DNA of 64,000 nucleotides, taken from the NCBI GenBank assembly GCA_012520505.1, contig JAAYOC010000036.1:50937-114936 (forward strand). The letters run 5' to 3'. Source of the DNA: Oscillospiraceae bacterium (GTDB lineage: Bacteria > Bacillota > Clostridia > Oscillospirales > Acutalibacteraceae). The translations under genes were made by a program, and so were the position numbers. Positions 1 to 64,000 of the stretch are shown here, piece by piece. Every line of letters begins with the position of its first letter. Position 1 is the stretch's first letter. Below the pieces are notes generated by a model, which had not been told where the DNA came from, did no database searches, and saw nothing but the letters and a program-made list of their open reading frames with translations.

Positions 1-22
1 CATTTAAACTGTCCTCCAGTTT

Positions 23-757
23 TTAATATTGTCTGGCTCCAAAAATACTTGAGCCTATTCTTACCAAGTTTGCTCCTTCAAGAATTGCTTCATAATAATC
101 TGAAGACATTCCCATGGAGAGAATTTTCATATATATATTATCTATTTTTTTATATTCTATGTCAATAAATAGTTTCTTCATGTCGCTAAAATGTTGCCGC
201 AAAACTTTTTCGTCGTCACAAATTGGCGGAATTGTCATAAGTCCTTGAACTTTTATATTTGGAAGTTCTGAGATTTGATAACATAAGTCCGGGGCATTTT
301 CTATTGTCGTTCCAAATTTAGACTCCTCTCCACCAATATTTACCTCAATAAGCACATTTGTCGTTATTCCTTGTTTCTGTGACTGTTTTGAAATCTCTTT
401 TGCAACCTTTAATCTATCCACAGACTGAATAGTTGAAACTTCACCTACAACCTGTCTTACTTTATTAGTTTGGAGATGTCCTATGAGATGCACCTCTACA
501 TCATCAAGATGTAGTTTTGGTTTTTTTGAAAGAAGTTCCTGAACTCTATTTTCGCCAATTAAAGTTACACCACTGTTATCAATCACATGATTTATAAAGC
601 ATGGTTCAATAGTTTTTGTAACAACCATAAGGCGAATATCCTCAGCTGTTCGCCCACTTTTTATTGCAGCCTCATTTATTCGTTCTCTTACAATTTTTAG
701 ATTCTCATCTATTTTGGCACATTGCTGTTCTCTATACTCATTTAATAACTTTTCCAT
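23..757 (-). CDS. yggS: YggS/PLPBP family pyridoxal-phosphate homeostasis protein
   Basis: A 244-residue single-domain protein of the alanine-racemase N-terminal fold, which binds PLP and is thought to buffer vitamin B6 and amino-acid pools; no enzymatic reaction is firmly assigned to the family. The segment LMVVTKTIEP carries the expected PLP lysine, followed by the family motif IGENRVQE and the phosphate-binding VRIGSSIFG near the C-terminus. Length is normal. The ATG is preceded by AAGGA at 8 bases. It overlaps the end of the upstream HlyD-like gene by 20 bases, so the two are probably translationally coupled. In Bacillota this gene usually precedes sepF and divIVA; what follows here lies outside the window. 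Confidence 0.93.
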   Translation of the reverse strand: MEKLLNEYREQQCAKIDENLKIVRERINEAAIKSGRTAEDIRLMVVTKTIEPCFINHVIDNSGVTLIGENRVQELLSKKPKLHLDDVEVHLIGHLQTNKVRQVVGEVSTIQSVDRLKVAKEISKQSQKQGITTNVLIEVNIGGEESKFGTTIENAPDLCYQISELPNIKVQGLMTIPPICDDEKVLRQHFSDMKKLFIDIEYKKIDNIYMKILSMGMSSDYYEAILEGANLVRIGSSIFGARQY

Positions 758-1967
758 CGTATAAATCCTTGCCTTCCGTAATTACGTTATCATAGAGTCG
801 TACATATCCTTCTTCATTTGCATCTGACTTTGAAAGAATATAATCTTTCGCAGAATATATAATATTGATTTTTCTAAACTCAATTATATTTCCCTTTTGA
901 ATGAATACACCTTTTTCATCTCTTTCATTTACTCGAATTGCAGACACAGGGATTTTTATTCCTTTATATGAGTCTATAACTAGTTCTGCTGTTTCGTGAC
1001 GCAGGGAAGAAATATCTGAATTCATAAGATTGCAACTCAAAATTACAGCCGCCTCATCTCCGGTGTTTTCATTAATTGCATGAACTTTTGCTTTAATTGT
1101 ATTCACCGCGGAAAAAGGTAAGTTTACAGTGATAAAATCACCCACTTCAAGGTTTCCTATACGATTCGCATCTACCACACAAAGAAAATACCAAGTAAAT
1201 TCTGTAACCATTTTGCCAATTGCACCATCAGGCGTTTTTTCAGCCTTTGCTTTAAACACACTGTAAATATCATCAACTGTCAACTCTTCAACTTTACTAC
1301 AGTCAACTATTTGTTCGAGTCCATCAGTACCACTGATATAGTAACCGGACTGACCAGCCTTAACAGTTGCATGTTTGGTATTTTTATCTTTCAACCCTTC
1401 ATACTCAAATTTAAGTTCTTTAAGTTTCGTTTGAAAATCAAAATGCGATCCGGTAGCAATCTGTCTTGTCACAACTTGGTCACGAAGATTGTCAATACTG
1501 TCTGAAAGAAAAGCGAATCTTTCATTATCTACAGCTCTAACGTATTCCATGACTGCATTATCTATATAACCGTCAAGGTCGTTGATGTTAAAGGTATAGT
1601 TATCTGATTGGCTTGCAAGTCGGGTGTAACGCTCGATTTGCATTTCAAGGTCTCGAATTTTCAAATAATTATCTGCAGCTAAATCATCAGTGAAAATTAT
1701 TGCAACCTCTTGACCTTTTGCAACACGAGAGCCATCATCAACGACCGAAATGATTGTACCGGTCTTATCATTTATGATATATGTTTCATTTCTTGCAATA
1801 AAAGTTTCTGTTTCTAACACATCTTCAACCGTATACTCAAGAGCTACTTCAGTTTCAATCGGTGTATATGCAAGCATGAAAATTTGATAAACGACATAAG
1901 CAATAGCCAACAGCCCAAGAGCTAAAAGACCTAAACTTTTTACAAGTCTTTTTTCTTTTGCATTCAT
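738..1967 (-). CDS. HlyD-like membrane-anchored protein
   Basis: A 409-residue protein with a short cytoplasmic N-terminus (MNAKEKRLVK) and one transmembrane helix (about residues 11-32), followed by an extracytoplasmic region. It resembles the membrane-fusion/HlyD fold: a lipoyl-like half (IINDKTGTIISVVDDGSRVAKGQEV), a helical hairpin (about 100-200) and a beta-barrel part. No ABC transporter partner is adjacent, so an efflux role is only an inference from fold. In Clostridia, proteins of this kind often precede yggS/sepF and may belong to the cell envelope or division cluster. Its ATG overlaps the miaA stop (ATGA), and its own end overlaps yggS. Confidence 0.75.
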   Translation of the reverse strand: MNAKEKRLVKSLGLLALGLLAIAYVVYQIFMLAYTPIETEVALEYTVEDVLETETFIARNETYIINDKTGTIISVVDDGSRVAKGQEVAIIFTDDLAADNYLKIRDLEMQIERYTRLASQSDNYTFNINDLDGYIDNAVMEYVRAVDNERFAFLSDSIDNLRDQVVTRQIATGSHFDFQTKLKELKFEYEGLKDKNTKHATVKAGQSGYYISGTDGLEQIVDCSKVEELTVDDIYSVFKAKAEKTPDGAIGKMVTEFTWYFLCVVDANRIGNLEVGDFITVNLPFSAVNTIKAKVHAINENTGDEAAVILSCNLMNSDISSLRHETAELVIDSYKGIKIPVSAIRVNERDEKGVFIQKGNIIEFRKINIIYSAKDYILSKSDANEEGYVRLYDNVITEGKDLYDGKVIK

Positions 1968-2908
1968 GTGTTCATCTCCTTTTCAATAATTTCAATGGCT
2001 TCTTTTAAAATTTCTTTTTGCGTTTTTTCATCAATATAAAACCAATGAATTCTATCATTTCTTCTAAACCAAGTAAGCTGACGTTTTGCGTATCTTCTGG
2101 TACTCTGTTTTAGGCTTTCCAAACATTCTTCAAGAGTTTTCTCGCCGTTTACATATGGTACAAGCTCCTTAATGCCGATTGCCTGACAAGACGTGTTTCC
2201 GAGCGATTTATACTCTTTCACTTCATCAAGCAACCCATTTTCAAGCATGTCATCTATTCTTTTGTTTATACGGTCGTATAAATATTCTCTATTTTTCACA
2301 TTTAGTCCAATATAAATAGCCTTATATTTTGACGGATTTTTCCTTGACTCTTTAACCTGATGAGTAATCGTGTAACCGGTCGTGTAATAAACTTTAAGTG
2401 CACGGGCTACCCTTGCCACATTATTTATATGAATTCTATCTGCACTTTCAGGGTCAACTTCTTTTAATCTCTCGTACATTTCAGCAGGAGTTAAACCCTC
2501 TATTTCTTTACAAAATTTCTCCTCAACACCGGTCTTATCAACTTCAAGAAATTCTATATTATCGATTAAAGCATCCAAGTAAAGTCCTGTACCCCCAACT
2601 AAAACTACTCTTTTACCACGAACATCAATATCTTTTATAATTTCGTCAGCAAGTCTCTTATATTTTGCAACACTCATTTCTTCATCTAAAGGAATAGCTG
2701 AAATCATATGATGTGGAACACCCTGCATTTCAGAAAACGTCGGTTTTGCTGTTGCAATATCCATACCCTCATAAAGTTGCATTGAATCGAAAGATAATAT
2801 CTCGGCATCAAAATGTTTTGCAAGTTCTACAGCCAATGTAGTTTTTCCGGATGCAGTAGGTCCGACTACTGCAATAACAGAAATCATTTTAGTTTCTTCT
2901 TGTTTCAT
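1964..2908 (-). CDS. miaA: tRNA dimethylallyltransferase MiaA
   Basis: Transfers a dimethylallyl group to N6 of A37 in tRNAs reading UNN codons. The P-loop GPTASGKTTLAVELA lies at the N-terminus, followed by the family motifs DSMQLY, GGTGLYLDALI and the tRNA-binding QSTRRYAKRQLTWFRR. The length of 314 is normal. Two starts are possible: the listed ATG, with AAGGAG 11 bases upstream and overlapping cca by 20 bases, or the eighth codon (MISVIAVVGPTASGKT) at 2887, just after the cca stop, which matches the family start better. It sits in a tight string cca-miaA-HlyD-yggS. Confidence 0.95.
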   Translation of the reverse strand: MKQEETKMISVIAVVGPTASGKTTLAVELAKHFDAEILSFDSMQLYEGMDIATAKPTFSEMQGVPHHMISAIPLDEEMSVAKYKRLADEIIKDIDVRGKRVVLVGGTGLYLDALIDNIEFLEVDKTGVEEKFCKEIEGLTPAEMYERLKEVDPESADRIHINNVARVARALKVYYTTGYTITHQVKESRKNPSKYKAIYIGLNVKNREYLYDRINKRIDDMLENGLLDEVKEYKSLGNTSCQAIGIKELVPYVNGEKTLEECLESLKQSTRRYAKRQLTWFRRNDRIHWFYIDEKTQKEILKEAIEIIEKEMNT

Positions 2909-4238
2909 ATTCCTTTGCTCTCCTTAGGAGCTCTGTCTTTTCATTTTTTAACTCGCCATCCATTACTTCTCTTAAAAGATTTTTCAATATGCGACCAAGC
3001 TTTGGGCCACTTTTAAAACCTGCCTCCATTAAATCTGTACCGGTAATGTCAAGATCTTTTAGTGTAAAACATTCACTCTCGTCATTTAAGATTTCCTCAA
3101 CAGCCTTTTCTACGGCGTGGAGTTCTTCTAATGGGCGCGCGTACTTTGGGTTGTGTGCCAGACTGTCACCGCGCTTTACTTTCATAAGTTTGCGCAATAA
3201 GTCCGGCCCAAATTTATTCAGGCGACGGCGTATGATTTTTTTCTCCTCCGTAATCGGGTAATCATGGTACTTAACGAGTGCTAAAACATTGTCGTACATT
3301 TCGTTCGAAAGTCTAAGACGTTTTAATGCCTTCGCCGCAAGAACCGCACTATCTTTAGCGTGCCCATAAAAATGGCCCACGCCGTTATCATCTGTAAAAT
3401 ACGTACTTGGCTTTCCGATATCATGTAAAAGCAAGGCTAAACGAACTTCCACATCTGGCTCTGAAAGCCCTACTGAATAAGCTGTATGGTCATAAACATC
3501 ATAAATATGGTGTTTATTATTTTGTTCAAAATCAAAACTTGGTTTAAGTTCCGGAATAATTATTCCAAAAATATCTCTGTATTCAATTAAAATCTTTGTT
3601 ACCCGCTCGCCTACTCCACATATGAACTTTAAAAGTTCTACCGTAATGCGTTCGGCCGCAACATTATTTAAAAGTTCTGCGTTTCGTTTAATACTTTTTT
3701 CAGTCTCGCTCTCTATACAAAAATCAAGAGTGGCAGAAAAACGAAGCGCACGAAAGATGCGAAGAGCATCTTCCTGAAACCGCTTATCCGGGTTGCCTAC
3801 ACTACGTATAAGTTTTCGTTCTAAATCTCCGATTCCGTCAAATTCATCTATGACACCGGTTTCATCCGAATACGCAAGCGCATTGATTGTAAAATCTCTG
3901 CGAGCTAAATCTTCTTTAAGACTTCTTGTAAATGTTACAGCAGACGGATGTCTGCTATCATAATATTCTCCATCGATTCTATATGTCGTAATCTCAACAG
4001 GTTGTTTTTCTATTAGGACCGTAACCGTACCATACTTTATTCCCGTTTCGATTACTTTAAAATCTAAAAATACTTCCCTTACTTCATTTGGCAAAGCACT
4101 TGTAGTAATATCCCAATCCTTTGGAACAGTGCCAAGTAAACTATCTCTAACACAACCACCAACGGCAAATGCCTCAAAGCCGGCATCTACCAGCAAAGAA
4201 ATTGCATTATTTACATATGTTGGAAGTTTAATTTTCAA
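2889..4238 (-). CDS. cca: CCA tRNA nucleotidyltransferase with HD domain
   Basis: Adds or repairs the 3'-CCA of tRNA. The nucleotidyltransferase head (AVGGCVRDSLLG, then DWDIT with the metal-binding aspartates) is followed by the RRDFTINALAY RNA-binding motif. A C-terminal HD domain (LLLHDIGKPSTYF) follows, as in many clostridial CCA enzymes. The length of 449 is usual for the HD-containing type. The start is TTG with AGAGGA eight bases upstream. The only tRNA in the window (Arg, 54926-55002) already has CCA encoded, so this enzyme would act there in repair. Confidence 0.95.
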   Translation of the reverse strand: MKIKLPTYVNNAISLLVDAGFEAFAVGGCVRDSLLGTVPKDWDITTSALPNEVREVFLDFKVIETGIKYGTVTVLIEKQPVEITTYRIDGEYYDSRHPSAVTFTRSLKEDLARRDFTINALAYSDETGVIDEFDGIGDLERKLIRSVGNPDKRFQEDALRIFRALRFSATLDFCIESETEKSIKRNAELLNNVAAERITVELLKFICGVGERVTKILIEYRDIFGIIIPELKPSFDFEQNNKHHIYDVYDHTAYSVGLSEPDVEVRLALLLHDIGKPSTYFTDDNGVGHFYGHAKDSAVLAAKALKRLRLSNEMYDNVLALVKYHDYPITEEKKIIRRRLNKFGPDLLRKLMKVKRGDSLAHNPKYARPLEELHAVEKAVEEILNDESECFTLKDLDITGTDLMEAGFKSGPKLGRILKNLLREVMDGELKNEKTELLRRAKEYETRRN

Positions 4239-4334
4239 TACACTATTCCTCTACAAGTTATTTCGCTGATTCAAGACAATTATGAAATTCCTCAATTACA
4301 AGTCCTACCTATGTTTTCCTACAAACTCCATTAG

Positions 4335-5369
4335 TTATTTATGTTTTCTTACCATTGCCAGTTCAATAATTAATTTTTCAATAATCACTGTCCTATCATC
4401 AAAGGTATTTTTACATTTCTCATCTGCAACACCTAACACCTCAAGTGCTCGGCGAAGATCCAAAACGGTATATTTACGTGCTCTTTTTGATGCATTATTT
4501 AATCTGTAAGGACTCTTATACACACCCGAAAAAGCACCCTTTATACCCTCATAACCTTTAGCTGCACTTTCTGCAACTTTTACCCGGTACATATCAATAT
4601 ACGCTGAAGCGATTGAGCCAATAATAAGTTCAGGTGCCGTTTTCTGTTCAAAAAGAACTTGAAGTTGGGAAAATGCCATATCAAAATTATTTGAAAGTAA
4701 AGCATCTACTACCTTAAAAGTCGTTGCTTCAAGTGTTTTTACACAAATTACATCTATATCCTCTTTTGAAATGCTCTTTGTATACGAGCAAAGCTTTGCA
4801 ACTTCATTTAAAATAGTTGCAACATCATTACCAACAGTTTCAATAAGGTACATTGCTGTACTGTTATCTATTTGCCTTTCACGGCGCTTACATTCAATCA
4901 AAATATACTTAATTAAATCACTGTCACTTCTTTTATCAATGGTACAAACAGCACCGTTTGCCTCTATTAGCTTTCTAATTTCTTTTATATCATCAGACCT
5001 GCCTGAAAGTTCCTTCGTATCCTGCCAAAAAATTAATGTACAGGTATCCGGAAGATCAGATAAAAGAGTTAAAAATTTTTTCCTCTCATCTTCTACCGAA
5101 TCCGAAAACGGATAATCCTTTACAAAAACACAGGTGCGTTCTGCCATAACCGGAAGTGCTTCAACACATGTCATTATTTCATCAGGTGTAATATCCTCAC
5201 CTTTTAGTACATGCTTGTTAAATGCCTCAAAGCCGGCAGGTACAACACTGTCGGCGAGAAGTTTTGCATATTTTTGTTTCAAATAAGGTTCATTTCCTTC
5301 AATCAAATAGACCTTGTGAAAATCACCTTTTTTGATATTTTCTCTTAGGTTTCTTAAATCGTAATACAT
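4335..5369 (-). CDS. holA: DNA polymerase III subunit delta (HolA)
   Basis: The clamp-loader delta subunit, which opens the beta clamp. At 344 residues it has the HolA layout: N-terminal MYYDLRNLRENIKKGDFHKVYLIEG with the degenerate nucleotide-binding start, the central KRRERQIDNSTAMYLIETVGNDVATILNEVAKL lid segment, and a helical C-terminal collar domain. The start ATG lies exactly six bases after a TATAAT box that has TTGAAA 17 bases upstream, and no Shine-Dalgarno is visible, so the mRNA is probably leaderless. It lies 31 bases downstream of comEC on the same strand. Confidence 0.9.
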   Translation of the reverse strand: MYYDLRNLRENIKKGDFHKVYLIEGNEPYLKQKYAKLLADSVVPAGFEAFNKHVLKGEDITPDEIMTCVEALPVMAERTCVFVKDYPFSDSVEDERKKFLTLLSDLPDTCTLIFWQDTKELSGRSDDIKEIRKLIEANGAVCTIDKRSDSDLIKYILIECKRRERQIDNSTAMYLIETVGNDVATILNEVAKLCSYTKSISKEDIDVICVKTLEATTFKVVDALLSNNFDMAFSQLQVLFEQKTAPELIIGSIASAYIDMYRVKVAESAAKGYEGIKGAFSGVYKSPYRLNNASKRARKYTVLDLRRALEVLGVADEKCKNTFDDRTVIIEKLIIELAMVRKHK

Positions 5370-5375
5370 ACGTGT

Positions 5376-5404
5376 ATTATATAATATAGACGCTATAATT
5401 TCAA
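5376..5404 (-). promoter_or_regulatory. holA promoter, probably leaderless
   Basis: TTGAAA (5404-5399), 17-base spacer, TATAAT (5381-5376), then six bases (ACACGT) to the holA ATG. Expected transcription start is at or next to the A of ATG. The -35 box overlaps the last codons of comEC. Confidence 0.7.
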
Positions 5405-6963
5405 CGTAGGAAGACCAACATATTGTACGTAAAAATGGAACTACAAAGAATCAATAAACTTAGAATTACAGTTAAACGAATATTGCAATTTTTCTCACCT
5501 TTACATAAAAATGCGAAACCCCAAAGAAATAAAACTGCAGCTAACGTAATTAACATATAATTACTTCCTATTTTTGCACTTGCAAAACTAATTTTTGAAA
5601 ACTGTTCTGTCACAAAAACTATAAATTTTACTATAAGACCGGACACTAAAAACAACGGTTCTTCAAATACACTAATTAAAGGAATTAAAGAGACAAGGAT
5701 AGCCACTCCACCTAGCAAAATAGAAAAGGATGCGAATGTCGTCACAAACAAGTTCGTCAACGGTGAAATTAAAGAGGCCTCACCTATAAACAAAACCATA
5801 AATGGTAACGTGAAAATAAAAGCTGAAATTGAAACAGATATAACTGCTAAAACACCTTCAATTTTTTGTCGAATTTTAAAATTATGAATATATTTTTTTA
5901 GTTTTTCTCTTTGAAGCTTGTGTAATTTTGGATTGATTAAAAGAATTCCAAGAGTTGAAAAAAACGACAATAAAAACCCTATATCCATTACAGCAAAAGG
6001 GTCTGCTAAAACTATTAATGTTGCTGCTCCACCTAAAGAATTTAAACTATCAGCCTCTCTTAATATCAGCTTTGAAATAAAGAAAAAGATAAGCATGATC
6101 GATGCTCTAATTGTACTTCTAGCAAAACCCGTTAAAGCCAAAAACCCCAATATGAAAAGAATTGCAAAGGCTGAAGATAAACGCTTTCCTAAGCCAAACC
6201 TTAAAAATTGTCTGTATATAATCATCGACCAAAGCGATGTATGAAATCCTGAAACTGAAAGCAGATGAACTACCCCTGTAACTTTAAAACTATCGTAAAT
6301 ATCATCTTCAATTTCAGTTTTATCTCCCATTAACATTCCTATCAAAACATCTGCATATTTTGAGGGAAGATGATTATAAATTGTGGTTTTAATATATATC
6401 CTCATATCCTCAAATATACTACCGTTTCCTGTGGTAACTTTTATTTTTTCATAGGTATACGTGCCTATATAAACTCCTTTAGCTTTTTGATAATTCAAAA
6501 CGAAAATTTTGCCATTAAAATCTACTAAATCACCCACTTGACCGTTAAAGGTTTTTGAAGAAAGGCGAACCTTATACCCCTCATCAGTTTTAATTGTAAA
6601 TTTCTGTGGTTCAATCTTTATAATTTCCCCGGTTATATGTTGCGTTGTGCCCTCCATTTTCACAATCGGTTTGTAAATCAGCTCTGTTTTTAAAATAAAG
6701 CTTAAGGTTATTATCGCGATTGATATAAGTGAAACTAAAACAGAATTATTTCCAATCATATTTACTGATTTATTTTTGCTTTTATCTAAAGATAGAGTTT
6801 TGTTTTCAATTGGCAAAATTCCACCCCTGATAAGCAAAAAATTTAAAAGAATTAATATGATAGAAGCAATGAAGATATATTTTGCAACAATGTCTGTTGT
6901 CAAATTTATTATCAAAAGTGCCCATATCATTGAAAGTCCCATAAGTAGTAAAGGTGTCGACAT
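5401..6963 (-). CDS. ComEC/Rec2-type competence membrane protein lacking the C-terminal metallo-beta-lactamase domain
   Basis: A 520-residue polytopic membrane protein. It has two N-terminal helices, an OB-fold region (about residues 100-180: GEIIKIEPQKFTIKTDEGYKVRL), the competence-domain signature HLLSVSGFHTSLW (about 234) and a series of C-terminal helices. Full ComEC proteins are typically 700-800 residues and end in a metallo-beta-lactamase nuclease-like domain; that part is absent here, and the next gene is holA. The family moves single-stranded DNA across the membrane during transformation. The ATG directly follows the T-run of a hairpin terminator and has no clear ribosome site; ATGs at codons 8 and 12 are alternatives. 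Confidence 0.85.
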   Translation of the reverse strand: MSTPLLLMGLSMIWALLIINLTTDIVAKYIFIASIILILLNFLLIRGGILPIENKTLSLDKSKNKSVNMIGNNSVLVSLISIAIITLSFILKTELIYKPIVKMEGTTQHITGEIIKIEPQKFTIKTDEGYKVRLSSKTFNGQVGDLVDFNGKIFVLNYQKAKGVYIGTYTYEKIKVTTGNGSIFEDMRIYIKTTIYNHLPSKYADVLIGMLMGDKTEIEDDIYDSFKVTGVVHLLSVSGFHTSLWSMIIYRQFLRFGLGKRLSSAFAILFILGFLALTGFARSTIRASIMLIFFFISKLILREADSLNSLGGAATLIVLADPFAVMDIGFLLSFFSTLGILLINPKLHKLQREKLKKYIHNFKIRQKIEGVLAVISVSISAFIFTLPFMVLFIGEASLISPLTNLFVTTFASFSILLGGVAILVSLIPLISVFEEPLFLVSGLIVKFIVFVTEQFSKISFASAKIGSNYMLITLAAVLFLWGFAFLCKGEKNCNIRLTVILSLLILCSSIFTYNMLVFLR

Positions 6964-6964
6964 A

Positions 6965-7004
6965 AAAACAGCAGTCCCAACATAAAAATTTGGACTGCTG
7001 TTTT
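6965..7004 (-). terminator. Hairpin terminator between the HIT gene and comEC
   Basis: Arms AAAACAGCAGTCC and GGACTGCTGTTTT (13 bp, perfect) around a 14-base loop, followed on the minus strand by TTTTT that runs straight into the comEC ATG. It lies about 130 bases after the HIT stop codon. Confidence 0.75.
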
Positions 7005-7006
7005 GC

Positions 7007-7048
7007 TATCTTAAGTTTGTTATCTTAAATTTGTTGTTTTAAATTTTT
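7007..7048. repeat. 14-bp tandem repeat, three copies
   Basis: TATCTTAAGTTTGT, TATCTTAAATTTGT and TGTTTTAAATTTTT follow each other without gap, in the non-coding space between the HIT gene and the terminator before comEC. Confidence 0.6.
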
Positions 7049-7131
7049 ATTTTTTCATCTAAACTAAATTATTTAACTTAAATCCAAAATCAACATAAAT
7101 AGTCTTAACTTGCCTAATTTGCTTTCCGCTA

Positions 7132-7473
7132 TCAACCCGGAGGCCATTTCATATTCCTACCACCAATTATATGAAAATGGAGATGTGGTACTGTTTGCTG
7201 ACCATATTCGCCTATGTTAGATACAACTCTGTATCCTTCTTCTGCAATTCCCTCTTCTTTAGCAATTTTTGAAATTACCGTGAAAATATGTCCAACTGTA
7301 TCCTTATTAGCATCGTTAATTTCGTTTACTGACTGGATATGTTCCTTTGGAATTACAAGAATATGTGTCGGTCCCTGTGGAGAAATATCTCTAAAGGCAT
7401 AACATTTATCATCTTCATAAACTTTGGTTGAAGGAATATCACCGTTTATAATTTTACAAAACAAGCAATCCAT
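7132..7473 (-). CDS. HIT family nucleotide-binding hydrolase
   Basis: A 113-residue histidine-triad protein of the HinT/Hit type, which typically hydrolyses AMP-lysine-like phosphoramidates or related nucleotides. N-terminal MDCLFCKIINGDIPS carries the usual Cys pair, and the C-terminal triad is HLHFHIIGG. The ORF track starts 11 codons earlier, but AAAGGAGA sits correctly before the ATG at 7473 and the protein then matches the family start. It stands alone, followed by a terminator before comEC. Confidence 0.93.
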   Translation of the reverse strand: MDCLFCKIINGDIPSTKVYEDDKCYAFRDISPQGPTHILVIPKEHIQSVNEINDANKDTVGHIFTVISKIAKEEGIAEEGYRVVSNIGEYGQQTVPHLHFHIIGGRNMKWPPG

Positions 7474-7585
7474 AAATAATTTTCTCTCCTTTGTATCTTT
7501 TGTCAATATTTTGAGGTATGAGCGGTCGAAAAGTCGGTATAAAAGGTTTAATTTAAGACTACTTTTACTAATTCAAAGCTTTTTT

Positions 7586-7648
7586 TGTTTTAATTATTCT
7601 AATTGTTTTAATTGTTTTAATTGTTTTAATTGTTTTAATTATTTCAAC
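7586..7648. repeat. 9-bp tandem repeat at the alaS stop codon
   Basis: Seven 9-base units on the plus strand: TGTTTTAAT, TATTCTAAT, four perfect TGTTTTAAT, then TATTTCAAC. The array begins inside the last alaS codons and runs about 50 bases into the alaS 3' side (minus strand ATTAAAACA). Nothing else is seen between 7474 and 7638, and no hairpin terminator follows alaS. Confidence 0.85.
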
Positions 7649-10272
7649 ATTTTTAAAAGAAGGTCTTCAGTAGCCTCAAGAGCTTCGTCTATTTTTGAAA
7701 CATCCTTACCACCCGCCATTGCACTATCAGGTTTTCCGCCGCCGCCACCACCGGCAACCTCTGCAATTGCACGAACAAGATTTCCGGCATGTGCGCCCTT
7801 TGTCACAGCAGCTTTGCCACAACTACAAGCAAAACTTAATCTACCTTCAGAAACAGATGCTAAAACAACTACAATGTTTTCATCTGTTTCTTTTGCTGTA
7901 TCTGCCATTGTTCTAAGGTCAGCACCTTGAACACCATCTACTTTTGAAACTATGAGCTTAACACCTTTTACATCTTTTGCTTCGCCAAGCATATCTTTTG
8001 CAGAAGCTGCCGCAATCTTAGCACTCAGTTCTTCAACTTGTTTTTCCGCTGCCTTTAAGCTCGCTGCCATTGCTGCAACCTTTAAGTCAAGTTCATTGAT
8101 ATTTGAAAGTTTAATTGCAACTGCAGTCTTTGTGATAAGAGCATTCTTTTCTTCAATATATTTAAGAACACCTGTCCCTGTTACAGCCTCAATACGACGA
8201 ATACCCGCTGCAATTGAAGATTCTGAAACAATCTTATAAAGACCAAGAGTCCCTGTTCTGTCTACATGAGTACCACCGCATAATTCAATTGAATACCCCT
8301 CTATTTTAACAACACGAACGGCATCGCCATATTTTTCACCAAAGAATGCCATTGCGCCCATAGCTTTTGCTTCCTCAATTGTCGTTTCAATCGTTTCAAC
8401 AGGAAGGTTTTCTAGAATAATTTCGTTTACCTTTTTTTCTACTGCCTTAATTTCTTCACTTGTCATTGCTGAAAAATGTGAAAAATCAAAACGAGCAACT
8501 GTAGGACCTACAAATGAACCTGCTTGTTCAACATGTGAACCAAGCACTTCTCTAAGTGCTGCTTGTAAAAGATGGGCGGAAGTATGATTTCTCATTGTAG
8601 CTTTACGAATTTTCATATCTACTGATGCAGTAACGGATACATCCCTTCTAAGAAAGCCATCTGTCACTACGCCTATATGAAGATACACGCCGCTAGGTGT
8701 CTTTATTGTGTCATTTATTTCAACTGTGAAACCTTCTGAAATGAGAGTCCCTACATCGCCGACCTGTCCGCCGGATTCAGCATAAAATGCCGTTTTATCA
8801 AGAATTACAGCAACTTTATCGCCAATATCTGCATCATCTACAAGTTTGTTATCCTTAATAATTCCAAGAATAGTTGATTTTGTTTCAAATTCTGTGTAAC
8901 CGAAAAATTCTGTTTTTGCAAAATTCTTCGTCAAATCTTCATTGCCTTTCCAAGCTTCAGCCACAGATTTTGCTGCCGCATCTGCCTTTGCGCGCTTTTT
9001 CTGTTCATCCAGAAGTTCATAAAATTTATCTTCATCAACAGTCATTTTATATTCCTCCAGTATCTCTTTCGTAAGATCTATTGGGAAACCAAAAGTGTCT
9101 TGAAGTTTAAATGCGTCTTCACCGGAAAGCATTTTAGAATCAGCATTTTCAATGAGCTCCATAAGCAAAGCTGTTCCGGTGTCAATTGTTTTATTAAAGT
9201 TTTCTTCTTCGGAATTGATAACTTTCATAATAAAATCATGCTTCTCAACAAGATTTGGATATGCATCTTTATTCTCATTAATTACAACTTTCGCAACATC
9301 CGTTAAAAACGTATGGTCGATTCCAAGCAGCCTACCATGACGAGCAGCTCGTCTAAGAAGCCTACGAAGTACATATCCTCTACCTTCATTTGAAGGCATA
9401 ATACCATCTGAAATCATAAATGTTATGCTTCTTATGTGATCTGCAATTACACGAAGAGATACATCGTTTCCTTCGTTATCGTGATATTTCACTCCTGCAA
9501 TTTCAGAAGCTTTCTTTATAATATTTTGAATTGTATCGACTTCAAAAATATTACTTGTACCCTGTATTACACACGCAAGTCTTTCAATACCCATACCTGT
9601 GTCTATATTTGGATTTTCAAGTGGTGTGTAATTATTATTTCCGTCATTTTCAAACTGAGTAAATACTAGGTTCCAAACTTCCATATAACGGTCACATTCA
9701 CAACCTACCTTACAGTTTGGATCACCACAGCCATATTCGGCACCACGGTCAAAATAAATTTCTGAACAAGGACCACAAGGACCTTGCCCGTGTTCCCAGA
9801 AATTGTCTTTCTTACCAAGTCTTGCTATATGCGATGGATCTACTCCGACATCATCAGTCCAAATCTTATATGCTTCATCATCTTCCTCGTATACACTGCA
9901 ATAAAGAAGATTTTCCGGAATTTCAAGCGTTTTTGTCAAAAATTCCCAAGCCCACCAGCAAGCTTCTAATTTAAAATAATCTCCAAAAGAGAAATTTCCA
10001 AGCATTTCAAAATACGTGCCATGGCGTGCAGTTTTACCGACACTTTCAATGTCCGGTGTTCTAATGCACTTTTGGCACGTAACAATTCTCTTTTTTGGCG
10101 GTTCAACTTCACCTGTGAAATATTTCTTCATAGGTGCCATACCGGAATTTATCAAAAGCAAACTCTTGTCACCTTGTGGTACAAGAGAAAAACTTTCAAG
10201 TCTTAAATGTTCCTTGCTCTCAAAAAAGCTTAAAAACTTTTCTCTAAGCTCATTTAATCCTGTCCATTGCAT
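7639..10272 (-). CDS. alaS: Alanyl-tRNA synthetase
   Basis: Charges tRNA-Ala. It is a full-length 877-residue class II enzyme. The catalytic core begins near the N-terminus (REKFLSFFESKEHLRLESFSL; motif GMGIERLACV about 230), followed by the editing domain with zinc motif HTSAHLLQAAL and the CGGTH(V) signature, then the C-terminal C-Ala domain with the glycine-rich AGGGGGGKPDSAMAGG. GGAG lies 11 bases before the ATG in the short gap after rmlD, so it may be read together with rmlD. Its stop codon lies in a 9-bp tandem repeat. Confidence 0.98.
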   Translation of the reverse strand: MQWTGLNELREKFLSFFESKEHLRLESFSLVPQGDKSLLLINSGMAPMKKYFTGEVEPPKKRIVTCQKCIRTPDIESVGKTARHGTYFEMLGNFSFGDYFKLEACWWAWEFLTKTLEIPENLLYCSVYEEDDEAYKIWTDDVGVDPSHIARLGKKDNFWEHGQGPCGPCSEIYFDRGAEYGCGDPNCKVGCECDRYMEVWNLVFTQFENDGNNNYTPLENPNIDTGMGIERLACVIQGTSNIFEVDTIQNIIKKASEIAGVKYHDNEGNDVSLRVIADHIRSITFMISDGIMPSNEGRGYVLRRLLRRAARHGRLLGIDHTFLTDVAKVVINENKDAYPNLVEKHDFIMKVINSEEENFNKTIDTGTALLMELIENADSKMLSGEDAFKLQDTFGFPIDLTKEILEEYKMTVDEDKFYELLDEQKKRAKADAAAKSVAEAWKGNEDLTKNFAKTEFFGYTEFETKSTILGIIKDNKLVDDADIGDKVAVILDKTAFYAESGGQVGDVGTLISEGFTVEINDTIKTPSGVYLHIGVVTDGFLRRDVSVTASVDMKIRKATMRNHTSAHLLQAALREVLGSHVEQAGSFVGPTVARFDFSHFSAMTSEEIKAVEKKVNEIILENLPVETIETTIEEAKAMGAMAFFGEKYGDAVRVVKIEGYSIELCGGTHVDRTGTLGLYKIVSESSIAAGIRRIEAVTGTGVLKYIEEKNALITKTAVAIKLSNINELDLKVAAMAASLKAAEKQVEELSAKIAAASAKDMLGEAKDVKGVKLIVSKVDGVQGADLRTMADTAKETDENIVVVLASVSEGRLSFACSCGKAAVTKGAHAGNLVRAIAEVAGGGGGGKPDSAMAGGKDVSKIDEALEATEDLLLKMLK

Positions 10273-10287
10273 GTATGTTGATTCTCC

Positions 10288-11133
10288 TTAAATCTTAAGT
10301 TCTTTTAAAAATCTCGAAAGAGCATCTTCCCAAGGTGGAAGCAATTCAAAACCGGCTTCAACAAGTGACTGTTTCGATAACCTTGAATTGAGTGGTCTTC
10401 TTGCGGCACTTTTATATTTATCTGTCGTTGTCGGGTTTATAATAAGATTTTTCCCGGACTGTCTTACAATTTCTTTTGCATAATCAAAAAATGAAACAAA
10501 ACCTTCATTTGTCGCATGATATATGCCATAGTTTTTTGTTTTAAGCATATCTGCAATAAGTTTTGCTAAATCCTTTGTGTAAGTAGGTGAGCCTATTTGG
10601 TCTGCAACTACTGATATCTCATCTCTAGTTTCAGCAAGACGTAAAATTGTCTTTGGAAAATTCTTTCCGTTTTTACCAAACAACCAAGAAACTCTAATGA
10701 TAAAATGTTTGTTGCAGAAAGCTTTCATCGCCTCTTCACCGGCAAGCTTTGACAATCCGTACTCATTGAGTGGACTTTTTTTATCATTTACCTCATATGG
10801 TTCTTCACCCGCTCCGCCAAACACGTAATCTGTGCTGATATAAACCATAGGAATCTCAAGTCGCCCGCATTGCTTTGCAAGCGACCTTGTAGCGGAGGCA
10901 TTAAGATTGTGACACTTGATATGTTCTTCCTGTGCCAAATCTACTGCCGTATATGCAGCGCAGTGAACCACTGCGTCGATTTCTGTGTACTCAAACATTT
11001 GGAGAACAAGGCCTTGATTAGTAATATCAAATTCCTCATGTGAAGGAGCAATTATCTCCATCCCCCTGCTTTCGAGTTCTAAAACCACATCTGAACCAAG
11101 CTGTCCGGATGCTCCTGTAACAAGAACTTTCAT
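10288..11133 (-). CDS. rmlD: dTDP-4-dehydrorhamnose reductase RmlD
   Basis: Catalyses the last step of dTDP-L-rhamnose synthesis. It is an NAD(P)-binding short-chain reductase: GASGQLGSDVVLELE at the N-terminus, STDYVFGG, and the YGLSKLAGE catalytic Tyr-Lys pair. The length of 281 is typical. It lies about 100 bases downstream of the rmlA-rmlC fusion on the same strand, so the pathway genes are mostly together; rmlB lies at 55-56 kb. L-rhamnose here probably goes to a cell-wall polysaccharide. Confidence 0.95.
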   Translation of the reverse strand: MKVLVTGASGQLGSDVVLELESRGMEIIAPSHEEFDITNQGLVLQMFEYTEIDAVVHCAAYTAVDLAQEEHIKCHNLNASATRSLAKQCGRLEIPMVYISTDYVFGGAGEEPYEVNDKKSPLNEYGLSKLAGEEAMKAFCNKHFIIRVSWLFGKNGKNFPKTILRLAETRDEISVVADQIGSPTYTKDLAKLIADMLKTKNYGIYHATNEGFVSFFDYAKEIVRQSGKNLIINPTTTDKYKSAARRPLNSRLSKQSLVEAGFELLPPWEDALSRFLKELKI

Positions 11134-11180
11134 GTTACACCTGCCCTAACTTTACGTTATTTCTATTTAAAATTATCCTC

Positions 11181-11210
11181 ATTCCTGTTCTAATTATTCC
11201 TGTTCTAAGA
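11181..11210. repeat. 15-bp direct repeat, two copies, between rmlAC and rmlD
   Basis: ATTCCTGTTCTAATT is followed at once by ATTCCTGTTCTAAGA. Non-coding; function unknown. Confidence 0.6.
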
Positions 11211-11230
11211 TTTGACATCCTTGCGACATC

Positions 11231-12805
11231 TTATTTTAAGTCTTGACTCTCCGGTTCTTGATTTTCCTTTTCTAAAATCTGACTTTCATTTATCCAAAAA
11301 TCCAATTCGTCTTCAATATCTTTGAGATAAGGTGCCGCCTCATCTTTTTCTGAAAGTATAGGATTTGTAATACCCCAATCTATTGCAATATCCGGATCAT
11401 CAAAACGAATACCCGCATCACATTCCGGAGAATAAAACTCATCAACCTTGTACATAATTTCAACATCTTCAGTCAAGGTTAAGAAACCATGAGCAAATCC
11501 TTTTGGAATGAAAATCTGCTTCATGTTTTCTTCAGACAATTCAACTGCAATCCACTTTTTATAAGTTGGCGAATCTTTTCTAAGGTCAACTACGACATCC
11601 ATTATTTTGCCTTTGAGGCAAGTCAAAAGTTTTGCTTGACTACGAGGGTTCTTTTGAAAATGCAGACCCCGAATAATTCCCTTCTTTGCGGAGAAAGAAC
11701 GGTTATCTTGAACAAATTCAACATCAATACCGGCCTCTTCTAAATCTCTCTTGGAATAAGACTCCATGAAACCTCCACGATTGTCTCCAACTGCTTTTGG
11801 TGTGAATACTTTTACACCCGGAAGTTTAAAGTCAGATACTTCTTTCACCGAGCCATCTTGCCAAGTAGTTGAGTTATCACGGCCCCAAATTGGGCGTTCA
11901 CCGAATGATGATGAATAAAGAATCTGTCCTTCTGAAACTCGACGTAAGTGTTCACCGTATTTTGATTTACCATGAAGTTCTGCAGATTCAAGAAGTTTTT
12001 TCTTAGTAATCCACCTCATATTGTAAGCAATTTCCTCAGGGGCAGAAATAATAATGTTCTGGTTTTCTTCAAGAGTTCTAATAAAGTTTGCCGCTTTATT
12101 CAGAGAGTCAACTGTACCTGTATCCATCCACGCAAAACCTCGACCCATTACTTCAACTTCAAGGTCACCAACTGCAAGATATTTTTCGTTAAGATCAGTA
12201 ATTTCAAGTTCACCTCTTGCAGATGGTTTAAGGCTCTTTGCAAACTGAACAGCACGGTTATCATAAAAATACATTCCGGTAACAGCGTAATTAGACTTCG
12301 GTTCCTTTGGCTTTTCTTCTATTCCTACGATATTGCCCATTTCATCAAATTCAATTACACCAAAATCGTTTGGATTTTCAACATAATATCCAAAGATGGT
12401 TGCCTTCGCATCCTTTTCAAGTGATGCGGAAACAGCAGCTCTACGAAGTATATGACCGAGACCGTTACCGTAAAAAATATTGTCACCAAGTATCATAGCA
12501 ACACTATCATCGCCTATAAATTCTTCACCGATAATGAAAGCTTCAGCCAAACCGTTTGGTTGTTCCTGAATAGCATATTCAAGATTTAGACCGAAAAGGT
12601 CTCCATCGCCCAGAAGTTCTTCAAATCTTGGTGTATCCTCCGGCGTTGAAATTATGAGAATATCTCTAATACCCGCAAGCATAAGCATTGAAAGCGGATA
12701 AAAAATCATTGGTTTATTGTATACCGGGAGTAATTGTTTACTTGTTACTCGTGTAAGTGGATAGAGTCTTGTGCCCGAACCACCGGCAAGAATAATTCCT
12801 TTCAA
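11231..12805 (-). CDS. Fused glucose-1-phosphate thymidylyltransferase / dTDP-4-dehydrorhamnose 3,5-epimerase (RmlA-RmlC)
   Basis: A 524-residue bifunctional protein covering steps 1 and 3 of dTDP-L-rhamnose synthesis. Residues 1-290 are RmlA ([41 protein letters not shown]). A linker (about 290-335) leads to an RmlC cupin ([28 protein letters not shown] with the catalytic His, [12 protein letters not shown]). The start is TTG with GAGG eight bases upstream. The enzymes are usually encoded by separate genes, but fusions of this kind occur in Bacillota. Transcribed from the promoter at 12932-12960, with rmlD downstream. Confidence 0.93.
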
Positions 12806-12909
12806 ACAATCAACCTCATTTCCTCACTACAATAAGCATTTTAGAACAAATCTCTGCTAAATTTTAAAGTGAATTCCCACTAAAATTAAAATAAAATTAA
12901 AATGAATAT

Positions 12910-12923
12910 CTAACTAAAGTTAG
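12910..12923. promoter_or_regulatory. Dyad at the expected rmlAC transcript start
   Basis: CTAACT-AA-AGTTAG, a perfect 6+2+6 dyad a few bases after the predicted +1 of rmlAC. It could be an operator or a short 5' hairpin. Confidence 0.4.
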
Positions 12924-12931
12924 ACGCGTAT

Positions 12932-12960
12932 ATAATACTACTTCTTGCTTTTTTAGTCAA
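12932..12960 (-). promoter_or_regulatory. rmlAC promoter
   Basis: TTGACT (12960-12955), 17-base spacer, TATTAT (12937-12932). It interlocks with the divergent promoter of the flavoprotein gene at 13005. The leader is roughly 120 bases long. Confidence 0.65.
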
Positions 12961-12973
12961 ACAGCACGATAAT
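12945..12973 (+). promoter_or_regulatory. Promoter of the flavoprotein pair
   Basis: TTGCTT (12945-12950), 17 bases, GATAAT (12968-12973), about 32 bases before the ATG at 13005, which has AAAGGAG. Overlaps the rmlAC promoter on the other strand. Confidence 0.55.
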
Positions 12974-13004
12974 ATTAAAAAGCCCGAAATAAAGGAGTTT
13001 TAAA

Positions 13005-14321
13005 ATGAAAGTTGCAATCATTGGCGGTGGCGCATCCGGACTTGCTTGTGCCATTAAACTGGCTCAATTAAATGGAAACCTAAAAATTTCAATATATGAA
13101 AAGTTATCTTTCGTTGGTAAGAAAATTCTTGCTACGGGAAACGGACGTTGTAATCTTTCAAATTTTGCAATGGACAACAGTTGTTATAACGGCGATAAAA
13201 ATATTATCAACAATGTAATTTCTAACTTCGGCACTAACGACCTCGTTGATTTTTTCGAAAGTCTAGGACTTAAACTTCGCGAAGAAGAACTTCGTCTTTA
13301 TCCATATTCAATGAATGCAAGCTCAGTTAGAGAGATTCTTGAAATGGAAGCAAAAAGATTAAAAGTTGAAATAATTACTGACTGTAAAGTCGAAAGCCTT
13401 TACAAAGATAAAAAGGAGTTCGTAATCAATGAAATTTATCGTGCAGATTTCTGTATCCTCGCTCTTGGAGGAAAAGCTACTGCACAGCACGGTACTGACG
13501 GTGAGGGCTACAGGCTTCTCAAAAATCTGGGCATAAAATATAATCCAATTTCCCCTGCCCTTGTACAAATTAAGATTGAAGAAGATCTTGTAAAAAAGCT
13601 CAAAGGTGTGCGCTTTGAAGGTGCTATTTCAATTGCAAATTCAAACGTTGATGACGAAAAAGTCGAAGTAAATATCTCAGAGTTTTCTAACAAAAACGGT
13701 AGCTTCACAAACCCACTGGCAACTATAATGGAGATGGTTACAGGCTCTCTTGCACTCACTAAAGCAGAAGGTGAAATCCTCTTCACAGAATACGGCCTTT
13801 CCGGTATTCCGGTCATGCAAATTTCCGGAGATGTTGCACAGATGACTAAAAATGATGAAAAAGTAGAAATTTCAATAAATTTTACACCGGATTTAGAAAA
13901 ATCTGAACTTGAAGAATACCTAAAGAAACAATCTGAAAAATTCACTCAAGTTAACAAAACCCAGTCAAAGGAAAACTTCTTTGGTCCTGAAATTCTCTAT
14001 GGTCTGTTAAATGAAAAACTTGCAAAAGTAATTTATGATATTTCAGACGGAAACTTAAAAAACATTATAGATAACCTTCAAAACTTCAAGCTCACTTCAA
14101 TTGGTACAAATTCATATAAATATGCTCAAGTAACTCGTGGTGGAGTTTCAAGTGAGGAGTTAAAGAAAAATTCTCTTGAATCAAAAAAGGTGGCTAATCT
14201 TTTTATTACAGGAGAGCTTCTTGACGTAGACGGCTTTTGTGGCGGGTATAACCTTCACTTTGCCTTTGGAACAGGCATCAAAGCAGCAAGGGAGGTAGCA
14301 AAGCTTGCTTCGAATAAATAA
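13005..14321 (+). CDS. HI0933/BaiN-like NAD(P)/FAD-dependent oxidoreductase
   Basis: A 438-residue flavoprotein of the HI0933-like family. It has the N-terminal dinucleotide motif AIIGGGASGLACAIKLA, the family motif LATGNGRCNLSN (about 45), ALGGKATAQHGTDGEGYRL (about 155), and the C-terminal FAD closure FITGELLDVDGFCGGYNLHFAFGTG. The family's substrates are largely unknown, although BaiN of bile-acid-dehydroxylating Clostridia belongs to it. The first gene of a two-gene plus-strand unit; its end overlaps the next gene by 17 bases. Confidence 0.9.
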   Translation: MKVAIIGGGASGLACAIKLAQLNGNLKISIYEKLSFVGKKILATGNGRCNLSNFAMDNSCYNGDKNIINNVISNFGTNDLVDFFESLGLKLREEELRLYPYSMNASSVREILEMEAKRLKVEIITDCKVESLYKDKKEFVINEIYRADFCILALGGKATAQHGTDGEGYRLLKNLGIKYNPISPALVQIKIEEDLVKKLKGVRFEGAISIANSNVDDEKVEVNISEFSNKNGSFTNPLATIMEMVTGSLALTKAEGEILFTEYGLSGIPVMQISGDVAQMTKNDEKVEISINFTPDLEKSELEEYLKKQSEKFTQVNKTQSKENFFGPEILYGLLNEKLAKVIYDISDGNLKNIIDNLQNFKLTSIGTNSYKYAQVTRGGVSSEELKKNSLESKKVANLFITGELLDVDGFCGGYNLHFAFGTGIKAAREVAKLASNK

Positions 14322-15915
14322 CATCAAACTCTCACCTGATGCGACCTTCGAAGAGCTTTATCTTGCTGCTGCTAAAGTCATTAAAGTAAAACCTGAAGAT
14401 TTCAAATCGTTTTCCATATACAAACGTTCAATTGACTCAAGAGACAAAAATGATGTGAAGCTCATATACACAGTAGATATTCAGGTTGACGCAGATGAAA
14501 GTCGCATTCTAAAAAGGTCCGACAAACGAAGGGTAACAAAATCAGAAACATATGAATACCAGCCAGTAGAAAACAAACGAAAGTCGAAGTTTCGACCTGT
14601 TATCGTTGGTTTTGGACCGGCTGGAATGTTCTGTGCTCTGCTCCTTTCCAGAGCCGGACTGAAACCTTTCGTAATAGAACGCGGAAACGACGTAGATACC
14701 CGTACGAAAGATGTTCACAATTTCTGGGAAACAAGAAAACTTAACACTGAGTCTAATGTTCAGTTTGGCGAAGGCGGTGCCGGTACATTTTCAGACGGAA
14801 AGCTCACGACAGGAATCAAAGATCCTAAACAAAAGAAAGTCTTTACTGAATTTGTATACTTTGGAGCACCTGAAGAAATTTTATATTCAAACTATCCTCA
14901 TGTCGGTACCGATAAACTAGTTCATATTGTGAAAAATATCAGAGAAGAAATTTTATCTCTCGGCGGTGAAATAAATTTTGGTTGCAAATTAACCGATCTT
15001 ATTATTGCAAACAATTACGTTCACGGAATAACCTATGAAAAGAACGGCAAAAGCTTTGATTTTGAAACAGATACCGTAGTTCTTGCAATAGGACATTCAG
15101 CTAGAGATACGGTTGAAATGCTCTATGAAAAAGGTATTACAATGATACAAAAACCTTTCTCTGTTGGTACTCGAATTGAGCATCCAAGAGAATATATAGA
15201 TAAACTACAGTATGGCAAATTTGCGGGGCATCCTGCCCTTGGTGCCGCTAACTATAAGATGGCATGCCATCCGGAAGGTGGTCGTGGAACTTATACCTTC
15301 TGTATGTGCCCCGGTGGTACAGTCATAACCGCCTCATCAGAAGAAGGTATGCTCGTTATAAACGGTATGAGTAAATATGCCAGAGATGAAGAAAACTCAA
15401 ACTCTGCTCTTCTTGTTGGTATTGAACCGGAAGATTTTGGCAACGACCACCCTCTCGCAGGCATAGAACTTCAAAGAAAAATTGAGGAAAAGGCTTTCCG
15501 GCTTGGAGGCAAAGACTATACTGCTCCGGCACAAACTGTAAAAGACTTTTTAAATAATGTAACATCAACAAAGTTCGGTGCAGTAAAACCATCTTGCACC
15601 ACCGGTGCTACACCATCTAATATTCGTGAAATTCTTCCAAAAAAAGTCACCGACAACATTGCTGACGCACTTTTAAAAATGGACAAAATGATGGCAGGTT
15701 TCGCACTCCCGGATGCGCTGCTCACCGCACCTGAAAGTCGTTCGTCCTCACCTGTTCGCATTATTAGAGACGATGTCTGTCAATGCTACAGAATTGACAA
15801 CTCACTTGGTGGAGTCTATCCGTGCGGCGAAGGTGCAGGCTATGCCGGAGGTATCGTCTCCGCTGGTGTCGACGGCATTCGCATAGCCGAAGCCATCCTC
15901 AAAGACGAACACTGA
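14305..15915 (+). CDS. FAD-dependent dehydrogenase (NAD(FAD)-utilizing protein)
   Basis: A 536-residue flavoprotein with an N-terminal helper domain (about 1-90, MLRINNIKLSPDATFEELYLAA) and a Rossmann core starting RPVIVGFGPAGMFCALLLSRAG. Family motifs are QFGEGGAGTFSDGKLTTG, GTRIEHPREYID and CMCPGGTVI, with GEGAGYAGGIVSAGVDG near the C-terminus. The function of this widely conserved family is unknown. The start is a TTG at 14305, correctly spaced from GGAGGT (14291-14296) inside the upstream gene, so it is translationally coupled. A terminator follows at 15962. Confidence 0.9.
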   Translation: MLRINNIKLSPDATFEELYLAAAKVIKVKPEDFKSFSIYKRSIDSRDKNDVKLIYTVDIQVDADESRILKRSDKRRVTKSETYEYQPVENKRKSKFRPVIVGFGPAGMFCALLLSRAGLKPFVIERGNDVDTRTKDVHNFWETRKLNTESNVQFGEGGAGTFSDGKLTTGIKDPKQKKVFTEFVYFGAPEEILYSNYPHVGTDKLVHIVKNIREEILSLGGEINFGCKLTDLIIANNYVHGITYEKNGKSFDFETDTVVLAIGHSARDTVEMLYEKGITMIQKPFSVGTRIEHPREYIDKLQYGKFAGHPALGAANYKMACHPEGGRGTYTFCMCPGGTVITASSEEGMLVINGMSKYARDEENSNSALLVGIEPEDFGNDHPLAGIELQRKIEEKAFRLGGKDYTAPAQTVKDFLNNVTSTKFGAVKPSCTTGATPSNIREILPKKVTDNIADALLKMDKMMAGFALPDALLTAPESRSSSPVRIIRDDVCQCYRIDNSLGGVYPCGEGAGYAGGIVSAGVDGIRIAEAILKDEH

Positions 15916-15961
15916 TTTTTGTAAATATTTAACTTTGATTCCTCTGCTGTAAATAATGTTG

Positions 15962-15996
15962 AAAAGCACTCGCAGTTATTGCGAGTGCTTTATTAT
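15962..15996. terminator. Bidirectional terminator
   Basis: AAGCACTCGCA and TGCGAGTGCTT (11 bp perfect) around GTTAT, with T-rich sequence on the plus side and A/T-rich sequence on the other. It separates the flavoprotein unit from the convergent ppaC. The rest of 15916-16108 is T-rich sequence with no gene. Confidence 0.85.
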
Positions 15997-16108
15997 TCAG
16001 TACTTCTTTCACACTTACTTTTTTTACTTTTTCAGGTCTTTTACATTTATTTTTTACATTTAATATTTTTCAATATTTTTAAAATAATCTTCGTTTTTGA
16101 AATAATTT

Positions 16109-17437
16109 TTAACCCCAAAGTTCTGATAATCTTGGAACAATCTGTTTTTTCCTAGACATAACTTCCGGAAGAAAAACTTCATTATCTTTTGCAATAACAT
16201 CGTATGCCTGATTTATAGTTTCTACATCGCCAAGGAATAAAAGATGGGTTCCCTCTTTTAGCACGTCCGTAAACATAATGATGATGAAGTCATAGCCTGC
16301 CTCGTTCTTTTTGGATTCCATTTCCTTCATAAATTCATCTTTTCGTTTCAAAGCAACATCGGAGTTGAGACAAGTAATCTGCCCAATTCCAAGTTTGTAG
16401 CCTGCAATAAGGAATTCCTTAAAGTCGCTGTACATAAGCTTTTTAACTGGTTTTTCTGCAACAGCTGAGCTTGAGAACATAATTTCACCCAAATGGTCAA
16501 GCGAAACGTCTGCAATTTTTGCCAAGTTTTTTGCAATCTTGACATCAGTCGGTGTACATGTTGGCGATTTAAACATCACTGTATCCGAAATAATTGCCGC
16601 AGCCAAAAGACCGGCAATCTTTTTGTCAGGTATTATTTCTTGCTCATCATACATTTTTGCAATAATAGTTGCAGTGCTGCCAAGTGGTTCATTCCTGAAA
16701 AAGATTGGGCCAAAAGTTTGAATATCGGCTAATCTATGATGATCAATAATCTCAAGAATTTCAGCTTGCGACAAGCCGGGAACTGATTGAGCAAGTTCAT
16801 TATGATCTACAAGAACTACCTTTTTTTTATTATGTCGAATAAGGTGAAATCGGCCAATAGTACCAACAACTACTCTTTCTTCATCAAGGACAGGATAGCT
16901 TCTATATCTGCTTTTTAAAATAACTTCTTTAACATCGTCAATGTAATCATCAAGGTGGAAATACTGAATTTCCTTTTCGCCGCAAACTTTATAAATTGAT
17001 ACTTCAAAAAGTTCAGTAATATCAAAAGTAGGAATTACCTTTTCACCAAAATCATATAAAGATGTCATGACATAAGACGCAATGTCTCCGGAAGTAATCA
17101 TACTTACGAGTTTCCCTTCAGCATCTACTATTGGAGCAGCGCTTATTTTGTTATCTTTTAATGTCTCCCACGCTTTTTTAATTGTAACGTTCATTTCAAG
17201 CGTTGGAGGTGTATCAAATTCAATATCAGACACTTGAGTTCTAAGATTTGTAATAAGCTTTGGAGCTTTCACATCAAAATACTCAAGAATCGCTCCGGTT
17301 TCATCGCTTACATTGCCAAGCCTTGCTGCAATATAATTCTCGTTTCCTAAAGAATGACGAAGGGCTGCATAACCAATAGCTGAACATATTGAATCCGTAT
17401 CCGGATTTTGATGTCCTACTACGTAAATTTTTTCCAT
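16109..17437 (-). CDS. ppaC: Manganese-dependent inorganic pyrophosphatase with regulatory CBS pair
   Basis: Hydrolyses PPi to phosphate. This is a DHH-family enzyme: the metal-binding motif GHQNPDTDSICSAIGYA lies at the N-terminus, VDHNE and IIDHHRLADI about residues 215-245, and the DHHA2 domain at the C-terminus (end motif SRKKQIVPRLSE). Between them (about 70-185) sit two CBS domains, giving 442 residues instead of about 310. CBS-containing family II enzymes are known to be controlled by adenine nucleotides, so PPi hydrolysis here probably responds to energy state. It follows the zinc-ribbon gene by two bases. Confidence 0.95.
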   Translation of the reverse strand: MEKIYVVGHQNPDTDSICSAIGYAALRHSLGNENYIAARLGNVSDETGAILEYFDVKAPKLITNLRTQVSDIEFDTPPTLEMNVTIKKAWETLKDNKISAAPIVDAEGKLVSMITSGDIASYVMTSLYDFGEKVIPTFDITELFEVSIYKVCGEKEIQYFHLDDYIDDVKEVILKSRYRSYPVLDEERVVVGTIGRFHLIRHNKKKVVLVDHNELAQSVPGLSQAEILEIIDHHRLADIQTFGPIFFRNEPLGSTATIIAKMYDEQEIIPDKKIAGLLAAAIISDTVMFKSPTCTPTDVKIAKNLAKIADVSLDHLGEIMFSSSAVAEKPVKKLMYSDFKEFLIAGYKLGIGQITCLNSDVALKRKDEFMKEMESKKNEAGYDFIIIMFTDVLKEGTHLLFLGDVETINQAYDVIAKDNEVFLPEVMSRKKQIVPRLSELWG

Positions 17438-17439
17438 GT

Positions 17440-18069
17440 TTAATTCCTATTTGTATTAAGAATTTTAAAACCGCCTATTAACGGTAATTCTTTTGCTTTT
17501 CCGGAAACAGCATTGTAAATGCCATAAATAGTTAATGCTAATACCGCAATACCTACAAGAGATTGAAGAAGAGATACAATTAAGCAAAGTCCTGAAGGCA
17601 CTATGTAATAAATCAATCTAAGTGCTAAACCCGAAACAAATTCTGCTATGATTAAATTCACACCTTGACTCGCATGAAACTGTGCAAATGGTGAATTCTT
17701 TGCGCCAAAAATTGGAACCAGTACAAGAATCCCAATGTATGCAAGAATTGCCATAACTTTATTGTTTGCAATGTCCTCTTCAGAGTAATCAGCAGTTGTG
17801 TCCGGGGTATCCATTACTTCTTTGAACTTATCTTCAGCTTCTTTAAACCTATCTTCAGTTTTCTTTTTTTCATCTGTACCAGAATCTGTATTTACATTTG
17901 CCTCAGTCTTAGTTTCTGTTTCAGTTTTTGCTTCTGATTTTGTCTTTTCCTCTGCTTTTGGTTCTGCCTTAGCTTCTGCTTCAAGTTCTGCTTCTACAAG
18001 CACACCACAATTCGTGCAAAACTTTGCACTTCCTTGCACTTCAGTGCCACAATTTTTACAAAAAGCCAT
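17440..18069 (-). CDS. Zinc-ribbon membrane protein with charged linker
   Basis: A 209-residue protein in three parts. Residues 1-27 form an N-terminal zinc ribbon (FCKNCGTEVQGSAKFCTNCG, two CxxC). Residues 28-95 are a low-complexity linker of Glu, Lys, Ala and Thr. Residues 100-205 are a membrane domain with about three helices, resembling DUF4870/Tic20-like small membrane proteins (NNKVMAILAYIGILVLVP, FHASQGVNLII). The function is unknown. The ATG has AAAGGTGG seven bases upstream. It is the first gene of a unit with ppaC, which suggests a housekeeping envelope role, but nothing more can be claimed. Confidence 0.75.
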   Translation of the reverse strand: MAFCKNCGTEVQGSAKFCTNCGVLVEAELEAEAKAEPKAEEKTKSEAKTETETKTEANVNTDSGTDEKKKTEDRFKEAEDKFKEVMDTPDTTADYSEEDIANNKVMAILAYIGILVLVPIFGAKNSPFAQFHASQGVNLIIAEFVSGLALRLIYYIVPSGLCLIVSLLQSLVGIAVLALTIYGIYNAVSGKAKELPLIGGFKILNTNRN

Positions 18070-18152
18070 ACTATTACCACCTTTAAATTAAATCTTCTAT
18101 TTGTTCGATATGCTTTTACGTTGAAAATATTTTATACATTCAACATTTTTTT

Positions 18153-18179
18153 ACATTAGTTTTCTCACATAGCTAATGT
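18153..18179. promoter_or_regulatory. Inverted repeat at the 5' end of the zinc-ribbon/ppaC transcript
   Basis: ACATTAG and CTAATGT arms separated by 13 bases, located right at the predicted transcript start. A 5' stabilising hairpin or an operator; no U-run follows on the minus strand. Confidence 0.35.
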
Positions 18180-18185
18180 ACCTTT

Positions 18186-18214
18186 ATCTTACAATAAATA
18201 CATTTGTAAATCAA
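18186..18214 (-). promoter_or_regulatory. Promoter of zinc-ribbon gene and ppaC
   Basis: TTGATT (18214-18209), 17 bases, TAAGAT (18191-18186). Its -35 overlaps the -35 of the divergent CDP-glycerol transferase promoter. Confidence 0.5.
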
Positions 18215-18232
18215 TAAATATGCGTGTATACT
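18204..18232 (+). promoter_or_regulatory. Leaderless-type promoter of the first CDP-glycerol transferase
   Basis: TTGTAA (18204-18209), 17 bases, TATACT (18227-18232), then exactly six bases (ATCCTT) to the ATG at 18239. No Shine-Dalgarno sequence is present. Confidence 0.6.
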
Positions 18233-18238
18233 ATCCTT

Positions 18239-19387
18239 ATGAAATTCTTATCTTTTGCTCTTAGCTTTTTTGAGTACAAAATGCTTTGGCCATCATACTT
18301 TGCAATATGTAAAATACTTTACAAAGTAGATGAAAATAAAGTACTCTTTGCAGATGCCTTTGCATCTGACCTTACAGATAATATGACACCAATTTATACT
18401 GCTCTTGAAAAAAGAGACGGTTTAAGTTTGTTTAAATCTTTTCCAAAAGATATGAGCCGAATTTCAAGGTCAAAAGAAGCACTTAACTTTTTAAAACTTT
18501 ATTCTCAATGCGGGACCTTGTTTTTGACAGACAGTATGCTTCCGGCATATGCCGTTAAAAAAAGAAAAAAAACTAAAGTTGTTCAACTTTGGCACGCATG
18601 TGGTGCTTTCAAAAAGTGGGGGTATTCTAACCTTAGCGGAAGTTTCGGTGTAAATGAAAAGAAGGCAAAAATTTTTCCAATGCATAATTGTTACGATTTA
18701 GTTCCTGTTTCAAGTGCTGAAATAATTCCTCATTATGCGGAAGCTTTTAGGTGTAGCGAAGATATTATAAAACCCCTTGGTGTGCCAAGAACTGACGAAA
18801 TGTTTTTAAAATCTACTCCAGAAAAAATCATCCTTTATGCTCCAACCTTTAGAGGTGAAAATGTTACCTCTGCACACAATGACAGTATTGATATTGAAAA
18901 ATTAAAAAATGCTTTTCCGGACTACGAAATTATTGAAAAATATCATCCTTTTGTTAAGTGTAAAGGTGAAAACCTTAACACTAATGAAATTTTAAAGAAA
19001 ACTGAGGTTTTAATCACCGATTACTCCTCAATAATTTTTGAATTTTCATTATTAAACAGACCAATGATATTTTTTGCTTATGACCTTGAGGAATATCGGA
19101 AAGAGCGCGACTTCTACTACCCATATGAAGAGTTTGTGCCGGGTCCGATTGTAAAGAACATGGATGAGCTAATTGAAGCAATTAAAGCGGCAATAGCGGC
19201 AAATACATCAGCTGCCTCATTAGTCACCTCATCAAACATTTCATCAGTTGGCTTGTCAACTAACTCATCAATCAGCACCACCACTACTAAGTTTGATTTT
19301 GCTTCAGTTTCAAAAAAATTGGATAAATATATGTCCGCATGCGACGGACATTCAACGGAAAGAATATTAAAAGAGCTGGGGTTTTAA
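18239..19387 (+). CDS. CDP-glycerol glycerophosphotransferase family protein (short form)
   Basis: A 382-residue TagB/TagF-like enzyme that would add glycerol-phosphate units to a wall or lipoteichoic polymer. Family motifs seen: VVQLWHACGAFKKWGYS, LGVPRTDEMF, ILYAPTFRGE, EKYHPFVK and TDYSSIIFEFSLLNRPMIFFAYDL. Near the C-terminus, between IEAIKAAIAA and FDFASVSKKLD, lies a Ser/Thr-rich stretch of about 35 residues that its neighbour lacks. The track start (GTG at 18224) falls inside the -10 box; the ATG at 18239 is preferred and looks leaderless. It faces the second transferase across a shared terminator. Confidence 0.88.
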   Translation: MKFLSFALSFFEYKMLWPSYFAICKILYKVDENKVLFADAFASDLTDNMTPIYTALEKRDGLSLFKSFPKDMSRISRSKEALNFLKLYSQCGTLFLTDSMLPAYAVKKRKKTKVVQLWHACGAFKKWGYSNLSGSFGVNEKKAKIFPMHNCYDLVPVSSAEIIPHYAEAFRCSEDIIKPLGVPRTDEMFLKSTPEKIILYAPTFRGENVTSAHNDSIDIEKLKNAFPDYEIIEKYHPFVKCKGENLNTNEILKKTEVLITDYSSIIFEFSLLNRPMIFFAYDLEEYRKERDFYYPYEEFVPGPIVKNMDELIEAIKAAIAANTSAASLVTSSNISSVGLSTNSSISTTTTKFDFASVSKKLDKYMSACDGHSTERILKELGF

Positions 19388-19482
19388 AACTATATGCTCT
19401 AAAAACAAGTTACACACCTACTATAGCTGCAAATGACTAAAATAATCTTTTTAAAAGTTTTGGAGAGCCGGGGTTTTAAAAC
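19371..19482. repeat. 17/18-base direct repeat at the transferase stop and in the terminator
   Basis: GAGCTGGGGTTTTAAAAC (19371-19388, containing the stop codon) recurs as GAGCCGGGGTTTTAAAAC (19465-19482) inside the downstream hairpin. Confidence 0.6.
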
Positions 19483-19493
19483 CTCAGCTCTCC
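19462..19493. terminator. Bidirectional terminator between convergent transferase genes
   Basis: GGAGAGC and GCTCTCC arms with an inner self-complementary GGTTTTAAAACC core, followed by T-rich sequence on the plus side. Confidence 0.75.
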
Positions 19494-19529
19494 ACTCTTT
19501 TTACATTTTACAACAATACTATGCATCAT

Positions 19530-21296
19530 TTATACATCGTTCATTAAGTCTTTAATCATTTCTACAACTCTCGTCGCTGATTTACCGTCAAGTTCATCAA
19601 AGAATTTATGTTTGAAATTTTCTATTTTTTCAACTTCAAAATCTGAAGCTTTAATTGCCTCTATTAATTCCTGCTCTGTTGTTACAATCTTACCCGGCAC
19701 CATTGTTTCATATTCATAATAAAAGTCGCGCGTTGCAACATATTCAGATAAATCAAATGCATATAAAATCATTGGAATATCAAGAAGTGCCGCCTCAAAT
19801 ACTGAAGACGAATAATCCGTAATGAGTATGTCTGTTACAAAAAGAAGATCATTAAGTTCTGAGTCTACAGATAAGTCAATTACCCTATCAAGATTAATTT
19901 CTTGTCTATTGTTCACAAAAGGATGATGTTTAACAATTATTGCATAATCTTCACCCAGTTGCTCTAACACATCGGCAACATTAAATTTATGCATTGGGTA
20001 ATATCCCGTAAGACGTCCATTGCCACGAAACGTCGGTGCAAACATAATAATTTTCTTTCCAACAAAATCCGGATAGTTAGAGAAAAATTCTTCTCTCTTT
20101 TGTTTTTTAATTTCCTCATCAAAAAACATGTCTGTACGTGGTATACCGGTAGCAATTACATTTTCAATCGGAATACCAAAACCTTCTGCATAGAAACGTC
20201 TAATTTCTGATGAACTTACAATTGCTCTATCATACATTCTATGATTAATATTTGTCTGTTTTGGTCCGCCCGGTTTTCCAAGCCTTGAAAAGCCAAAGGT
20301 TTTAAATGCGCCACAGGCATGCCATACTTGAACGAGCTTTACATCCGATTTCTTTTTTACAATTGATGTAAGTTCATAAAAATCATCTATTACGACCACC
20401 CTAGAGGTTGCATAAAGTTTAGCAAACTTAGCGAGATTTATAAAACTCATTCTATGCATTGGATTTGAATCAAGAAGCATTCTAATATCTAAAGTTTCAT
20501 CATCTTTAATTGCTGCATATATATTTTCAAAGTTTCCTGTTAAATCTTCTCTTCTGTTTGAAAGAAAAGTAATTCTGTTCGCCACTACCTTGGAACTACT
20601 ATAGCAAGCTGAAAGTAAGATAGCCCATCTTTCTTTCAGATTTTTTCTGCCAATTTCTTCATTTGTTATTGATTTATATCCAACTCTTACATTATCTACA
20701 AAAAAACGAAAAGTAGTTCTATCATTTTTTGAAACCCAGCCTGATTTAAGATCTAAAAAAGCTACTAAACTATCTATAAGTAAAAATGGAATAAAGGAAT
20801 ACCCTAAAATCTTTACAAAGAATCTATAAATTTCGCTAAAAAATAATTCTAAAGCAAGTATAAATATGTTTTTCTTTGGTTCTACATATTTTTCAGTTCT
20901 CTTAATTACAAATTCTTTTTCTCTGCTCTCAACTGAAAAAACAGAATCTATTGCAGTTACACTACCGGAAAATATAAGCGGTATATCTCTAAAATGTTCT
21001 TCACCATAAAGAATATCTACCTCTACCTTAACTTCCTCATCTTTTATTCCATCGAAAAAGATATTTTCAAGATCATAAACATACTCTGCAACAATTGTAC
21101 AGGTTTTAAAATCCATATTTTGATAATATGATTGTACAGCTATAGGAATGAAACGAGAAAACTCACCCATTTTAAAAATGAGTGTAACTTTTGGTGAGCG
21201 AACAAGTGGATTGTAGTTAGTTGTAACTATCAAACTTACCTGCATCAAATTATCTGTAATTTCTACATTTTTTATTTCTGCTTTTGTCATATTCAT
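19530..21296 (-). CDS. CDP-glycerol:poly(glycerophosphate) glycerophosphotransferase (TagF-like)
   Basis: A 588-residue protein. The N-terminal 170 residues are a beta-rich region of unknown role, then comes a possible membrane-associated hydrophobic stretch (FVKILGYSFIPFLLIDSLVAFL), then a TagF catalytic domain with WHACGAFKTFGFSRLG, GIPRTDMFF, IMFAPTFRGNG, VKHHPFV and TDYSSSVFEAALLDIPMILYAFDL. It probably extends a wall or lipoteichoic poly(glycerol phosphate). The track start is a TTG inside the upstream terminator; the ATG at 21296 lies six bases after TATAAT, and a second ATG follows two codons later. No ribosome site is visible. Confidence 0.88.
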   Translation of the reverse strand: MNMTKAEIKNVEITDNLMQVSLIVTTNYNPLVRSPKVTLIFKMGEFSRFIPIAVQSYYQNMDFKTCTIVAEYVYDLENIFFDGIKDEEVKVEVDILYGEEHFRDIPLIFSGSVTAIDSVFSVESREKEFVIKRTEKYVEPKKNIFILALELFFSEIYRFFVKILGYSFIPFLLIDSLVAFLDLKSGWVSKNDRTTFRFFVDNVRVGYKSITNEEIGRKNLKERWAILLSACYSSSKVVANRITFLSNRREDLTGNFENIYAAIKDDETLDIRMLLDSNPMHRMSFINLAKFAKLYATSRVVVIDDFYELTSIVKKKSDVKLVQVWHACGAFKTFGFSRLGKPGGPKQTNINHRMYDRAIVSSSEIRRFYAEGFGIPIENVIATGIPRTDMFFDEEIKKQKREEFFSNYPDFVGKKIIMFAPTFRGNGRLTGYYPMHKFNVADVLEQLGEDYAIIVKHHPFVNNRQEINLDRVIDLSVDSELNDLLFVTDILITDYSSSVFEAALLDIPMILYAFDLSEYVATRDFYYEYETMVPGKIVTTEQELIEAIKASDFEVEKIENFKHKFFDELDGKSATRVVEMIKDLMNDV

Positions 21297-21302
21297 ACTC
21301 TT

Positions 21303-21332
21303 ATTATACGAAAAAGAGTCCCTTTTATGCAA
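21303..21332 (-). promoter_or_regulatory. Leaderless-type promoter of the TagF-like gene, nested in a terminator
   Basis: TATAAT (21308-21303) lies six bases before the ATG at 21296. The -35 would be TTGCAT (21332-21327, 18-base spacer), which is only a half match and lies inside the terminator stem of the upstream gene. Confidence 0.5.
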
Positions 21333-21347
21333 CCATAAAAGGGACTC
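21316..21347 (-). terminator. Terminator of the iron alcohol dehydrogenase gene
   Basis: GAGTCCCTTTTATG and CATAAAAGGGACTC (14 bp perfect) around a four-base loop, then CTTTTTC on the minus strand, 20 bases after the stop codon. Confidence 0.9.
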
Positions 21348-21367
21348 ACTCTTATTTACTTAAAAAC

Positions 21368-22633
21368 CTATCCTTTTATCTTTCTAAGAATTGCAATAAT
21401 TTCATCACGTGTGTAAGAAACAACTGTAGGATATACAAAGTTCTCAATCATAATAGAATCTACTATTTCATCAAAATGGGCTTCTTCAAGTTCAGGAATA
21501 TTATCAGGAATTCCATATTTTTCGCTTATATCACGAAGAGTCTGAATCAACTGTTTCGCCTGAACTGCCGGACTTACATTAGGATCGCCAACACCTACCG
21601 CTACACTAAATTTAGCAAGTCTCTTTTCGATCTTTTTACCATACTCTTCAAGTATAATTGGAAGAATTGTTCCGATGCATCTTCCATGCGCAAGGTTATA
21701 CTTTGCGCCAATTTTGTGACAGAATGGATGAACATATCCTGTTAGTTCAAAATTTAATGTCAAACCACCATAATAGGCTGCTTTACAAAGATTTTGTCTT
21801 GCTTCAATATCCTTACCGTCATTGTAAGCCTTGTCAATATTCTCAAGTGCAAGACGAAAACCACGTATTGCATATTCATCACCTCGAAGGTTATGTCCTC
21901 CACCTATATATCCTTCTAAGTTATGACAAAGAGCATCTATTGCCGTACAAACTGTCACATATGGTGGAAGATCTGTGAAAAGCGTCGCATCTAAAATTGC
22001 AACATGAGGTCTCATTTTAAAATCTAAAATGCTATATTTCCTGTCATGCTCATGATCAGATACAACAGCTGCTGCTGTAGTTTCCGCACCTGTACCCGCA
22101 GTTGTTGGAATTGCGATTGTAAACGGCAACTTTCTTGTGATTGCTTTTGAAAGTGTAATTGGAAAAGCTCCCATCGCTCTACCCATCTGCACTACCGACT
22201 GTTCAGGTTTTAAAACTCGACAACCGACAATTTTCGCTGTGTCCATTGCTGAACCGCCACCAATACCAACAATACAGTCACATCTCTCTTTGCAATAAAG
22301 GGCAAAGGCATCTTCGATATTCTTAATTGTAGGATTTGGTTCTACGTCATCATAAATTACGTATGGGAATCCAGCCTTATCCATTGCCTTGAGCATAGGC
22401 TTTGGAATCCCAAGTTTCATAATGGTTTTATCTGTAACAATTAAGGCCTTTTTACCTCTATGCTGTTTTAAAATTTCAACAGCTCTTACAGATTCGCCAA
22501 TACCCTCATACACATCTTGGAATGGTACAAGTAAAGGTATTCCTACGACAGCTAACACACCAGTTATAATTTTCACCACATTATTAACCACTGGATAATC
22601 TGCTATTTTTCTTACAACATCTTCTACTTTCAC
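21368..22633 (-). CDS. Iron-containing alcohol dehydrogenase
   Basis: A 421-residue group III (Fe-ADH) enzyme, expected to interconvert an alcohol and an aldehyde or ketone with NAD(P). It has the nucleotide motif GIGGGSAMDTAKI, TTAGTGAETT, and metal ligands in DALCHNLEGY and GYVHPFCHKIGAKYNLAHG. An N-terminal segment of about 45 residues, partly hydrophobic (VVKIITGVLAVVGIPLLVP), precedes the usual family start. It has its own promoter and terminator but lies just after the TetR-controlled flavoprotein operon. The substrate is unknown. Confidence 0.92.
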   Translation of the reverse strand: MKVEDVVRKIADYPVVNNVVKIITGVLAVVGIPLLVPFQDVYEGIGESVRAVEILKQHRGKKALIVTDKTIMKLGIPKPMLKAMDKAGFPYVIYDDVEPNPTIKNIEDAFALYCKERCDCIVGIGGGSAMDTAKIVGCRVLKPEQSVVQMGRAMGAFPITLSKAITRKLPFTIAIPTTAGTGAETTAAAVVSDHEHDRKYSILDFKMRPHVAILDATLFTDLPPYVTVCTAIDALCHNLEGYIGGGHNLRGDEYAIRGFRLALENIDKAYNDGKDIEARQNLCKAAYYGGLTLNFELTGYVHPFCHKIGAKYNLAHGRCIGTILPIILEEYGKKIEKRLAKFSVAVGVGDPNVSPAVQAKQLIQTLRDISEKYGIPDNIPELEEAHFDEIVDSIMIENFVYPTVVSYTRDEIIAILRKIKG

Positions 22634-22684
22634 ACTGAACTCCTCCCATCATAATTTTATGAACTAAAAAATGTTCACAGTCTA

Positions 22685-22713
22685 ATTAAAACAAAATATT
22701 AATGTTAGGTCAA
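22685..22713 (-). promoter_or_regulatory. Promoter of the iron alcohol dehydrogenase
   Basis: TTGACC (22713-22708), 17 bases, TTTAAT (22690-22685). The gene has GGGAGGAG before its ATG. Confidence 0.6.
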
Positions 22714-22750
22714 CCTATTTTATGCATTTCGCATTGTTAACTTTTAGACA

Positions 22751-22785
22751 AAGAAGTGGCATACTTTCGCACTATGCCACTTCTT
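22751..22785 (-). terminator. Terminator of the flavoprotein operon
   Basis: AAGAAGTGGCATA and TATGCCACTTCTT (13 bp perfect) around a nine-base loop, starting about 18 bases after the stop of the FAD-linked oxidase. Confidence 0.8.
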
Positions 22786-22802
22786 CTTAAATCTTAATTC
22801 TT

Positions 22803-24581
22803 TTATTTTTGTCTTACAATTCCATCTTTTGAACAATCTGAATAACCTTCTCTTAAAAATTCCTTTTCCTCTTCCGGAAGATCTAACCCGATTGTTCCAC
22901 CAGGATTCATCATATAATCCGGGTCGAAATATTCTTTAAGTGCCTTAAATGCTCCAAATTCCAGTCTACCTAATGAACCTTCAATCCATGGAGCAAACAT
23001 CTTACCAATACCATGATGATGTGAAAGAGCTGCACCGGACTTTTGAATAGCTTGAAGAATTGTTTTGTGATATGCCTTAAATTCGGCTGCAGTATCCATT
23101 TTAGCAATGAAAATAAAGTAAAGATTTGCACCCTGTGGATAACAGTGAGACATATGAGTCATAACTATACAGTTTGGAAGCGCATGACAAACTTCACGAA
23201 CATCACGATGTACTTGAGCCATATTTGACCAGTTAACTGTACATTCCATCGTATCAATAATTACACCAAAGTCATGAAGCGAGTCGCGAAGATATGGGTC
23301 ATCAAAACGCCCCTTTTCCCAAGCTTTACACACATATCCCGTAAGTGGAAAACCACCATATTTTCTTGCAGCCTTTGCAATACCCTTTGCAACACTCTTG
23401 CAATAACTTTCTGAACCATCTGAGAAACCAAGGAAGAGACAGCGTTCCATTTCCTTGTAACCAAACTTTTCAAGAAGAGCATGTGCCGGAGTTTCGTCAA
23501 CATTATAAAGATGAAGCATCATATCTGTCTCTTCTGGGTCAGAAAGACGGAATACCGATGAGAAACCAAATTCACCCTGCATACATTCACGTGCAAAATT
23601 CATTGCGTCATCCCAATTTTTAAAGATATATGAATATCTCTTTCTGTTTTCCGGCTGATAACGGAAAACTCTAAGAGTTGCTTCTGTAAGTACACCATAT
23701 GTACCCTCGGAGCCCATCATAATTTCATTAAGATTCGGACCTGTTGCTTCTCTTGAATATCTTGAAGTCAAAATCGTACCGATTGGTGTAGCATATTTCT
23801 GTTGCATTGTAAGGTCATTGATACAACCATAGTATGTTGAGTTTTGACCCGAACCTCTTGTAACAATCCAACCGCCTACTGAAGAATATTCAAAAGATTG
23901 TGGGAAATGACCACAAGTATAAGCACGCTTTGCACCAAACTCTTCGACAGCATTATTAAGATGTGCTTCAAGTTGTGGACCTGACATACCGGCCTGAACG
24001 GTAATGGTCTGGTCAACTTCATTAAATGAAAGGACCTTATTGAACTTACGACGCATATCAAGAGATACGCCACCCTCCGTAGGTTCAACTCCACGTGTTA
24101 CGGATGAACCGCCACCATAAACATATAGTGGAATCTTATTTTTAGAACAATATTCAACTGTCTTTTCAATCTGTTCTGATTCTGACGGATACAGAACTAA
24201 ATCCGGGAGACTGTCAAATTGGCGCTCACGAATTCTATAAAGGTCATAAGCTGTCTGACCATATGCAACTGAAAGACGATCATAGTCTGATTGTGACATA
24301 TCATCGCCATATATTGACTTGAAAAAATCTAAATGTTCCTTTGCCATGTTAGGCGGATATTTACCTTCAAAATCTACCTTTTCAAGACCTAAATCACAGC
24401 GATAATCCTTAACATAATCGTCTGTTACATCTAACCTTTTCTTCATCAATTTATAAAGTGACTCTTTTGGGAATTTAAAATGATTTGGATCGCCCCAACG
24501 AAAGATTGATCTGTAAGAATCAGCCGGAGCTGCTTCCTTAATCCAATTTGGCTCGAAGCCTTCATAAGGTTTATGTGCCAT
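22803..24581 (-). CDS. FAD-linked oxidase, alkyldihydroxyacetonephosphate-synthase-like
   Basis: A 592-residue VAO/PCMH-type flavoprotein. The FAD-binding half has PDLVLYPSESEQIEKTVEYCSK, VYGGGSSVTRGVEP and GSEGTYGVLTEATLRVFR. The C-terminal half ends SHHHGIGKMFAPW and DPDYMMNPGGTIGL. The His-rich motif and overall plan match alkyl-DHAP synthase, which replaces an acyl by an alkyl chain to make ether lipid precursors; related enzymes instead oxidise hydroxy acids such as glycolate or D-lactate. AAAGGAG precedes the ATG. It is the last gene of the TetR-facing operon, so a role with glycerol-phosphate or DHAP-like substrates is plausible but not shown. Confidence 0.85.
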   Translation of the reverse strand: MAHKPYEGFEPNWIKEAAPADSYRSIFRWGDPNHFKFPKESLYKLMKKRLDVTDDYVKDYRCDLGLEKVDFEGKYPPNMAKEHLDFFKSIYGDDMSQSDYDRLSVAYGQTAYDLYRIRERQFDSLPDLVLYPSESEQIEKTVEYCSKNKIPLYVYGGGSSVTRGVEPTEGGVSLDMRRKFNKVLSFNEVDQTITVQAGMSGPQLEAHLNNAVEEFGAKRAYTCGHFPQSFEYSSVGGWIVTRGSGQNSTYYGCINDLTMQQKYATPIGTILTSRYSREATGPNLNEIMMGSEGTYGVLTEATLRVFRYQPENRKRYSYIFKNWDDAMNFARECMQGEFGFSSVFRLSDPEETDMMLHLYNVDETPAHALLEKFGYKEMERCLFLGFSDGSESYCKSVAKGIAKAARKYGGFPLTGYVCKAWEKGRFDDPYLRDSLHDFGVIIDTMECTVNWSNMAQVHRDVREVCHALPNCIVMTHMSHCYPQGANLYFIFIAKMDTAAEFKAYHKTILQAIQKSGAALSHHHGIGKMFAPWIEGSLGRLEFGAFKALKEYFDPDYMMNPGGTIGLDLPEEEKEFLREGYSDCSKDGIVRQK

Positions 24582-24594
24582 ATTTTTTCTCCTT

Positions 24595-24966
24595 TCAATT
24601 CAGCATATCAGATGTGCAAATTACATCTACGCCAAGTCCTAACACATTTTTAATGATTATATCATTACGCTTAATTTTTTCTGTGATAACAACTTTATTT
24701 ATCTCTGCCATTACATCAAAAATTTTATCCTTTGGAATATCGGCAGACACTCTACAAGGGAGCACCGGTACATCCTTAAAATCGGTTTTAACCGTCGAAC
24801 ATATTGTTCTCATCGGCGATGTAAGTTCATTAATAGCAAAGGTTTCACCCTTTTTACAAAAATTTCCGGTTACTTGAAAACTTATTTTTCCAAGGTCATC
24901 TTTTTCTTGCGTCACTTTCATTATGCATCCACGTGGACATGTAATGCAAACAATTTCTTTATTCAC
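24595..24966 (-). CDS. DUF1667 domain protein
   Basis: A 123-residue protein with an N-terminal cysteine motif (CITCPRGC) and a further FCKKGETFA, the pattern of DUF1667. The family is found beside GlpA-like and NAD/FAD oxidoreductase genes and is thought to be their small iron-sulfur or metal partner. The start is GTG with GGAGG nine bases upstream, overlapping the preceding gene by eight bases. The three genes GlpA-like, NAD/FAD oxidoreductase and DUF1667 probably form one enzyme complex. Confidence 0.9.
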   Translation of the reverse strand: MNKEIVCITCPRGCIMKVTQEKDDLGKISFQVTGNFCKKGETFAINELTSPMRTICSTVKTDFKDVPVLPCRVSADIPKDKIFDVMAEINKVVITEKIKRNDIIIKNVLGLGVDVICTSDMLN

Positions 24967-26269
24967 TTACACCTACCTCCACTTCTGCTAAAATGAGCGA
25001 TTTATCCGTTATTCCAAATGAAGCAAAATCTAGTTTTAATTTTTCCATCTCCGGTGGACGAAGAAAAGCATATTTTTTTTCAAATACTACCTTTCCATCT
25101 ACCTTAATTTTTAACTTGCTATTATCAAAAACATCTTTACTTCTAAAATAAACAATGACTGAAGACAAATCTGTCTCAAGATTTAATGATTGTGGTACAA
25201 AATAAAGAATGTTATCCCCTATTTCAATATCTACAAGTTTTCCATCGCCTAAAACACCGGTATAACTTGAAATATTTTTATTATCGGCATCCTGAAATTG
25301 CAATGCAAAATGCGCCGCATATTTTCCTGCTGTTTCACCGCTTTCAGATACATAATCTACTAAATCACTTACATGAAGTGCATTGCCACAGGAAAAAATT
25401 CCGGGAACTGAAGTCATAAGATGAGTATCACATTTAGGTCCCTTTGTCTTAGGGTCAATCTCAACATCTAAATCCTCTGCAATTTCATTTTCCGGAATAA
25501 GACCTACTGAAAGAATTAAAGCATCACACTCAACAATTTCCTCTGTTCCGGAAATCACTTGCATTTTTTCATCTACTTTTACAACTTCAACGGCCGTCAG
25601 GCGGTCGTCGCCAAAAACTCTTGTCACGGTATGTGACAAATAAAGTGGAATATCAAAATCGTATAGGCATTGATGAATATTTCTTGTAAGGCCGGACGGT
25701 GTCGGCTTTACTTCGTAAACGCCTAACACCTTTGCGCCTTCAAGAGTCAAGCGACGAGCCATTATCAGGCCGATATCACCTGAACCTAAAATTACACAAC
25801 GTTTAGTTGGAAGTTGACCAAGCAGGTTTGTAAAATGTTGTGCTGTGCCGGCAGTAAAAATTCCTGCCGGACGTGTGCCATGAATAAACACCTGTTTAGA
25901 TGTGCGTTCTCTACAGCCTGTTGCGAGTATTAAAGACTTTGTCTGTACTTCTTCAATACCTTCTTTTGAAACTAATGCCGCTTTGAAACCTTTGTCGTTT
26001 TTTTCTATTGATGTTACAAATGTAAGTAATTTTGCCTTTATTTTTAATTCTAAAAACTCACCTATAAAACGCTCGGCATATTCCGGCCCTGAAAGTTTTT
26101 CTCCGTATCGTACAAGGCCAAAACCATCATGAATACATTGTTTCAAAATTCCACCAAGTCTTGCCTCACGTTCTACAAGGATTACATCGGCACCTTCCTT
26201 TTTTGCAGATATTGCTGCTGCAAGACCCGCAGGGCCACCACCAATTACCAGCACATCCGTCTTAACCAT
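24959..26269 (-). CDS. NAD(P)/FAD-dependent oxidoreductase, partner of the GlpA-like protein
   Basis: A 436-residue pyridine-nucleotide oxidoreductase. It has the FAD motif VLVIGGGPAGLAAAISAKKEGADV, the NAD motif CVILGSGDIGLIMARRL, and the FAD closure VPGIFSCGNALHVSDLVDYVSESGE. A beta-rich C-terminal tail of about 90 residues follows. It would pass electrons from the GlpA-like flavoprotein to NAD or another carrier. The track starts nine codons too early: AAGGAGG lies eight bases before the ATG at 26269, which overlaps the end of the GlpA-like gene (26262). Confidence 0.9.
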   Translation of the reverse strand: MVKTDVLVIGGGPAGLAAAISAKKEGADVILVEREARLGGILKQCIHDGFGLVRYGEKLSGPEYAERFIGEFLELKIKAKLLTFVTSIEKNDKGFKAALVSKEGIEEVQTKSLILATGCRERTSKQVFIHGTRPAGIFTAGTAQHFTNLLGQLPTKRCVILGSGDIGLIMARRLTLEGAKVLGVYEVKPTPSGLTRNIHQCLYDFDIPLYLSHTVTRVFGDDRLTAVEVVKVDEKMQVISGTEEIVECDALILSVGLIPENEIAEDLDVEIDPKTKGPKCDTHLMTSVPGIFSCGNALHVSDLVDYVSESGETAGKYAAHFALQFQDADNKNISSYTGVLGDGKLVDIEIGDNILYFVPQSLNLETDLSSVIVYFRSKDVFDNSKLKIKVDGKVVFEKKYAFLRPPEMEKLKLDFASFGITDKSLILAEVEVGVSE

Positions 26270-27887
26270 GGAGGGCACCTCCTTTTGTTTCGCCATAAAG
26301 CACTACTGCCTCAGTAGATGCTTTTTTAACGTCGGAAAGCTTTAATCCCCGCTCTTCTGCAATTATTTGCATTACGAGCGGTGAGCAAAATCCGCCTTGA
26401 CAGCGCCCCATACCCGGGCGCACACGCCTCTTTATGGCGTCCACTGTTGGTGGACAAAGTGGTCGATTAAGAGCATCTATAATTTCACCCTTTGAAATCT
26501 CCTCACATCTACAAATAATAATTCCATAATCCGGATTTTTTTTAATCATTTCAGCTCTTTTTTCTAAATCCATATTTTTAAGACTTGGAACACCCTGTCG
26601 CCTTGGATTAAAATTTTTATTTTTCTCAGGATTTAGTTTTTCAACTACCATCTTTTCAATATCAAAAGCAAAAGCCGGTGCAGCTGTAAGTCCGGGCGAT
26701 TGAATGCCACTACAATGAATCATATTTGGGCATTTTCTACCCCATTCAATTATAAAGTCCTCTTCAAAAGTTGGAGCACGAACACCTGTGAAATATGTGA
26801 TTATATCTCTTTCAGAATTAGCGGGAACTGTACCTTTTTGTTTATCGTATACAGTCTTTATACTTTCAGCATTTGTAGATGTATCTTCTTTTTTATACGT
26901 TTCTACTGCATCCGGTCCTGCAAGTACATTGTCATGAACTGTTCTCATAAGACCGCCACCTTTTGTATGACCCTTTTTGAACATTGCCTTGTTAATATAT
27001 TGCACTGATGCAATAGTATCTATGTTTTTAGCAGCTTTTTTATCTTGAATTGAATTGGTTCCTCGTCTTGGATAAATTGAATAAAATCTATCCTTTGCCA
27101 TTTCAGCAACATCATCGGCAAATACACCGGCTGCATTTATCACAACTTTTGGATAAACCTTACCCCTATTTGTTGTCACACTAGTAATATTTCCATCCTT
27201 ATCAGTTTCCATATCAAGAACAGCAGTGTTAAGATAAAGTTCCGCACCATTCTCTGCTGCATTTTCAGCATATGCTATTGTAAGTCCATATGGGCAAACA
27301 ACACCGGCTGAAGAATTATACACAGCAAATTTCATCTTTTTAGAAAATGTGGAATTTTTTTTAAGTAATTTTTTTCTTGTCACAATTCTTGTATCCCATA
27401 CACCATCATAAAATCTTCGCCAAAGTGCTAAAAGACAGATCGGAATAAATAGCCAAGATTGGGTAAATGCGGCATACTGTCCTATTCTCTTAAACGGAAC
27501 ATCAAGTTCATCAGTTATCTGATCAAATATTTTATTTCCAAGCAAAACATACTTCTGCTTTAAAGAACCCTTAGACAAATCAAAACCTACATGTACTTCA
27601 CCATCATTACTTCCGGACGCACCAAGAGCAAAATCTGCTTCTTTTTCAAGAAGCATTACCGAAAGATTCCATTTTGTAAGTTCTCTAGCAATAGCACAAC
27701 CGGAAATACCACCACCAATGATAAGCACATCCGGAGTTTTTCCGGACAAAGTCTCATCACTGAGCGATGGTATTCTCATAGGTGGTATTTTATCACCTGT
27801 AAACTTAATATCATTAACAACATGTATATGACTTCCATGGATTGCAACAGAAGAACAGACATCAACTATATCTGACCAAGAATCCAA
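26262..27887 (-). CDS. GlpA-like FAD-dependent oxidoreductase with BFD-type [2Fe-2S] domain (5' end frameshifted)
   Basis: A DAO-family flavoprotein resembling anaerobic glycerol-3-phosphate dehydrogenase. The FAD motif is DVLIIGGGISGCAIARELTKW, followed by the substrate domain and a C-terminal BFD-like iron-sulfur domain with cysteines in IICRCEEIS and GMGRCQGGFCSP. The open frame as read starts at a TTG with no usable ribosome site. The preceding 79 bases, in another frame, encode a proper start and the first half of a BON-like domain whose second half begins this ORF; removing one G from the GGGGG run at 27890-27894 joins them into a protein of about 567 residues. First gene of the TetR-facing operon. 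Confidence 0.87.
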   Translation of the reverse strand: MDSWSDIVDVCSSVAIHGSHIHVVNDIKFTGDKIPPMRIPSLSDETLSGKTPDVLIIGGGISGCAIARELTKWNLSVMLLEKEADFALGASGSNDGEVHVGFDLSKGSLKQKYVLLGNKIFDQITDELDVPFKRIGQYAAFTQSWLFIPICLLALWRRFYDGVWDTRIVTRKKLLKKNSTFSKKMKFAVYNSSAGVVCPYGLTIAYAENAAENGAELYLNTAVLDMETDKDGNITSVTTNRGKVYPKVVINAAGVFADDVAEMAKDRFYSIYPRRGTNSIQDKKAAKNIDTIASVQYINKAMFKKGHTKGGGLMRTVHDNVLAGPDAVETYKKEDTSTNAESIKTVYDKQKGTVPANSERDIITYFTGVRAPTFEEDFIIEWGRKCPNMIHCSGIQSPGLTAAPAFAFDIEKMVVEKLNPEKNKNFNPRRQGVPSLKNMDLEKRAEMIKKNPDYGIIICRCEEISKGEIIDALNRPLCPPTVDAIKRRVRPGMGRCQGGFCSPLVMQIIAEERGLKLSDVKKASTEAVVLYGETKGGALHG

Positions 27888-27966
27888 TTCCCCCGGTTAG
27901 GCGAATAATCCCATCCTCAAGAGTCATATTTACTTTGCCTACATATTTTTTAGGTATTTTGGGCAC
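27888..27966 (-). pseudogene. Out-of-frame 5' segment of the GlpA-like gene
   Basis: A GTG at 27966 has AGAAGG eight bases upstream and opens a frame encoding PKIPKKYVGKVNMTLEDG, then IIRLTG, before the GGGGG run. The downstream frame continues ELDSWSDIVDV and ends the motif with VVNDI. Together they read as a BON domain, so this segment is the real 5' end of the gene at 26262-27887, separated by a one-base insertion, a sequencing error or a programmed shift. Confidence 0.75.
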
Positions 27967-27988
27967 GCGGTACACCTTCTTTTTTAGT

Positions 27989-28008
27989 AGTCGGTCATTT
28001 GACCGACT
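27989..28008. promoter_or_regulatory. TetR-type operator palindrome
   Basis: AGTCGGTCA-TT-TGACCGACT: perfect 9-bp arms and a two-base centre. It directly abuts the -35 box of the tetR promoter and lies at about +2 to +21 of the flavoprotein operon transcript, so one bound repressor could block both. Confidence 0.75.
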
Positions 28009-28037
28009 TTGACAATATTATACTCCTTTTGTATAAT
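28009..28037 (+). promoter_or_regulatory. tetR promoter
   Basis: TTGACA (28009-28014), 17 bases, TATAAT (28032-28037): full consensus. It is the mirror image of the opposing promoter. The leader to the tetR ATG at 28168 is about 120 bases and contains no other feature seen. Confidence 0.75.
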
Positions 28038-28045
28038 GTTGTCAA
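28017..28045 (-). promoter_or_regulatory. Promoter of the flavoprotein operon
   Basis: TTGACA (28045-28040), 17 bases, TATAAT (28022-28017): full consensus, overlapping the tetR promoter almost completely on the other strand, with the palindrome just past its start point. Confidence 0.75.
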
Positions 28046-28167
28046 CTAGACATATAGACATTTTAATGGTAAAATTTTTATTGAAATTTGGTAACAGAAA
28101 CTAATACCAAAACTAATGCTATATTTTAGTAAAACTCAATTTAAAAATAAAAATCCAGGAGGTTTCA

Positions 28168-28746
28168 ATGGCTGCCCCAAGAAAAGAAAATGTAAAAGAT
28201 ATAATAATGGATACTACTGAAAAATTACTCACTACGAGTTCTCTCGATGAGATTTCACTTGCAAAAATTGCAAAGGCTGCCGGTATTTCTAAAGGCACTC
28301 TCTATTATCACTACAGAGTTAAAGAAAAAATTCTTTTAGATATTACAGACCGTTACCTTGAACAACAATGGGATAACTTCATTACTTGGACTGAAGATAA
28401 GGAGAAGGATACTTCCCTACATCGCCTTGTAAAATATGTAATTGAGAGAAGTGTAAACTTTCAAGGTCCACGTATACATCTCCTCTACAACGCATGTATA
28501 GGTAACAAAGAAATACAGCAAAAAATGGTTGAGCGCTATAACCGTTTTCAGCACGTTATTGCAGAAAAGATTGCGGAACGGATTGGAAGCGAACATGCTG
28601 ATTATGTTTCATGGCTTACTCTTCTAATTTCAGATGGTCTCATAATCCAAGACGGTTTGGTAAATCCAAATATAGATAAAGACGAATTTATAAAACACAC
28701 CGCAGAAATTGTTAAACAAGTCAACATAACAAACAACCCTAAGTGA
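28168..28746 (+). CDS. TetR/AcrR family transcriptional regulator
   Basis: A 192-residue regulator. The N-terminal helix-turn-helix reads ISLAKIAKAAGISKGTLYYHYRVKEKIL, typical of TetR repressors, and is followed by an all-helical ligand domain of unknown specificity. AGGAGG precedes the ATG. Its divergent position, sharing overlapping promoters and a 20-bp palindrome with the flavoprotein operon, makes that operon and itself the likely targets. The inducer may be a substrate of the operon's enzymes (inference). Confidence 0.93.
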   Translation: MAAPRKENVKDIIMDTTEKLLTTSSLDEISLAKIAKAAGISKGTLYYHYRVKEKILLDITDRYLEQQWDNFITWTEDKEKDTSLHRLVKYVIERSVNFQGPRIHLLYNACIGNKEIQQKMVERYNRFQHVIAEKIAERIGSEHADYVSWLTLLISDGLIIQDGLVNPNIDKDEFIKHTAEIVKQVNITNNPK

Positions 28747-28890
28747 TTAAATCACAAAACTTAGGTGATTACGTCACAGAAAAATTTTAAAAAATGCACT
28801 ATTATGTAGAAAATTGAAAAATCAAACAGACTGATGACAGAGGACCTTTTAAACACAATTAAATTTAATGAAAAAATGGAGGTAAACAAC

Positions 28891-29553
28891 ATGAAAAAAT
28901 GGAGATGTACAGTATGCGGATATATCCACGAAGGAGAAATGACTTCTGGTTTTAAATGCCCTATCTGTAATCAAGGTGCTGATAAATTTGTAGAAATAGA
29001 AGAAGCTCCTATAAAGAATAATCCTTATACCGGCACCAAAACTGAAAAGAATCTAATGGAAGCTTTTGCCGGAGAATCCCAAGCACGCAACAAATATACT
29101 TATTTTGCTTCCGTTGCAAAAAAAGCAGGTTTTGAGCAGATTGCAGCTTTGTTCCTACAAACCGCTGAAAACGAGAAAGAACATGCTAAACTCTGGTTCC
29201 AAGCTCTTGGCGGAATAGGTGATACAGCAGAAAACCTTCTTGCTGCAGCTGAAGGTGAGAACTATGAATGGACAGACATGTATGACCGCATGGCTCGTGA
29301 AGCCGAAGAAGAAGGCTTCCATGAACTTGCTGAACAATTCCGCGGTGTAGCTGCAATTGAAAAAGCTCACGAAGAACGTTATCGTAAGCTCCTGCACAAT
29401 GTAGAAGCTAAAGAAGTCTTCGAAAAAAGCGGTGTAACAGTATGGGAATGCCGAAACTGTGGACATTTAGTTATGGGTACTAAAGCTCCAGATGTATGCG
29501 AAGTTTGTAAGCATGCGCAATCTTTCTTTGAAGTTCGCGCAGAAAATTACTAA
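28891..29553 (+). CDS. Rubrerythrin with rubredoxin-like domains at both ends
   Basis: A 220-residue diiron peroxidase that reduces hydrogen peroxide in anaerobes. The N-terminal rubredoxin-like knot is [12 protein letters not shown] with KCPICNQ. The four-helix diiron domain (about 45-175) has the ligands in [13 protein letters not shown] and AENEKEHAK, and later [10 protein letters not shown] and [10 protein letters not shown] second iron knot ends the protein ([10 protein letters not shown] with CEVCK). The track start is 19 codons early; GGAGG precedes the ATG at 28891. Followed by superoxide reductase, forming a superoxide-to-peroxide-to-water pathway. Confidence 0.93.
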
Positions 29554-29579
29554 TTAAATCTTGAAGGAGGTTTAAATTT

Positions 29580-29957
29580 ATGGAAAACAAATTTTACATT
29601 TGCCGTCATTGTGGTAATCTTGTTGGAATGATAAATAGCTCAGGTGTTCCTATCATCTGTTGTGGAGAAAAAATGGAAGCTTTAACTCCTAATACGGTAG
29701 AAGCTAGTGGCGAAAAACATCTTCCGGCTGTAACTGTTAAAGACGGTTCTGTTGAAGTAAACATAGGCAGTGTAGATCATCCAATGATTCCGGAGCACTA
29801 TATTGAATGGGTTTATCTTGAGACTGAAAATGGTGGACAACGCAAAGCTTTAAATCCGGGTTACGCACCTAAAACTTCTTTCTGCCTCGGTAATGATAAG
29901 GCTATTGCAGTTTATGCATACTGTAACCTTCACGGACTTTGGAAAACAGAAGTATAA
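29580..29957 (+). CDS. dfx: Desulfoferrodoxin / superoxide reductase
   Basis: A 125-residue class I superoxide reductase that reduces superoxide to peroxide without making oxygen. The N-terminal desulforedoxin knot is FYICRHCGNL with IICCGEK. The catalytic domain has the conserved Glu segment GEKHLPAV, the His ligands in DHPMIPEHYIEW, and the terminal CNLHGLWK supplying Cys and His. AAGGAGG precedes the ATG. It is co-transcribed with the rubrerythrin that would remove its product, and ended by the terminator at 30005. Confidence 0.96.
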   Translation: MENKFYICRHCGNLVGMINSSGVPIICCGEKMEALTPNTVEASGEKHLPAVTVKDGSVEVNIGSVDHPMIPEHYIEWVYLETENGGQRKALNPGYAPKTSFCLGNDKAIAVYAYCNLHGLWKTEV

Positions 29958-30004
29958 ATTATATTAATTAAAACCATAGAGCTTAAATTTAAAATTCACA
30001 AAAT

Positions 30005-30039
30005 AAAACCTCTCCGAAAAAACGGAGAGGTTTTGCTTT
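30005..30039. terminator. Bidirectional terminator
   Basis: AAAACCTCTCCG and CGGAGAGGTTTT (12 bp perfect) around AAAAAA. It serves the stress-gene pair and the convergent repeat-protein gene. Confidence 0.9.
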
Positions 30040-30065
30040 ATTCAACCATTAACCCATTTATCTGT

Positions 30066-31871
30066 TCAATTTTTCATAGGAGGTTCTTCCTCAAACGGTT
30101 TTCTACCATGGGTTGAACCTGCCTCATATGGAAGATGGAAACCAATATCCAGTAGTTCCGGTTCTGGTTCCGGTTCTGGTTCCGGTTCTGGTTCAGGCTC
30201 TGGTTCCGGCTCAGGCTCTGGCTCCGGTTCTGGCTCAGGCTCTGGCTCAGGCTCTGGCTCAGGCTCTGGCTCAGGCTCTGGTTCAAATGCCGGCTCCGGA
30301 GTAATCAAGCTTGGTTCCGTAGTTAAATCGGATTCAGAAATTGCCTCTGGGTCATAAACCGGCTCTGTTAAAGAAATTACTTTTGAATCAGTCTCAAAAA
30401 CAGGCTCCAATCCAGGAAGTGGTTCAAATCCTGCATTTTCGAGACTTGAAATTGGTTCCGCTGCCGGATCACTAACTATTTCGGTAACAGGAGAATCAAA
30501 GATAGGCTCTAAACTCGGAGCAGAATCTAAATTAAAAGCAGAATCAGTCATTGGTAACGGTTCAAATCCCGCATTCTCAAAATCAGGAAGAGAAATTGCC
30601 GGTTCCTCTGCAATCTGTGTTTCCGCAGTTGGAGCAATTGATTCAGTTGAAGCTAAAACTTCAGTTTCCACTATATGTGCAGGAGCAATGGTTTCTTCTG
30701 CAAAAGCTTCTTCCGGTGCTTCTACTAGTGGCTCTGCAAATCCTTCTACAAGAGGTTGTTCTGTAAATCCTTCTGCAAAAGGTTCCTCTGTGAACCCTTC
30801 TACAAGGGGCTCTTCTGCAAATCCTTCTACAAGGGGCTCTTCTGCAAATCCATCTGCAAGGGGCTCTTCTGCAAACCCTTCTGCAAGAGGCTCTGCAAAG
30901 GATTCACCCAAAGGTTCCTCTAATGTTTCTAACGGAGCTTCCACCGGTAAATCATCTGCCAGTGTTTCATCTGCCGATAGCTCCTCTTCTGACGATACCT
31001 CTTCTAAGTCAGGACCTGCGCTTGGTGGATAATAAACAATTCCGGAATGTGTTTCCAACTCTGGTTCTGGTTCCTGTTCTGGTTCAGGCTCTGCAACTAA
31101 AGTAGACGTAAATAGAGTTGGTTCCGGAATCGGCTCTGATCCAGCCTGTTCTTCAACAACAGGTTCTCTTAAAGAAACTGCCTCCGGTCTTTCTTCATCA
31201 GCAACAAGATAACCATCTGAGTCAAATACAAAACCCGAACGAACGTTATCATAATCTAACCCGTATGAATTATCAGTATTAACACTATCATCCAAAGTAA
31301 TAGGAATTGTTTGCGAAATGTTACTGAGCTCTCTGTTCTTACAAAGCTTATAAATCAAAACTATAAGAAGGAGTGATGATATAACACCTATAACAACAAC
31401 CGGAGTTAACAAAAATGTTGAAGTGCTATCATTGCTTGGCGAAGCCACTGGGGAAGTCGAAGGCTCAGCTACAGTGCTTTCATTTTCAACATCATTCAAC
31501 AAAGCATCCGGTGTTTCTTCATTTACAGATTCATCTACTATAGCTGCGACAGAAGATTCTGCCTTAGGCTGTGTTCGTTTTACAGACTTTTTCTTTGGTG
31601 CTTTTGTTGGATTTACCTTGTTTGTAGTTGTAGTTGTTACCGGCCTTGTTGTCGTTGTTGCCGGTCTTGTTGTCGTTGTTGTCGGTCTTGTTGTGGTAGT
31701 TGTAGTAGTTGTTGTTGTGGTAGTTGTAGTTGCTTCAGTAGATTCAGTTGATGAAATCGAACTCTCTGGATTTTCTGGTTCCTCTGATCCTTCAGCAAAA
31801 GCATACATACTAAAGCAAGATACAAGTACAATCAAAGCTGAAACTATACCCAATAATTTGTTGCTATTCAA
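30066..31871 (-). CDS. Secreted/membrane repeat protein with Thr-rich stalk and Glu-Pro tail
   Basis: A 601-residue protein with no recognised enzymatic domain. Parts in order: a signal peptide ([23 protein letters not shown]), a Thr-rich stretch with TTTTRP repeats (about 45-90), a basic/acidic spacer, one transmembrane helix (about 155-180, [20 protein letters not shown]), then a long acidic region. That region carries repeats of the type EEPLVEGFA (about 330-395) and a run of about 25 Glu-Pro pairs (plus-strand 30156-30287). The TTG start has GGGGG seven bases upstream. Topology suggests a Thr-rich exported stalk and an acidic cytoplasmic tail. Function unknown. Confidence 0.75.
30156..30287. 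repeat. Glu-Pro coding microsatellite
   Basis: About 22 six-base units of the forms GGTTCC, GGTTCT, GGCTCC and GGCTCA on the plus strand, coding (Glu-Pro)n on the minus strand. Prone to length change. Confidence 0.9.
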
Positions 31872-31941
31872 TGCCTTTCCCCCGCATTTTTTAGATTTTT
31901 GTTGTGTGTATTTCTTTTTGTATGTCTTTTATATGTCCTTT

Positions 31942-31970
31942 ATAATAATTTATTTTACAAAATAATGCAA
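31942..31970 (-). promoter_or_regulatory. Promoter of the repeat protein
   Basis: TTGCAT (31970-31965), 17 bases, TATTAT (31947-31942). Confidence 0.5.
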
Positions 31971-31982
31971 GGATTATTGCAT
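31965..31982. promoter_or_regulatory. Inverted repeat over the -35 box of the repeat-protein promoter
   Basis: ATGCAA-N6-TTGCAT, a perfect dyad that coincides with the -35 element; a candidate operator. Confidence 0.4.
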
Positions 31983-32025
31983 ATTGTAAATATTATGTAA
32001 GATTTGTATGCAATTTTTTTGTCTT

Positions 32026-33222
32026 CTATGAAAGTAGTTTAAGTGCTTTTTGAATATGTGGGTCATCATCGTCAGCCATTATACCAATTTGGTTTGTCTG
32101 TGCTGTTGTCATTAAAATCTCATAATCCGGTGTAAGGCCAACTTTGTTATAACTTTCACTCCTGTATGGAATAATCTCTGCAACCGTAAGAACTACAGCT
32201 GAACCATCAGAAAATTGATGCACTTGTTGCATTGTTCCAATACCTTTTGTTGTCATACCAATAAGTTCTGCTTTACCAAAGTCACGAAGGTCGCAAGCAA
32301 AAAGTTCAGCCGGGCCCGCTGTATTTTCATTCACAAGAACAATCATAGGAAGTGTAACACAATCAGAATCTGAAGGAAAAGTTTTTATTGTTTTTCCATC
32401 CTTGCCAATTGCAGTAGCTAATGCAGCAGTACCATCTGTTGCAACAGGTACAAGAATGTCAAGTACCTTTGCCGCATAAGAAATACTACCTTCAGAACAG
32501 TTGCGAACATCAAAAATTAATGCTCTCGCACCCTCTTTTGTCACATTATCAATTTCATCTTTAAACTGTGGAATTGTATTTTCATAAAATGCATTTATCG
32601 AAATTATTCCAACATCACCATTCATTTTAGATGAAACCGTAGCTTCACTATAATCCATTACAAGATTTTCTGTTTTCTTTTCTTTTCCTCTAAGATATGT
32701 AACACTTACGTTAGACATCTTAGCACCAATAAGATTTGATTGAAGAGTTTTATAATTTTTCTTTGTTACCGTTTCGTCGCCTACTTTTATGATTTCATCG
32801 CCCGCCTTTATGCCGACAGCTTCAGCAGGTGAATTTTTAGCAACAGCAGTGATATAAAGATACCCGGTATCCGGGTTAAAAGTACAAGTGATGCCTGTAC
32901 CTGACATTTTACCAAGAAGGCGATTATAGTAAACAACATACTCTTCCGGTGTCAAATAAAATGAAGCTGGATCATTAAGCCCTGCGATGTATCCCCTTGC
33001 AAGGCTTGCATCAACTAAGTCTGAATCTACATCGCCAAAGAATTGTTTACGCACAAGTTCATCCACTTCAGCAATACTGTCATACATGCCGACGCGGTTT
33101 GCAAGATCATCTATCAAATTATTATAAACGCTCATTGAGACCTTCATTGTTGTAGCAATTGTAGCCGCTATCACTATAAAGAGAAAAGCAAGTCCCGTCC
33201 CAATAGATATTTTTCTATTCAT
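32026..33222 (-). CDS. S41-family (CtpA-like) protein lacking catalytic Ser and Lys
   Basis: A 398-residue exported protein with an N-terminal membrane anchor (about 8-30), a PDZ domain (about 105-185, AVAKNSPAEAVGIKAGDEIIKVG) and an S41 peptidase fold. In active members the nucleophile lies in a motif like SASASE and the general base in FGKGxxQ. Here the aligned segments read NENTAGPAELFA (Ser to Gly) and MTTKGIGTMQQ (Lys to Ile). The fold and PDZ appear intact, so this is probably a pseudoprotease. It is the last gene of ftsE-ftsX-M23-S41 and may act as an adaptor for the hydrolase. AAAGGAG precedes the ATG. Confidence 0.88.
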   Translation of the reverse strand: MNRKISIGTGLAFLFIVIAATIATTMKVSMSVYNNLIDDLANRVGMYDSIAEVDELVRKQFFGDVDSDLVDASLARGYIAGLNDPASFYLTPEEYVVYYNRLLGKMSGTGITCTFNPDTGYLYITAVAKNSPAEAVGIKAGDEIIKVGDETVTKKNYKTLQSNLIGAKMSNVSVTYLRGKEKKTENLVMDYSEATVSSKMNGDVGIISINAFYENTIPQFKDEIDNVTKEGARALIFDVRNCSEGSISYAAKVLDILVPVATDGTAALATAIGKDGKTIKTFPSDSDCVTLPMIVLVNENTAGPAELFACDLRDFGKAELIGMTTKGIGTMQQVHQFSDGSAVVLTVAEIIPYRSESYNKVGLTPDYEILMTTAQTNQIGIMADDDDPHIQKALKLLS

Positions 33223-33234
33223 AAAAGTCTCCTT

Positions 33235-34566
33235 TTATTTGCGAACATAAAGTCCTGGATTTACTGCATATGTTGATCTAGGCACTATACCACCAATTCT
33301 CATTTCAAGATGGAGATGTGCACCAGTTGAATTCCCGGTACATCCCATAATTCCAATGTTTTGACCTTGTGACACTATTTCGCCTTCAGAAACATAAACA
33401 GTTGCAAGATGTGCATAGTAAACATATACGCCTTGACCTTGGTCAATAATTACGTATCTGCCATAACCTCCGTTACATCCACAAAAACCTCTGTAGTTAT
33501 GTGAGCAACTATTACTTGCAAGAAGTACTTTACCTGTTGCACAAGCTATAATTCGTTTATCATAAGCATTTGCACCCGGCATAGAAATATCCATACCATA
33601 ATGGAAATTACCTGAGCCTGCATTAAGGTCACGCTGACCCCAAGCAGATGAAATATAAGAACTTTCATACGGTACAGGCCAAATCATGTTACCAACTGAA
33701 CCGTCACCAGTTGAAGCGATTCCATGAATCATAAAATAAATTTTCTGGTCATATGCCTCTCTTTGTGCCTCTGCTCTGGCAATCATTCTCTTATAGGCAG
33801 CATCTTCTGCATTAAGCTTTGCAACATGAGAATCTAAAACAAATAACTTTGCATCAAGAACTGATTTAGCCTTATTTACCTCAGCTTTTGCAGCTTGAGT
33901 TTCAGTTTTTGAAAATTCAATACTCGCCTTTGATTCTTCAAGTTTTATTTTATCTTCTTCAAGTTTCGCCTTAAGAGATGCAAGTTCAGCAATCTGTTTT
34001 TTCAATGCTTCTATTATTGCGTTATCATGAGCTGCAATTCTTGCAATTAGTTCAAGTCTTGTGAGAAGGCTCTCAAAACTATCTGCTTCAAGTATCACCT
34101 CAATAGTCGACACATTACCTGACATATACATTGCACGAACTCTTTCTCCAAGAATCTCCTGTGTATCTGCTATATCCTTTTCCTGTTGCTCCATTTTTTC
34201 TTCGGTAGCTTTTATTTCGTTTTCAGTATTCATTATTTGTGTGTTTAGAGCAGCAATTTGAGAATTCAATTTTCTTATTTTGAAATTATAGTTATCTATC
34301 TGCCCTTGGAGGACGGCAATTTGATCCATAAGAGCATCGGCTGACTTTTTGACTTCTTTCTTTTCATTCATAATCTCAGCCATTTTTGCTTCGTTCGCAG
34401 CAATTTCTTTGTTGAGATCTTCGATTTCCTGTCTCAATTTAATAATCTCAGGGTCATCCTCCGGTACCGGATCTACAGCATGTGCCATAGAAGATGGAAT
34501 AGCCATCGTAATTGAAATGATTAGAATGAGAAATATTGCAATGATTTTTTTATTCATTATCATCAT
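33235..34566 (-). CDS. M23 (LytM) peptidoglycan hydrolase with coiled coil, EnvC/CwlO-like
   Basis: A 443-residue exported protein. It has a signal peptide (IIAIFLILIISITMAIPSSMAHA), a long coiled coil (about 35-270, rich in Glu and Lys heptads), and a C-terminal LytM domain with intact metal and catalytic residues (HYGMDIS, and HLHLEMR). A cysteine-containing loop (SCSHNYRGFCGC) is inserted before GYGRYVIID. Proteins with this plan (EnvC, PcsB-like) are opened by FtsEX at the division septum, which matches the immediate upstream ftsX. The start overlaps ftsX by 17 bases; ATG codons 1, 2 and 4 are all possible. Confidence 0.93.
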   Translation of the reverse strand: MMIMNKKIIAIFLILIISITMAIPSSMAHAVDPVPEDDPEIIKLRQEIEDLNKEIAANEAKMAEIMNEKKEVKKSADALMDQIAVLQGQIDNYNFKIRKLNSQIAALNTQIMNTENEIKATEEKMEQQEKDIADTQEILGERVRAMYMSGNVSTIEVILEADSFESLLTRLELIARIAAHDNAIIEALKKQIAELASLKAKLEEDKIKLEESKASIEFSKTETQAAKAEVNKAKSVLDAKLFVLDSHVAKLNAEDAAYKRMIARAEAQREAYDQKIYFMIHGIASTGDGSVGNMIWPVPYESSYISSAWGQRDLNAGSGNFHYGMDISMPGANAYDKRIIACATGKVLLASNSCSHNYRGFCGCNGGYGRYVIIDQGQGVYVYYAHLATVYVSEGEIVSQGQNIGIMGCTGNSTGAHLHLEMRIGGIVPRSTYAVNPGLYVRK

Positions 34567-35491
34567 TCACCACGCTTCCCTGTTCTTTCAGATATCTTGC
34601 CATTGAGAATATACTTCCAAAAATACCGGCACTAACTCCAATAAAGAGAAAAGCTACTAGTAATGGCAAAGCATATGTTAAAAATGAAATTGAAGTTGTT
34701 CCAAACAACGTGAAAAGTGTGCCTAATGAGTTAATTACAAGCTGATAAATTCCAAACACTAAAGCAAGTGAAACAAAACTTGCAATAACTCCTATCACAA
34801 CACCTTCAATAATAAACGGCCAACGAATAAACCAATTTGTTGCACCCACAGCTTTCATAATACTAATTTCCAACCGTCTGTTATACATTGTAACTCTTAC
34901 TGTGTTTGCAATAATGAAAAGTGAAACCGCAAGCAACATAACAATTATACCCAGACTGATGTACGTAACACCTGCTCGAATATCTCTAACCTGCCCGGCA
35001 AGATTACTATTTCCTCTAACACCTATAGTGTTGTTCACTGATTTAAGAAGTTTTAATACGTTGTCATAATTGTCAAGACTTGCAAGTGTTACCTTATATG
35101 CATTTGGAAGTGGGTTTTTTTCAAGTCCTTCAAGAAGTTTTGCCTGTTCACCCATTTCTTTTAATTGTTTGGCATATGCTGTTTCCTTATCTACAAAAGT
35201 TGCCTCTTCGACTGTCGGTATCATCTTAATGTCTTGGTAAACCTTATTCACTTGTTCCTTTGTGAGATTATCTTCAAGATAAACCATAATGACATTTTGG
35301 TCTTCAATATTTTCAAGCATTGCATTAATATTGATAAATATCATCACTGCACAGCCAATAAGTACAAGGCAAGAAGTAAGTACTGCAATGGATGCCATAG
35401 ACATAAGTTTATTTGATTTTACATTTCGAAAGCCTTCTTTTGTAAGATAGCCTACATTGAAAGAGGATTTGTATCTAATTTGTTTTGCCAT
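34550..35491 (-). CDS. ftsX: Cell division protein FtsX
   Basis: The membrane partner of FtsE, transmitting ATP-driven movement to a peptidoglycan hydrolase. It has 313 residues with one N-terminal helix (LMSMASIAVLTSCLVLIGCAVMIFI), an extracytoplasmic domain (about 60-175), then three helices of the FtsX/MacB fold (ISLGIIVMLLAVSLFIIANTV; IEISIMKAVGATNWFIRWPF coupling loop). GAGGAG precedes the ATG; ftsE ends three bases upstream. Confidence 0.96.
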   Translation of the reverse strand: MAKQIRYKSSFNVGYLTKEGFRNVKSNKLMSMASIAVLTSCLVLIGCAVMIFININAMLENIEDQNVIMVYLEDNLTKEQVNKVYQDIKMIPTVEEATFVDKETAYAKQLKEMGEQAKLLEGLEKNPLPNAYKVTLASLDNYDNVLKLLKSVNNTIGVRGNSNLAGQVRDIRAGVTYISLGIIVMLLAVSLFIIANTVRVTMYNRRLEISIMKAVGATNWFIRWPFIIEGVVIGVIASFVSLALVFGIYQLVINSLGTLFTLFGTTSISFLTYALPLLVAFLFIGVSAGIFGSIFSMARYLKEQGSVVNDDNE

Positions 35492-35494
35492 TAT

Positions 35495-36796
35495 TTACTC
35501 CTCCTCTTCCATATATTCAAAATATTTAGAGTAATCTACGCCATCAATAGTTGTAAAATGCTCTTCATCCGTTTTTTCCCTCTCTGTTGCAGGAGTTGCC
35601 GGCAAAAGATTACCGGAAGCTGTTGAATCTGTCTGTTGTGAAATGTTAGCTTCTGTTGATAATGTATTCGGTTTTGTCGGTTGCGTATCAGCTGGCTTAG
35701 AAACTGTCGATTGAGCAACATCAATATAAGCATTTACCTGTGCCATAAACGGCGATTGATTAGCCATTGTTTCCCGAACCTTTGCTGCAATTCCGGCAGA
35801 TATTTCAGCTGTTTTTTGAGATACAGATGCCGGTTGAGCTTGATCTCCTACTTGTGACTGAGCCGCTGACTGAGCTTGCGACACAGTTGCCTGCGGCTGT
35901 TCTGCTGATTGAACAGGTATTGTCGCCTGTGGTGCGGTTACCGATTGAGCAGGTGCTGTCACCTGTGGCGCAGTCGCTGGTTGAGCAGGTGCTGTTGCCT
36001 GTGGCGCAGTCGCTGGTTGAGCAGGTGCTGTTGCCTGTGGTGCAGTCGCCGGTTGATTCTGTGGTGCTGTTGCTCGCGGAAGAATATCAACTGCTTTATA
36101 CCCAGTTGTTTCTTCAAATATAAGTTCACTACCTTGCGCAGTATCTGAAACAATTTCTCCATGATCAAGCACAACAATACGGTGGTTGAACTTTTTAACA
36201 AGTTCATGCTCGTGCGTTACCATAATCACTGTAGTTCCATTCTTGTTGATATGATTTAGAAGGTCTACAATTTCATAAGACATCTCCGGGTCAATATTGC
36301 CCGTAGGCTCATCAGCAATAATGGTATTTGCATTATTAACGAGCGCACGAGCAAGAGCAACACGTTGTTGCTCACCACCGGAAATTTCATTTGGATAAGA
36401 ATCCATTTTACCTCTAAGACCGACTAAGTTAAGTACATATTCCACTCTTTGTTTGATATCAGCATCAGGAGCACCAATAACTCGCATTGCAAATGCAACA
36501 TTATCATAGACAGTCATTGTAGGTATTAATCTAAAATCCTGAAAAACAATGCCCATAGTTCTTCTAAAGTATGGAATTTCCTTTTCAGTCATTTTCGTAA
36601 GGTCATAGTTATTTATCATAATAGTCCCTGATGTCGGAACCTCTTCTCTCATAATTGTTTTAAGAAAAGTACTCTTACCTGAACCTGAAGCTCCAACAAT
36701 AAACACAAACTCACCGCGTTCAATACGGAGGTTCACATTTTTTAGAGCTTCTGTGCCTGTGCTATACTTTTTTGAAACATTTTTAAACTCAATCAT
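35495..36796 (-). CDS. ftsE: Cell division ATP-binding protein FtsE with long repetitive C-terminal tail
   Basis: The ABC ATPase of the FtsEX complex. The first 228 residues are a full FtsE: Walker A GASGSGKSTFLK, Q-loop VFQDFRL, signature SGGEQQRVALARAL, Walker B IIADEPTGNID and the H-loop TVIMVTHEH. The remaining 205 residues, absent from usual FtsE (about 225-230), are Gln/Ala/Pro/Thr-rich with PATAPQATAPAQ-type repeats and end in DYSKYFEYMEEEE. The track adds 46 upstream codons; the family start MIEFKNVSKKY is at 36796, with AGGAG 14 bases upstream, so a GTG four codons earlier is an alternative. Confidence 0.93.
   Translation of the reverse strand: MIEFKNVSKKYSTGTEALKNVNLRIERGEFVFIVGASGSGKSTFLKTIMREEVPTSGTIMINNYDLTKMTEKEIPYFRRTMGIVFQDFRLIPTMTVYDNVAFAMRVIGAPDADIKQRVEYVLNLVGLRGKMDSYPNEISGGEQQRVALARALVNNANTIIADEPTGNIDPEMSYEIVDLLNHINKNGTTVIMVTHEHELVKKFNHRIVVLDHGEIVSDTAQGSELIFEETTGYKAVDILPRATAPQNQPATAPQATAPAQPATAPQATAPAQPATAPQVTAPAQSVTAPQATIPVQSAEQPQATVSQAQSAAQSQVGDQAQPASVSQKTAEISAGIAAKVRETMANQSPFMAQVNAYIDVAQSTVSKPADTQPTKPNTLSTEANISQQTDSTASGNLLPATPATEREKTDEEHFTTIDGVDYSKYFEYMEEEE
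35929..36061. repeat. 36-bp tandem repeat in the ftsE tail
   Basis: The units at 35965-36000 and 36001-36036 are identical in all 36 bases (starting GTGGCGCAGTCGCTGG). Degenerate copies flank them. Each unit codes 12 residues. Confidence 0.9.
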
Positions 36797-36827
36797 TGTT
36801 GTTTGCACTACTCCTAAAACATAAATA

Positions 36828-36865
36828 AAAAGCTGTATCGGTGCACTACCACCCATACAGCTTTT
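36828..36865 (-). terminator. Terminator or attenuator hairpin in the ftsE leader
   Basis: AAAAGCTGTAT and ATACAGCTTTT (11 bp) with an inner GGTG/CACC pairing, then TTTTATTTAT on the minus strand. It lies between the only good promoter seen and the ftsE start, 31 bases before the ATG. It could end the pucR-type gene upstream and also attenuate ftsE. Confidence 0.7.
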
Positions 36866-36894
36866 AATATACCATATATAAGAGAAAATTGTAA
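36866..36894 (-). promoter_or_regulatory. Possible ftsE promoter
   Basis: TTACAA (36894-36889), 17 bases, TATATT (36871-36866). The start point would fall inside the first arm of the adjoining hairpin. Confidence 0.4.
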
Positions 36895-36964
36895 CCCTTT
36901 TGTAACTCAAAATCAAACTTTTGTACAAATGCACAAATCAAAATACTACATTTAGTATTTTCTA

Positions 36965-38050
36965 TTAGATTTTAGCTGAGTGAGAATCAAGATACTTTTT
37001 AACCATAAGTGCCACTTTAAAAATGATGGCATCGTCAAATTCACGAAGGTCAAGACCTGTAAATTTCTTAATTTTTTCAAGTCTATACACAAGTGTATTT
37101 CTATGTACAAAAAGTTTTCTTGATGTCTCTGAAACATTGAGATTATTTTCAAAGAAACGCTGAATTGTAAAAAGAGTTTCCTGGTCAAGGCTTTCAATTG
37201 AACCCTTCTTGAAAACTTCCTGAAGGAACATTTCACAAAGTGTTGTCGGGAGCTGGTAAATAAGACGAGCGATACCGAGATTATCATAGCTTATAATGTT
37301 CTTTTCAGTATCAAACACCTTGCCTACCTCAAGAGCTACTTGAGCTTCTTTAAGTGAACGAGAAAGATCTCTAATGCCAACAACTGTTGTACCAATACCT
37401 ACCTGCGCATTGTTATAAAACTCCGTTGACAAAGCATCTGAAATTGAATGTGCAAGTTTTTTAAGATCTTTCGAAGTAACATTGCTTTTTACCTCTTTAA
37501 CAAGGGCAATGTCAGTTTCGCTAATATTTATAACGAAATCCTTATTTTTATCTGGGAAAAGATTTTGAATTATGTCAAAGACTGAAGCATCTTCGTGACC
37601 GGTAATTCTAATTAAAAGAACCACGCAAGTTACATCGTTATTAAAACGAAGTTCTCTAGCTTTAACATAAATATCACCCGGAAGAATATTATCCAAAATA
37701 ACATTCTTGATGAAGTTACTTCTGTCATATTTTTCATCGTAAAATTGTTTGATGCTATTGAGTGAAACCGAAAGGATTCTTGCATACTTATCAGCAAAAT
37801 CATCCTCACCTGCTACAAACACAGCATACTCATGTCGAAGATGAGAACCAAAAGTTAAATATGTAGTTCCGTCAAGACAAACCGTATCATTAGTCGAAAA
37901 CACTTCAGAAACATCAGCCTGGAGTTGTTCACCTATTCGGCCAAGTTCACTACATGAAATAATGGAACCTGTTTCGTCAATAACGCCAACTGATCTATCA
38001 ATAGCGTCTCTCATTTGATGGATTATGCCTTGAAAAAGTCTGTTAGACAT
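36965..38050 (-). CDS. PucR/CdaR-type transcriptional regulator
   Basis: A 361-residue regulator. The N-terminal sensor-like part (MSNRLFQGIIHQMRDAIDRSVGVIDETGSII) is followed by a GGDEF-like middle region and a C-terminal PucR helix-turn-helix (ENNLNVSETSRKLFVHRNTLVYRLEKIKKFTGLDLREF). The family often responds to sugar diacids or purines; no such genes are nearby. The track adds 71 upstream codons; GGGGG correctly precedes the ATG at 38050. Copies of GTGCAATATGTT around its promoter suggest autoregulation. Being next to ftsEX, it might also influence the division operon (inference). Confidence 0.85.
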   Translation of the reverse strand: MSNRLFQGIIHQMRDAIDRSVGVIDETGSIISCSELGRIGEQLQADVSEVFSTNDTVCLDGTTYLTFGSHLRHEYAVFVAGEDDFADKYARILSVSLNSIKQFYDEKYDRSNFIKNVILDNILPGDIYVKARELRFNNDVTCVVLLIRITGHEDASVFDIIQNLFPDKNKDFVINISETDIALVKEVKSNVTSKDLKKLAHSISDALSTEFYNNAQVGIGTTVVGIRDLSRSLKEAQVALEVGKVFDTEKNIISYDNLGIARLIYQLPTTLCEMFLQEVFKKGSIESLDQETLFTIQRFFENNLNVSETSRKLFVHRNTLVYRLEKIKKFTGLDLREFDDAIIFKVALMVKKYLDSHSAKI

Positions 38051-38079
38051 GTTATCTAGCCCCCGTCCATAATGTTTTT

Positions 38080-38091
38080 GTGCAATATGTT
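38080..38091. promoter_or_regulatory. GTGCAATATGTT site 1
   Basis: 12-base motif between the promoter and start of the PucR-type gene; an identical copy lies at 38189. Confidence 0.45.
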
Positions 38092-38108
38092 TAAATAGCG
38101 TCTTATAC

Positions 38109-38137
38109 ATTTTACACAATGCCATCGTAAAATGCAA
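38109..38137 (-). promoter_or_regulatory. Promoter of the PucR-type gene
   Basis: TTGCAT (38137-38132), 17 bases, TAAAAT (38114-38109). The gene-free stretch 38051-38407 holds this promoter, three copies of a GTGCAATAT motif and the terminator of the coaD unit; nothing else is seen in it. Confidence 0.5.
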
Positions 38138-38188
38138 CAATTCTTTATATGTTTTCTTATAAAAAACCACAAAACTGCCAATTTTATA

Positions 38189-38200
38189 GTGCAATATGTT
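38189..38200. promoter_or_regulatory. GTGCAATATGTT site 2
   Basis: An identical 12-mer about 50 bases upstream of the -35 box of the PucR-type gene. A third, GTGCAATATCTA, is at 38278-38289. Confidence 0.45.
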
Positions 38201-38319
38201 CAAAAAACCTCTTCTTTTCTTTGTGGTTATTTTCAACAACCCATCTTGTGTACTTTTACTCAAATCCTCAGGTTTTAGTGCAATATCTAGTGGTGTCCAA
38301 TTATTTTTAGCGGCAATTA

Positions 38320-38344
38320 AAGGGCTTTTAATATAAAAGCCCTT
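38320..38344 (-). terminator. Terminator of the coaD/coiled-coil unit
   Basis: AAGGGCTTTTA and TAAAAGCCCTT (11 bp perfect) around ATA, about 65 bases after the coiled-coil gene. Confidence 0.75.
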
Positions 38345-38407
38345 CTAATTTTTTAATTATCTTTAGTTGTGTCTGGTGATTTTATTTTTAAATTTCAAAA
38401 TTACACT

Positions 38408-39412
38408 TTAAAAGAATAAATCCTCTTCTTTTACCAACGGATCATCACTAAGCGGAATATCTATAATACTTGGTTTAGGAAAAATTACTTTCATATCCAA
38501 ATCTTCTTCCACAATAGTTTGTCTGCCTTTGCGTTTTTCCTGTGATTCTTGAATTATACTGCGCCCATCCGTATCCGTAGATTTTTTAGAAATAGGAATA
38601 TCTTTTTGTTTTCTGTCTGCACGGTGTGTTTTTTGATTAGAAGCTTTAGCTGCAGCTATTAAGCTTCCTTGAAGTTTTTGAATTTCACCAAGACTTCTAG
38701 AAACTCTATATTCTGTTTCATTTACTATTTCATCCACATAACTACTTGCGTTGATTTTTAGATCGTATGACCATCTCCTGGCAGCAGCCACTTTCGATTT
38801 AGCTTTTTGTTCAGCTTCTTCTTTTACCCGTTTAGCTTTTTCTTCAGCTTCTTGTTCAACTTGTTTTGCTTTTTCTTCAGCTTCCAGCACAATTTGTTCT
38901 GCTCTTAAAATTGCTTCAGAAAGAAGAGTTCTTGCTTCTTTCGTTTTTTGAGTCATTTCCGTGTCAGCCTGATCAAGAAGGTTGTCAGCAGTCTCCTTCG
39001 CAGCATTAACTATCCCCTCTTTAGAAATAATTTCATCTGCCTTCTGCTGAGCGGTATCAATAAGATTTTTTGCTTTCTTTTGAGCATCTCTCATAAGCTC
39101 TTCGTTTCTTCTATTCGTTTCCGTCTCATTAGTTCTAACACGCTTTTCAGACTCGGAAAGAAGACTCCTACTCATTGTCTTTGCTTCTTCAATAATCATT
39201 TCAGCTTCACGATTTGCTCGGGTCATTATTTCACGACGTTCAGACGCCAAAGCACGTGCCTGTCTGACTTCTTCAGGCATATTAAAACGTATATTCTCAA
39301 TGACTGCTCTAATGGCATCAACATCAACAGTCATCTTACTTGAAAAGGCTTTCCCTTTTCCGTCAGCAAGTATTGCTTCGAGCTCATTTAGGAGTTCATC
39401 AATCTGTGCCAT
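38408..39412 (-). CDS. Coiled-coil protein, unknown function
   Basis: A 334-residue soluble protein. The N-terminus (MAQIDELLNELEAILADGKG) is followed by a highly charged, Ala/Glu/Lys-rich coiled coil (about 50-240, with repeats like EAEEKAKRVKEEAEQKAK) and a polar tail ending LSDDPLVKEEDLFF. It superficially resembles ATP synthase subunit b/E stalks and DivIVA-like scaffolds, and such genes beside coaD in Clostridia are often loosely labelled ATPase, but no nucleotide-binding motif is present. AAAGGA precedes the ATG. It lies four bases downstream of coaD. Confidence 0.7.
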   Translation of the reverse strand: MAQIDELLNELEAILADGKGKAFSSKMTVDVDAIRAVIENIRFNMPEEVRQARALASERREIMTRANREAEMIIEEAKTMSRSLLSESEKRVRTNETETNRRNEELMRDAQKKAKNLIDTAQQKADEIISKEGIVNAAKETADNLLDQADTEMTQKTKEARTLLSEAILRAEQIVLEAEEKAKQVEQEAEEKAKRVKEEAEQKAKSKVAAARRWSYDLKINASSYVDEIVNETEYRVSRSLGEIQKLQGSLIAAAKASNQKTHRADRKQKDIPISKKSTDTDGRSIIQESQEKRKGRQTIVEEDLDMKVIFPKPSIIDIPLSDDPLVKEEDLFF

Positions 39413-39416
39413 TGTT

Positions 39417-39905
39417 TTAATCCTTTCTTAGGTGTTCGCTAATTTCCCTCAAAACTGGAGCCGGTACAAAAGCAGAAATATCTGCGCCATATTCACCCAG
39501 TTGGCGAACAAGGCTTGAACTTAAAAACATGTTTTCTGCCCTTGTAGCAATAAATATAGTGTCAAGTTCCGCATTTAATTTACTGTTACTAAGTGCCTGC
39601 TGGAACTCATTATCAAAATCTGAAAGAGCACGAAGACCCTTTACAACTACTTGAATATTATTAAACTTTGCATAATCTGCAAGGAGTCCATCATATGCAT
39701 CTACTTTAACATTTTCAAGATGAGCGATACTTTTTTTGATTAATTCAACGCGTTGCTCTTCTGTAAAAAAGTATTTGCCCACTTTACTGTAGTTTGTCAT
39801 AACAACCACAACAACCTCATCAAAAAGATGGGCAGCTCGCTCAATAATATCAAGATGTCCGTTTGTAATAGGATCAAAACTTCCCGGGCAAATTGCCTTA
39901 ATCAT
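39417..39905 (-). CDS. coaD: Phosphopantetheine adenylyltransferase
   Basis: The penultimate step of coenzyme A synthesis. It has 162 residues with the nucleotidyltransferase motif CPGSFDPITNGHLDIIERA, the substrate segment GLRALSDFDNEFQQALSN, and ENMFLSSSLVRQLGEYGADIS (SSS/R motif). GGAG precedes the ATG. Order rsmD-coaD is the usual one in Bacillota. Confidence 0.98.
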   Translation of the reverse strand: MIKAICPGSFDPITNGHLDIIERAAHLFDEVVVVVMTNYSKVGKYFFTEEQRVELIKKSIAHLENVKVDAYDGLLADYAKFNNIQVVVKGLRALSDFDNEFQQALSNSKLNAELDTIFIATRAENMFLSSSLVRQLGEYGADISAFVPAPVLREISEHLRKD

Positions 39906-39943
39906 AACTAACTCTCCAAATATTTATGAATCTTTATGAATGT

Positions 39944-40477
39944 CTATAAGTGTCTGTAAACCGTCAATTTTATCTTTCCATATTTATGTACCTTATGAAT
40001 CCTAAAATTCTCAAGTTCTAAAAGCTCTTCTTCTTTTGCTGTCTCACAAATAATTACGCCTACGTCTGACATTTTATCTTTCAAAAGCGGAAGGATCTCA
40101 TTTAAAAGTCCTTTACTATACGGTGGGTCAATAAATACAATATCAAAAATTTCTTCTGTTGTCTTAAGAAAGGTTTCAACCTCTTGGTTTTTAACCACTG
40201 CATTTTGTTCAAGTTTTGTGTGTTCAAGATTTTCGCCTATGATCGAAATAGCCGCTCTGCTATTGTCAACAAAAACAACTCTTTTAGCACCTCTACTAAG
40301 TGCTTCAATTCCTAGCTGTCCGGAACCCGAAAAAAGATCGAGTACTCTTGCACCAACAATTTCAAACTGAATAATAGAAAATATTGCTTCCTTAACCTGA
40401 GCAGTTGTGGGGCGAACATTAAAACCTTCCAATGTCTTCAATTTCATCCCTTTAGCGGTGCCGGTAATTACTCTCAT
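39944..40477 (-). CDS. rsmD: 16S rRNA (guanine(966)-N2)-methyltransferase RsmD
   Basis: Methylates G966 of 16S rRNA using SAM. It has 177 residues: the N-terminal MRVITGTAKGMKLKTLEGFNVRPTT, SAM motif VLDLFSGSGQLGIEALSRGA and catalytic DPPY (IVFIDPPYSKGL). GGGGG lies before the ATG. Followed by coaD. Confidence 0.96.
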   Translation of the reverse strand: MRVITGTAKGMKLKTLEGFNVRPTTAQVKEAIFSIIQFEIVGARVLDLFSGSGQLGIEALSRGAKRVVFVDNSRAAISIIGENLEHTKLEQNAVVKNQEVETFLKTTEEIFDIVFIDPPYSKGLLNEILPLLKDKMSDVGVIICETAKEEELLELENFRIHKVHKYGKIKLTVYRHL

Positions 40478-40589
40478 AATGTTGCCCCCAGAAAATACAT
40501 ATAAAATTATAGCATTATAATTGTGAATTTGTAAACGATTAAATTGGCTTCTGCTACACTTCCACCATAAGTCTATATATTCATCAAAG

Positions 40590-42416
40590 TTACATATTGA
40601 AGTGAGACCGTATATTCATAGCATCTCTGGCCGAAATTCCTTTTACATTCATAAGTGTATCCATATCTGCTCTTTTTATAGCTTCAAGAGTTTTAAACTC
40701 CTTCCAAAGTATTTCACTTTTCTTTGGACCAATTCCCGGAATATCGGTAAGTTCACTCTTTTTGGCATTTTTCAAACGTCTCTTGTGATGATATCCAATT
40801 GTATATCTGTGAACCTCTTCCTGAATACTTGAAACTAACGTAAACACTCTTCGTTTTGCATGAATTGAAATTTCATTACCATCAACAGTAATCGCCCTAG
40901 TTTTATGATTACCATCTTTAATCATACCAAATACCGGAATGTCTAAATTAAACTTTTTTAAAACTTCTTTAGCAACCCCTACTTGCGCCATTCCACCATC
41001 CATTAAAATAAGTTCCGGGGGTCTTGCAAAACCATTGAGTTTTCCCTCTTCCTTTTCTTTCACGTAATGATTGAATCTTCTGGTTAAAACTTCTCTCATA
41101 GCTCCTACATCATCACCAGGCGTAGTGTTTTTTACAATAAATCTTCTATATTCCGACTTACATGGAACACCATTTTTAAAAACAACCATTCCTCCTACCG
41201 TATCAGCACCGGCAGTGTGAGAAATATCGTAGGATTCTATAAACTGTGGTGGTGATTTTAAAGCTAAAAATTCACCTAATTCTATTACCGCAGAATCCGC
41301 CTTACTATAACGTTTTTTTGTTGCAAACGCATTATAAGCATTGTCTTTTGACATACTCACAAGTTCGAGATTTTGACCTCGTTTTGGAACGATAATTTGC
41401 ACTTTCTTTGAAAGTCGCTCTGTAAGCCATTGTTCAATTAGCTTATGATCATCACATTCACCATCAATTACTATAGTTCTAGGAATGTCATCATGCTCAG
41501 TGTAAAAACATTTTAAAATCTCTGCTCGAGTATTTTCTAACGTTTTATCAAGCTCTGTAAAGTAGTTTCCACTTACAGCAAGAATTCCGTCAAAAAAGCG
41601 AAGCACATTAAAGCAAATTTCGTCCTCATCACGAGCAAGAGAAAAAACATCTTTAGTCTCTGCACCTTTAGTGATTACCTTCTGCTTTTCGGTAAGTTTT
41701 TTAATTGCATTTACACGATCTCTTATCTCAGCAGCCTTCTCAAACTCATAATTTTTTGAGTATTTCTCCATAAGAGTTTCCTGTTCTTTTAAATATTCTT
41801 TTGTACTTCCTTTTAAAAATTTAATTGCCTCATTTACTGCAGCATCATAATCAACTTTTTTCATATTTCCTGTACACGGTGCTGCACACTGATTCATATG
41901 AAAATTAAGACAAGGTCTTTGCGATTTATACGGAAATGTTTTTCCACATTGTGGAAGTTTAAAAATTTTAAGTGCCGCATCAAGGGATTGCTTCACAACA
42001 AAATGCGACATATATGGGCCTAAATACGTTGATTCCTCATTTTCTCTTCTGTATACAGCTTTTAATTTTCTCCAGGGCTCATTTGTAATTTCAATAAAAC
42101 TGTAACCTTTATCATCCTTCAAGAGAATATTATACTTTGGTTTATATTGTTTAATTAAACTACATTCAAGAACTAAAGCCTCAAATTCAGAATCTGTGAG
42201 TATATACTCAAAATCATAAACATTTTCTACCATTCTAAAAACCTTAAGTGTTTGCATATTTTGAATTCCAAAATACTGCGATACTCTATTTTTTAAAGCA
42301 TTAGCTTTTCCAATATAAATAACTTCACCTTTTTTGTTTTTCATAATATATACACCCGGACTCAAAGGCAGATGCATTGCTTTTTCACGAAGATAGTCTA
42401 TCCTTGAATTTGACAT
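40590..42416 (-). CDS. uvrC: Excinuclease ABC subunit C (UvrC)
   Basis: The dual-incision nuclease of nucleotide excision repair. It is full length (608). It has the GIY-YIG domain (PGVYIMKNKKGEVIYIGKANALKNRV), a UVR motif (about 205-240, YSKNYEFEKAAEIRDRV), the RNase H-like domain with SYDISHTAGADTVGGMVVF and a C-terminal helix-hairpin-helix pair (LTDIPGIGPKKSEILWKEF). AAGGAGG precedes the ATG. Confidence 0.98.
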   Translation of the reverse strand: MSNSRIDYLREKAMHLPLSPGVYIMKNKKGEVIYIGKANALKNRVSQYFGIQNMQTLKVFRMVENVYDFEYILTDSEFEALVLECSLIKQYKPKYNILLKDDKGYSFIEITNEPWRKLKAVYRRENEESTYLGPYMSHFVVKQSLDAALKIFKLPQCGKTFPYKSQRPCLNFHMNQCAAPCTGNMKKVDYDAAVNEAIKFLKGSTKEYLKEQETLMEKYSKNYEFEKAAEIRDRVNAIKKLTEKQKVITKGAETKDVFSLARDEDEICFNVLRFFDGILAVSGNYFTELDKTLENTRAEILKCFYTEHDDIPRTIVIDGECDDHKLIEQWLTERLSKKVQIIVPKRGQNLELVSMSKDNAYNAFATKKRYSKADSAVIELGEFLALKSPPQFIESYDISHTAGADTVGGMVVFKNGVPCKSEYRRFIVKNTTPGDDVGAMREVLTRRFNHYVKEKEEGKLNGFARPPELILMDGGMAQVGVAKEVLKKFNLDIPVFGMIKDGNHKTRAITVDGNEISIHAKRRVFTLVSSIQEEVHRYTIGYHHKRRLKNAKKSELTDIPGIGPKKSEILWKEFKTLEAIKRADMDTLMNVKGISARDAMNIRSHFNM

Positions 42417-42453
42417 ATACTCACCTCCTTAAAAGATAAAAATAAAAACAAAA

Positions 42454-42481
42454 AGCACACTGCTAAAATTAGCAGTGTGCT
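42454..42481 (-). terminator. Terminator of the HPr gene
   Basis: AGCACACTGCTAA and TTAGCAGTGTGCT (13 bp perfect) with a two-base centre (AA), then TTTTTGTTTTTATTTT on the minus strand. Confidence 0.9.
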
Positions 42482-42495
42482 CATTAAATAATTAA

Positions 42496-42759
42496 TTATT
42501 CTGCAAAACCTGATTCAACAAGAGCAACGAGAGCTTCTACTGCCTCTTCTTCATCTGAACCGCCAGCCATAATACGAATTTCTGTACCGCCCATGATACC
42601 AAGTGATAACACGCCAAGAAGTGACTTAGCATTTACTCTACGTTCGTCCTTTTCAACCCAAATTGAAGATTTAAACTCGTTTGCCTTTTGGATAAAAAAT
42701 GTTGCCGGACGAGCATGTAAACCAACTTGATTTTGAACCTTAACATCTTTTACATACAT
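42496..42759 (-). CDS. HPr-family phosphocarrier protein
   Basis: An 87-residue PTS phosphocarrier. The active-site His is in VGLHARPATFFIQKANEF, and the regulatory Ser site is in NAKSLLGVLSLG, the position phosphorylated by HPr kinase in Bacillota. The C-terminus is acidic. It stands alone between its own promoter and terminator with no enzyme I nearby. It is more likely genuine HPr than Crh because the His is kept. Confidence 0.93.
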   Translation of the reverse strand: MYVKDVKVQNQVGLHARPATFFIQKANEFKSSIWVEKDERRVNAKSLLGVLSLGIMGGTEIRIMAGGSDEEEAVEALVALVESGFAE

Positions 42760-42826
42760 AACTAATTTCCTCTCAAAATTTAAATATCAACAATATTTAA
42801 AATATATATTTTCAAATTTCGAAAAC

Positions 42827-42855
42827 ATTATAATAACAAAACATTACATAGTCAA
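42827..42855 (-). promoter_or_regulatory. Promoter of the HPr gene
   Basis: TTGACT (42855-42850), 17 bases, TATAAT (42832-42827). The rest of 42760-43022 shows no gene. Confidence 0.7.
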
Positions 42856-43022
42856 CCAAAAAGGTAGACTTTTTACCATAAAACAAAATATTCAGCTTTA
42901 AAGTCAAACTTCGACATATATTTAACAAAATGTTTGGTAGGTTTTCACAGTTTTTTTTAGCCAAAAACACTTGCAAAATCAAATCGTTAGCCATTTTGAC
43001 CAATCTTTTTAAAGTGTATTAG

Positions 43023-43691
43023 TTAATCTTTTAAAAGGTCTGGACGCTTCAATTTTGTACGTTTTATAGCCTCTTTTTTCTGCCATTTTGCAATATTTTC
43101 ATGGTGTCCGGAAAGCAAAACTTCCGGCACTTTTCTACCGTGCCATTCCAGTGGTCTTGTATACTGTGGATATTCAAGTAATCCATCATAATGGCTCTCA
43201 TTTTGATAGGCCTCTTCATTTCTTAAAACACCGGGAATCATTCTACAAATTGCATCAATTAAAACGAGAGCAGGAAGTTCTCCGCCGGTTAAAACATAGT
43301 CACCTATTGAAATTTCTTCAGGCTCTAATTCCTCTATTACCCTTTCATCTATTCCTTCGTAATGTCCACAAAGAATTGCAATATTCTCAATTTTGGAAAG
43401 TTCTTTTATCTTATCCTGAGTTAAAGGTTTCCCTTGTGGAGTCATATAAATTAAATGCGGCTTCCCTTCAAGATGCATATAACTCATATAAACAGGTTCG
43501 GCTTGAATTATCATTCCGGTGCCGCCACCATACGGTGCATCATCAACTTGCCTATGTTTATTATCAGTAAAATCTCTTATGTTATGACAAGAAATTTCAA
43601 CTAATCCTGCCTCTCTTGCTCTACCAATAATGCTTGTATTTAGCACTTCCTCACACATTTTTGGAAAGAGTGTTAAAATATCAATTTTCAT
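43023..43691 (-). CDS. trmD: tRNA (guanine(37)-N1)-methyltransferase TrmD
   Basis: A SPOUT enzyme making m1G37. The N-terminal MKIDILTLFPKMCEEVLNTSIIGRA and DDAPYGGGTGM are clear, and the knot region is IGDYVLTGGELPALVLIDAICRMIPGV followed by LEYPQYTRP. The track starts 15 codons early; the family start is the ATG at 43691, which overlaps the rimM end by 11 bases. 222 residues, slightly short but complete. Confidence 0.97.
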   Translation of the reverse strand: MKIDILTLFPKMCEEVLNTSIIGRAREAGLVEISCHNIRDFTDNKHRQVDDAPYGGGTGMIIQAEPVYMSYMHLEGKPHLIYMTPQGKPLTQDKIKELSKIENIAILCGHYEGIDERVIEELEPEEISIGDYVLTGGELPALVLIDAICRMIPGVLRNEEAYQNESHYDGLLEYPQYTRPLEWHGRKVPEVLLSGHHENIAKWQKKEAIKRTKLKRPDLLKD

Positions 43692-44214
43692 GAATCCCTT
43701 CCGCCTCCTCAAAGATGCCCTTAATCGGACGAACAAGAGCTAAATCGCTGGCTACATCTATCTCTACTACTACACCCGGAATAGATGGCAAATAGTAGTC
43801 TTTGCCATCATTGGATTGTATATGCCATATATCACTAGCACCGTGATTGATAACATCTTTCACAATGCCATATTCTCTCTTAGTGTCAACATCCATAACC
43901 CTGCAACCTATAAGCTCCGCAATAAAATACCTGCCTTTTTCTATCTTTGCATCTTCACGTTTTATGTAGATAATTTTACTGCAAAAAGTATTAGCCATTT
44001 CAACATCATCTACTCCCGCAAGAGTGAGAAGCACTATATTTCCATGCGGGCGCACACCCAAAACTTTATATGGGTTTTTATCATCCTTTGAAAGATATAT
44101 ATTTTTAAAACTTTCAAAGAATTCAAATGAATCACACCAAGGTTGAACACGAAGTTCACCTTTAATTCCATGTGTGCCAACTATTTGTCCAAGTTCAAGA
44201 TATGAAAGAAGCAC
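43681..44214 (-). CDS. rimM: Ribosome maturation factor RimM
   Basis: Assists assembly of the 30S head and binds S19. It has 177 residues. The N-terminal barrel starts LELGQIVGTHGIKGELRVQPW and the PRC-barrel half contains IAELIGCRVMD and YYLPSIPGVVVEID. The true start is the GTG at 44214, six bases after AAGGAG; the track adds 13 codons. It overlaps trmD, as is usual for this pair. Confidence 0.95.
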   Translation of the reverse strand: MLLSYLELGQIVGTHGIKGELRVQPWCDSFEFFESFKNIYLSKDDKNPYKVLGVRPHGNIVLLTLAGVDDVEMANTFCSKIIYIKREDAKIEKGRYFIAELIGCRVMDVDTKREYGIVKDVINHGASDIWHIQSNDGKDYYLPSIPGVVVEIDVASDLALVRPIKGIFEEAEGIHEN

Positions 44215-44253
44215 AACATTCTCCTTAAAGTAAATTTTCCTTAAAATAAACAA

Positions 44254-44285
44254 GGCAAGCCAAAGATTGTTACCCCCAGCCTGCC
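44254..44285 (-). terminator. Possible attenuator between khpA and rimM
   Basis: GGCAGGC and GCTTGCC arms (one G-U pair) around a loop of about 18 bases, then TTGTTTATTTT on the minus strand. Weak; it may reduce rimM-trmD relative to the ribosomal genes upstream. Confidence 0.4.
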
Positions 44286-44293
44286 AGTTTCAC

Positions 44294-44527
44294 TTAATCA
44301 ATTTCCACAGCAATACGAGCATCCTGCTTGTTTGCAGCTGCACGCATAACAGTACGAATGGCCTTTGCAATACGACCCTGTTTTCCAATCACACGACCCA
44401 TATCATCTGGGGCAACGTGTAAATGGAACACAGTAACGCCATTTTCATTTGGTTCGTCTACATCTACAGTTACTGCAGATGGATCTTCAACAAGGCCCTG
44501 CGCAATTGAAATTAATAATTCACGCAT
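44294..44527 (-). CDS. khpA: KH-domain RNA-binding protein KhpA
   Basis: A 77-residue single KH domain with the GxxG loop in MGRVIGKQGRIAKAIRTVMRAAANKQ. KhpA works with KhpB in small-RNA binding and cell-elongation control in Gram-positives. GGAGG lies eight bases before the ATG at 44527, so the track's TTG start is rejected. Sits between rpsP and rimM as in other Bacillota. Confidence 0.95.
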   Translation of the reverse strand: MRELLISIAQGLVEDPSAVTVDVDEPNENGVTVFHLHVAPDDMGRVIGKQGRIAKAIRTVMRAAANKQDARIAVEID

Positions 44528-44542
44528 TTTTTGGACCTCCAA

Positions 44543-44788
44543 TTATTTTATTGTACCGGCTTTCTTCAGAAGAGCACGAACAGTATCTGTTGGCTGAGCG
44601 CCATTAGCAATCCACTGTTGCACTTTTTCTTCATCAACTTTGATAACTACCGGGTCTTTTGTTGGATCATAGTAGCCGATTTCTTCGATAAAACGACCAT
44701 CACGCGGGAAACGTGAATCTGCTACTACAATACGATAGAAAGGAGCTTTTTTTGCACCCATTCTACGAAGTCTGATTTTTACTGCCAT
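44543..44788 (-). CDS. rpsP: 30S ribosomal protein S16
   Basis: 81 residues with the S16 signature [26 protein letters not shown] and the segment [16 protein letters not shown] lies eight bases before the ATG at 44788; the track's five extra codons include the ribosome site itself. Part of the ylxM-ffh-rpsP-khpA-rimM-trmD unit. Confidence 0.98.
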
Positions 44789-44838
44789 TTTTAATTCCTC
44801 CAAAGAATAATATAAAAAGTAAATGTTAAAGATGAAAC

Positions 44839-46212
44839 TTAAAGCCCAAACTGGCTAAAATCAAGTCCGCCTAAATCGCCAGGATTCATATTCCTAGACA
44901 TACGCTTCATAGCTTTTCTTGACTTTTTACTATTCATTTGTTTAAACATCTTTTGCATTTGTCTGTACTGAGAAAGAAGCCTATTTACATCCTCAACCTT
45001 TTGCCCCGCACCCGCAGCAATTCTACGTTTACGTGACGGATTAATGATGTCCGGTTTTTCTCTTTCCTCAGGTGTCATAGACCGGATAAGTGCTTGAAGT
45101 CTATCAAACTGCTTCTCGTCTATATCTATATCTTTCGCCTTATTGCCAATGCCCGGCATCATTCCAAGCAAGTCTTGCATAGGTCCAAGTTTGCGAACCT
45201 GTACAAGATTGTCAAGAAGGTCGTTAAGATCAAACTTATTTTTACGAAGTTTTTTCTCAAGTTCAAGGGCTTTTTCTTCATCAAATTCTTTTTCGGCTTT
45301 TTCAATAAGTGAGAGCACATCTCCCATACCAAGAATTCTTGAAGCCATTCGTTCAGGATGAAAAACATCAAGTTCATCGAGTTTTTCACCTGTACCTACA
45401 AACTTAATTGGTTTACCCGTAATTGCTCTTGCTGAAAGAGCGGCGCCGCCTCGTGTATCACCATCAAGTTTGGTGAGAACCAAACCGTCAAGGCCAACTT
45501 GTTCGTTAAATGTTGAAGCGACATTTACTGCATCCTGACCCGTCATTGCGTCAACTACCAGTAATATTTCGTGTGGGCGAACTTCAGTCTTAATATTTTG
45601 AAGTTCTTCCATAAGTTCCTGGTCTATATGAAGACGACCTGCGGTATCTATAAAAACATAATCATGTCCTTGATCTTTTGCAAACTTAATTGCTTCTCTT
45701 GCTATTTCAACCGGATCTCCCTGTCCCATTTCAAAGACCGGAACTCCAACTTGTTCACCTACTACTTGTAGCTGCTTAATAGCAGCCGGTCTATAGACGT
45801 CGCAGGCTACGAGCAATGGTCTATGCCCTTCACCTTTTAAACGTCTGGCAATTTTTGCACAATGCGTTGTTTTACCGGAACCTTGAAGACCACACATCAT
45901 AACAATTGTCGGTGGGTGTTGAGCTATGGTAAGTCGTGTATGAGTACCACCCATAAGCTCTGTGAGTTCTTCATTTACTATCTTTATAACCATCTGAGCC
46001 GGTGTGAGACTTTTCATAACCTCAGCACCAATAGCTCTCTCTGTTACAGCAGCGGTGAAGTCTTTGGCTACCTTATAACTTACGTCAGCTTCCAGGAGGG
46101 CAAGACGAACTTCCCGCATTGCTTCCTTTACATCGGCTTCATTAAGGGAACCTTTGCTTTTCAGTCTAGAAAACGCGGCTTCTAGCCTGTCAGACAACCC
46201 TTCAAATGCCAC
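44839..46212 (-). CDS. ffh: Signal recognition particle protein Ffh
   Basis: The SRP54 GTPase that targets membrane and secreted proteins. It has 457 residues: an N domain, then the G domain with [41 protein letters not shown] and [26 protein letters not shown]. The Met-rich M domain (about 325-435) ends in [15 protein letters not shown]. The start is GTG, nine bases after GGAG. The SRP RNA gene is not seen in this window. Confidence 0.98.
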
Positions 46213-46225
46213 AAGATTTCACTCC

Positions 46226-46594
46226 TTATTCCTTCCCTAGCGATTGTACAACAAGTTTGATTCTAACAACCGCCTCATTGATATCTCTCGAGAGACCTGT
46301 GCGCATATTGCTATCATTAATTATTTCTGCACATTCAAGTATTTCCCCAAGACCTTTGCGAACTTCTTCAAAGCGCTTCGCAAGCCCGAGTCGTGTTTCC
46401 ATTTCAAAAAGCTGAGCCTCAGCACGTTTTATAGCGTCACGTACACCCTGACGGGTAATGCCCTCATTGTCAGCAATTTCTGAGAGTGATAAGTCATGAT
46501 TGTAATAGTATTCAATGAACGATTGTTGCTTTTCAGTAAGCATATCGCCATAAAAATCAAGCAACACACTTATAACTTCAAAGTTTTTTTTCAC
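46226..46594 (-). CDS. ylxM: YlxM-type HTH protein, SRP-associated
   Basis: A 122-residue sigma-70 region-4-like helix-turn-helix protein (YGDMLTEKQQSFIEYYYNHDLSLSEIADNEGITRQGVRDAIKRAEAQL). YlxM stimulates SRP GTPase activity in streptococci and lies next to ffh in most Bacillota, as here (13 bases upstream of ffh). The start is GTG with GGGGG 10 bases upstream. First gene of the unit; a full consensus promoter precedes it. Confidence 0.93.
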   Translation of the reverse strand: MKKNFEVISVLLDFYGDMLTEKQQSFIEYYYNHDLSLSEIADNEGITRQGVRDAIKRAEAQLFEMETRLGLAKRFEEVRKGLGEILECAEIINDSNMRTGLSRDINEAVVRIKLVVQSLGKE

Positions 46595-46628
46595 GCCAAT
46601 TACGCCCCCTTAGGCCTCTCCCATTTTG

Positions 46629-46649
46629 TGTAAAGCTTTTTTCTTTACA
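46629..46649. promoter_or_regulatory. Inverted repeat at the ylxM transcript start
   Basis: TGTAAAG-N7-CTTTACA starting near the predicted +1. About 120 bases away the mutS2 terminator contains the same TGTAAAG/CTTTACA core. Confidence 0.45.
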
Positions 46650-46656
46650 TGCATGT

Positions 46657-46685
46657 ATTATACTTGCATTAAGAACTAATGTCAA
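46657..46685 (-). promoter_or_regulatory. Promoter of the ylxM-ffh-rpsP-khpA-rimM-trmD unit
   Basis: TTGACA (46685-46680), 17 bases, TATAAT (46662-46657): full consensus. Confidence 0.8.
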
Positions 46686-46741
46686 CCAAAATTTTACCGT
46701 AGGTATAAGCCTTTTGCGATGTAGTTTTTTACAAAAACACA

Positions 46742-46780
46742 AACATCTTGTGTAAAGTTTTTTTCTTTACACAAGATGTT
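46742..46780 (-). terminator. Terminator of mutS2
   Basis: AACATCTTGTGTAAAG and CTTTACACAAGATGTT (16 bp perfect) around a seven-base loop, followed by TGTGTTTTTG on the minus strand. Confidence 0.8.
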
Positions 46781-46864
46781 GGATATCAAGGTTTTTTATG
46801 TTATTTAAAAATATTTTTTAAATTAACTTTAAATTTTTTATAACTTATTCACATTGCTCTCTTT

Positions 46865-49249
46865 TTATTTCAAAGTAACTATCGTAACACCATCTTCGCC
46901 TTCACCAAAAACACCAAGGCGATATTCTTTTACGCTTGGATGTTTTGATAGGAATTGTTTTACAGATTTTCTAAGTACGCCTGTACCTTTACCATGAATT
47001 ACAGTAAACTTTTCTATCCCACTTCGAACTTGTAAATCTATAAATCTGTCAAGAGCTAAGATAGCTTCATCAGAAGCCATTCCTCTAAGGTCAACTTCAG
47101 TTTCAACTTTCATTGAAGCCCTTGATTCAACTTGCCTTACTTTTCTTGTTCCGCCTGTTATTTTTTTCTTTGGAGCTTTATCAAGAAGTCGAAGGTTAGA
47201 AAGATCAACACGGCTTTTTATAATACCACTTGTAACTTCAACCATTCCTTTTTTATCAGCAAGTGCTGTAACAGTTGCTGTCGTACCAAGGTCTGCAATA
47301 ACAACTGTGTCCCCTATTTCAAGTTCTCTTGGAAGTACATAATCTTCATCTTTTGTAAGATCAACAATAGGGTCTGTTATATCATTCAAAGATTCTTCGT
47401 GACGCCTAATTGTCATTTTAGCATTTGCACCAAGTTGAACTAAATTCTTTGACCTTTTTTGTTCTTTTTTTAACTCTTCTATCTCATCGAGAAAATCTTG
47501 TGCCTCACGTTTTGCCTTTTCGACAATTTTCACAGCTTCTAAACGAGCCTTTTCAATTTCCTCATTCTTTAAATTTTCTATACTTTCTTTAAGATTTTCT
47601 GCTTCCTTCTTTGTTACTTCTAAATCTTTAGAAAGTTCTTTTATACGTTTATTTTCTGTCTCCATTTCAGCGCGACTTTCTTCAAGACGCGATACAACAT
47701 CTTCAAATTTAGTATTCTCAGAAGACACCAAATCACGCGCACGCGCAACAACTTCAACAGGTACACCTAAACGTTCTGAAATAGCAAATGCATTTGACCT
47801 TCCGGGAACACCAATCAAAAGACGATATGTTGGCGACAAAGTATTTATGTCAAATTCACAACACCCATTTTCTACGCGGTCGGTCTGTAAAGCGTAAGCT
47901 TTAAGTTCCGCGTAGTGAGTTGTGGCGGCGGTTATTGCTCCCTGCTTGCGAAGGCGCTCAAGAATGCTTGTAGCTAGGGCTGCACCCTCAACAGGGTCAG
48001 TGCCCGCTCCAAGCTCATCTATGAGCACCAATGTGCCAGTCTTTGCCTTACTTATAATTTCTACAATATTTTTCATATGAGATGAAAAAGTCGAGAGCGA
48101 TTGCTCAATACTTTGTTCATCTCCAATATCGGCAAAGACGTTTTCAAAGATAGCCATCTTTGAATTGTCGGCACAAGGAAGCATAAGGCCACACGCCGCC
48201 ATAATTGATAAAAGACCTATTGTTTTAATAGAAACAGTCTTACCACCGGTGTTTGGTCCTGTGATTATAAGTGTATCAAAATCTTCTCCTAATCTAATAT
48301 CAGTCTTCACAACTTTTTTAGGGTCTATCAAAGGATGCCTTGCACCTTTGAGGTCTATTATTCCTTCATCATTTAAAAGCGGAACTGATGCTTTCATTGC
48401 ATAAGCTAAATTTGCCTTTGCAAAAATTAAATTAAGTTTTACAGCTGCCGCATATGAGGTTTTTGTTGTTTCGTATGTTGAACCCACCTCAGCTGAAAGT
48501 TCAGCGAGTATTCTTTCCATTTCTTCGCGTTCTTTTCCAAGAAGCTCTTTAATTTTATTGTTCGCTTCAACAACTGACATTGGTTCTATAAACACTGTTG
48601 CTCCGCTATCGGATACATCTTGAACAAGACCTGCAACTTCATTCTTATATTCACGTTTTACAGGTACAACAAACCTACCGTTTCGCATTGTTATGATGGC
48701 ATCTTGAAGAGCCGTTTGATAATGAGCTGAATGAATAATATGGTCCAGTTGCTCACGAATTTTACTTTCTTGTCGTCTTAATTCCTTTCTAATATCGTTT
48801 AGTTCCTTTGAAGCATGATCCCACATTTCTTCCTCAGATAAAATACATTGAAAGATTCTCTTTTCTATAATCTTTTGTGGAATAAGTGTTGCAAATATTT
48901 TTGAAAGTTTTGTACTAATCCCTTCACAATGCTTATGCCACTCATAAAGTACTCTAATTGCTCTAAAAGTAGACGCAACTCCCAAAAGGTCACGCATCGA
49001 AAGCGTACCTCCCGCATCTGCAACATGAAGTAAATTATCTACATTTTTAAGTCCACCAAAAGATGGTCCGCCATACTTTGCCAAAACTACGTATGCATCG
49101 TTTGTATAATCTAAAAGATGCTGCGCCCTGTCTAAAGTTTTTTCAGGCATGAGATTTAATGCAAGTTCTCTCGCATCCTCACATGAAGTCTGTTCAGCAA
49201 GACGTTCCACTATCTTGTCAAAGTCTAGTGCCTTCAAATTTTTATCCAT
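46865..49249 (-). CDS. mutS2: Endonuclease MutS2
   Basis: 794 residues. It has the MutS core with Walker A IITGPNTGGKTVSIKTIGLLS and Walker B VLIDELGAGTDPVEGAALA, followed by a coiled coil (about 510-640), a linker and the C-terminal Smr nuclease domain (VDLRGMASDEAILALDRFID and VIHGKGTGVLRKSV). MutS2 acts in recombination control and in ribosome-collision rescue rather than in mismatch repair. GGAG precedes the ATG. It ends at its own terminator. Confidence 0.97.
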   Translation of the reverse strand: MDKNLKALDFDKIVERLAEQTSCEDARELALNLMPEKTLDRAQHLLDYTNDAYVVLAKYGGPSFGGLKNVDNLLHVADAGGTLSMRDLLGVASTFRAIRVLYEWHKHCEGISTKLSKIFATLIPQKIIEKRIFQCILSEEEMWDHASKELNDIRKELRRQESKIREQLDHIIHSAHYQTALQDAIITMRNGRFVVPVKREYKNEVAGLVQDVSDSGATVFIEPMSVVEANNKIKELLGKEREEMERILAELSAEVGSTYETTKTSYAAAVKLNLIFAKANLAYAMKASVPLLNDEGIIDLKGARHPLIDPKKVVKTDIRLGEDFDTLIITGPNTGGKTVSIKTIGLLSIMAACGLMLPCADNSKMAIFENVFADIGDEQSIEQSLSTFSSHMKNIVEIISKAKTGTLVLIDELGAGTDPVEGAALATSILERLRKQGAITAATTHYAELKAYALQTDRVENGCCEFDINTLSPTYRLLIGVPGRSNAFAISERLGVPVEVVARARDLVSSENTKFEDVVSRLEESRAEMETENKRIKELSKDLEVTKKEAENLKESIENLKNEEIEKARLEAVKIVEKAKREAQDFLDEIEELKKEQKRSKNLVQLGANAKMTIRRHEESLNDITDPIVDLTKDEDYVLPRELEIGDTVVIADLGTTATVTALADKKGMVEVTSGIIKSRVDLSNLRLLDKAPKKKITGGTRKVRQVESRASMKVETEVDLRGMASDEAILALDRFIDLQVRSGIEKFTVIHGKGTGVLRKSVKQFLSKHPSVKEYRLGVFGEGEDGVTIVTLK

Positions 49250-49273
49250 TACTTCTCCCGTTATTTATCAGTT

Positions 49274-49369
49274 CATTAGTTTACTAATTTATTGTTTTGT
49301 CAGCTCATTAATTTACTAATTCATTATTTTGTAAGCTTATTAGTTTACTAATTCATCAACTGACTAACT
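49274..49369. repeat. 32-bp tandem repeat, three copies
   Basis: Units at 49274-49305, 49306-49337 and 49338-49369 share CATTAGTTTACTAATTCATT-like cores, with the first two ending GTCAGCT/GTAAGCT; more degenerate CTAATT copies continue to about 49410. Non-coding space between recO and mutS2. Confidence 0.8.
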
Positions 49370-49438
49370 TGCTAATTCGTTACCGACTGCTAATTTGCTA
49401 ATTCATTACACTATTGATTTATCAACCCGCCATATGTC

Positions 49439-50191
49439 TTATATACTAGGAATAGAAAGTGATTTTAAAAAATCAAGTGTTTTAAAATGTCGTCCTGTAT
49501 GCTCAAGTGCAAAAGCTTCTGCTACTGTTGCTAATTCTTTTTCTGCATCCGGCGTCAATTCAAAATCATATATTTTTTTAGCATCGCTATAAATTATATG
49601 ACGCATTGCTGTCAAAGTGCTGATTGAAATTGGATATTGAGACAAATCCGGATGTCCGCAACCGGCACAACAAAATGTGCCGGATTTTATGTTGAAATAA
49701 ACTGTTTCCGCTTCAAACTCACCACATTTTGAACAGGCAACAAGGTCAGGCATATAACCTGCAATTGATAATGCTCTAAGTTCCACAAGAGATTTTATAA
49801 ACGGAGCAGTTTTTTTCTTTTTTGAAAGTAAATATATTGAATTTAAAAGAAGTTTTAAAAGTTCCTCGCTATCTGCCGTTTCAGGAGCAAACTCACCAAC
49901 TAAATCTGCCAAATAAAAGGCTGTACTCAAATTATCAATATCTGAACGTAAACCAAAAAATACTTCCTTTTCAATTGCACTATTTACATTATATGCATCT
50001 TTTCCTTTGTAAAATACAAAATCTGAATATGCCAAAAGCTGTGTGCCGGCAAGATTTTTATTTTTTATACTTTTTGCTCCTGTTGCAAACGCACGAATAA
50101 CTCCGTACTTTGAAGTCAAAACAGTAATGAGGCGGTCTGACTCGCCAACATTTTGTTCTTTTATTACAAGGCCGTCTGTAATAATATGCAA
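49439..50191 (-). CDS. recO: DNA repair protein RecO
   Basis: A 250-residue RecFOR loader. The N-terminal OB fold begins MHIITDGLVIKEQNVGESDRLITVLTSKYG, the helical domain follows, and a four-Cys zinc site is seen in CSKCGEFEAETVYFN with FCCAGCGH. The start used is a TTG at 50191, eight bases after GGAGG, which gives the family N-terminus; the ATG in the track is eight codons upstream. Last gene of phoH-ybeY-era-recO. Confidence 0.93.
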   Translation of the reverse strand: MHIITDGLVIKEQNVGESDRLITVLTSKYGVIRAFATGAKSIKNKNLAGTQLLAYSDFVFYKGKDAYNVNSAIEKEVFFGLRSDIDNLSTAFYLADLVGEFAPETADSEELLKLLLNSIYLLSKKKKTAPFIKSLVELRALSIAGYMPDLVACSKCGEFEAETVYFNIKSGTFCCAGCGHPDLSQYPISISTLTAMRHIIYSDAKKIYDFELTPDAEKELATVAEAFALEHTGRHFKTLDFLKSLSIPSI

Positions 50192-50256
50192 GTCTCCCAC
50201 CTCCGTTGTTACCATATTTTATATTTTGTATGATAAATAAATTGTTTCCGAGCGAT

Positions 50257-51153
50257 TTATTTATTGTCAAGACCGAAATTATGAATAAGTCCTTCTCTGT
50301 CTCTCCAGCCTTCTTTTACTTTTACCCAACACTGAAGATTTATATGACCACCAAAAAATTTTTCCATATCCTGTCTTGCATAGGTAGAAATTTTCTTAAG
50401 CATCTGTCCACCCTTGCCAATTATTATACCCTTGTGGCTATCTTTTTCACAATAAATAATTGCTTCTATATCAAGAATTTCTGAATTTTCTCTCTCCTTC
50501 ATTTTTTCTATACTTACTGCAATACCATGTGGTACTTCCTTATCAAGAAGTTTTAACATCTTTTCTCTGATTATTTCCCCTGCGATTACTCTTTCCGGTT
50601 GATCGGTTAAAGTATCCTCCGGGAAAAAATGAACCGATGATTGTGCCATTTTTTTAAGCTCATCCAAAATAATATCAACACCATCTCCTTTAACCGCTGA
50701 AATTGGAACGATTAAATGGAAATCATGAACTTTAGACAGCTCAGCAATTCTTGCTGCAAGAATACTTTTTTTCTCAAGAGTATCAATTTTATTTATTGCA
50801 AGAATTACGGGAATATCTTCTTTTTTCAATTTTTTAAGAAGTTCTTCTTCCTCTAGGCATAATCCCATGTTCGGTTCAATAACAAAAAGGCATACGTCTA
50901 CTCCGGCAATACTTTCAGACACAGCCCTTACCATCTTTTCTCCAAGCTTATTCTTTGGCCTATGAAAACCGGGAGTGTCAGTGAAAACCAGCTGACACTC
51001 TCCAATAGTCAATACACCTATAATTTTTGTTCTGGTCGTCTGTGGCCTATTTGAAACAATAGCCACTTTTTGGCCCAGCATCTTGTTTAGCAATGAAGAT
51101 TTGCCCACATTTGGACACCCTACTATTGCAACAAAAACCGTTGTAGTTGACAT
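50257..51153 (-). CDS. era: GTPase Era
   Basis: A 16S rRNA-binding GTPase for 30S assembly. 298 residues: G1 GCPNVGKSSLLNKM, switch PQTTRTKIIG, G3 FTDTPGFHRPKN, G4 AINKIDTLEK, and a C-terminal KH domain (DSHKGIIIGKGGQMLKKISTYARQDMEKFFG). GGAG precedes the ATG, and it lies two bases from ybeY. dgkA and cdd, often found between these genes, are absent. Confidence 0.98.
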   Translation of the reverse strand: MSTTTVFVAIVGCPNVGKSSLLNKMLGQKVAIVSNRPQTTRTKIIGVLTIGECQLVFTDTPGFHRPKNKLGEKMVRAVSESIAGVDVCLFVIEPNMGLCLEEEELLKKLKKEDIPVILAINKIDTLEKKSILAARIAELSKVHDFHLIVPISAVKGDGVDIILDELKKMAQSSVHFFPEDTLTDQPERVIAGEIIREKMLKLLDKEVPHGIAVSIEKMKERENSEILDIEAIIYCEKDSHKGIIIGKGGQMLKKISTYARQDMEKFFGGHINLQCWVKVKEGWRDREGLIHNFGLDNK

Positions 51154-51155
51154 TT

Positions 51156-51659
51156 TTATTCTCCCATATAGTAACTTCCGTCTCTCTTTAAGCCAAGTTC
51201 TGTTAAAGCTTTTTCTTCCTTTTCTCTCATATAGAGTAAGTCAAGACCACCATTTTCATGATCATAACCTAAAAGATGAAGCATTGAATGAACTGTAAGG
51301 TAACCTACCTCACGCTGAAGGCTATGTCCATAACGTTCAGCTTGTTCTATTGCTTTCTCGATTGAAATTACAATGTCCCCAAGTTGTGCACTTCCGGTAT
51401 CGAGATTTACGTCATATGCTCCATCGACACCAAGAGGAAATGAAAGTACATCCGTTTCTTTATCTGTTTTTCTATATTTTTTATTGAGTTGACGAATCTT
51501 CTCATTGTCAACAAGCATCACAGATATTTCAGCATCACCGTCAAATTTTTCCATAACAAGCACTGCTGTACAACAACGACGAATCAACATACGGAGTCCT
51601 TTAGGCACTTTCACGGTTGTTTGCTCATCTGTGATTATGACCTTTACCTTGTTTGCCAT
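51156..51659 (-). CDS. ybeY: Endoribonuclease YbeY
   Basis: A zinc-dependent RNase for 16S 3'-end maturation and rRNA quality control. The three-His motif is HSMLHLLGYDHENGG. DVLSFPL is also conserved. The ATG at 51659 (MANKVKVIITDEQ) has GGGGGG eight bases upstream and overlaps phoH by 35 bases; the track adds 12 codons. 167 residues. Confidence 0.96.
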   Translation of the reverse strand: MANKVKVIITDEQTTVKVPKGLRMLIRRCCTAVLVMEKFDGDAEISVMLVDNEKIRQLNKKYRKTDKETDVLSFPLGVDGAYDVNLDTGSAQLGDIVISIEKAIEQAERYGHSLQREVGYLTVHSMLHLLGYDHENGGLDLLYMREKEEKALTELGLKRDGSYYMGE

Positions 51660-52626
51660 TAGTGCTACCCCCCATTTTTTTTGCATAATCCTCATATGCT
51701 TTTATAATTTCTCCCACTATATGATGTCTGACTACATCAGTTTCATTAAAACGAACAGTTGTTATACCATCTATATCTTTTAATATTTTAGCTGCTTCTT
51801 CAAGACCGGATTTTTTACCGGTTGGTAAATCTATCTGAGTAATATCACCGGTAACGACTACCTTTGAGCCATTGCCAAAACGTGTAAGAAACATCTTTAA
51901 TTGCTCTGTTGTCGTATTTTGAGCTTCATCAAGAATAATAAAACTTTCATCGAGAGTTCTTCCACGCATATAAGCGAGTGGAGCAACTTCTATAACCCCT
52001 CTCTCCATACCGCGCTGAAAACCATCAGCACCAAGAATTTCAAACAAACCATCATATAGAGGTTTCAAATATGGATCCACCTTTTGTTGAAGGTCACCCG
52101 GTAAAAAACCTAAATTCTCGCCCGCTTCTACCGCCGGACGCGTTAGAACAATTCTACTTACTTCTTTAGCTTTAAAAGCCTTAACCGCCATTGCTACAGC
52201 AAGATAAGTTTTACCTGTACCGGCAGGACCGATACCAAACACAACAGTATTGTCCCTTATAGCTTCCACATATTTTTTTTGACCAAAAGTCTTTGCACGA
52301 ACCGGTTTACCACTAGCAGTAATACAAATACAATCTGAGATAAGTTTATCTATTTCTGCGGTAGAGCCCTCTTTAGCAAGACTTATAGTATACCTTACAT
52401 TTTGTTCATCAAGTCTTTCTCCGTTTGAAAGAAGTTTGAGCATTTTTTCAAGTGCTTTGTAAGCATCTGATATTTTTTCTTCTTCGCCACTAAGTTTTAA
52501 AATGTTTTCTCTGGCAATGACAGTAACATCATATTCTTCTTCAAGTATTTTAATGTTTTTATCCAGACTTCCAAAAAGTCCTACTATGTCTGTACCTGTA
52601 TCAAAATGTATGATTTTCTCTGCCAT
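51625..52626 (-). CDS. phoH: PhoH-like ATPase
   Basis: 333 residues: an N-terminal KH-like region, then the ATPase with Walker A FGIGPAGTGKTYLAVAMAVKAFK, the arginine-rich RIVLTRPAVEAGENLGFLPGDLQQKVDPYL and Walker B FIILDEAQNTT. It has a probable RNA-related role together with YbeY. A promoter TTAACT-N17-TATAAT lies at 52694-52666. First gene of phoH-ybeY-era-recO. Confidence 0.96.
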   Translation of the reverse strand: MAEKIIHFDTGTDIVGLFGSLDKNIKILEEEYDVTVIARENILKLSGEEEKISDAYKALEKMLKLLSNGERLDEQNVRYTISLAKEGSTAEIDKLISDCICITASGKPVRAKTFGQKKYVEAIRDNTVVFGIGPAGTGKTYLAVAMAVKAFKAKEVSRIVLTRPAVEAGENLGFLPGDLQQKVDPYLKPLYDGLFEILGADGFQRGMERGVIEVAPLAYMRGRTLDESFIILDEAQNTTTEQLKMFLTRFGNGSKVVVTGDITQIDLPTGKKSGLEEAAKILKDIDGITTVRFNETDVVRHHIVGEIIKAYEDYAKKMGGSTNGKQGKGHNHR

Positions 52627-52665
52627 TCCTCAATAAAACCCTCCAAAAAAATATCAACACCCCAT

Positions 52666-52694
52666 ATTATAATTTACTTTTAATAAAAAGTTAA
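52666..52694 (-). promoter_or_regulatory. phoH operon promoter
   Basis: TTAACT (52694-52689), 17 bases, TATAAT (52671-52666). Confidence 0.6.
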
Positions 52695-52712
52695 TAGACA
52701 TTTTAGCTAAAA

Positions 52713-52733
52713 TTCACAGAATTTTCTTGTGAA
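52713..52733. promoter_or_regulatory. Inverted repeat in the phoH / small-protein divergent region
   Basis: TTCACA-N9-TGTGAA, about 20 bases upstream of the phoH -35. A candidate operator only. Confidence 0.35.
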
Positions 52734-52818
52734 GGGTATGTTATTGAACTTGATAATACCGCTATGTTATGTTATCATTTTTACGTAAATTTTTAGAAGA
52801 AATAGAGGAAAAATAGCT

Positions 52819-53034
52819 GTGAAAAAACTCTTCAATTTTAAAAAATCACCGGCATGTGAATACTGTGCTCATGGTCGTTTTACACCTGATAGTACAGCAA
52901 TTCTTTGTGTCAAAAAAGGGATAATGCTTCCTTCTTCACATTGTAAATTATTTAAATATGATGCATTAAAAAGAAGACCTAGGCAAGCCCCAAAAATTTC
53001 CACTGACTTTTCAGAAGAAGACTTTTCACTTTAA
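52819..53034 (+). CDS. Small cysteine-rich protein, unknown
   Basis: 71 residues with a GTG start after GAGGA. Four cysteines and a histidine (CEYCAHGRF, ILCVKKG, SSHCKLF) suggest a small metal-binding knuckle, followed by a basic stretch (KRRPRQAP) and an acidic tail. Not recognised as a named family. It is followed 18 bases later by the DUF1015 gene, which has its own strong ribosome site, so the two are probably one unit. Confidence 0.7.
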   Translation: MKKLFNFKKSPACEYCAHGRFTPDSTAILCVKKGIMLPSSHCKLFKYDALKRRPRQAPKISTDFSEEDFSL

Positions 53035-53052
53035 ACTTTAAGGAGATTTAAC

Positions 53053-54297
53053 ATGTCAATTTTTAGACCTTTTAAGGCCGTTCGTCCAACACCCGAATAT
53101 GCAAGCCAAGTTGCAGCTCTCCCTTATGATGTTATGACATCGGAAGAAGCAAGAAAAAAAGTAATTGGAAATCCATACTCTTTTCTTCATGTAGATAAGG
53201 CTGAAATAGATCTTCCGGTTGGAACTTACCTTTATGACGATATTGTTTATGAAACAGCAGCAAAAAATCTTGCTAAACTTGAATTAGACGGTATCTGTAA
53301 ACAAGATGAAACAGCTAATTTTTATATTTACCAGCAAACTATGAATGGTCGTATTCAAACCGGTCTTGTAGGTTGTGCTGCAATTGATGAATATATAAAC
53401 GGAAAAATTAAAAGACATGAACTTACTCGTGCTGATAAAGAAGCTGACCGCATCCGTCACGTTGATACCTGTAATGCAAACACAGGACCAATTTTTCTAA
53501 CTTACAAGGGACGAGTTGAAATTGACAACATAATTAACAACATAAAAACAACTCAATCGCCTGTTTATAATTTTGTGTCTGAAGGCGACATAGATAACAA
53601 AATTTGGGTTATAAGCGATGAAGCAACTATATTAAAACTTCAATCTCTCTTCTTAGATGTTGACGCCCTTTACATTGCAGATGGGCATCACAGATGTGCT
53701 TCTGCAGTAAAAGTCGGATTGAAAAGAAGAGAACAAAACCCGGCATATGATAACACTGAAGAATTTAACTTTTTCCTTGCAGTAGTATTTCCTAAAGATG
53801 AGCTTCATATTCTCGACTACAACCGAGTAATTGCCGATTTAAACGGAATGAGCAAAGAAGAATTCTTTGAAAAGATAAATGACAAGTTCCAAATTGAATC
53901 TTATCTCCAAGGAAAACCATATAAGCCGGAAGAACCACATACCTTTGGAATGTATATAGAAGGTAGCTGGTATAAGCTTACAGCAAAAAAAGGAACATAT
54001 GAAGAAAAAGATCCCGTAAAATCTCTTGATGTATCAATTCTTCAAGATAATTTAATTTCCCCTATTCTTGGAATTGATGATCCTCGTACAGATGAAAGAA
54101 TTGATTTTGTTGGTGGAATTCGTGGTCTTTTGGAACTCGAAAAAAGAGCAAACTCTGATATGGTTCTCGCATTTTCAATGTATCCAACACAACTTGATGA
54201 GCTTATTCGTATCGCTGATGCTAATGCACTCATGCCACCAAAATCAACTTGGTTTGAACCAAAACTTTTATCAGGACTCTTTGTCCATAAGCTATAG
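53053..54297 (+). CDS. DUF1015 family protein
   Basis: A 414-residue protein with the DUF1015 start (MSIFRPFKAVRPTPEYASQVAALPYDVM) and the conserved ADGHHRCASAVKV motif (about 218), which resembles an active or binding site. The function is not established. AAGGAG precedes the ATG. In Clostridia it is often near serine-synthesis genes, but none are here. Followed by a 9-bp repeat array and a terminator. Confidence 0.93.
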   Translation: MSIFRPFKAVRPTPEYASQVAALPYDVMTSEEARKKVIGNPYSFLHVDKAEIDLPVGTYLYDDIVYETAAKNLAKLELDGICKQDETANFYIYQQTMNGRIQTGLVGCAAIDEYINGKIKRHELTRADKEADRIRHVDTCNANTGPIFLTYKGRVEIDNIINNIKTTQSPVYNFVSEGDIDNKIWVISDEATILKLQSLFLDVDALYIADGHHRCASAVKVGLKRREQNPAYDNTEEFNFFLAVVFPKDELHILDYNRVIADLNGMSKEEFFEKINDKFQIESYLQGKPYKPEEPHTFGMYIEGSWYKLTAKKGTYEEKDPVKSLDVSILQDNLISPILGIDDPRTDERIDFVGGIRGLLELEKRANSDMVLAFSMYPTQLDELIRIADANALMPPKSTWFEPKLLSGLFVHKL

Positions 54298-54361
54298 AAA
54301 TTATTAAAATTGTAAAAATTAAGGTCATAAAGTCACACAGTCATAAAAACTATAAAAATAA

Positions 54362-54450
54362 CAAAGGTAAAAAAATAACAAAAATAACAAAGACAACAAG
54401 GATAATAAAAATAATAAAGATAACAAAGATGACAAAGATAACAAAGATAA
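54362..54450. repeat. 9-bp tandem repeat downstream of the DUF1015 gene
   Basis: About ten units of CAAAGATAA and close variants (one unit is eight bases), between the stop codon and the terminator. No gene in 54298-54502. Confidence 0.85.
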
Positions 54451-54453
54451 CAA

Positions 54454-54486
54454 AAAACGCTGCACAATTTAGGTGCAGCGTTTTAT
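54454..54486. terminator. Bidirectional terminator
   Basis: AACGCTGCAC and GTGCAGCGTT (10 bp) around a seven-base loop, with A-run before and T-run after; between convergent genes. Confidence 0.9.
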
Positions 54487-54502
54487 TTTTTGTTCTTATT
54501 TA

Positions 54503-54844
54503 CTATCTCCAAACAACATCGTCTGTAGGAGCTATAACTCTATCATTTGTTGGTTGGCCTCCCACATGATTACGTGGTACAGAATGTTTATGTGTAACTT
54601 TATACTTATGAGGCACAGTATATTTGTGTGTTACTGTATACCTGTGTGGAACTTCCCTTGTTTTTTGACCTGGTGTCGGCCAAACAATAGGAGGTTTTTC
54701 CTTTTCTTCATAAATACCATCCCAACCATTGAGGAAAAAATCAATATAAGGATTTTCCTCTGCATTAAGACTGCAACCTGATAGTGAAAACACCATCATT
54801 ACAGAAATAAGAAGAGCAGCTAAACGTGACATTATTTTTTTCAT
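54503..54844 (-). CDS. Small lipoprotein with His/Tyr hexapeptide repeats
   Basis: 113 residues. The lipoprotein signal MKKIMSRLAALLISVMMVFSLSGC ends in a lipobox, so the mature protein is membrane-linked outside the cell. After a linker come five six-residue repeats: VPHRYT, VTHKYT, VPHKYK, VTHKHS, VPRNHV. The regular His and Lys/Arg suggest metal, anion or polymer binding, but no family is recognised. AGGAGG precedes the ATG. Convergent with the DUF1015 gene. Confidence 0.75.
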   Translation of the reverse strand: MKKIMSRLAALLISVMMVFSLSGCSLNAEENPYIDFFLNGWDGIYEEKEKPPIVWPTPGQKTREVPHRYTVTHKYTVPHKYKVTHKHSVPRNHVGGQPTNDRVIAPTDDVVWR

Positions 54845-54925
54845 ATTATTATGTCCTCCTCTATATGAGTCTATAAATCTACCTAAATTTTAACATAATC
54901 TTTTTTACTTGTCGAGTATGATGTT

Positions 54926-55002
54926 TGGTACGCCCGACCGGAGTTGAACCGGTGACCTCAAGAGTCGGAGTCTTGCGCTCTATCCAACTGAGCTACGGGC
55001 GC
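54926..55002 (-). tRNA. tRNA-Arg (anticodon CCG)
   Basis: 77 bases including encoded CCA. The acceptor stem GCGCCCG pairs with CGGGCGT (one G-U), D arm GCTCAGTTGGATAGAGC, anticodon stem CAAGA/TCTTG with loop CTCCGAC (anticodon CCG, codon CGG), T arm CCGGTTCAACTCCGG. Confidence 0.96.
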
Positions 55003-55083
55003 TAATACAAACTTAAAATTCAAACTACTTTACGCAAATCAATATACCCTGCAATTTTCTTATAACCAATTGATTTCTTATAA

Positions 55084-56109
55084 CTAATCAATGTACCCTA
55101 TAATCCTCTTATAGTTATTTAAATATTCCCCTGACAGAATATCCTTCCACCATTTTTCATTTTGTAAATACCAATCAATTGTTTTCTTAATTCCCTCTTC
55201 AAATGTGGTCTCTGGTTTCCAACCAAGTTCTTTTTCCATTTTAGATGCATCAATCGCATAACGAAGGTCATGACCGGGTCTATCTTTTACAAATTCTATC
55301 AAATCTTCAGACTTTCCAAGAACAGAAAGTAAGGTCTTCACAATTTCTAAATTTGTACGTTCAGTATTACCGCCAACATTGTAAACTTCACCGTCTTTGC
55401 CGTTATGAATAATACAATCAATCGCCTTACAATGATCAATTACATATAACCAATCTCTAACATTTTCTCCCTTTCCGTACACTGGAAGTTTTTTTCCTTC
55501 AACTGCATTTGCAATCATTAAAGGTATAAGTTTTTCAGGGAATTGATATGGTCCATAGTTATTAGAACAACGTGAAATTGTAACCGGTGTACCGTATGTT
55601 CTGTGATATGCCAAAACAAGCAAATCAGCAGAAGCTTTTGAAGCTGAATACGGACTACTTGCATGAATAGGTGTTTTTTCTGTAAAAAGAAGATCAGGTC
55701 TATCAAGCGGGAGGTCTCCATACACCTCATCAGTTGATATCTGATGAAAACGTTTTTTACCAAATTTATTGAAAGCATCAAGAAGTACAGATGTACCAAA
55801 TACATTACTTTTTATAAAAATGTCAGGTGTATCAATTGAACGGTCAACATGAGATTCAGCGGCAAAATTTACTACTATATCAAATTCTTCTTGATGAAAG
55901 AGTCTGTAGACCATTGACCTATCGGTTATATCACCTTTAAAAAATTTAAAACGCGGATTTTCAATAAGTGGTTCAAGTGTAGCTAAATTTCCCGCATAGG
56001 AAAGACAATCCAGGCAAACTATCTCTACATCAGGATATTTTTCTAACATATAGTAAATGAAGTTGCTTCCTATGAAACCCGCTCCACCTGTTACTAAAAT
56101 CTTTTTCAT
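55084..56109 (-). CDS. rmlB: dTDP-glucose 4,6-dehydratase RmlB
   Basis: The second step of dTDP-L-rhamnose synthesis. 341 residues: NAD motif VTGGAGFIGSNFIYYMLEKYP, HVDRSIDTPDIFIKSNVFGT, STDEVYGDL and YSASKASADLLVLAYHRTYG (catalytic Tyr-Lys), then RCSNNYGPYQFPEKLIPLMI. GAGGAG precedes the ATG. It lies directly after tsaD (two-base gap), far from rmlAC and rmlD at 10-13 kb, completing the pathway. Confidence 0.97.
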   Translation of the reverse strand: MKKILVTGGAGFIGSNFIYYMLEKYPDVEIVCLDCLSYAGNLATLEPLIENPRFKFFKGDITDRSMVYRLFHQEEFDIVVNFAAESHVDRSIDTPDIFIKSNVFGTSVLLDAFNKFGKKRFHQISTDEVYGDLPLDRPDLLFTEKTPIHASSPYSASKASADLLVLAYHRTYGTPVTISRCSNNYGPYQFPEKLIPLMIANAVEGKKLPVYGKGENVRDWLYVIDHCKAIDCIIHNGKDGEVYNVGGNTERTNLEIVKTLLSVLGKSEDLIEFVKDRPGHDLRYAIDASKMEKELGWKPETTFEEGIKKTIDWYLQNEKWWKDILSGEYLNNYKRIIGYID

Positions 56110-56111
56110 TT

Positions 56112-57125
56112 TTAAAACTCCTCGTTAATAGGCATAGTCGCCCTTGCATTTAAATCTATTTTAGCTAAATTACCTGCTTTGTATTCATAGAACGCTTGTG
56201 CGCCGACCATTGCGGCGTTATCTCCGCAAAGTGAAAGCTCCGGCATATAAAGTTCAAAGCCTTCCTCCTTGCAAAGTGTTGCAAATCTCTCCCGCAAAAC
56301 TGAGTTTGCAGACACACCGCCGGAAAGGACAATTTTTGTTATGCCGAGCTCTTTTGCCGCTTTTGACACGTTATCTGTCAAACAGTCAACAACGGCATTT
56401 ATAACTGCCGCTCCCATGTCGGCGACATCTACGGTCTCGCCTTTTTGTTCGTTATTATGAATCGTATTAATGACAAATGTCTTTAATCCTGAAAAACTAA
56501 AATCATAAGGCGAGCCGTCAACCTTTGGATGTGGCATTTTATATTTGGTAGGGTCTCCGTCCTTTGAAATATTATCTAAATTTACGCCTCCGGGATATGA
56601 TAGTCCTAAAGTCCTTGCAGATTTATCTAAACATTCACCTGCTGCATCATCTCTGGTACAGCCAATTACTTCATAATCTGTATATGATTTTACGCTTACT
56701 ATATGTGTATGTCCGCCGGATACAATTAAAGATAAAAACGGCGGTTCTAAATTCGGATAACAAATATAATTTGCAGCAACATGTGAACGTAAATGATGTA
56801 CCGGGATAAGTGGTTTGTTGTAGCGCATTGCAAGACCTTTTGCAAAATTTACTCCAACAAGCAACGCACCAATAAGGCCCGGTGCAGCTGTTACCGCAAC
56901 GGCGTCAATATCATCAATTGTTAAGTTTGCAATTCTAAAAGCTTCCTTAGTGAGTTTTGAAATTACCTCTACATGTCTTCTGGATGCAATCTCAGGTACT
57001 ACTCCGCCATAGAGCTTATGTTCTTCAATCTGCGATGCAATAACAGATGATAATATTTTTCTACCATCCTCTACCACTGCTACTGCGGTTTCATCACAGG
57101 AAGTCTCAATTGCTAAAATCTTCAT
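56112..57125 (-). CDS. tsaD: tRNA threonylcarbamoyladenosine transferase TsaD
   Basis: Makes t6A37 in ANN-decoding tRNAs together with TsaB, TsaE and TsaC. 337 residues, with MKILAIETSCDETAVAVVEDG, the metal-ligand motif PVHHLRSHVAANYI, LIVSGGHTHIV, YPGGVNLDNISKDG and the C-terminal LCGDNAAMVGA. The partners TsaB and TsaE are not in the window. It follows rimI by four bases. Confidence 0.97.
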   Translation of the reverse strand: MKILAIETSCDETAVAVVEDGRKILSSVIASQIEEHKLYGGVVPEIASRRHVEVISKLTKEAFRIANLTIDDIDAVAVTAAPGLIGALLVGVNFAKGLAMRYNKPLIPVHHLRSHVAANYICYPNLEPPFLSLIVSGGHTHIVSVKSYTDYEVIGCTRDDAAGECLDKSARTLGLSYPGGVNLDNISKDGDPTKYKMPHPKVDGSPYDFSFSGLKTFVINTIHNNEQKGETVDVADMGAAVINAVVDCLTDNVSKAAKELGITKIVLSGGVSANSVLRERFATLCKEEGFELYMPELSLCGDNAAMVGAQAFYEYKAGNLAKIDLNARATMPINEEF

Positions 57126-57129
57126 TTAC

Positions 57130-57564
57130 TTAAAACCTTCTTGTCATAATAAGTGCATCCTCATCCGGATCTCTATAAAATCCGGGTCTTACACCCTCTG
57201 AAATATAATCAAATTTTTTATATAAATTCTGTGCGCCGATATTTGAAAGACGAACCTCTAAAGTTATAAATTCTGCACCCATATCCTTGGCATTCTCAGT
57301 ACAGATAAAAACTAACGACGTGCCTATACCCAATCCCCTATTTGCCTTCGTTACGGCAATGTTTGTAATATATGCTTCACCGTTCACTATGTATGAACCA
57401 ATATAACCTATAACTTTTTCTTCATCAATCGCAACAAAGAAAAAAGCATTCGGGTTGTTTAAATATTCTTCAAAAGAAGCTTTTGACCAAGGTGTTGCAA
57501 AACATTCTACTTCCAGTTCAGCCAACGCATCAAGATGGGTTTCATCCATAGCAATAATTTTCAT
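57130..57564 (-). CDS. rimI: Ribosomal-protein-alanine N-acetyltransferase RimI
   Basis: A GNAT acetyltransferase of 144 residues (CFATPWSKASFEEYL; acetyl-CoA loop VTKANRGLGIGTSLV; EVRLSNIGAQNLYKKFDY; GFYRDPDEDALIMTR). Its place beside tsaD is typical of RimI in Bacillota. It lies three bases after polA. Confidence 0.93.
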   Translation of the reverse strand: MKIIAMDETHLDALAELEVECFATPWSKASFEEYLNNPNAFFFVAIDEEKVIGYIGSYIVNGEAYITNIAVTKANRGLGIGTSLVFICTENAKDMGAEFITLEVRLSNIGAQNLYKKFDYISEGVRPGFYRDPDEDALIMTRRF

Positions 57565-57567
57565 ATT

Positions 57568-60015
57568 TTAACCCTTTGCCTCATACCAAGTTTTACCAAT
57601 ATTTGCTTCCGAGAGAAGTTTAACTTTAAGTGTTACTGCATTTTCCATTTCTTCTTTTACTATCTTGCTTACCTTTTCTGCAATATCTACACGAGCTTCA
57701 ATTATAAGTTCATCATGAACCTGCATAATAAGCTTTGCATCTAATTTTTCAGCACGAAGTCTATTATGAACTTTTACCATTGCAATCTTAATAATATCTG
57801 CAGCAGTTCCCTGAATCGGCATATTTCTCGCAACCCGTTCTCCAAAACTTCTCATCATATGATTTGAAGAAGTAAGTTCAGGTAAATAACGACGACGTTC
57901 ATAAAGAGTCTTTACATAGCCATCTTCTTTTGCTTTTGCAATTACATTTTTCATATATTTGTCAACGCCACTGAAATTTTCAAGATAACGCTTAATATAG
58001 TCAGCCGCCTCAACACGAGTTACACCTATATCTTTAGCGAGTGAAAATGCACCCATCCCATAAATGATGCCAAAGTTTACAGCTTTAGCTCTTGTTCTCA
58101 TGATATCTGTTACTGTTTCAGGAGTAACACCAAACACCTGCGATGCAGTTATCCTGTGTATATCAGCTCCGGACATAAAGGCTGCGATCATTTTCTCGTC
58201 ATTCGACATATGAGCTAACACTCTAAGTTCAATCTGTGAATAGTCCGCATCTATTAAAACATATCCTTCTTTTGCAATAAAAAACTTTCTAAGTTCAGAA
58301 CCCAAAGGTTTTCTGACAGGAATATTTTGAAGATTCGGTTCAGTTGAAGATAATCGTCCTGTTCTGGTTTCTGTCTGGTTGAAAGTAGAACGAATTCGTG
58401 AATCTTTTGATACAGCTGTAAGAAGTCCATCACAATAAGTGGATTTAAGTTTTGCAACTGTACGGTATTCTAATATGTCTTCAACGATTGGATAATCCAC
58501 TGCAAGTTCTTCCAAAACATCAGCAGCCGTAGAATAACCGGTCTTTGTCTTTTTCTTTGGTGGAAGCCCTAACTTTTCAAAGAGAACTTCTCCCAACTGT
58601 TTTGGTGAATTTAAATTAAATTCGAACCCGCTTTGGTCATAAATGCGTTGTGTAATTTCTTCTACACTAGCCTCTATAACCTTACCATATTCTCTAAGCC
58701 CCTTTGTGTCTATGAGAAAACCTATGCTTTCCATTGAAGCCAAAACTTCAGCAAGACTAATCTCAAGTGCCAAAAGATCAGCTTGATTATTTTCATCAAT
58801 CCGTGCAATTAGTTTTGAAGATAAAACTTCAAAATTTCCGGCAGAATATTCTAAAAGAAGTCTCTCAAGAGAATAATCCTTTGCAGACGGATTCAAAATA
58901 TATGCCGCGAGGCTTGAATCAAATACTATGTTTAATACTTCAAAATTATTTTTTTCTGCAAAAGAATAAATAGCCTTTGAATCTACCACATATTTCCTTA
59001 TTTTACGGTCTTTCAAGGCACTTTCCAATTCTGCAAAGTCAGCCTCATCTATGCTGGAAATATAAAGTTTATTGTCATCTGTAAAGTGATAAGGCTTTAC
59101 AGATGTATTTTTTTCAGCTTCAGTACCATTTTTTTCATCTAAATCAGGCTTATCAAGACCTAAAGATTCTATCATTTTAAACATCTCAAGACCTTGAAGA
59201 ATCTTTGAAGCAGCAGCTTTATCCCCACGACCTACCTTGTATTTTGACAAGTCTGTTGAAACCGGTACTTCAAGATGAATTGTGCCAAGAGTCTTTGAAA
59301 GATATGCTTTATCTTTATCCTTTTCAAGTTTTTGTCTGACACCCTCTTTTATATCAAGAGTTTCTAAATTTTCGTATATATAATCTATATTTCCAAATCT
59401 TTGAATTAAATCTCCTGCGGTCTTTTCACCGACACCGGCAACACCCGGAATACAATCGGATGAATCGCCCTGGAGTGCTTTTATTTCTATCATCTGGATC
59501 GGTTCTATACCATATTTTTCCTTTATAAGTTCAGGTGTGTAATAAGTCACAGTTGTTCTGCCCATTTTAGTTGATGGCAAAATTACTGTCACATTATCCT
59601 TTACAAGTTGAAATGTATCTCTATCGCCCGTGGCTATAAAACACTCGTCTTTCTCCTGACAAGCAGCTGAAAGTGTTCCTATAATATCATCCGCTTCATA
59701 ACCTTCAAGCTCTACACATTTAACTCCTAGTTCAGTTAAAAGTTCCTTTAACACCGGCATCTGTTCGGCAAGTTCGGGAGGCATACCGGTCCTATTTGCT
59801 TTATATCCGTCATAAAGTTCATGTCGAAAGGTTGGTCCCTTCAAATCAAAAGCAACAGCTACACCTTCCGGTTTCAAATCATCACAAAGTTTAGTAAAAA
59901 TATTTAAGAATCCAAAAATACCATTAGTAAACCGACCATCCTTTGTGGTCAGTAATTTTATACCGTAAAAAGCACGGTTAATTATGCTGTTTCCATCGAT
60001 AAGTAAAAGCTTCAT
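57568..60015 (-). CDS. polA: DNA polymerase I
   Basis: 815 residues. The 5'-3' exonuclease (1-290; LLIDGNSIINRAFYG, GYEADDIIGTL, GDSSDCIPGVAGVGEKTA) is intact. The middle 3'-5' exonuclease-like region (about 310-420) lacks the DxE and later aspartates of a proofreading site. The polymerase domain is complete (DADYSQIELRVLAHMS, TRAKAVNFGIIYGMGAFSLA, IMQVHDELIIE). GGAG precedes the ATG. No proofreading is expected, as in many Bacillota and Thermus. Confidence 0.97.
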   Translation of the reverse strand: MKLLLIDGNSIINRAFYGIKLLTTKDGRFTNGIFGFLNIFTKLCDDLKPEGVAVAFDLKGPTFRHELYDGYKANRTGMPPELAEQMPVLKELLTELGVKCVELEGYEADDIIGTLSAACQEKDECFIATGDRDTFQLVKDNVTVILPSTKMGRTTVTYYTPELIKEKYGIEPIQMIEIKALQGDSSDCIPGVAGVGEKTAGDLIQRFGNIDYIYENLETLDIKEGVRQKLEKDKDKAYLSKTLGTIHLEVPVSTDLSKYKVGRGDKAAASKILQGLEMFKMIESLGLDKPDLDEKNGTEAEKNTSVKPYHFTDDNKLYISSIDEADFAELESALKDRKIRKYVVDSKAIYSFAEKNNFEVLNIVFDSSLAAYILNPSAKDYSLERLLLEYSAGNFEVLSSKLIARIDENNQADLLALEISLAEVLASMESIGFLIDTKGLREYGKVIEASVEEITQRIYDQSGFEFNLNSPKQLGEVLFEKLGLPPKKKTKTGYSTAADVLEELAVDYPIVEDILEYRTVAKLKSTYCDGLLTAVSKDSRIRSTFNQTETRTGRLSSTEPNLQNIPVRKPLGSELRKFFIAKEGYVLIDADYSQIELRVLAHMSNDEKMIAAFMSGADIHRITASQVFGVTPETVTDIMRTRAKAVNFGIIYGMGAFSLAKDIGVTRVEAADYIKRYLENFSGVDKYMKNVIAKAKEDGYVKTLYERRRYLPELTSSNHMMRSFGERVARNMPIQGTAADIIKIAMVKVHNRLRAEKLDAKLIMQVHDELIIEARVDIAEKVSKIVKEEMENAVTLKVKLLSEANIGKTWYEAKG

Positions 60016-60075
60016 AAAACATCTCCAAAAATAATAATTAATTATATCATACGCATATTAAAAGAGCAAAATAAA

Positions 60076-60105
60076 AGGGCACCTGAGTAAAACCTCAAGT
60101 GCCCT
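60076..60105 (-). terminator. Terminator of pyk
   Basis: AGGGCACCTGAG and CTCAAGTGCCCT (one G-U type mismatch) around six bases, about 22 bases after the stop. Confidence 0.8.
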
Positions 60106-60127
60106 CATTTAAATATTCAATTAACAC

Positions 60128-61549
60128 TTAACAAATATCAATTTTAAGCATATTCGTAGTGCCCGGAGTTCCTAAAGGAACACCTGCTGTGAGTACTATT
60201 AAATCGCCTTTTTCAACAAGTTTATTTTTAATACAAGATTCAATTGCACCTCTAACGAGTTCATCTGTACTATCTGTTTCATCAAATAAAAGTGGAATGA
60301 CACCCCAAATCAAATTCATTTGATTATAAACCTCCTCGTCAGGTGTGCAAGCAATAACTTTGCAAGTTGGCCTGTAACGAGCAACCATTCTTGGAGTTGA
60401 ACCACTCTTTGTAAGCGATATAATTGCTTTCGCATCTAAGTCATACGCAGTCATAACGGTTGCATGCGAAATTGCATTTGTAATGGTTGAATGCGATGGG
60501 GAGTCAATACTATAAAATCTCTTTTTATAATTAATATTTTGTTCCGTTGTTTTTGCGATAAGACTCATAGTTTTAACAGCATCTACCGGATATTTTCCGG
60601 CGGCTGTTTCACCTGAGAGCATTAAAGCAGAAGTTCCGTCATAAACAGCATTGGCAACATCAGTAGTTTCCGCTCTTGTCGGTCTGGGATTATCAACCAT
60701 AGATTCAAGCATTTGTGTTGCAGTAATTACAACCTTGCCCATAGGAATGACTTTTCTGATAAGTTCTTTTTGAATTGCAGGGATTTGCTCTAATGGAAAT
60801 TCAACACCGAGGTCTCCTCTGGCAATCATAATACCATCGACAACTTTGAGAATTTCATCAATGTTTTCAACACCTTGACGATTTTCAATTTTTGCTATGA
60901 TTTTCACTTGTGACCAACCTATGATATGCAAATGACTTTTTAAAATTTCAATATCATTGGCACTTCTGACAAAGGAAGCTGCAATATAATCAAAACCCTG
61001 TGCATAACCGAATTTTAAATCTTCAATGTCTTGATTTGAAACATAAGATATTGGAATTTCAACATCGGGAATATTTACACTTTTTCTACTCTTTAAATAT
61101 CCTCCATACACAACTTTACAGAAAATAAGTTTATCCTCTATTTTTTCCACATTAAGGCAAATCAAACCGTCATCTACTAAAATCCTATCATCTTTTTTTA
61201 AATACATTGATAGATCCGGAAATGAAAGACCGGCTTTAGTACTATTGCCAACCAAAGTTTCATCGGGATATAAGACAAACTCTGAGCCTTCTTCTAAAAA
61301 ACTATCTTTCTTCATTTGTCCAATTCTAATTTCCGGACCTTTAGTATCAAGAAGCAAGCTTATAGGTATATTTTTCTTTTTACGTAATTTTTTGATTATT
61401 TTAATACCTTTTGTAAAACTTTCATAGTTACTATGTGAACAATTAAAACGTGCGACATCCATTCCAGAATCAATCATATCTGAAATAATTTCTTCATTTG
61501 ATGAAGCAGGACCTATTGTACAAACAATTTTTGTTCTTTTCATTGTCAT
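60128..61549 (-). CDS. pyk: Pyruvate kinase
   Basis: The last step of glycolysis. 473 residues: RTKIVCTIGPASSNEE, DTKGPEIRIG, the active-site MIARGDLGVEFPLEQIP, and TATQMLESMVDNPRPTRAE. It ends after the C domain and lacks the extra PEP-utiliser-like domain some Bacillota carry. AAAGGAG lies before the ATG; a second ATG is two codons later. Monocistronic. Confidence 0.97.
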   Translation of the reverse strand: MTMKRTKIVCTIGPASSNEEIISDMIDSGMDVARFNCSHSNYESFTKGIKIIKKLRKKKNIPISLLLDTKGPEIRIGQMKKDSFLEEGSEFVLYPDETLVGNSTKAGLSFPDLSMYLKKDDRILVDDGLICLNVEKIEDKLIFCKVVYGGYLKSRKSVNIPDVEIPISYVSNQDIEDLKFGYAQGFDYIAASFVRSANDIEILKSHLHIIGWSQVKIIAKIENRQGVENIDEILKVVDGIMIARGDLGVEFPLEQIPAIQKELIRKVIPMGKVVITATQMLESMVDNPRPTRAETTDVANAVYDGTSALMLSGETAAGKYPVDAVKTMSLIAKTTEQNINYKKRFYSIDSPSHSTITNAISHATVMTAYDLDAKAIISLTKSGSTPRMVARYRPTCKVIACTPDEEVYNQMNLIWGVIPLLFDETDSTDELVRGAIESCIKNKLVEKGDLIVLTAGVPLGTPGTTNMLKIDIC

Positions 61550-61697
61550 AGATTTCTCCTTTCAAAAAGAAAGTTCTATAAAACAACCATAACTATTATA
61601 TTATCAAAAGCCATAAACCTCAACATTGAACACAAATTTTACAGAAAAAACACCTGGGATTTTCAAATCCAAAATATTTTTAAATATTCAATTTAAA

Positions 61698-61726
61698 CCT
61701 CCTTACCGGATTATCCGGCAAGGAGG
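61698..61726 (-). terminator. Terminator of the small membrane protein gene
   Basis: CCTCCTTACCGGA and TCCGGCAAGGAGG (one mismatch) around TTA, nine bases after the stop. Confidence 0.8.
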
Positions 61727-61734
61727 CATCTAAG

Positions 61735-62199
61735 TTATTTGAATTTAATATGAATAAATTTATCTTCAGCACTTATTTCAATTTTCTTTTCTCTAAGTTT
61801 TAATTTAAGCTCACCTTTTTCGGTGATTTTGAGTTTATAAGTACCGGGTTGTAAAAGATATTTTACATTTTTTTGATATTTATTTTCATCCGTAAACGTA
61901 ATAAAATATTTTTCTTTCGTTTCTAAGTTTTTAAAACGAATTACAATATCTTCTGTTGCATTGATATCCTGAAGTTTTAAAATACATACATCGCCGGAGA
62001 GTGCTGAAGGGTCGTCCATCATCATGTCAGCAAGAGGAGTCATATCTTCAACAAATGTTTTTTCCGACTCAACAGTAGGCTTAACACCAACGCCAATCAA
62101 AATAATGGCAACAACCGCAAAAAATATTGCACTATATATTACTATTGTTCTTTTTCTTCCTTCGAGTATATAAACCACACCCTTCAGAATCAAATCCAC
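61735..62199 (-). CDS. Small membrane-anchored protein, unknown
   Basis: 154 residues. A short N-terminal stretch (ILEGRKRT) leads into one transmembrane helix (about 18-41, IVIYSAIFFAVVAIILIGVGV), followed by an exported part of beta-strand character with a charged C-terminal half (KLKITEKGELKLKLREKKIEI). Not recognised. No gene overlaps it, and it has its own terminator. Confidence 0.65.
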   Translation of the reverse strand: MDLILKGVVYILEGRKRTIVIYSAIFFAVVAIILIGVGVKPTVESEKTFVEDMTPLADMMMDDPSALSGDVCILKLQDINATEDIVIRFKNLETKEKYFITFTDENKYQKNVKYLLQPGTYKLKITEKGELKLKLREKKIEISAEDKFIHIKFK

Positions 62200-62256
62200 A
62201 ATTTTCGTACATAATACATTTATACTCGTATATTATAAATCTTTAGCATGCTAAAG

Positions 62257-63219
62257 TCAATTATTTGTTAACACTTTGTTCACAAGTTGCATGAGCTCTT
62301 CCATTGAAGAAAGTGTGCCTATTTCCTTTCTGTAACTTGCTGCACCATGAATTCCTCTAACATACCAAGCGGCATGTTTTCGAGCTTCCCTTATTCCAAT
62401 GTATTCGCCTTTATATTCAATTATCTTTTCTACATGAGAAAGCATTACTCTCATAATTTCAGAAAGCGGTGGGTTTGGAATTATTCTTTCATCATTTAAA
62501 TAAGCATTTATTTGCTGGAATACCCAAGGTCTGCCTTGAGCTCCCCTTCCCACTGCAACTGCATCACAGTTTGTAAGTTCAATCATTTTAGCGGCAGAAG
62601 GACCGTCTACAATATCTCCATTTCCGATTACCGGAATGCTTACTGCAGCCTTTACTTTGGCGATTGAGTCATAATCAATCGGAAGTGCATACATCTGCTC
62701 TCTGGTTCTGCCGTGAATTGTTAATGCAGCTACACCTACATCTTCCATTCGTTTTGCCATTTCAACACAGTTAATATTTTCAAAGTCCCAGCCTGTGCGA
62801 ATTTTTACTGTAACCGGAATTTTTACTTCTGATACAACTGCTCTTGCTATGTCCTGTGCAAGCACAGGGTCACGCATAAGAGCAACACCGCCGCCGTCCC
62901 TTACAATTTTAGGTGTCGGGCAGCCCATGTTAATGTCAATCCAGTCAGAATTGTATGAAAGGGCTGCCTTCGCTGCCTTTGCTAAGATTTTAGGCTCAGA
63001 GCCAAAAATTTGAACGGCGGCAGGATGTTCTAACTCGGACAGAGTTAGAAGTTCAGCGCTCTTTCTGTCTCCCATTGTAAAGCCCTTTGCAGACACCATT
63101 TCAGAGGTAACGCCTGCCGCTCCATAGGAGAGGCAGAGCTCTCTGAAAGCTCTGTCTGCAACTCCGGCCATTGGGGCAAGGAGCGCAAGACCTTTTAATT
63201 TCACATTTCCAATTAACAA
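62257..63219 (-). CDS. tRNA-dihydrouridine synthase (Dus family, DusB-like)
   Basis: An FMN enzyme that reduces uridine in tRNA. 320 residues: LALLAPMAGVADRAFRELC, IDINMGCPTPKIVRDGGGVALMRDP (catalytic Cys in NMGCPTPK), VKIRTGWD, LTIHGRTREQMY and VIGNGDI. The start used is the TTG at 63219 (MLIGNVKLKG), which gives the family N-terminus; the ribosome site is weak (GGTGAT), overlapping the upstream stop. Confidence 0.93.
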   Translation of the reverse strand: MLIGNVKLKGLALLAPMAGVADRAFRELCLSYGAAGVTSEMVSAKGFTMGDRKSAELLTLSELEHPAAVQIFGSEPKILAKAAKAALSYNSDWIDINMGCPTPKIVRDGGGVALMRDPVLAQDIARAVVSEVKIPVTVKIRTGWDFENINCVEMAKRMEDVGVAALTIHGRTREQMYALPIDYDSIAKVKAAVSIPVIGNGDIVDGPSAAKMIELTNCDAVAVGRGAQGRPWVFQQINAYLNDERIIPNPPLSEIMRVMLSHVEKIIEYKGEYIGIREARKHAAWYVRGIHGAASYRKEIGTLSSMEELMQLVNKVLTNN

Positions 63220-63223
63220 TTAA

Positions 63224-64000
63224 TCACCATCTGTTATCACAATGCTCACAAAAAGCAGTCATATTCTCAATTTCAAGCACAGTACCGTCATCAAGAACAA
63301 CTGTGCCATTCCATTTACCATGAAGCTGATGTACATGCATACAAAAAACAAAAGGAATACCAATTATTGTGTGGTTATCATAGTCCGGTGTGAATATGAG
63401 ATTAAATCGCCCATCATCTGAAATGAATTCCCAAGGTTTCATATATTCTTTTGTAAACCACATATGTCTATGCGGTTTTTTCAAAAAAAGGTTACCGATT
63501 TTATGGGCTTTTCCATCATAAAAAAGAGTGTTTTCAGTAAATGCTTCCATTATGCCAAAGCCCCAACCAATTTCAAAACCAAAACGTTTTCCGTCAGGCA
63601 AAATATGCGAACCCGCTCCCCAATACCACCTATTGTGATATGGCCAAACACCACGACCCCAGTCAAGTGTTCCAAATGAATCTGAAGGATCAAAATTTAC
63701 ATCAAATTTACCAAATTTAACTCTACCGGTAACCGGCATACAATGTTGTTTTTTATTCAAATAAAAATGTTGTTCTTCTTTAAAAGGCACTGCCATTGTC
63801 AGACATTCATCACCCTTTGGAATATCAAAATATAAATCTACAGAAAAAATACCTGCTGTACCAATTCCTTTTGCAATAAAATGTTTTGATGTCTCCGTCA
63901 TTTCCATTTTACAATAGCCAAAAGGAGAATATTTTTTCCAAGAAAAATCACCGTCAGGTTTCTCATCGAGTTTATATTTACCATACGTAAACAAAGACAA
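63224..64000 (-). CDS. DUF2804 family protein (5' end beyond the window)
   Basis: 258 residues to the window edge; the reading frame is open at 64000, so the N-terminus is missing. The conserved core (DWGRGVWPYHNRWYWGAG, GFEIGWGFGIMEAFTENTLFYDGKAHKIG) matches DUF2804, of unknown function, perhaps lipocalin-like or carbohydrate-related. It is followed by dusB four bases later. Confidence 0.85.
   Translation of the reverse strand: MSLFTYGKYKLDEKPDGDFSWKKYSPFGYCKMEMTETSKHFIAKGIGTAGIFSVDLYFDIPKGDECLTMAVPFKEEQHFYLNKKQHCMPVTGRVKFGKFDVNFDPSDSFGTLDWGRGVWPYHNRWYWGAGSHILPDGKRFGFEIGWGFGIMEAFTENTLFYDGKAHKIGNLFLKKPHRHMWFTKEYMKPWEFISDDGRFNLIFTPDYDNHTIIGIPFVFCMHVHQLHGKWNGTVVLDDGTVLEIENMTAFCEHCDNRW

Follow-up and report, generated by a model that had tools for sequence, protein, structure and literature searches.

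Background

The S41A carboxy-terminal processing proteases (CTPs), among them CtpB, CtpA and Prc, combine membrane-proximal N-terminal helices with a PDZ domain and an S41 core. CtpB has a role in sporulation, and in Bacillus subtilis its gene neighbours ftsEX. The catalytic triad of CtpB is Ser309-Lys334-Gln338, and its N-terminal helices build a four-helix bundle (PMC3808539). Pseudomonas aeruginosa CtpA-LbcA and Escherichia coli Prc-NlpI act on cell-wall hydrolases that include M23 enzymes (PMC11021448). SweC and SweD, the cofactors of FtsEX-CwlO, are single-pass membrane partners of FtsEX, and in B. subtilis SweD contacts FtsX through its transmembrane (TM) segment (PMC6705773).

Protease folds that are retained for binding have been described in iRhoms, in C. 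difficile CspC and in the S41-like retinol-binding protein 3 (RBP3). These pseudoproteases belong to other families or are eukaryotic, and none is known to be linked to FtsEX; the S41-related RBP3, which has a non-protease role, turns up in a sequence search with the protein described here. Our literature search, which covered few subscription papers, found neither an FtsEX-linked pseudoprotease nor an inactive CTP encoded beside ftsEX. As pseudoproteases and S41-like non-proteases are already known, what would be new is a dead CTP in the FtsEX locus of a gut bacterium.

The protein in question is encoded in a 64,000-nucleotide stretch of Oscillospiraceae DNA, which we refer to as the window. 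It has its fold in common with the S41A CTPs but lacks the catalytic Ser and Lys, carries altered residues along the substrate strand, and ends soon after the core, such that the CtpB-type C-terminal dimerisation domain is missing; moreover, the PDZ domain is dispensable in some of its relatives.

The ftsEX locus and its S41 protein

The S41 gene (32026..33222, minus strand) encodes a protein of 398 amino acids and is the last gene in a tight minus-strand run, ftsE-ftsX-M23-S41. The run begins with ftsE (35495..36799), whose translation probably begins at the ATG at residue 46 of the open reading frame listed as 35495-36934 and whose product has a long low-complexity C-terminal tail, and continues with ftsX (34550..35491), which has an FtsX_Gpos match above the cut-off, and with an M23 peptidase gene (33235..34566), the product of which has a PcsB-type coiled coil and retains the motifs HxxxD (HYGMD) and HxH (HLH). 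The S41 reading frame starts with ATG downstream of AAAGGAG and lies 12 bp from the M23 gene; this short gap and the AAAGGAG suggest a single operon. An ftsEX neighbourhood of S41 genes is also seen in the loci of relatives in Oscillospirales-type genomes. No second S41 gene was found in the genome of the window, about 5% of which is missing.

Pfam assigns the protein to Peptidase_S41 (1.4e-26; PF03572, 93.4 bits against a cut-off of 24), and its PDZ domain is matched by PF13180, PF17820 and PF00595, while the NCBIfam subfamily model TIGR00225 (prc) scores below its cut-off (156.7 vs 218.6 bits). CtpB is the nearest solved structure by sequence; the AlphaFold2 model, which like all of our structure predictions is a single chain, has a pLDDT of 91.7, and its best Foldseek matches in the PDB are CtpB and P. 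aeruginosa CtpA (TM 0.77/0.83). From the N-terminus, the protein consists of a single-pass anchor formed by a TM and juxtamembrane helix (residues 7-36; 33115..33204) that is helical in the model, hydrophobic and conserved; a helical neck (residues 40-102; 32917..33105), the counterpart of which in CtpB is a dimerisation motif (PMC3808539); the PDZ domain (residues 106-190; 32653..32907); and the S41 core (residues 203-369; 32116..32616).

Loss of the active site

A preliminary description made from the sequence alone had proposed that both catalytic residues of this protein are gone, and our comparisons bear this out. CtpB Ser309 and Lys334 align to Gly303 (codon 32314..32316) and Ile328 (codon 32239..32241), with a spacing of 25 residues in both proteins, and CtpB Gln338 aligns to Gln332 (codon 32227..32229), leaving only the third triad position retained. 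The alignment with CtpB and the structure prediction, which had been suggested there as checks, gave a CtpB-like fold with the dyad absent, and no alternative Ser-Lys pair was found. Two further positions that active CTPs require also appear to be altered: mutation of CtpA Gly246 or Phe325 is almost as severe as loss of the Ser (PMC11021448), and these positions, matched via the PGGVL motif and the spacing to Lys327, correspond to Glu244 and Lys326 in the window protein, i.e., Gly has become Glu and Tyr/Phe has become Lys. Among the relatives without the dyad (hereafter dead, as opposed to live relatives with Ser and Lys), no ectodomain His reaches 60% conservation, and the only conserved ectodomain Lys, K274 (60%), is remote from the catalytic loops in sequence. 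Taken together, these alignments give good support to a loss of catalysis.

Relatives and history of the loss

The Gly/Ile state is neither chance nor an assembly error, as all eight genus members that have the gene carry Gly with Ile or Val, and 144 distinct S41 proteins of the same GTDB family lack the Ser/Lys pair. Another 38 family proteins have Ser and Lys, although the 144 and 38 include a motif-biased set of relatives and are not frequencies. That set was found with an 11-sequence alignment whose motif includes AELFACD, a sequence over-represented among dead proteins, and because of this bias its count of 80/80 dead proteins was not used as a frequency; relatives fetched earlier by whole-protein similarity (n=114) comprised 79 dead and 35 live proteins. 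In the 144 dead proteins the Ser column is almost fixed as Gly (Gly 139, Ala 3, Lys 1, Ser 1, the last with Tyr in place of Lys), unlike the Lys column, which accepts many residues (N 49, V 35, I 14, R 11, Y and others). The triad Gln is retained in 117 of these proteins. The relatives that carry names are uncultured genomes of the Ruminococcaceae/Oscillospiraceae type, among them Candidatus Limimonas and Candidatus Fimenecus, and these names suggest Acutalibacteraceae (order Oscillospirales) as the family.

In nearly all relatives, dead and live, ftsE-ftsX-M23 precedes the S41 gene, and nearly all M23 neighbours keep the metal-binding motifs HxxxD and HxH in both states, which rules out a degenerate M23 partner. 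Two tandem M23 genes lie near a live S41 gene in the ftsEX cluster at seven loci (L044, L055, L062, L063, L074, L082, L111), an arrangement that is seemingly rarer at dead loci. Genomes with any S41 gene mostly have one copy; no S41 was detectable in 120 of 300 family genomes, and the role is therefore dispensable in some lineages. The expectation in the preliminary description that relatives would share both changes held only in part: dyad loss extends across the family, but some relatives at this locus keep Ser and Lys. Since these live relatives belong to separate lineages, they date the loss and do not refute it.

We sought to estimate how often the dyad was lost. A first tree, with catalytic columns masked, needed two changes to account for its 79 dead and 35 live proteins of the family, and in a wider tree well-supported branches forced at least five. 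A single dead clade within the window family (f1) is compatible with the data (p-AU 0.73) and has the higher likelihood. A common origin of the dead proteins of f1 with those of another family, f24, was rejected (p-AU 0.0002), and a common origin with those of a third family, f9, was borderline (p-AU 0.041). One old loss in the window family and separate losses in the two other families fit these sequence-based results. Outside the window family, the first 40 loci of the order to be examined encode 42 S41 proteins, 37 of which retain Ser and Lys; the f24 and f9 loci were added later and picked because of the first finds, such that their counts are not frequencies.

At all eight f9 loci examined (L227, L234, L236-L241), a dead copy with Asp or Gly for Ser is followed in tandem by a live copy, the two falling on different branches of the tree, and the pair sits directly after M23 where the stretch includes M23. 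The S41 proteins of f24 comprise Gly forms and, separately, FtsEX-linked forms with Cys at the nucleophile position and with Lys and Gln kept (L209, L225, L242, L243, L244, L245, L250, L252). Judging from these residues, the Cys forms are possibly Cys/Lys proteases, and they apparently have two origins. Loss of sporulation was discarded as the reason for the catalytic loss: of 300 family genomes, 249 encode SpoIVB, and dead as well as live S41 genes occur among them. The genome of the window itself lacks SpoIVB.

Selection and shifted constraint

Pairs of dead S41 genes have dN/dS values of about 0.03-0.15, approximate given that dS is high in several pairs, and M23, FtsX and live S41 are similar; decay is therefore excluded. 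Also in line with the preliminary description, which saw a retained pseudoprotease beside FtsEX, the gene is under purifying selection and the adjacent PcsB-type M23 enzyme is catalytically intact. The distribution of constraint within the protein appears to have shifted. At a matched FtsE divergence of 0.25-0.30, p-distances in the active site are higher in dead than in live proteins (0.65 vs 0.41), and in dead proteins relaxation is especially strong at N242, G244, A302 and Y326, which line the substrate strand. The TM and N-terminal region shows the reverse (dead 0.50 vs live 0.82), a contrast that is less certain than that of the active site because N-termini align less readily in the live set, which is paraphyletic. 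The PDZ domain is similar in the two states (dead 0.65 vs live 0.68). Positions with higher conservation in dead proteins include K4, G8, T25, R43, Y47, Y95, Y98, S131 and A342. Constraint has thus gone from the active site and seems to have been raised in the TM and juxtamembrane region. In relatives the same loss is old, repeated and preserved by selection, and this suggests that the protein now serves the division machinery structurally and no longer as a protease.

Proposed role and alternative explanations

At the sequence level, the gene codes for a genuine S41 pseudoprotease. The explanation that fits best is that its product, without any catalytic part of its own, is a membrane-anchored scaffold or cofactor for the complex of FtsEX with the M23 hydrolase, a reading to which we assign a probability of roughly 0.5. 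We infer its function, its contact with FtsX or M23, its stoichiometry and its effect on the hydrolase, and a septal role would likewise be deduced from FtsEX alone. The scaffold or cofactor reading is favoured because anchor, neck and core are constant beside FtsX and M23, and because SweD offers a precedent. As with SweD, there is a TM segment and genetic linkage to FtsEX and a hydrolase, ftsE-ftsX-M23-S41 being conserved in relatives; the likeness concerns only the way these proteins may work, as SweC and SweD are small, have cytoplasmic domains and, unlike the window protein, show no S41 or PDZ homology. Gene order by itself is no proof of a shared complex. With the FtsE component removed, dead S41 proteins co-diverge with FtsX (correlation of 0.44 for the core and 0.42 for the PDZ domain) and with the coiled-coil part of M23 (0.37-0.39), whereas the M23 catalytic part shows hardly any correlation; this co-divergence is suggestive of a link to FtsX and the coiled coil, although the partial correlations may be residual phylogeny because FtsE is a slow gene.

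Under the scaffold or cofactor reading, the main contacts with partners would be made by the TM and juxtamembrane helix, the helical neck and the S41 core surface, with the PDZ domain as an optional additional contact; the neck may be dimeric, by analogy with CtpB. An ancestral FtsEX-linked CTP probably had two activities, docking on the complex and clipping of some target, of which only docking was kept. That active CTPs degrade wall hydrolases elsewhere makes this a plausible route; in contrast to CtpA-LbcA and Prc-NlpI, the window protein would be unable to cut by the known mechanism.

The preliminary description had favoured a PDZ adaptor. In such a reading, the PDZ domain of the dead protein would grip the C-terminal ends of a client, the M23 hydrolase or some other protein, and offer them to FtsEX. 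The window protein and 151 of the 159 dead proteins compared have the domain, and the carboxylate-loop glycines are retained (G108 85%, G110 100%). However, the domain is missing altogether from eight dead proteins that are encoded at the same locus in six genera (L100, L108, L113, L256, L257, L258, L260, L261): the neck, up to about residue 104, runs directly into the core, Pfam scans matched S41 and found PDZ in 0 of 7, and anchor, neck and core are retained. The model of one of these proteins (pLDDT 90.6) equals that of the window protein in confidence. PDZ absence was seen in 0 of 83 live proteins, a comparison in which several of the short dead proteins had been fetched for their shortness; at least two independent losses are forced, and parsimony gives four. 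Because the domain was lost in six genera, a PDZ adaptor cannot be the common function. The PDZ domain is also under no additional constraint in dead proteins, and the C-terminal residue is hydrophobic in only 24% of M23 and 27% of FtsX proteins, leaving no conserved PDZ-type ligand and ruling out the M23 C-terminus in that capacity. We therefore regard the adaptor proposal as unlikely for the window protein.

A role unrelated to FtsEX and M23, with the operon position as a leftover, strikes us as rather improbable: synteny could be inherited, and the link to FtsEX and M23 here consists of gene positions and co-divergence, but the synteny is held across the whole order despite great divergence, and there is co-divergence with FtsX and the M23 coiled coil. 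We give slightly less credence to a non-cutting clamp whose tunnel still holds or shields an extended peptide, e.g., of M23; it would account for the retained core fold and Gln332, yet the positions that line the substrate strand are strongly relaxed in dead proteins, and the equivalent CtpA Gly246 is required for substrate handling (PMC11021448). Heterodimerisation with a live CTP, the dead copy serving as partner or brake, is reminiscent of the f9 tandem pairs after M23 (8/8 loci) and of the P. aeruginosa CtpA dimer, in which one protomer only is active with LbcA bound (PMC11021448); with no second S41 gene here or in most genomes that have a dead copy, it is disfavoured for the window lineage, where we consider it very improbable. 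Catalysis by other residues, e.g., Thr301 or Lys326, can be almost entirely discounted: Thr301 is conserved as Thr/Ser, but equally so beside the normal Ser of live enzymes; Lys326, although present in the window protein, is replaced by Ala in 97 of 144 dead proteins; and no conserved Lys or His lies near the site. Just as little weight falls on a decaying relic or sequencing artefact, which the missing catalytic residues might bring to mind, as it is contradicted by the dN/dS values and by intact frames in more than 100 genomes from many independent assemblies.

One may tentatively postulate a broader scenario, to which we lend about one-in-three credence, in which the structural role of FtsEX-linked CTPs in the FtsEX-hydrolase complex predates and is independent of proteolysis. 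Cutting could therefore have been lost repeatedly in the order, once in the window lineage and in two other families, leaving dead S41 proteins as integral membrane-anchored subunits, with PDZ loss and a longer FtsE tail arising later in some lineages. These results bear on how FtsEX switches on wall hydrolases in Gram-positives and on the reason why CTP genes lie beside ftsEX. The old and repeated catalytic loss, together with the dead/live tandem of f9, provides a natural experiment that parts docking from cutting, and a non-proteolytic role becomes directly testable; the annotation "S41 peptidase" is wrong for most such genes in the family of the window.

FtsE tails and the downstream gene

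The low-complexity tail of the window FtsE (35495-36934) is about 200 amino acids long and has DYSKYFE near its end. FtsE tails longer than 60 amino acids occur at 63 of 111 dead loci vs 3 of 32 live loci, and 24 of the 88 tails of the dead clade carry DYSx[YLF][LFM] near the FtsE C-terminus (shuffled rate 1e-4), both of these patterns being phylogenetically confounded. The gene directly downstream of the S41 gene, on the minus strand (30066-31871), encodes a long protein of secreted type that contains Thr repeats and a single TM-like stretch and ends in a tail of Glu-Pro repeats; its family matches are low-complexity only.
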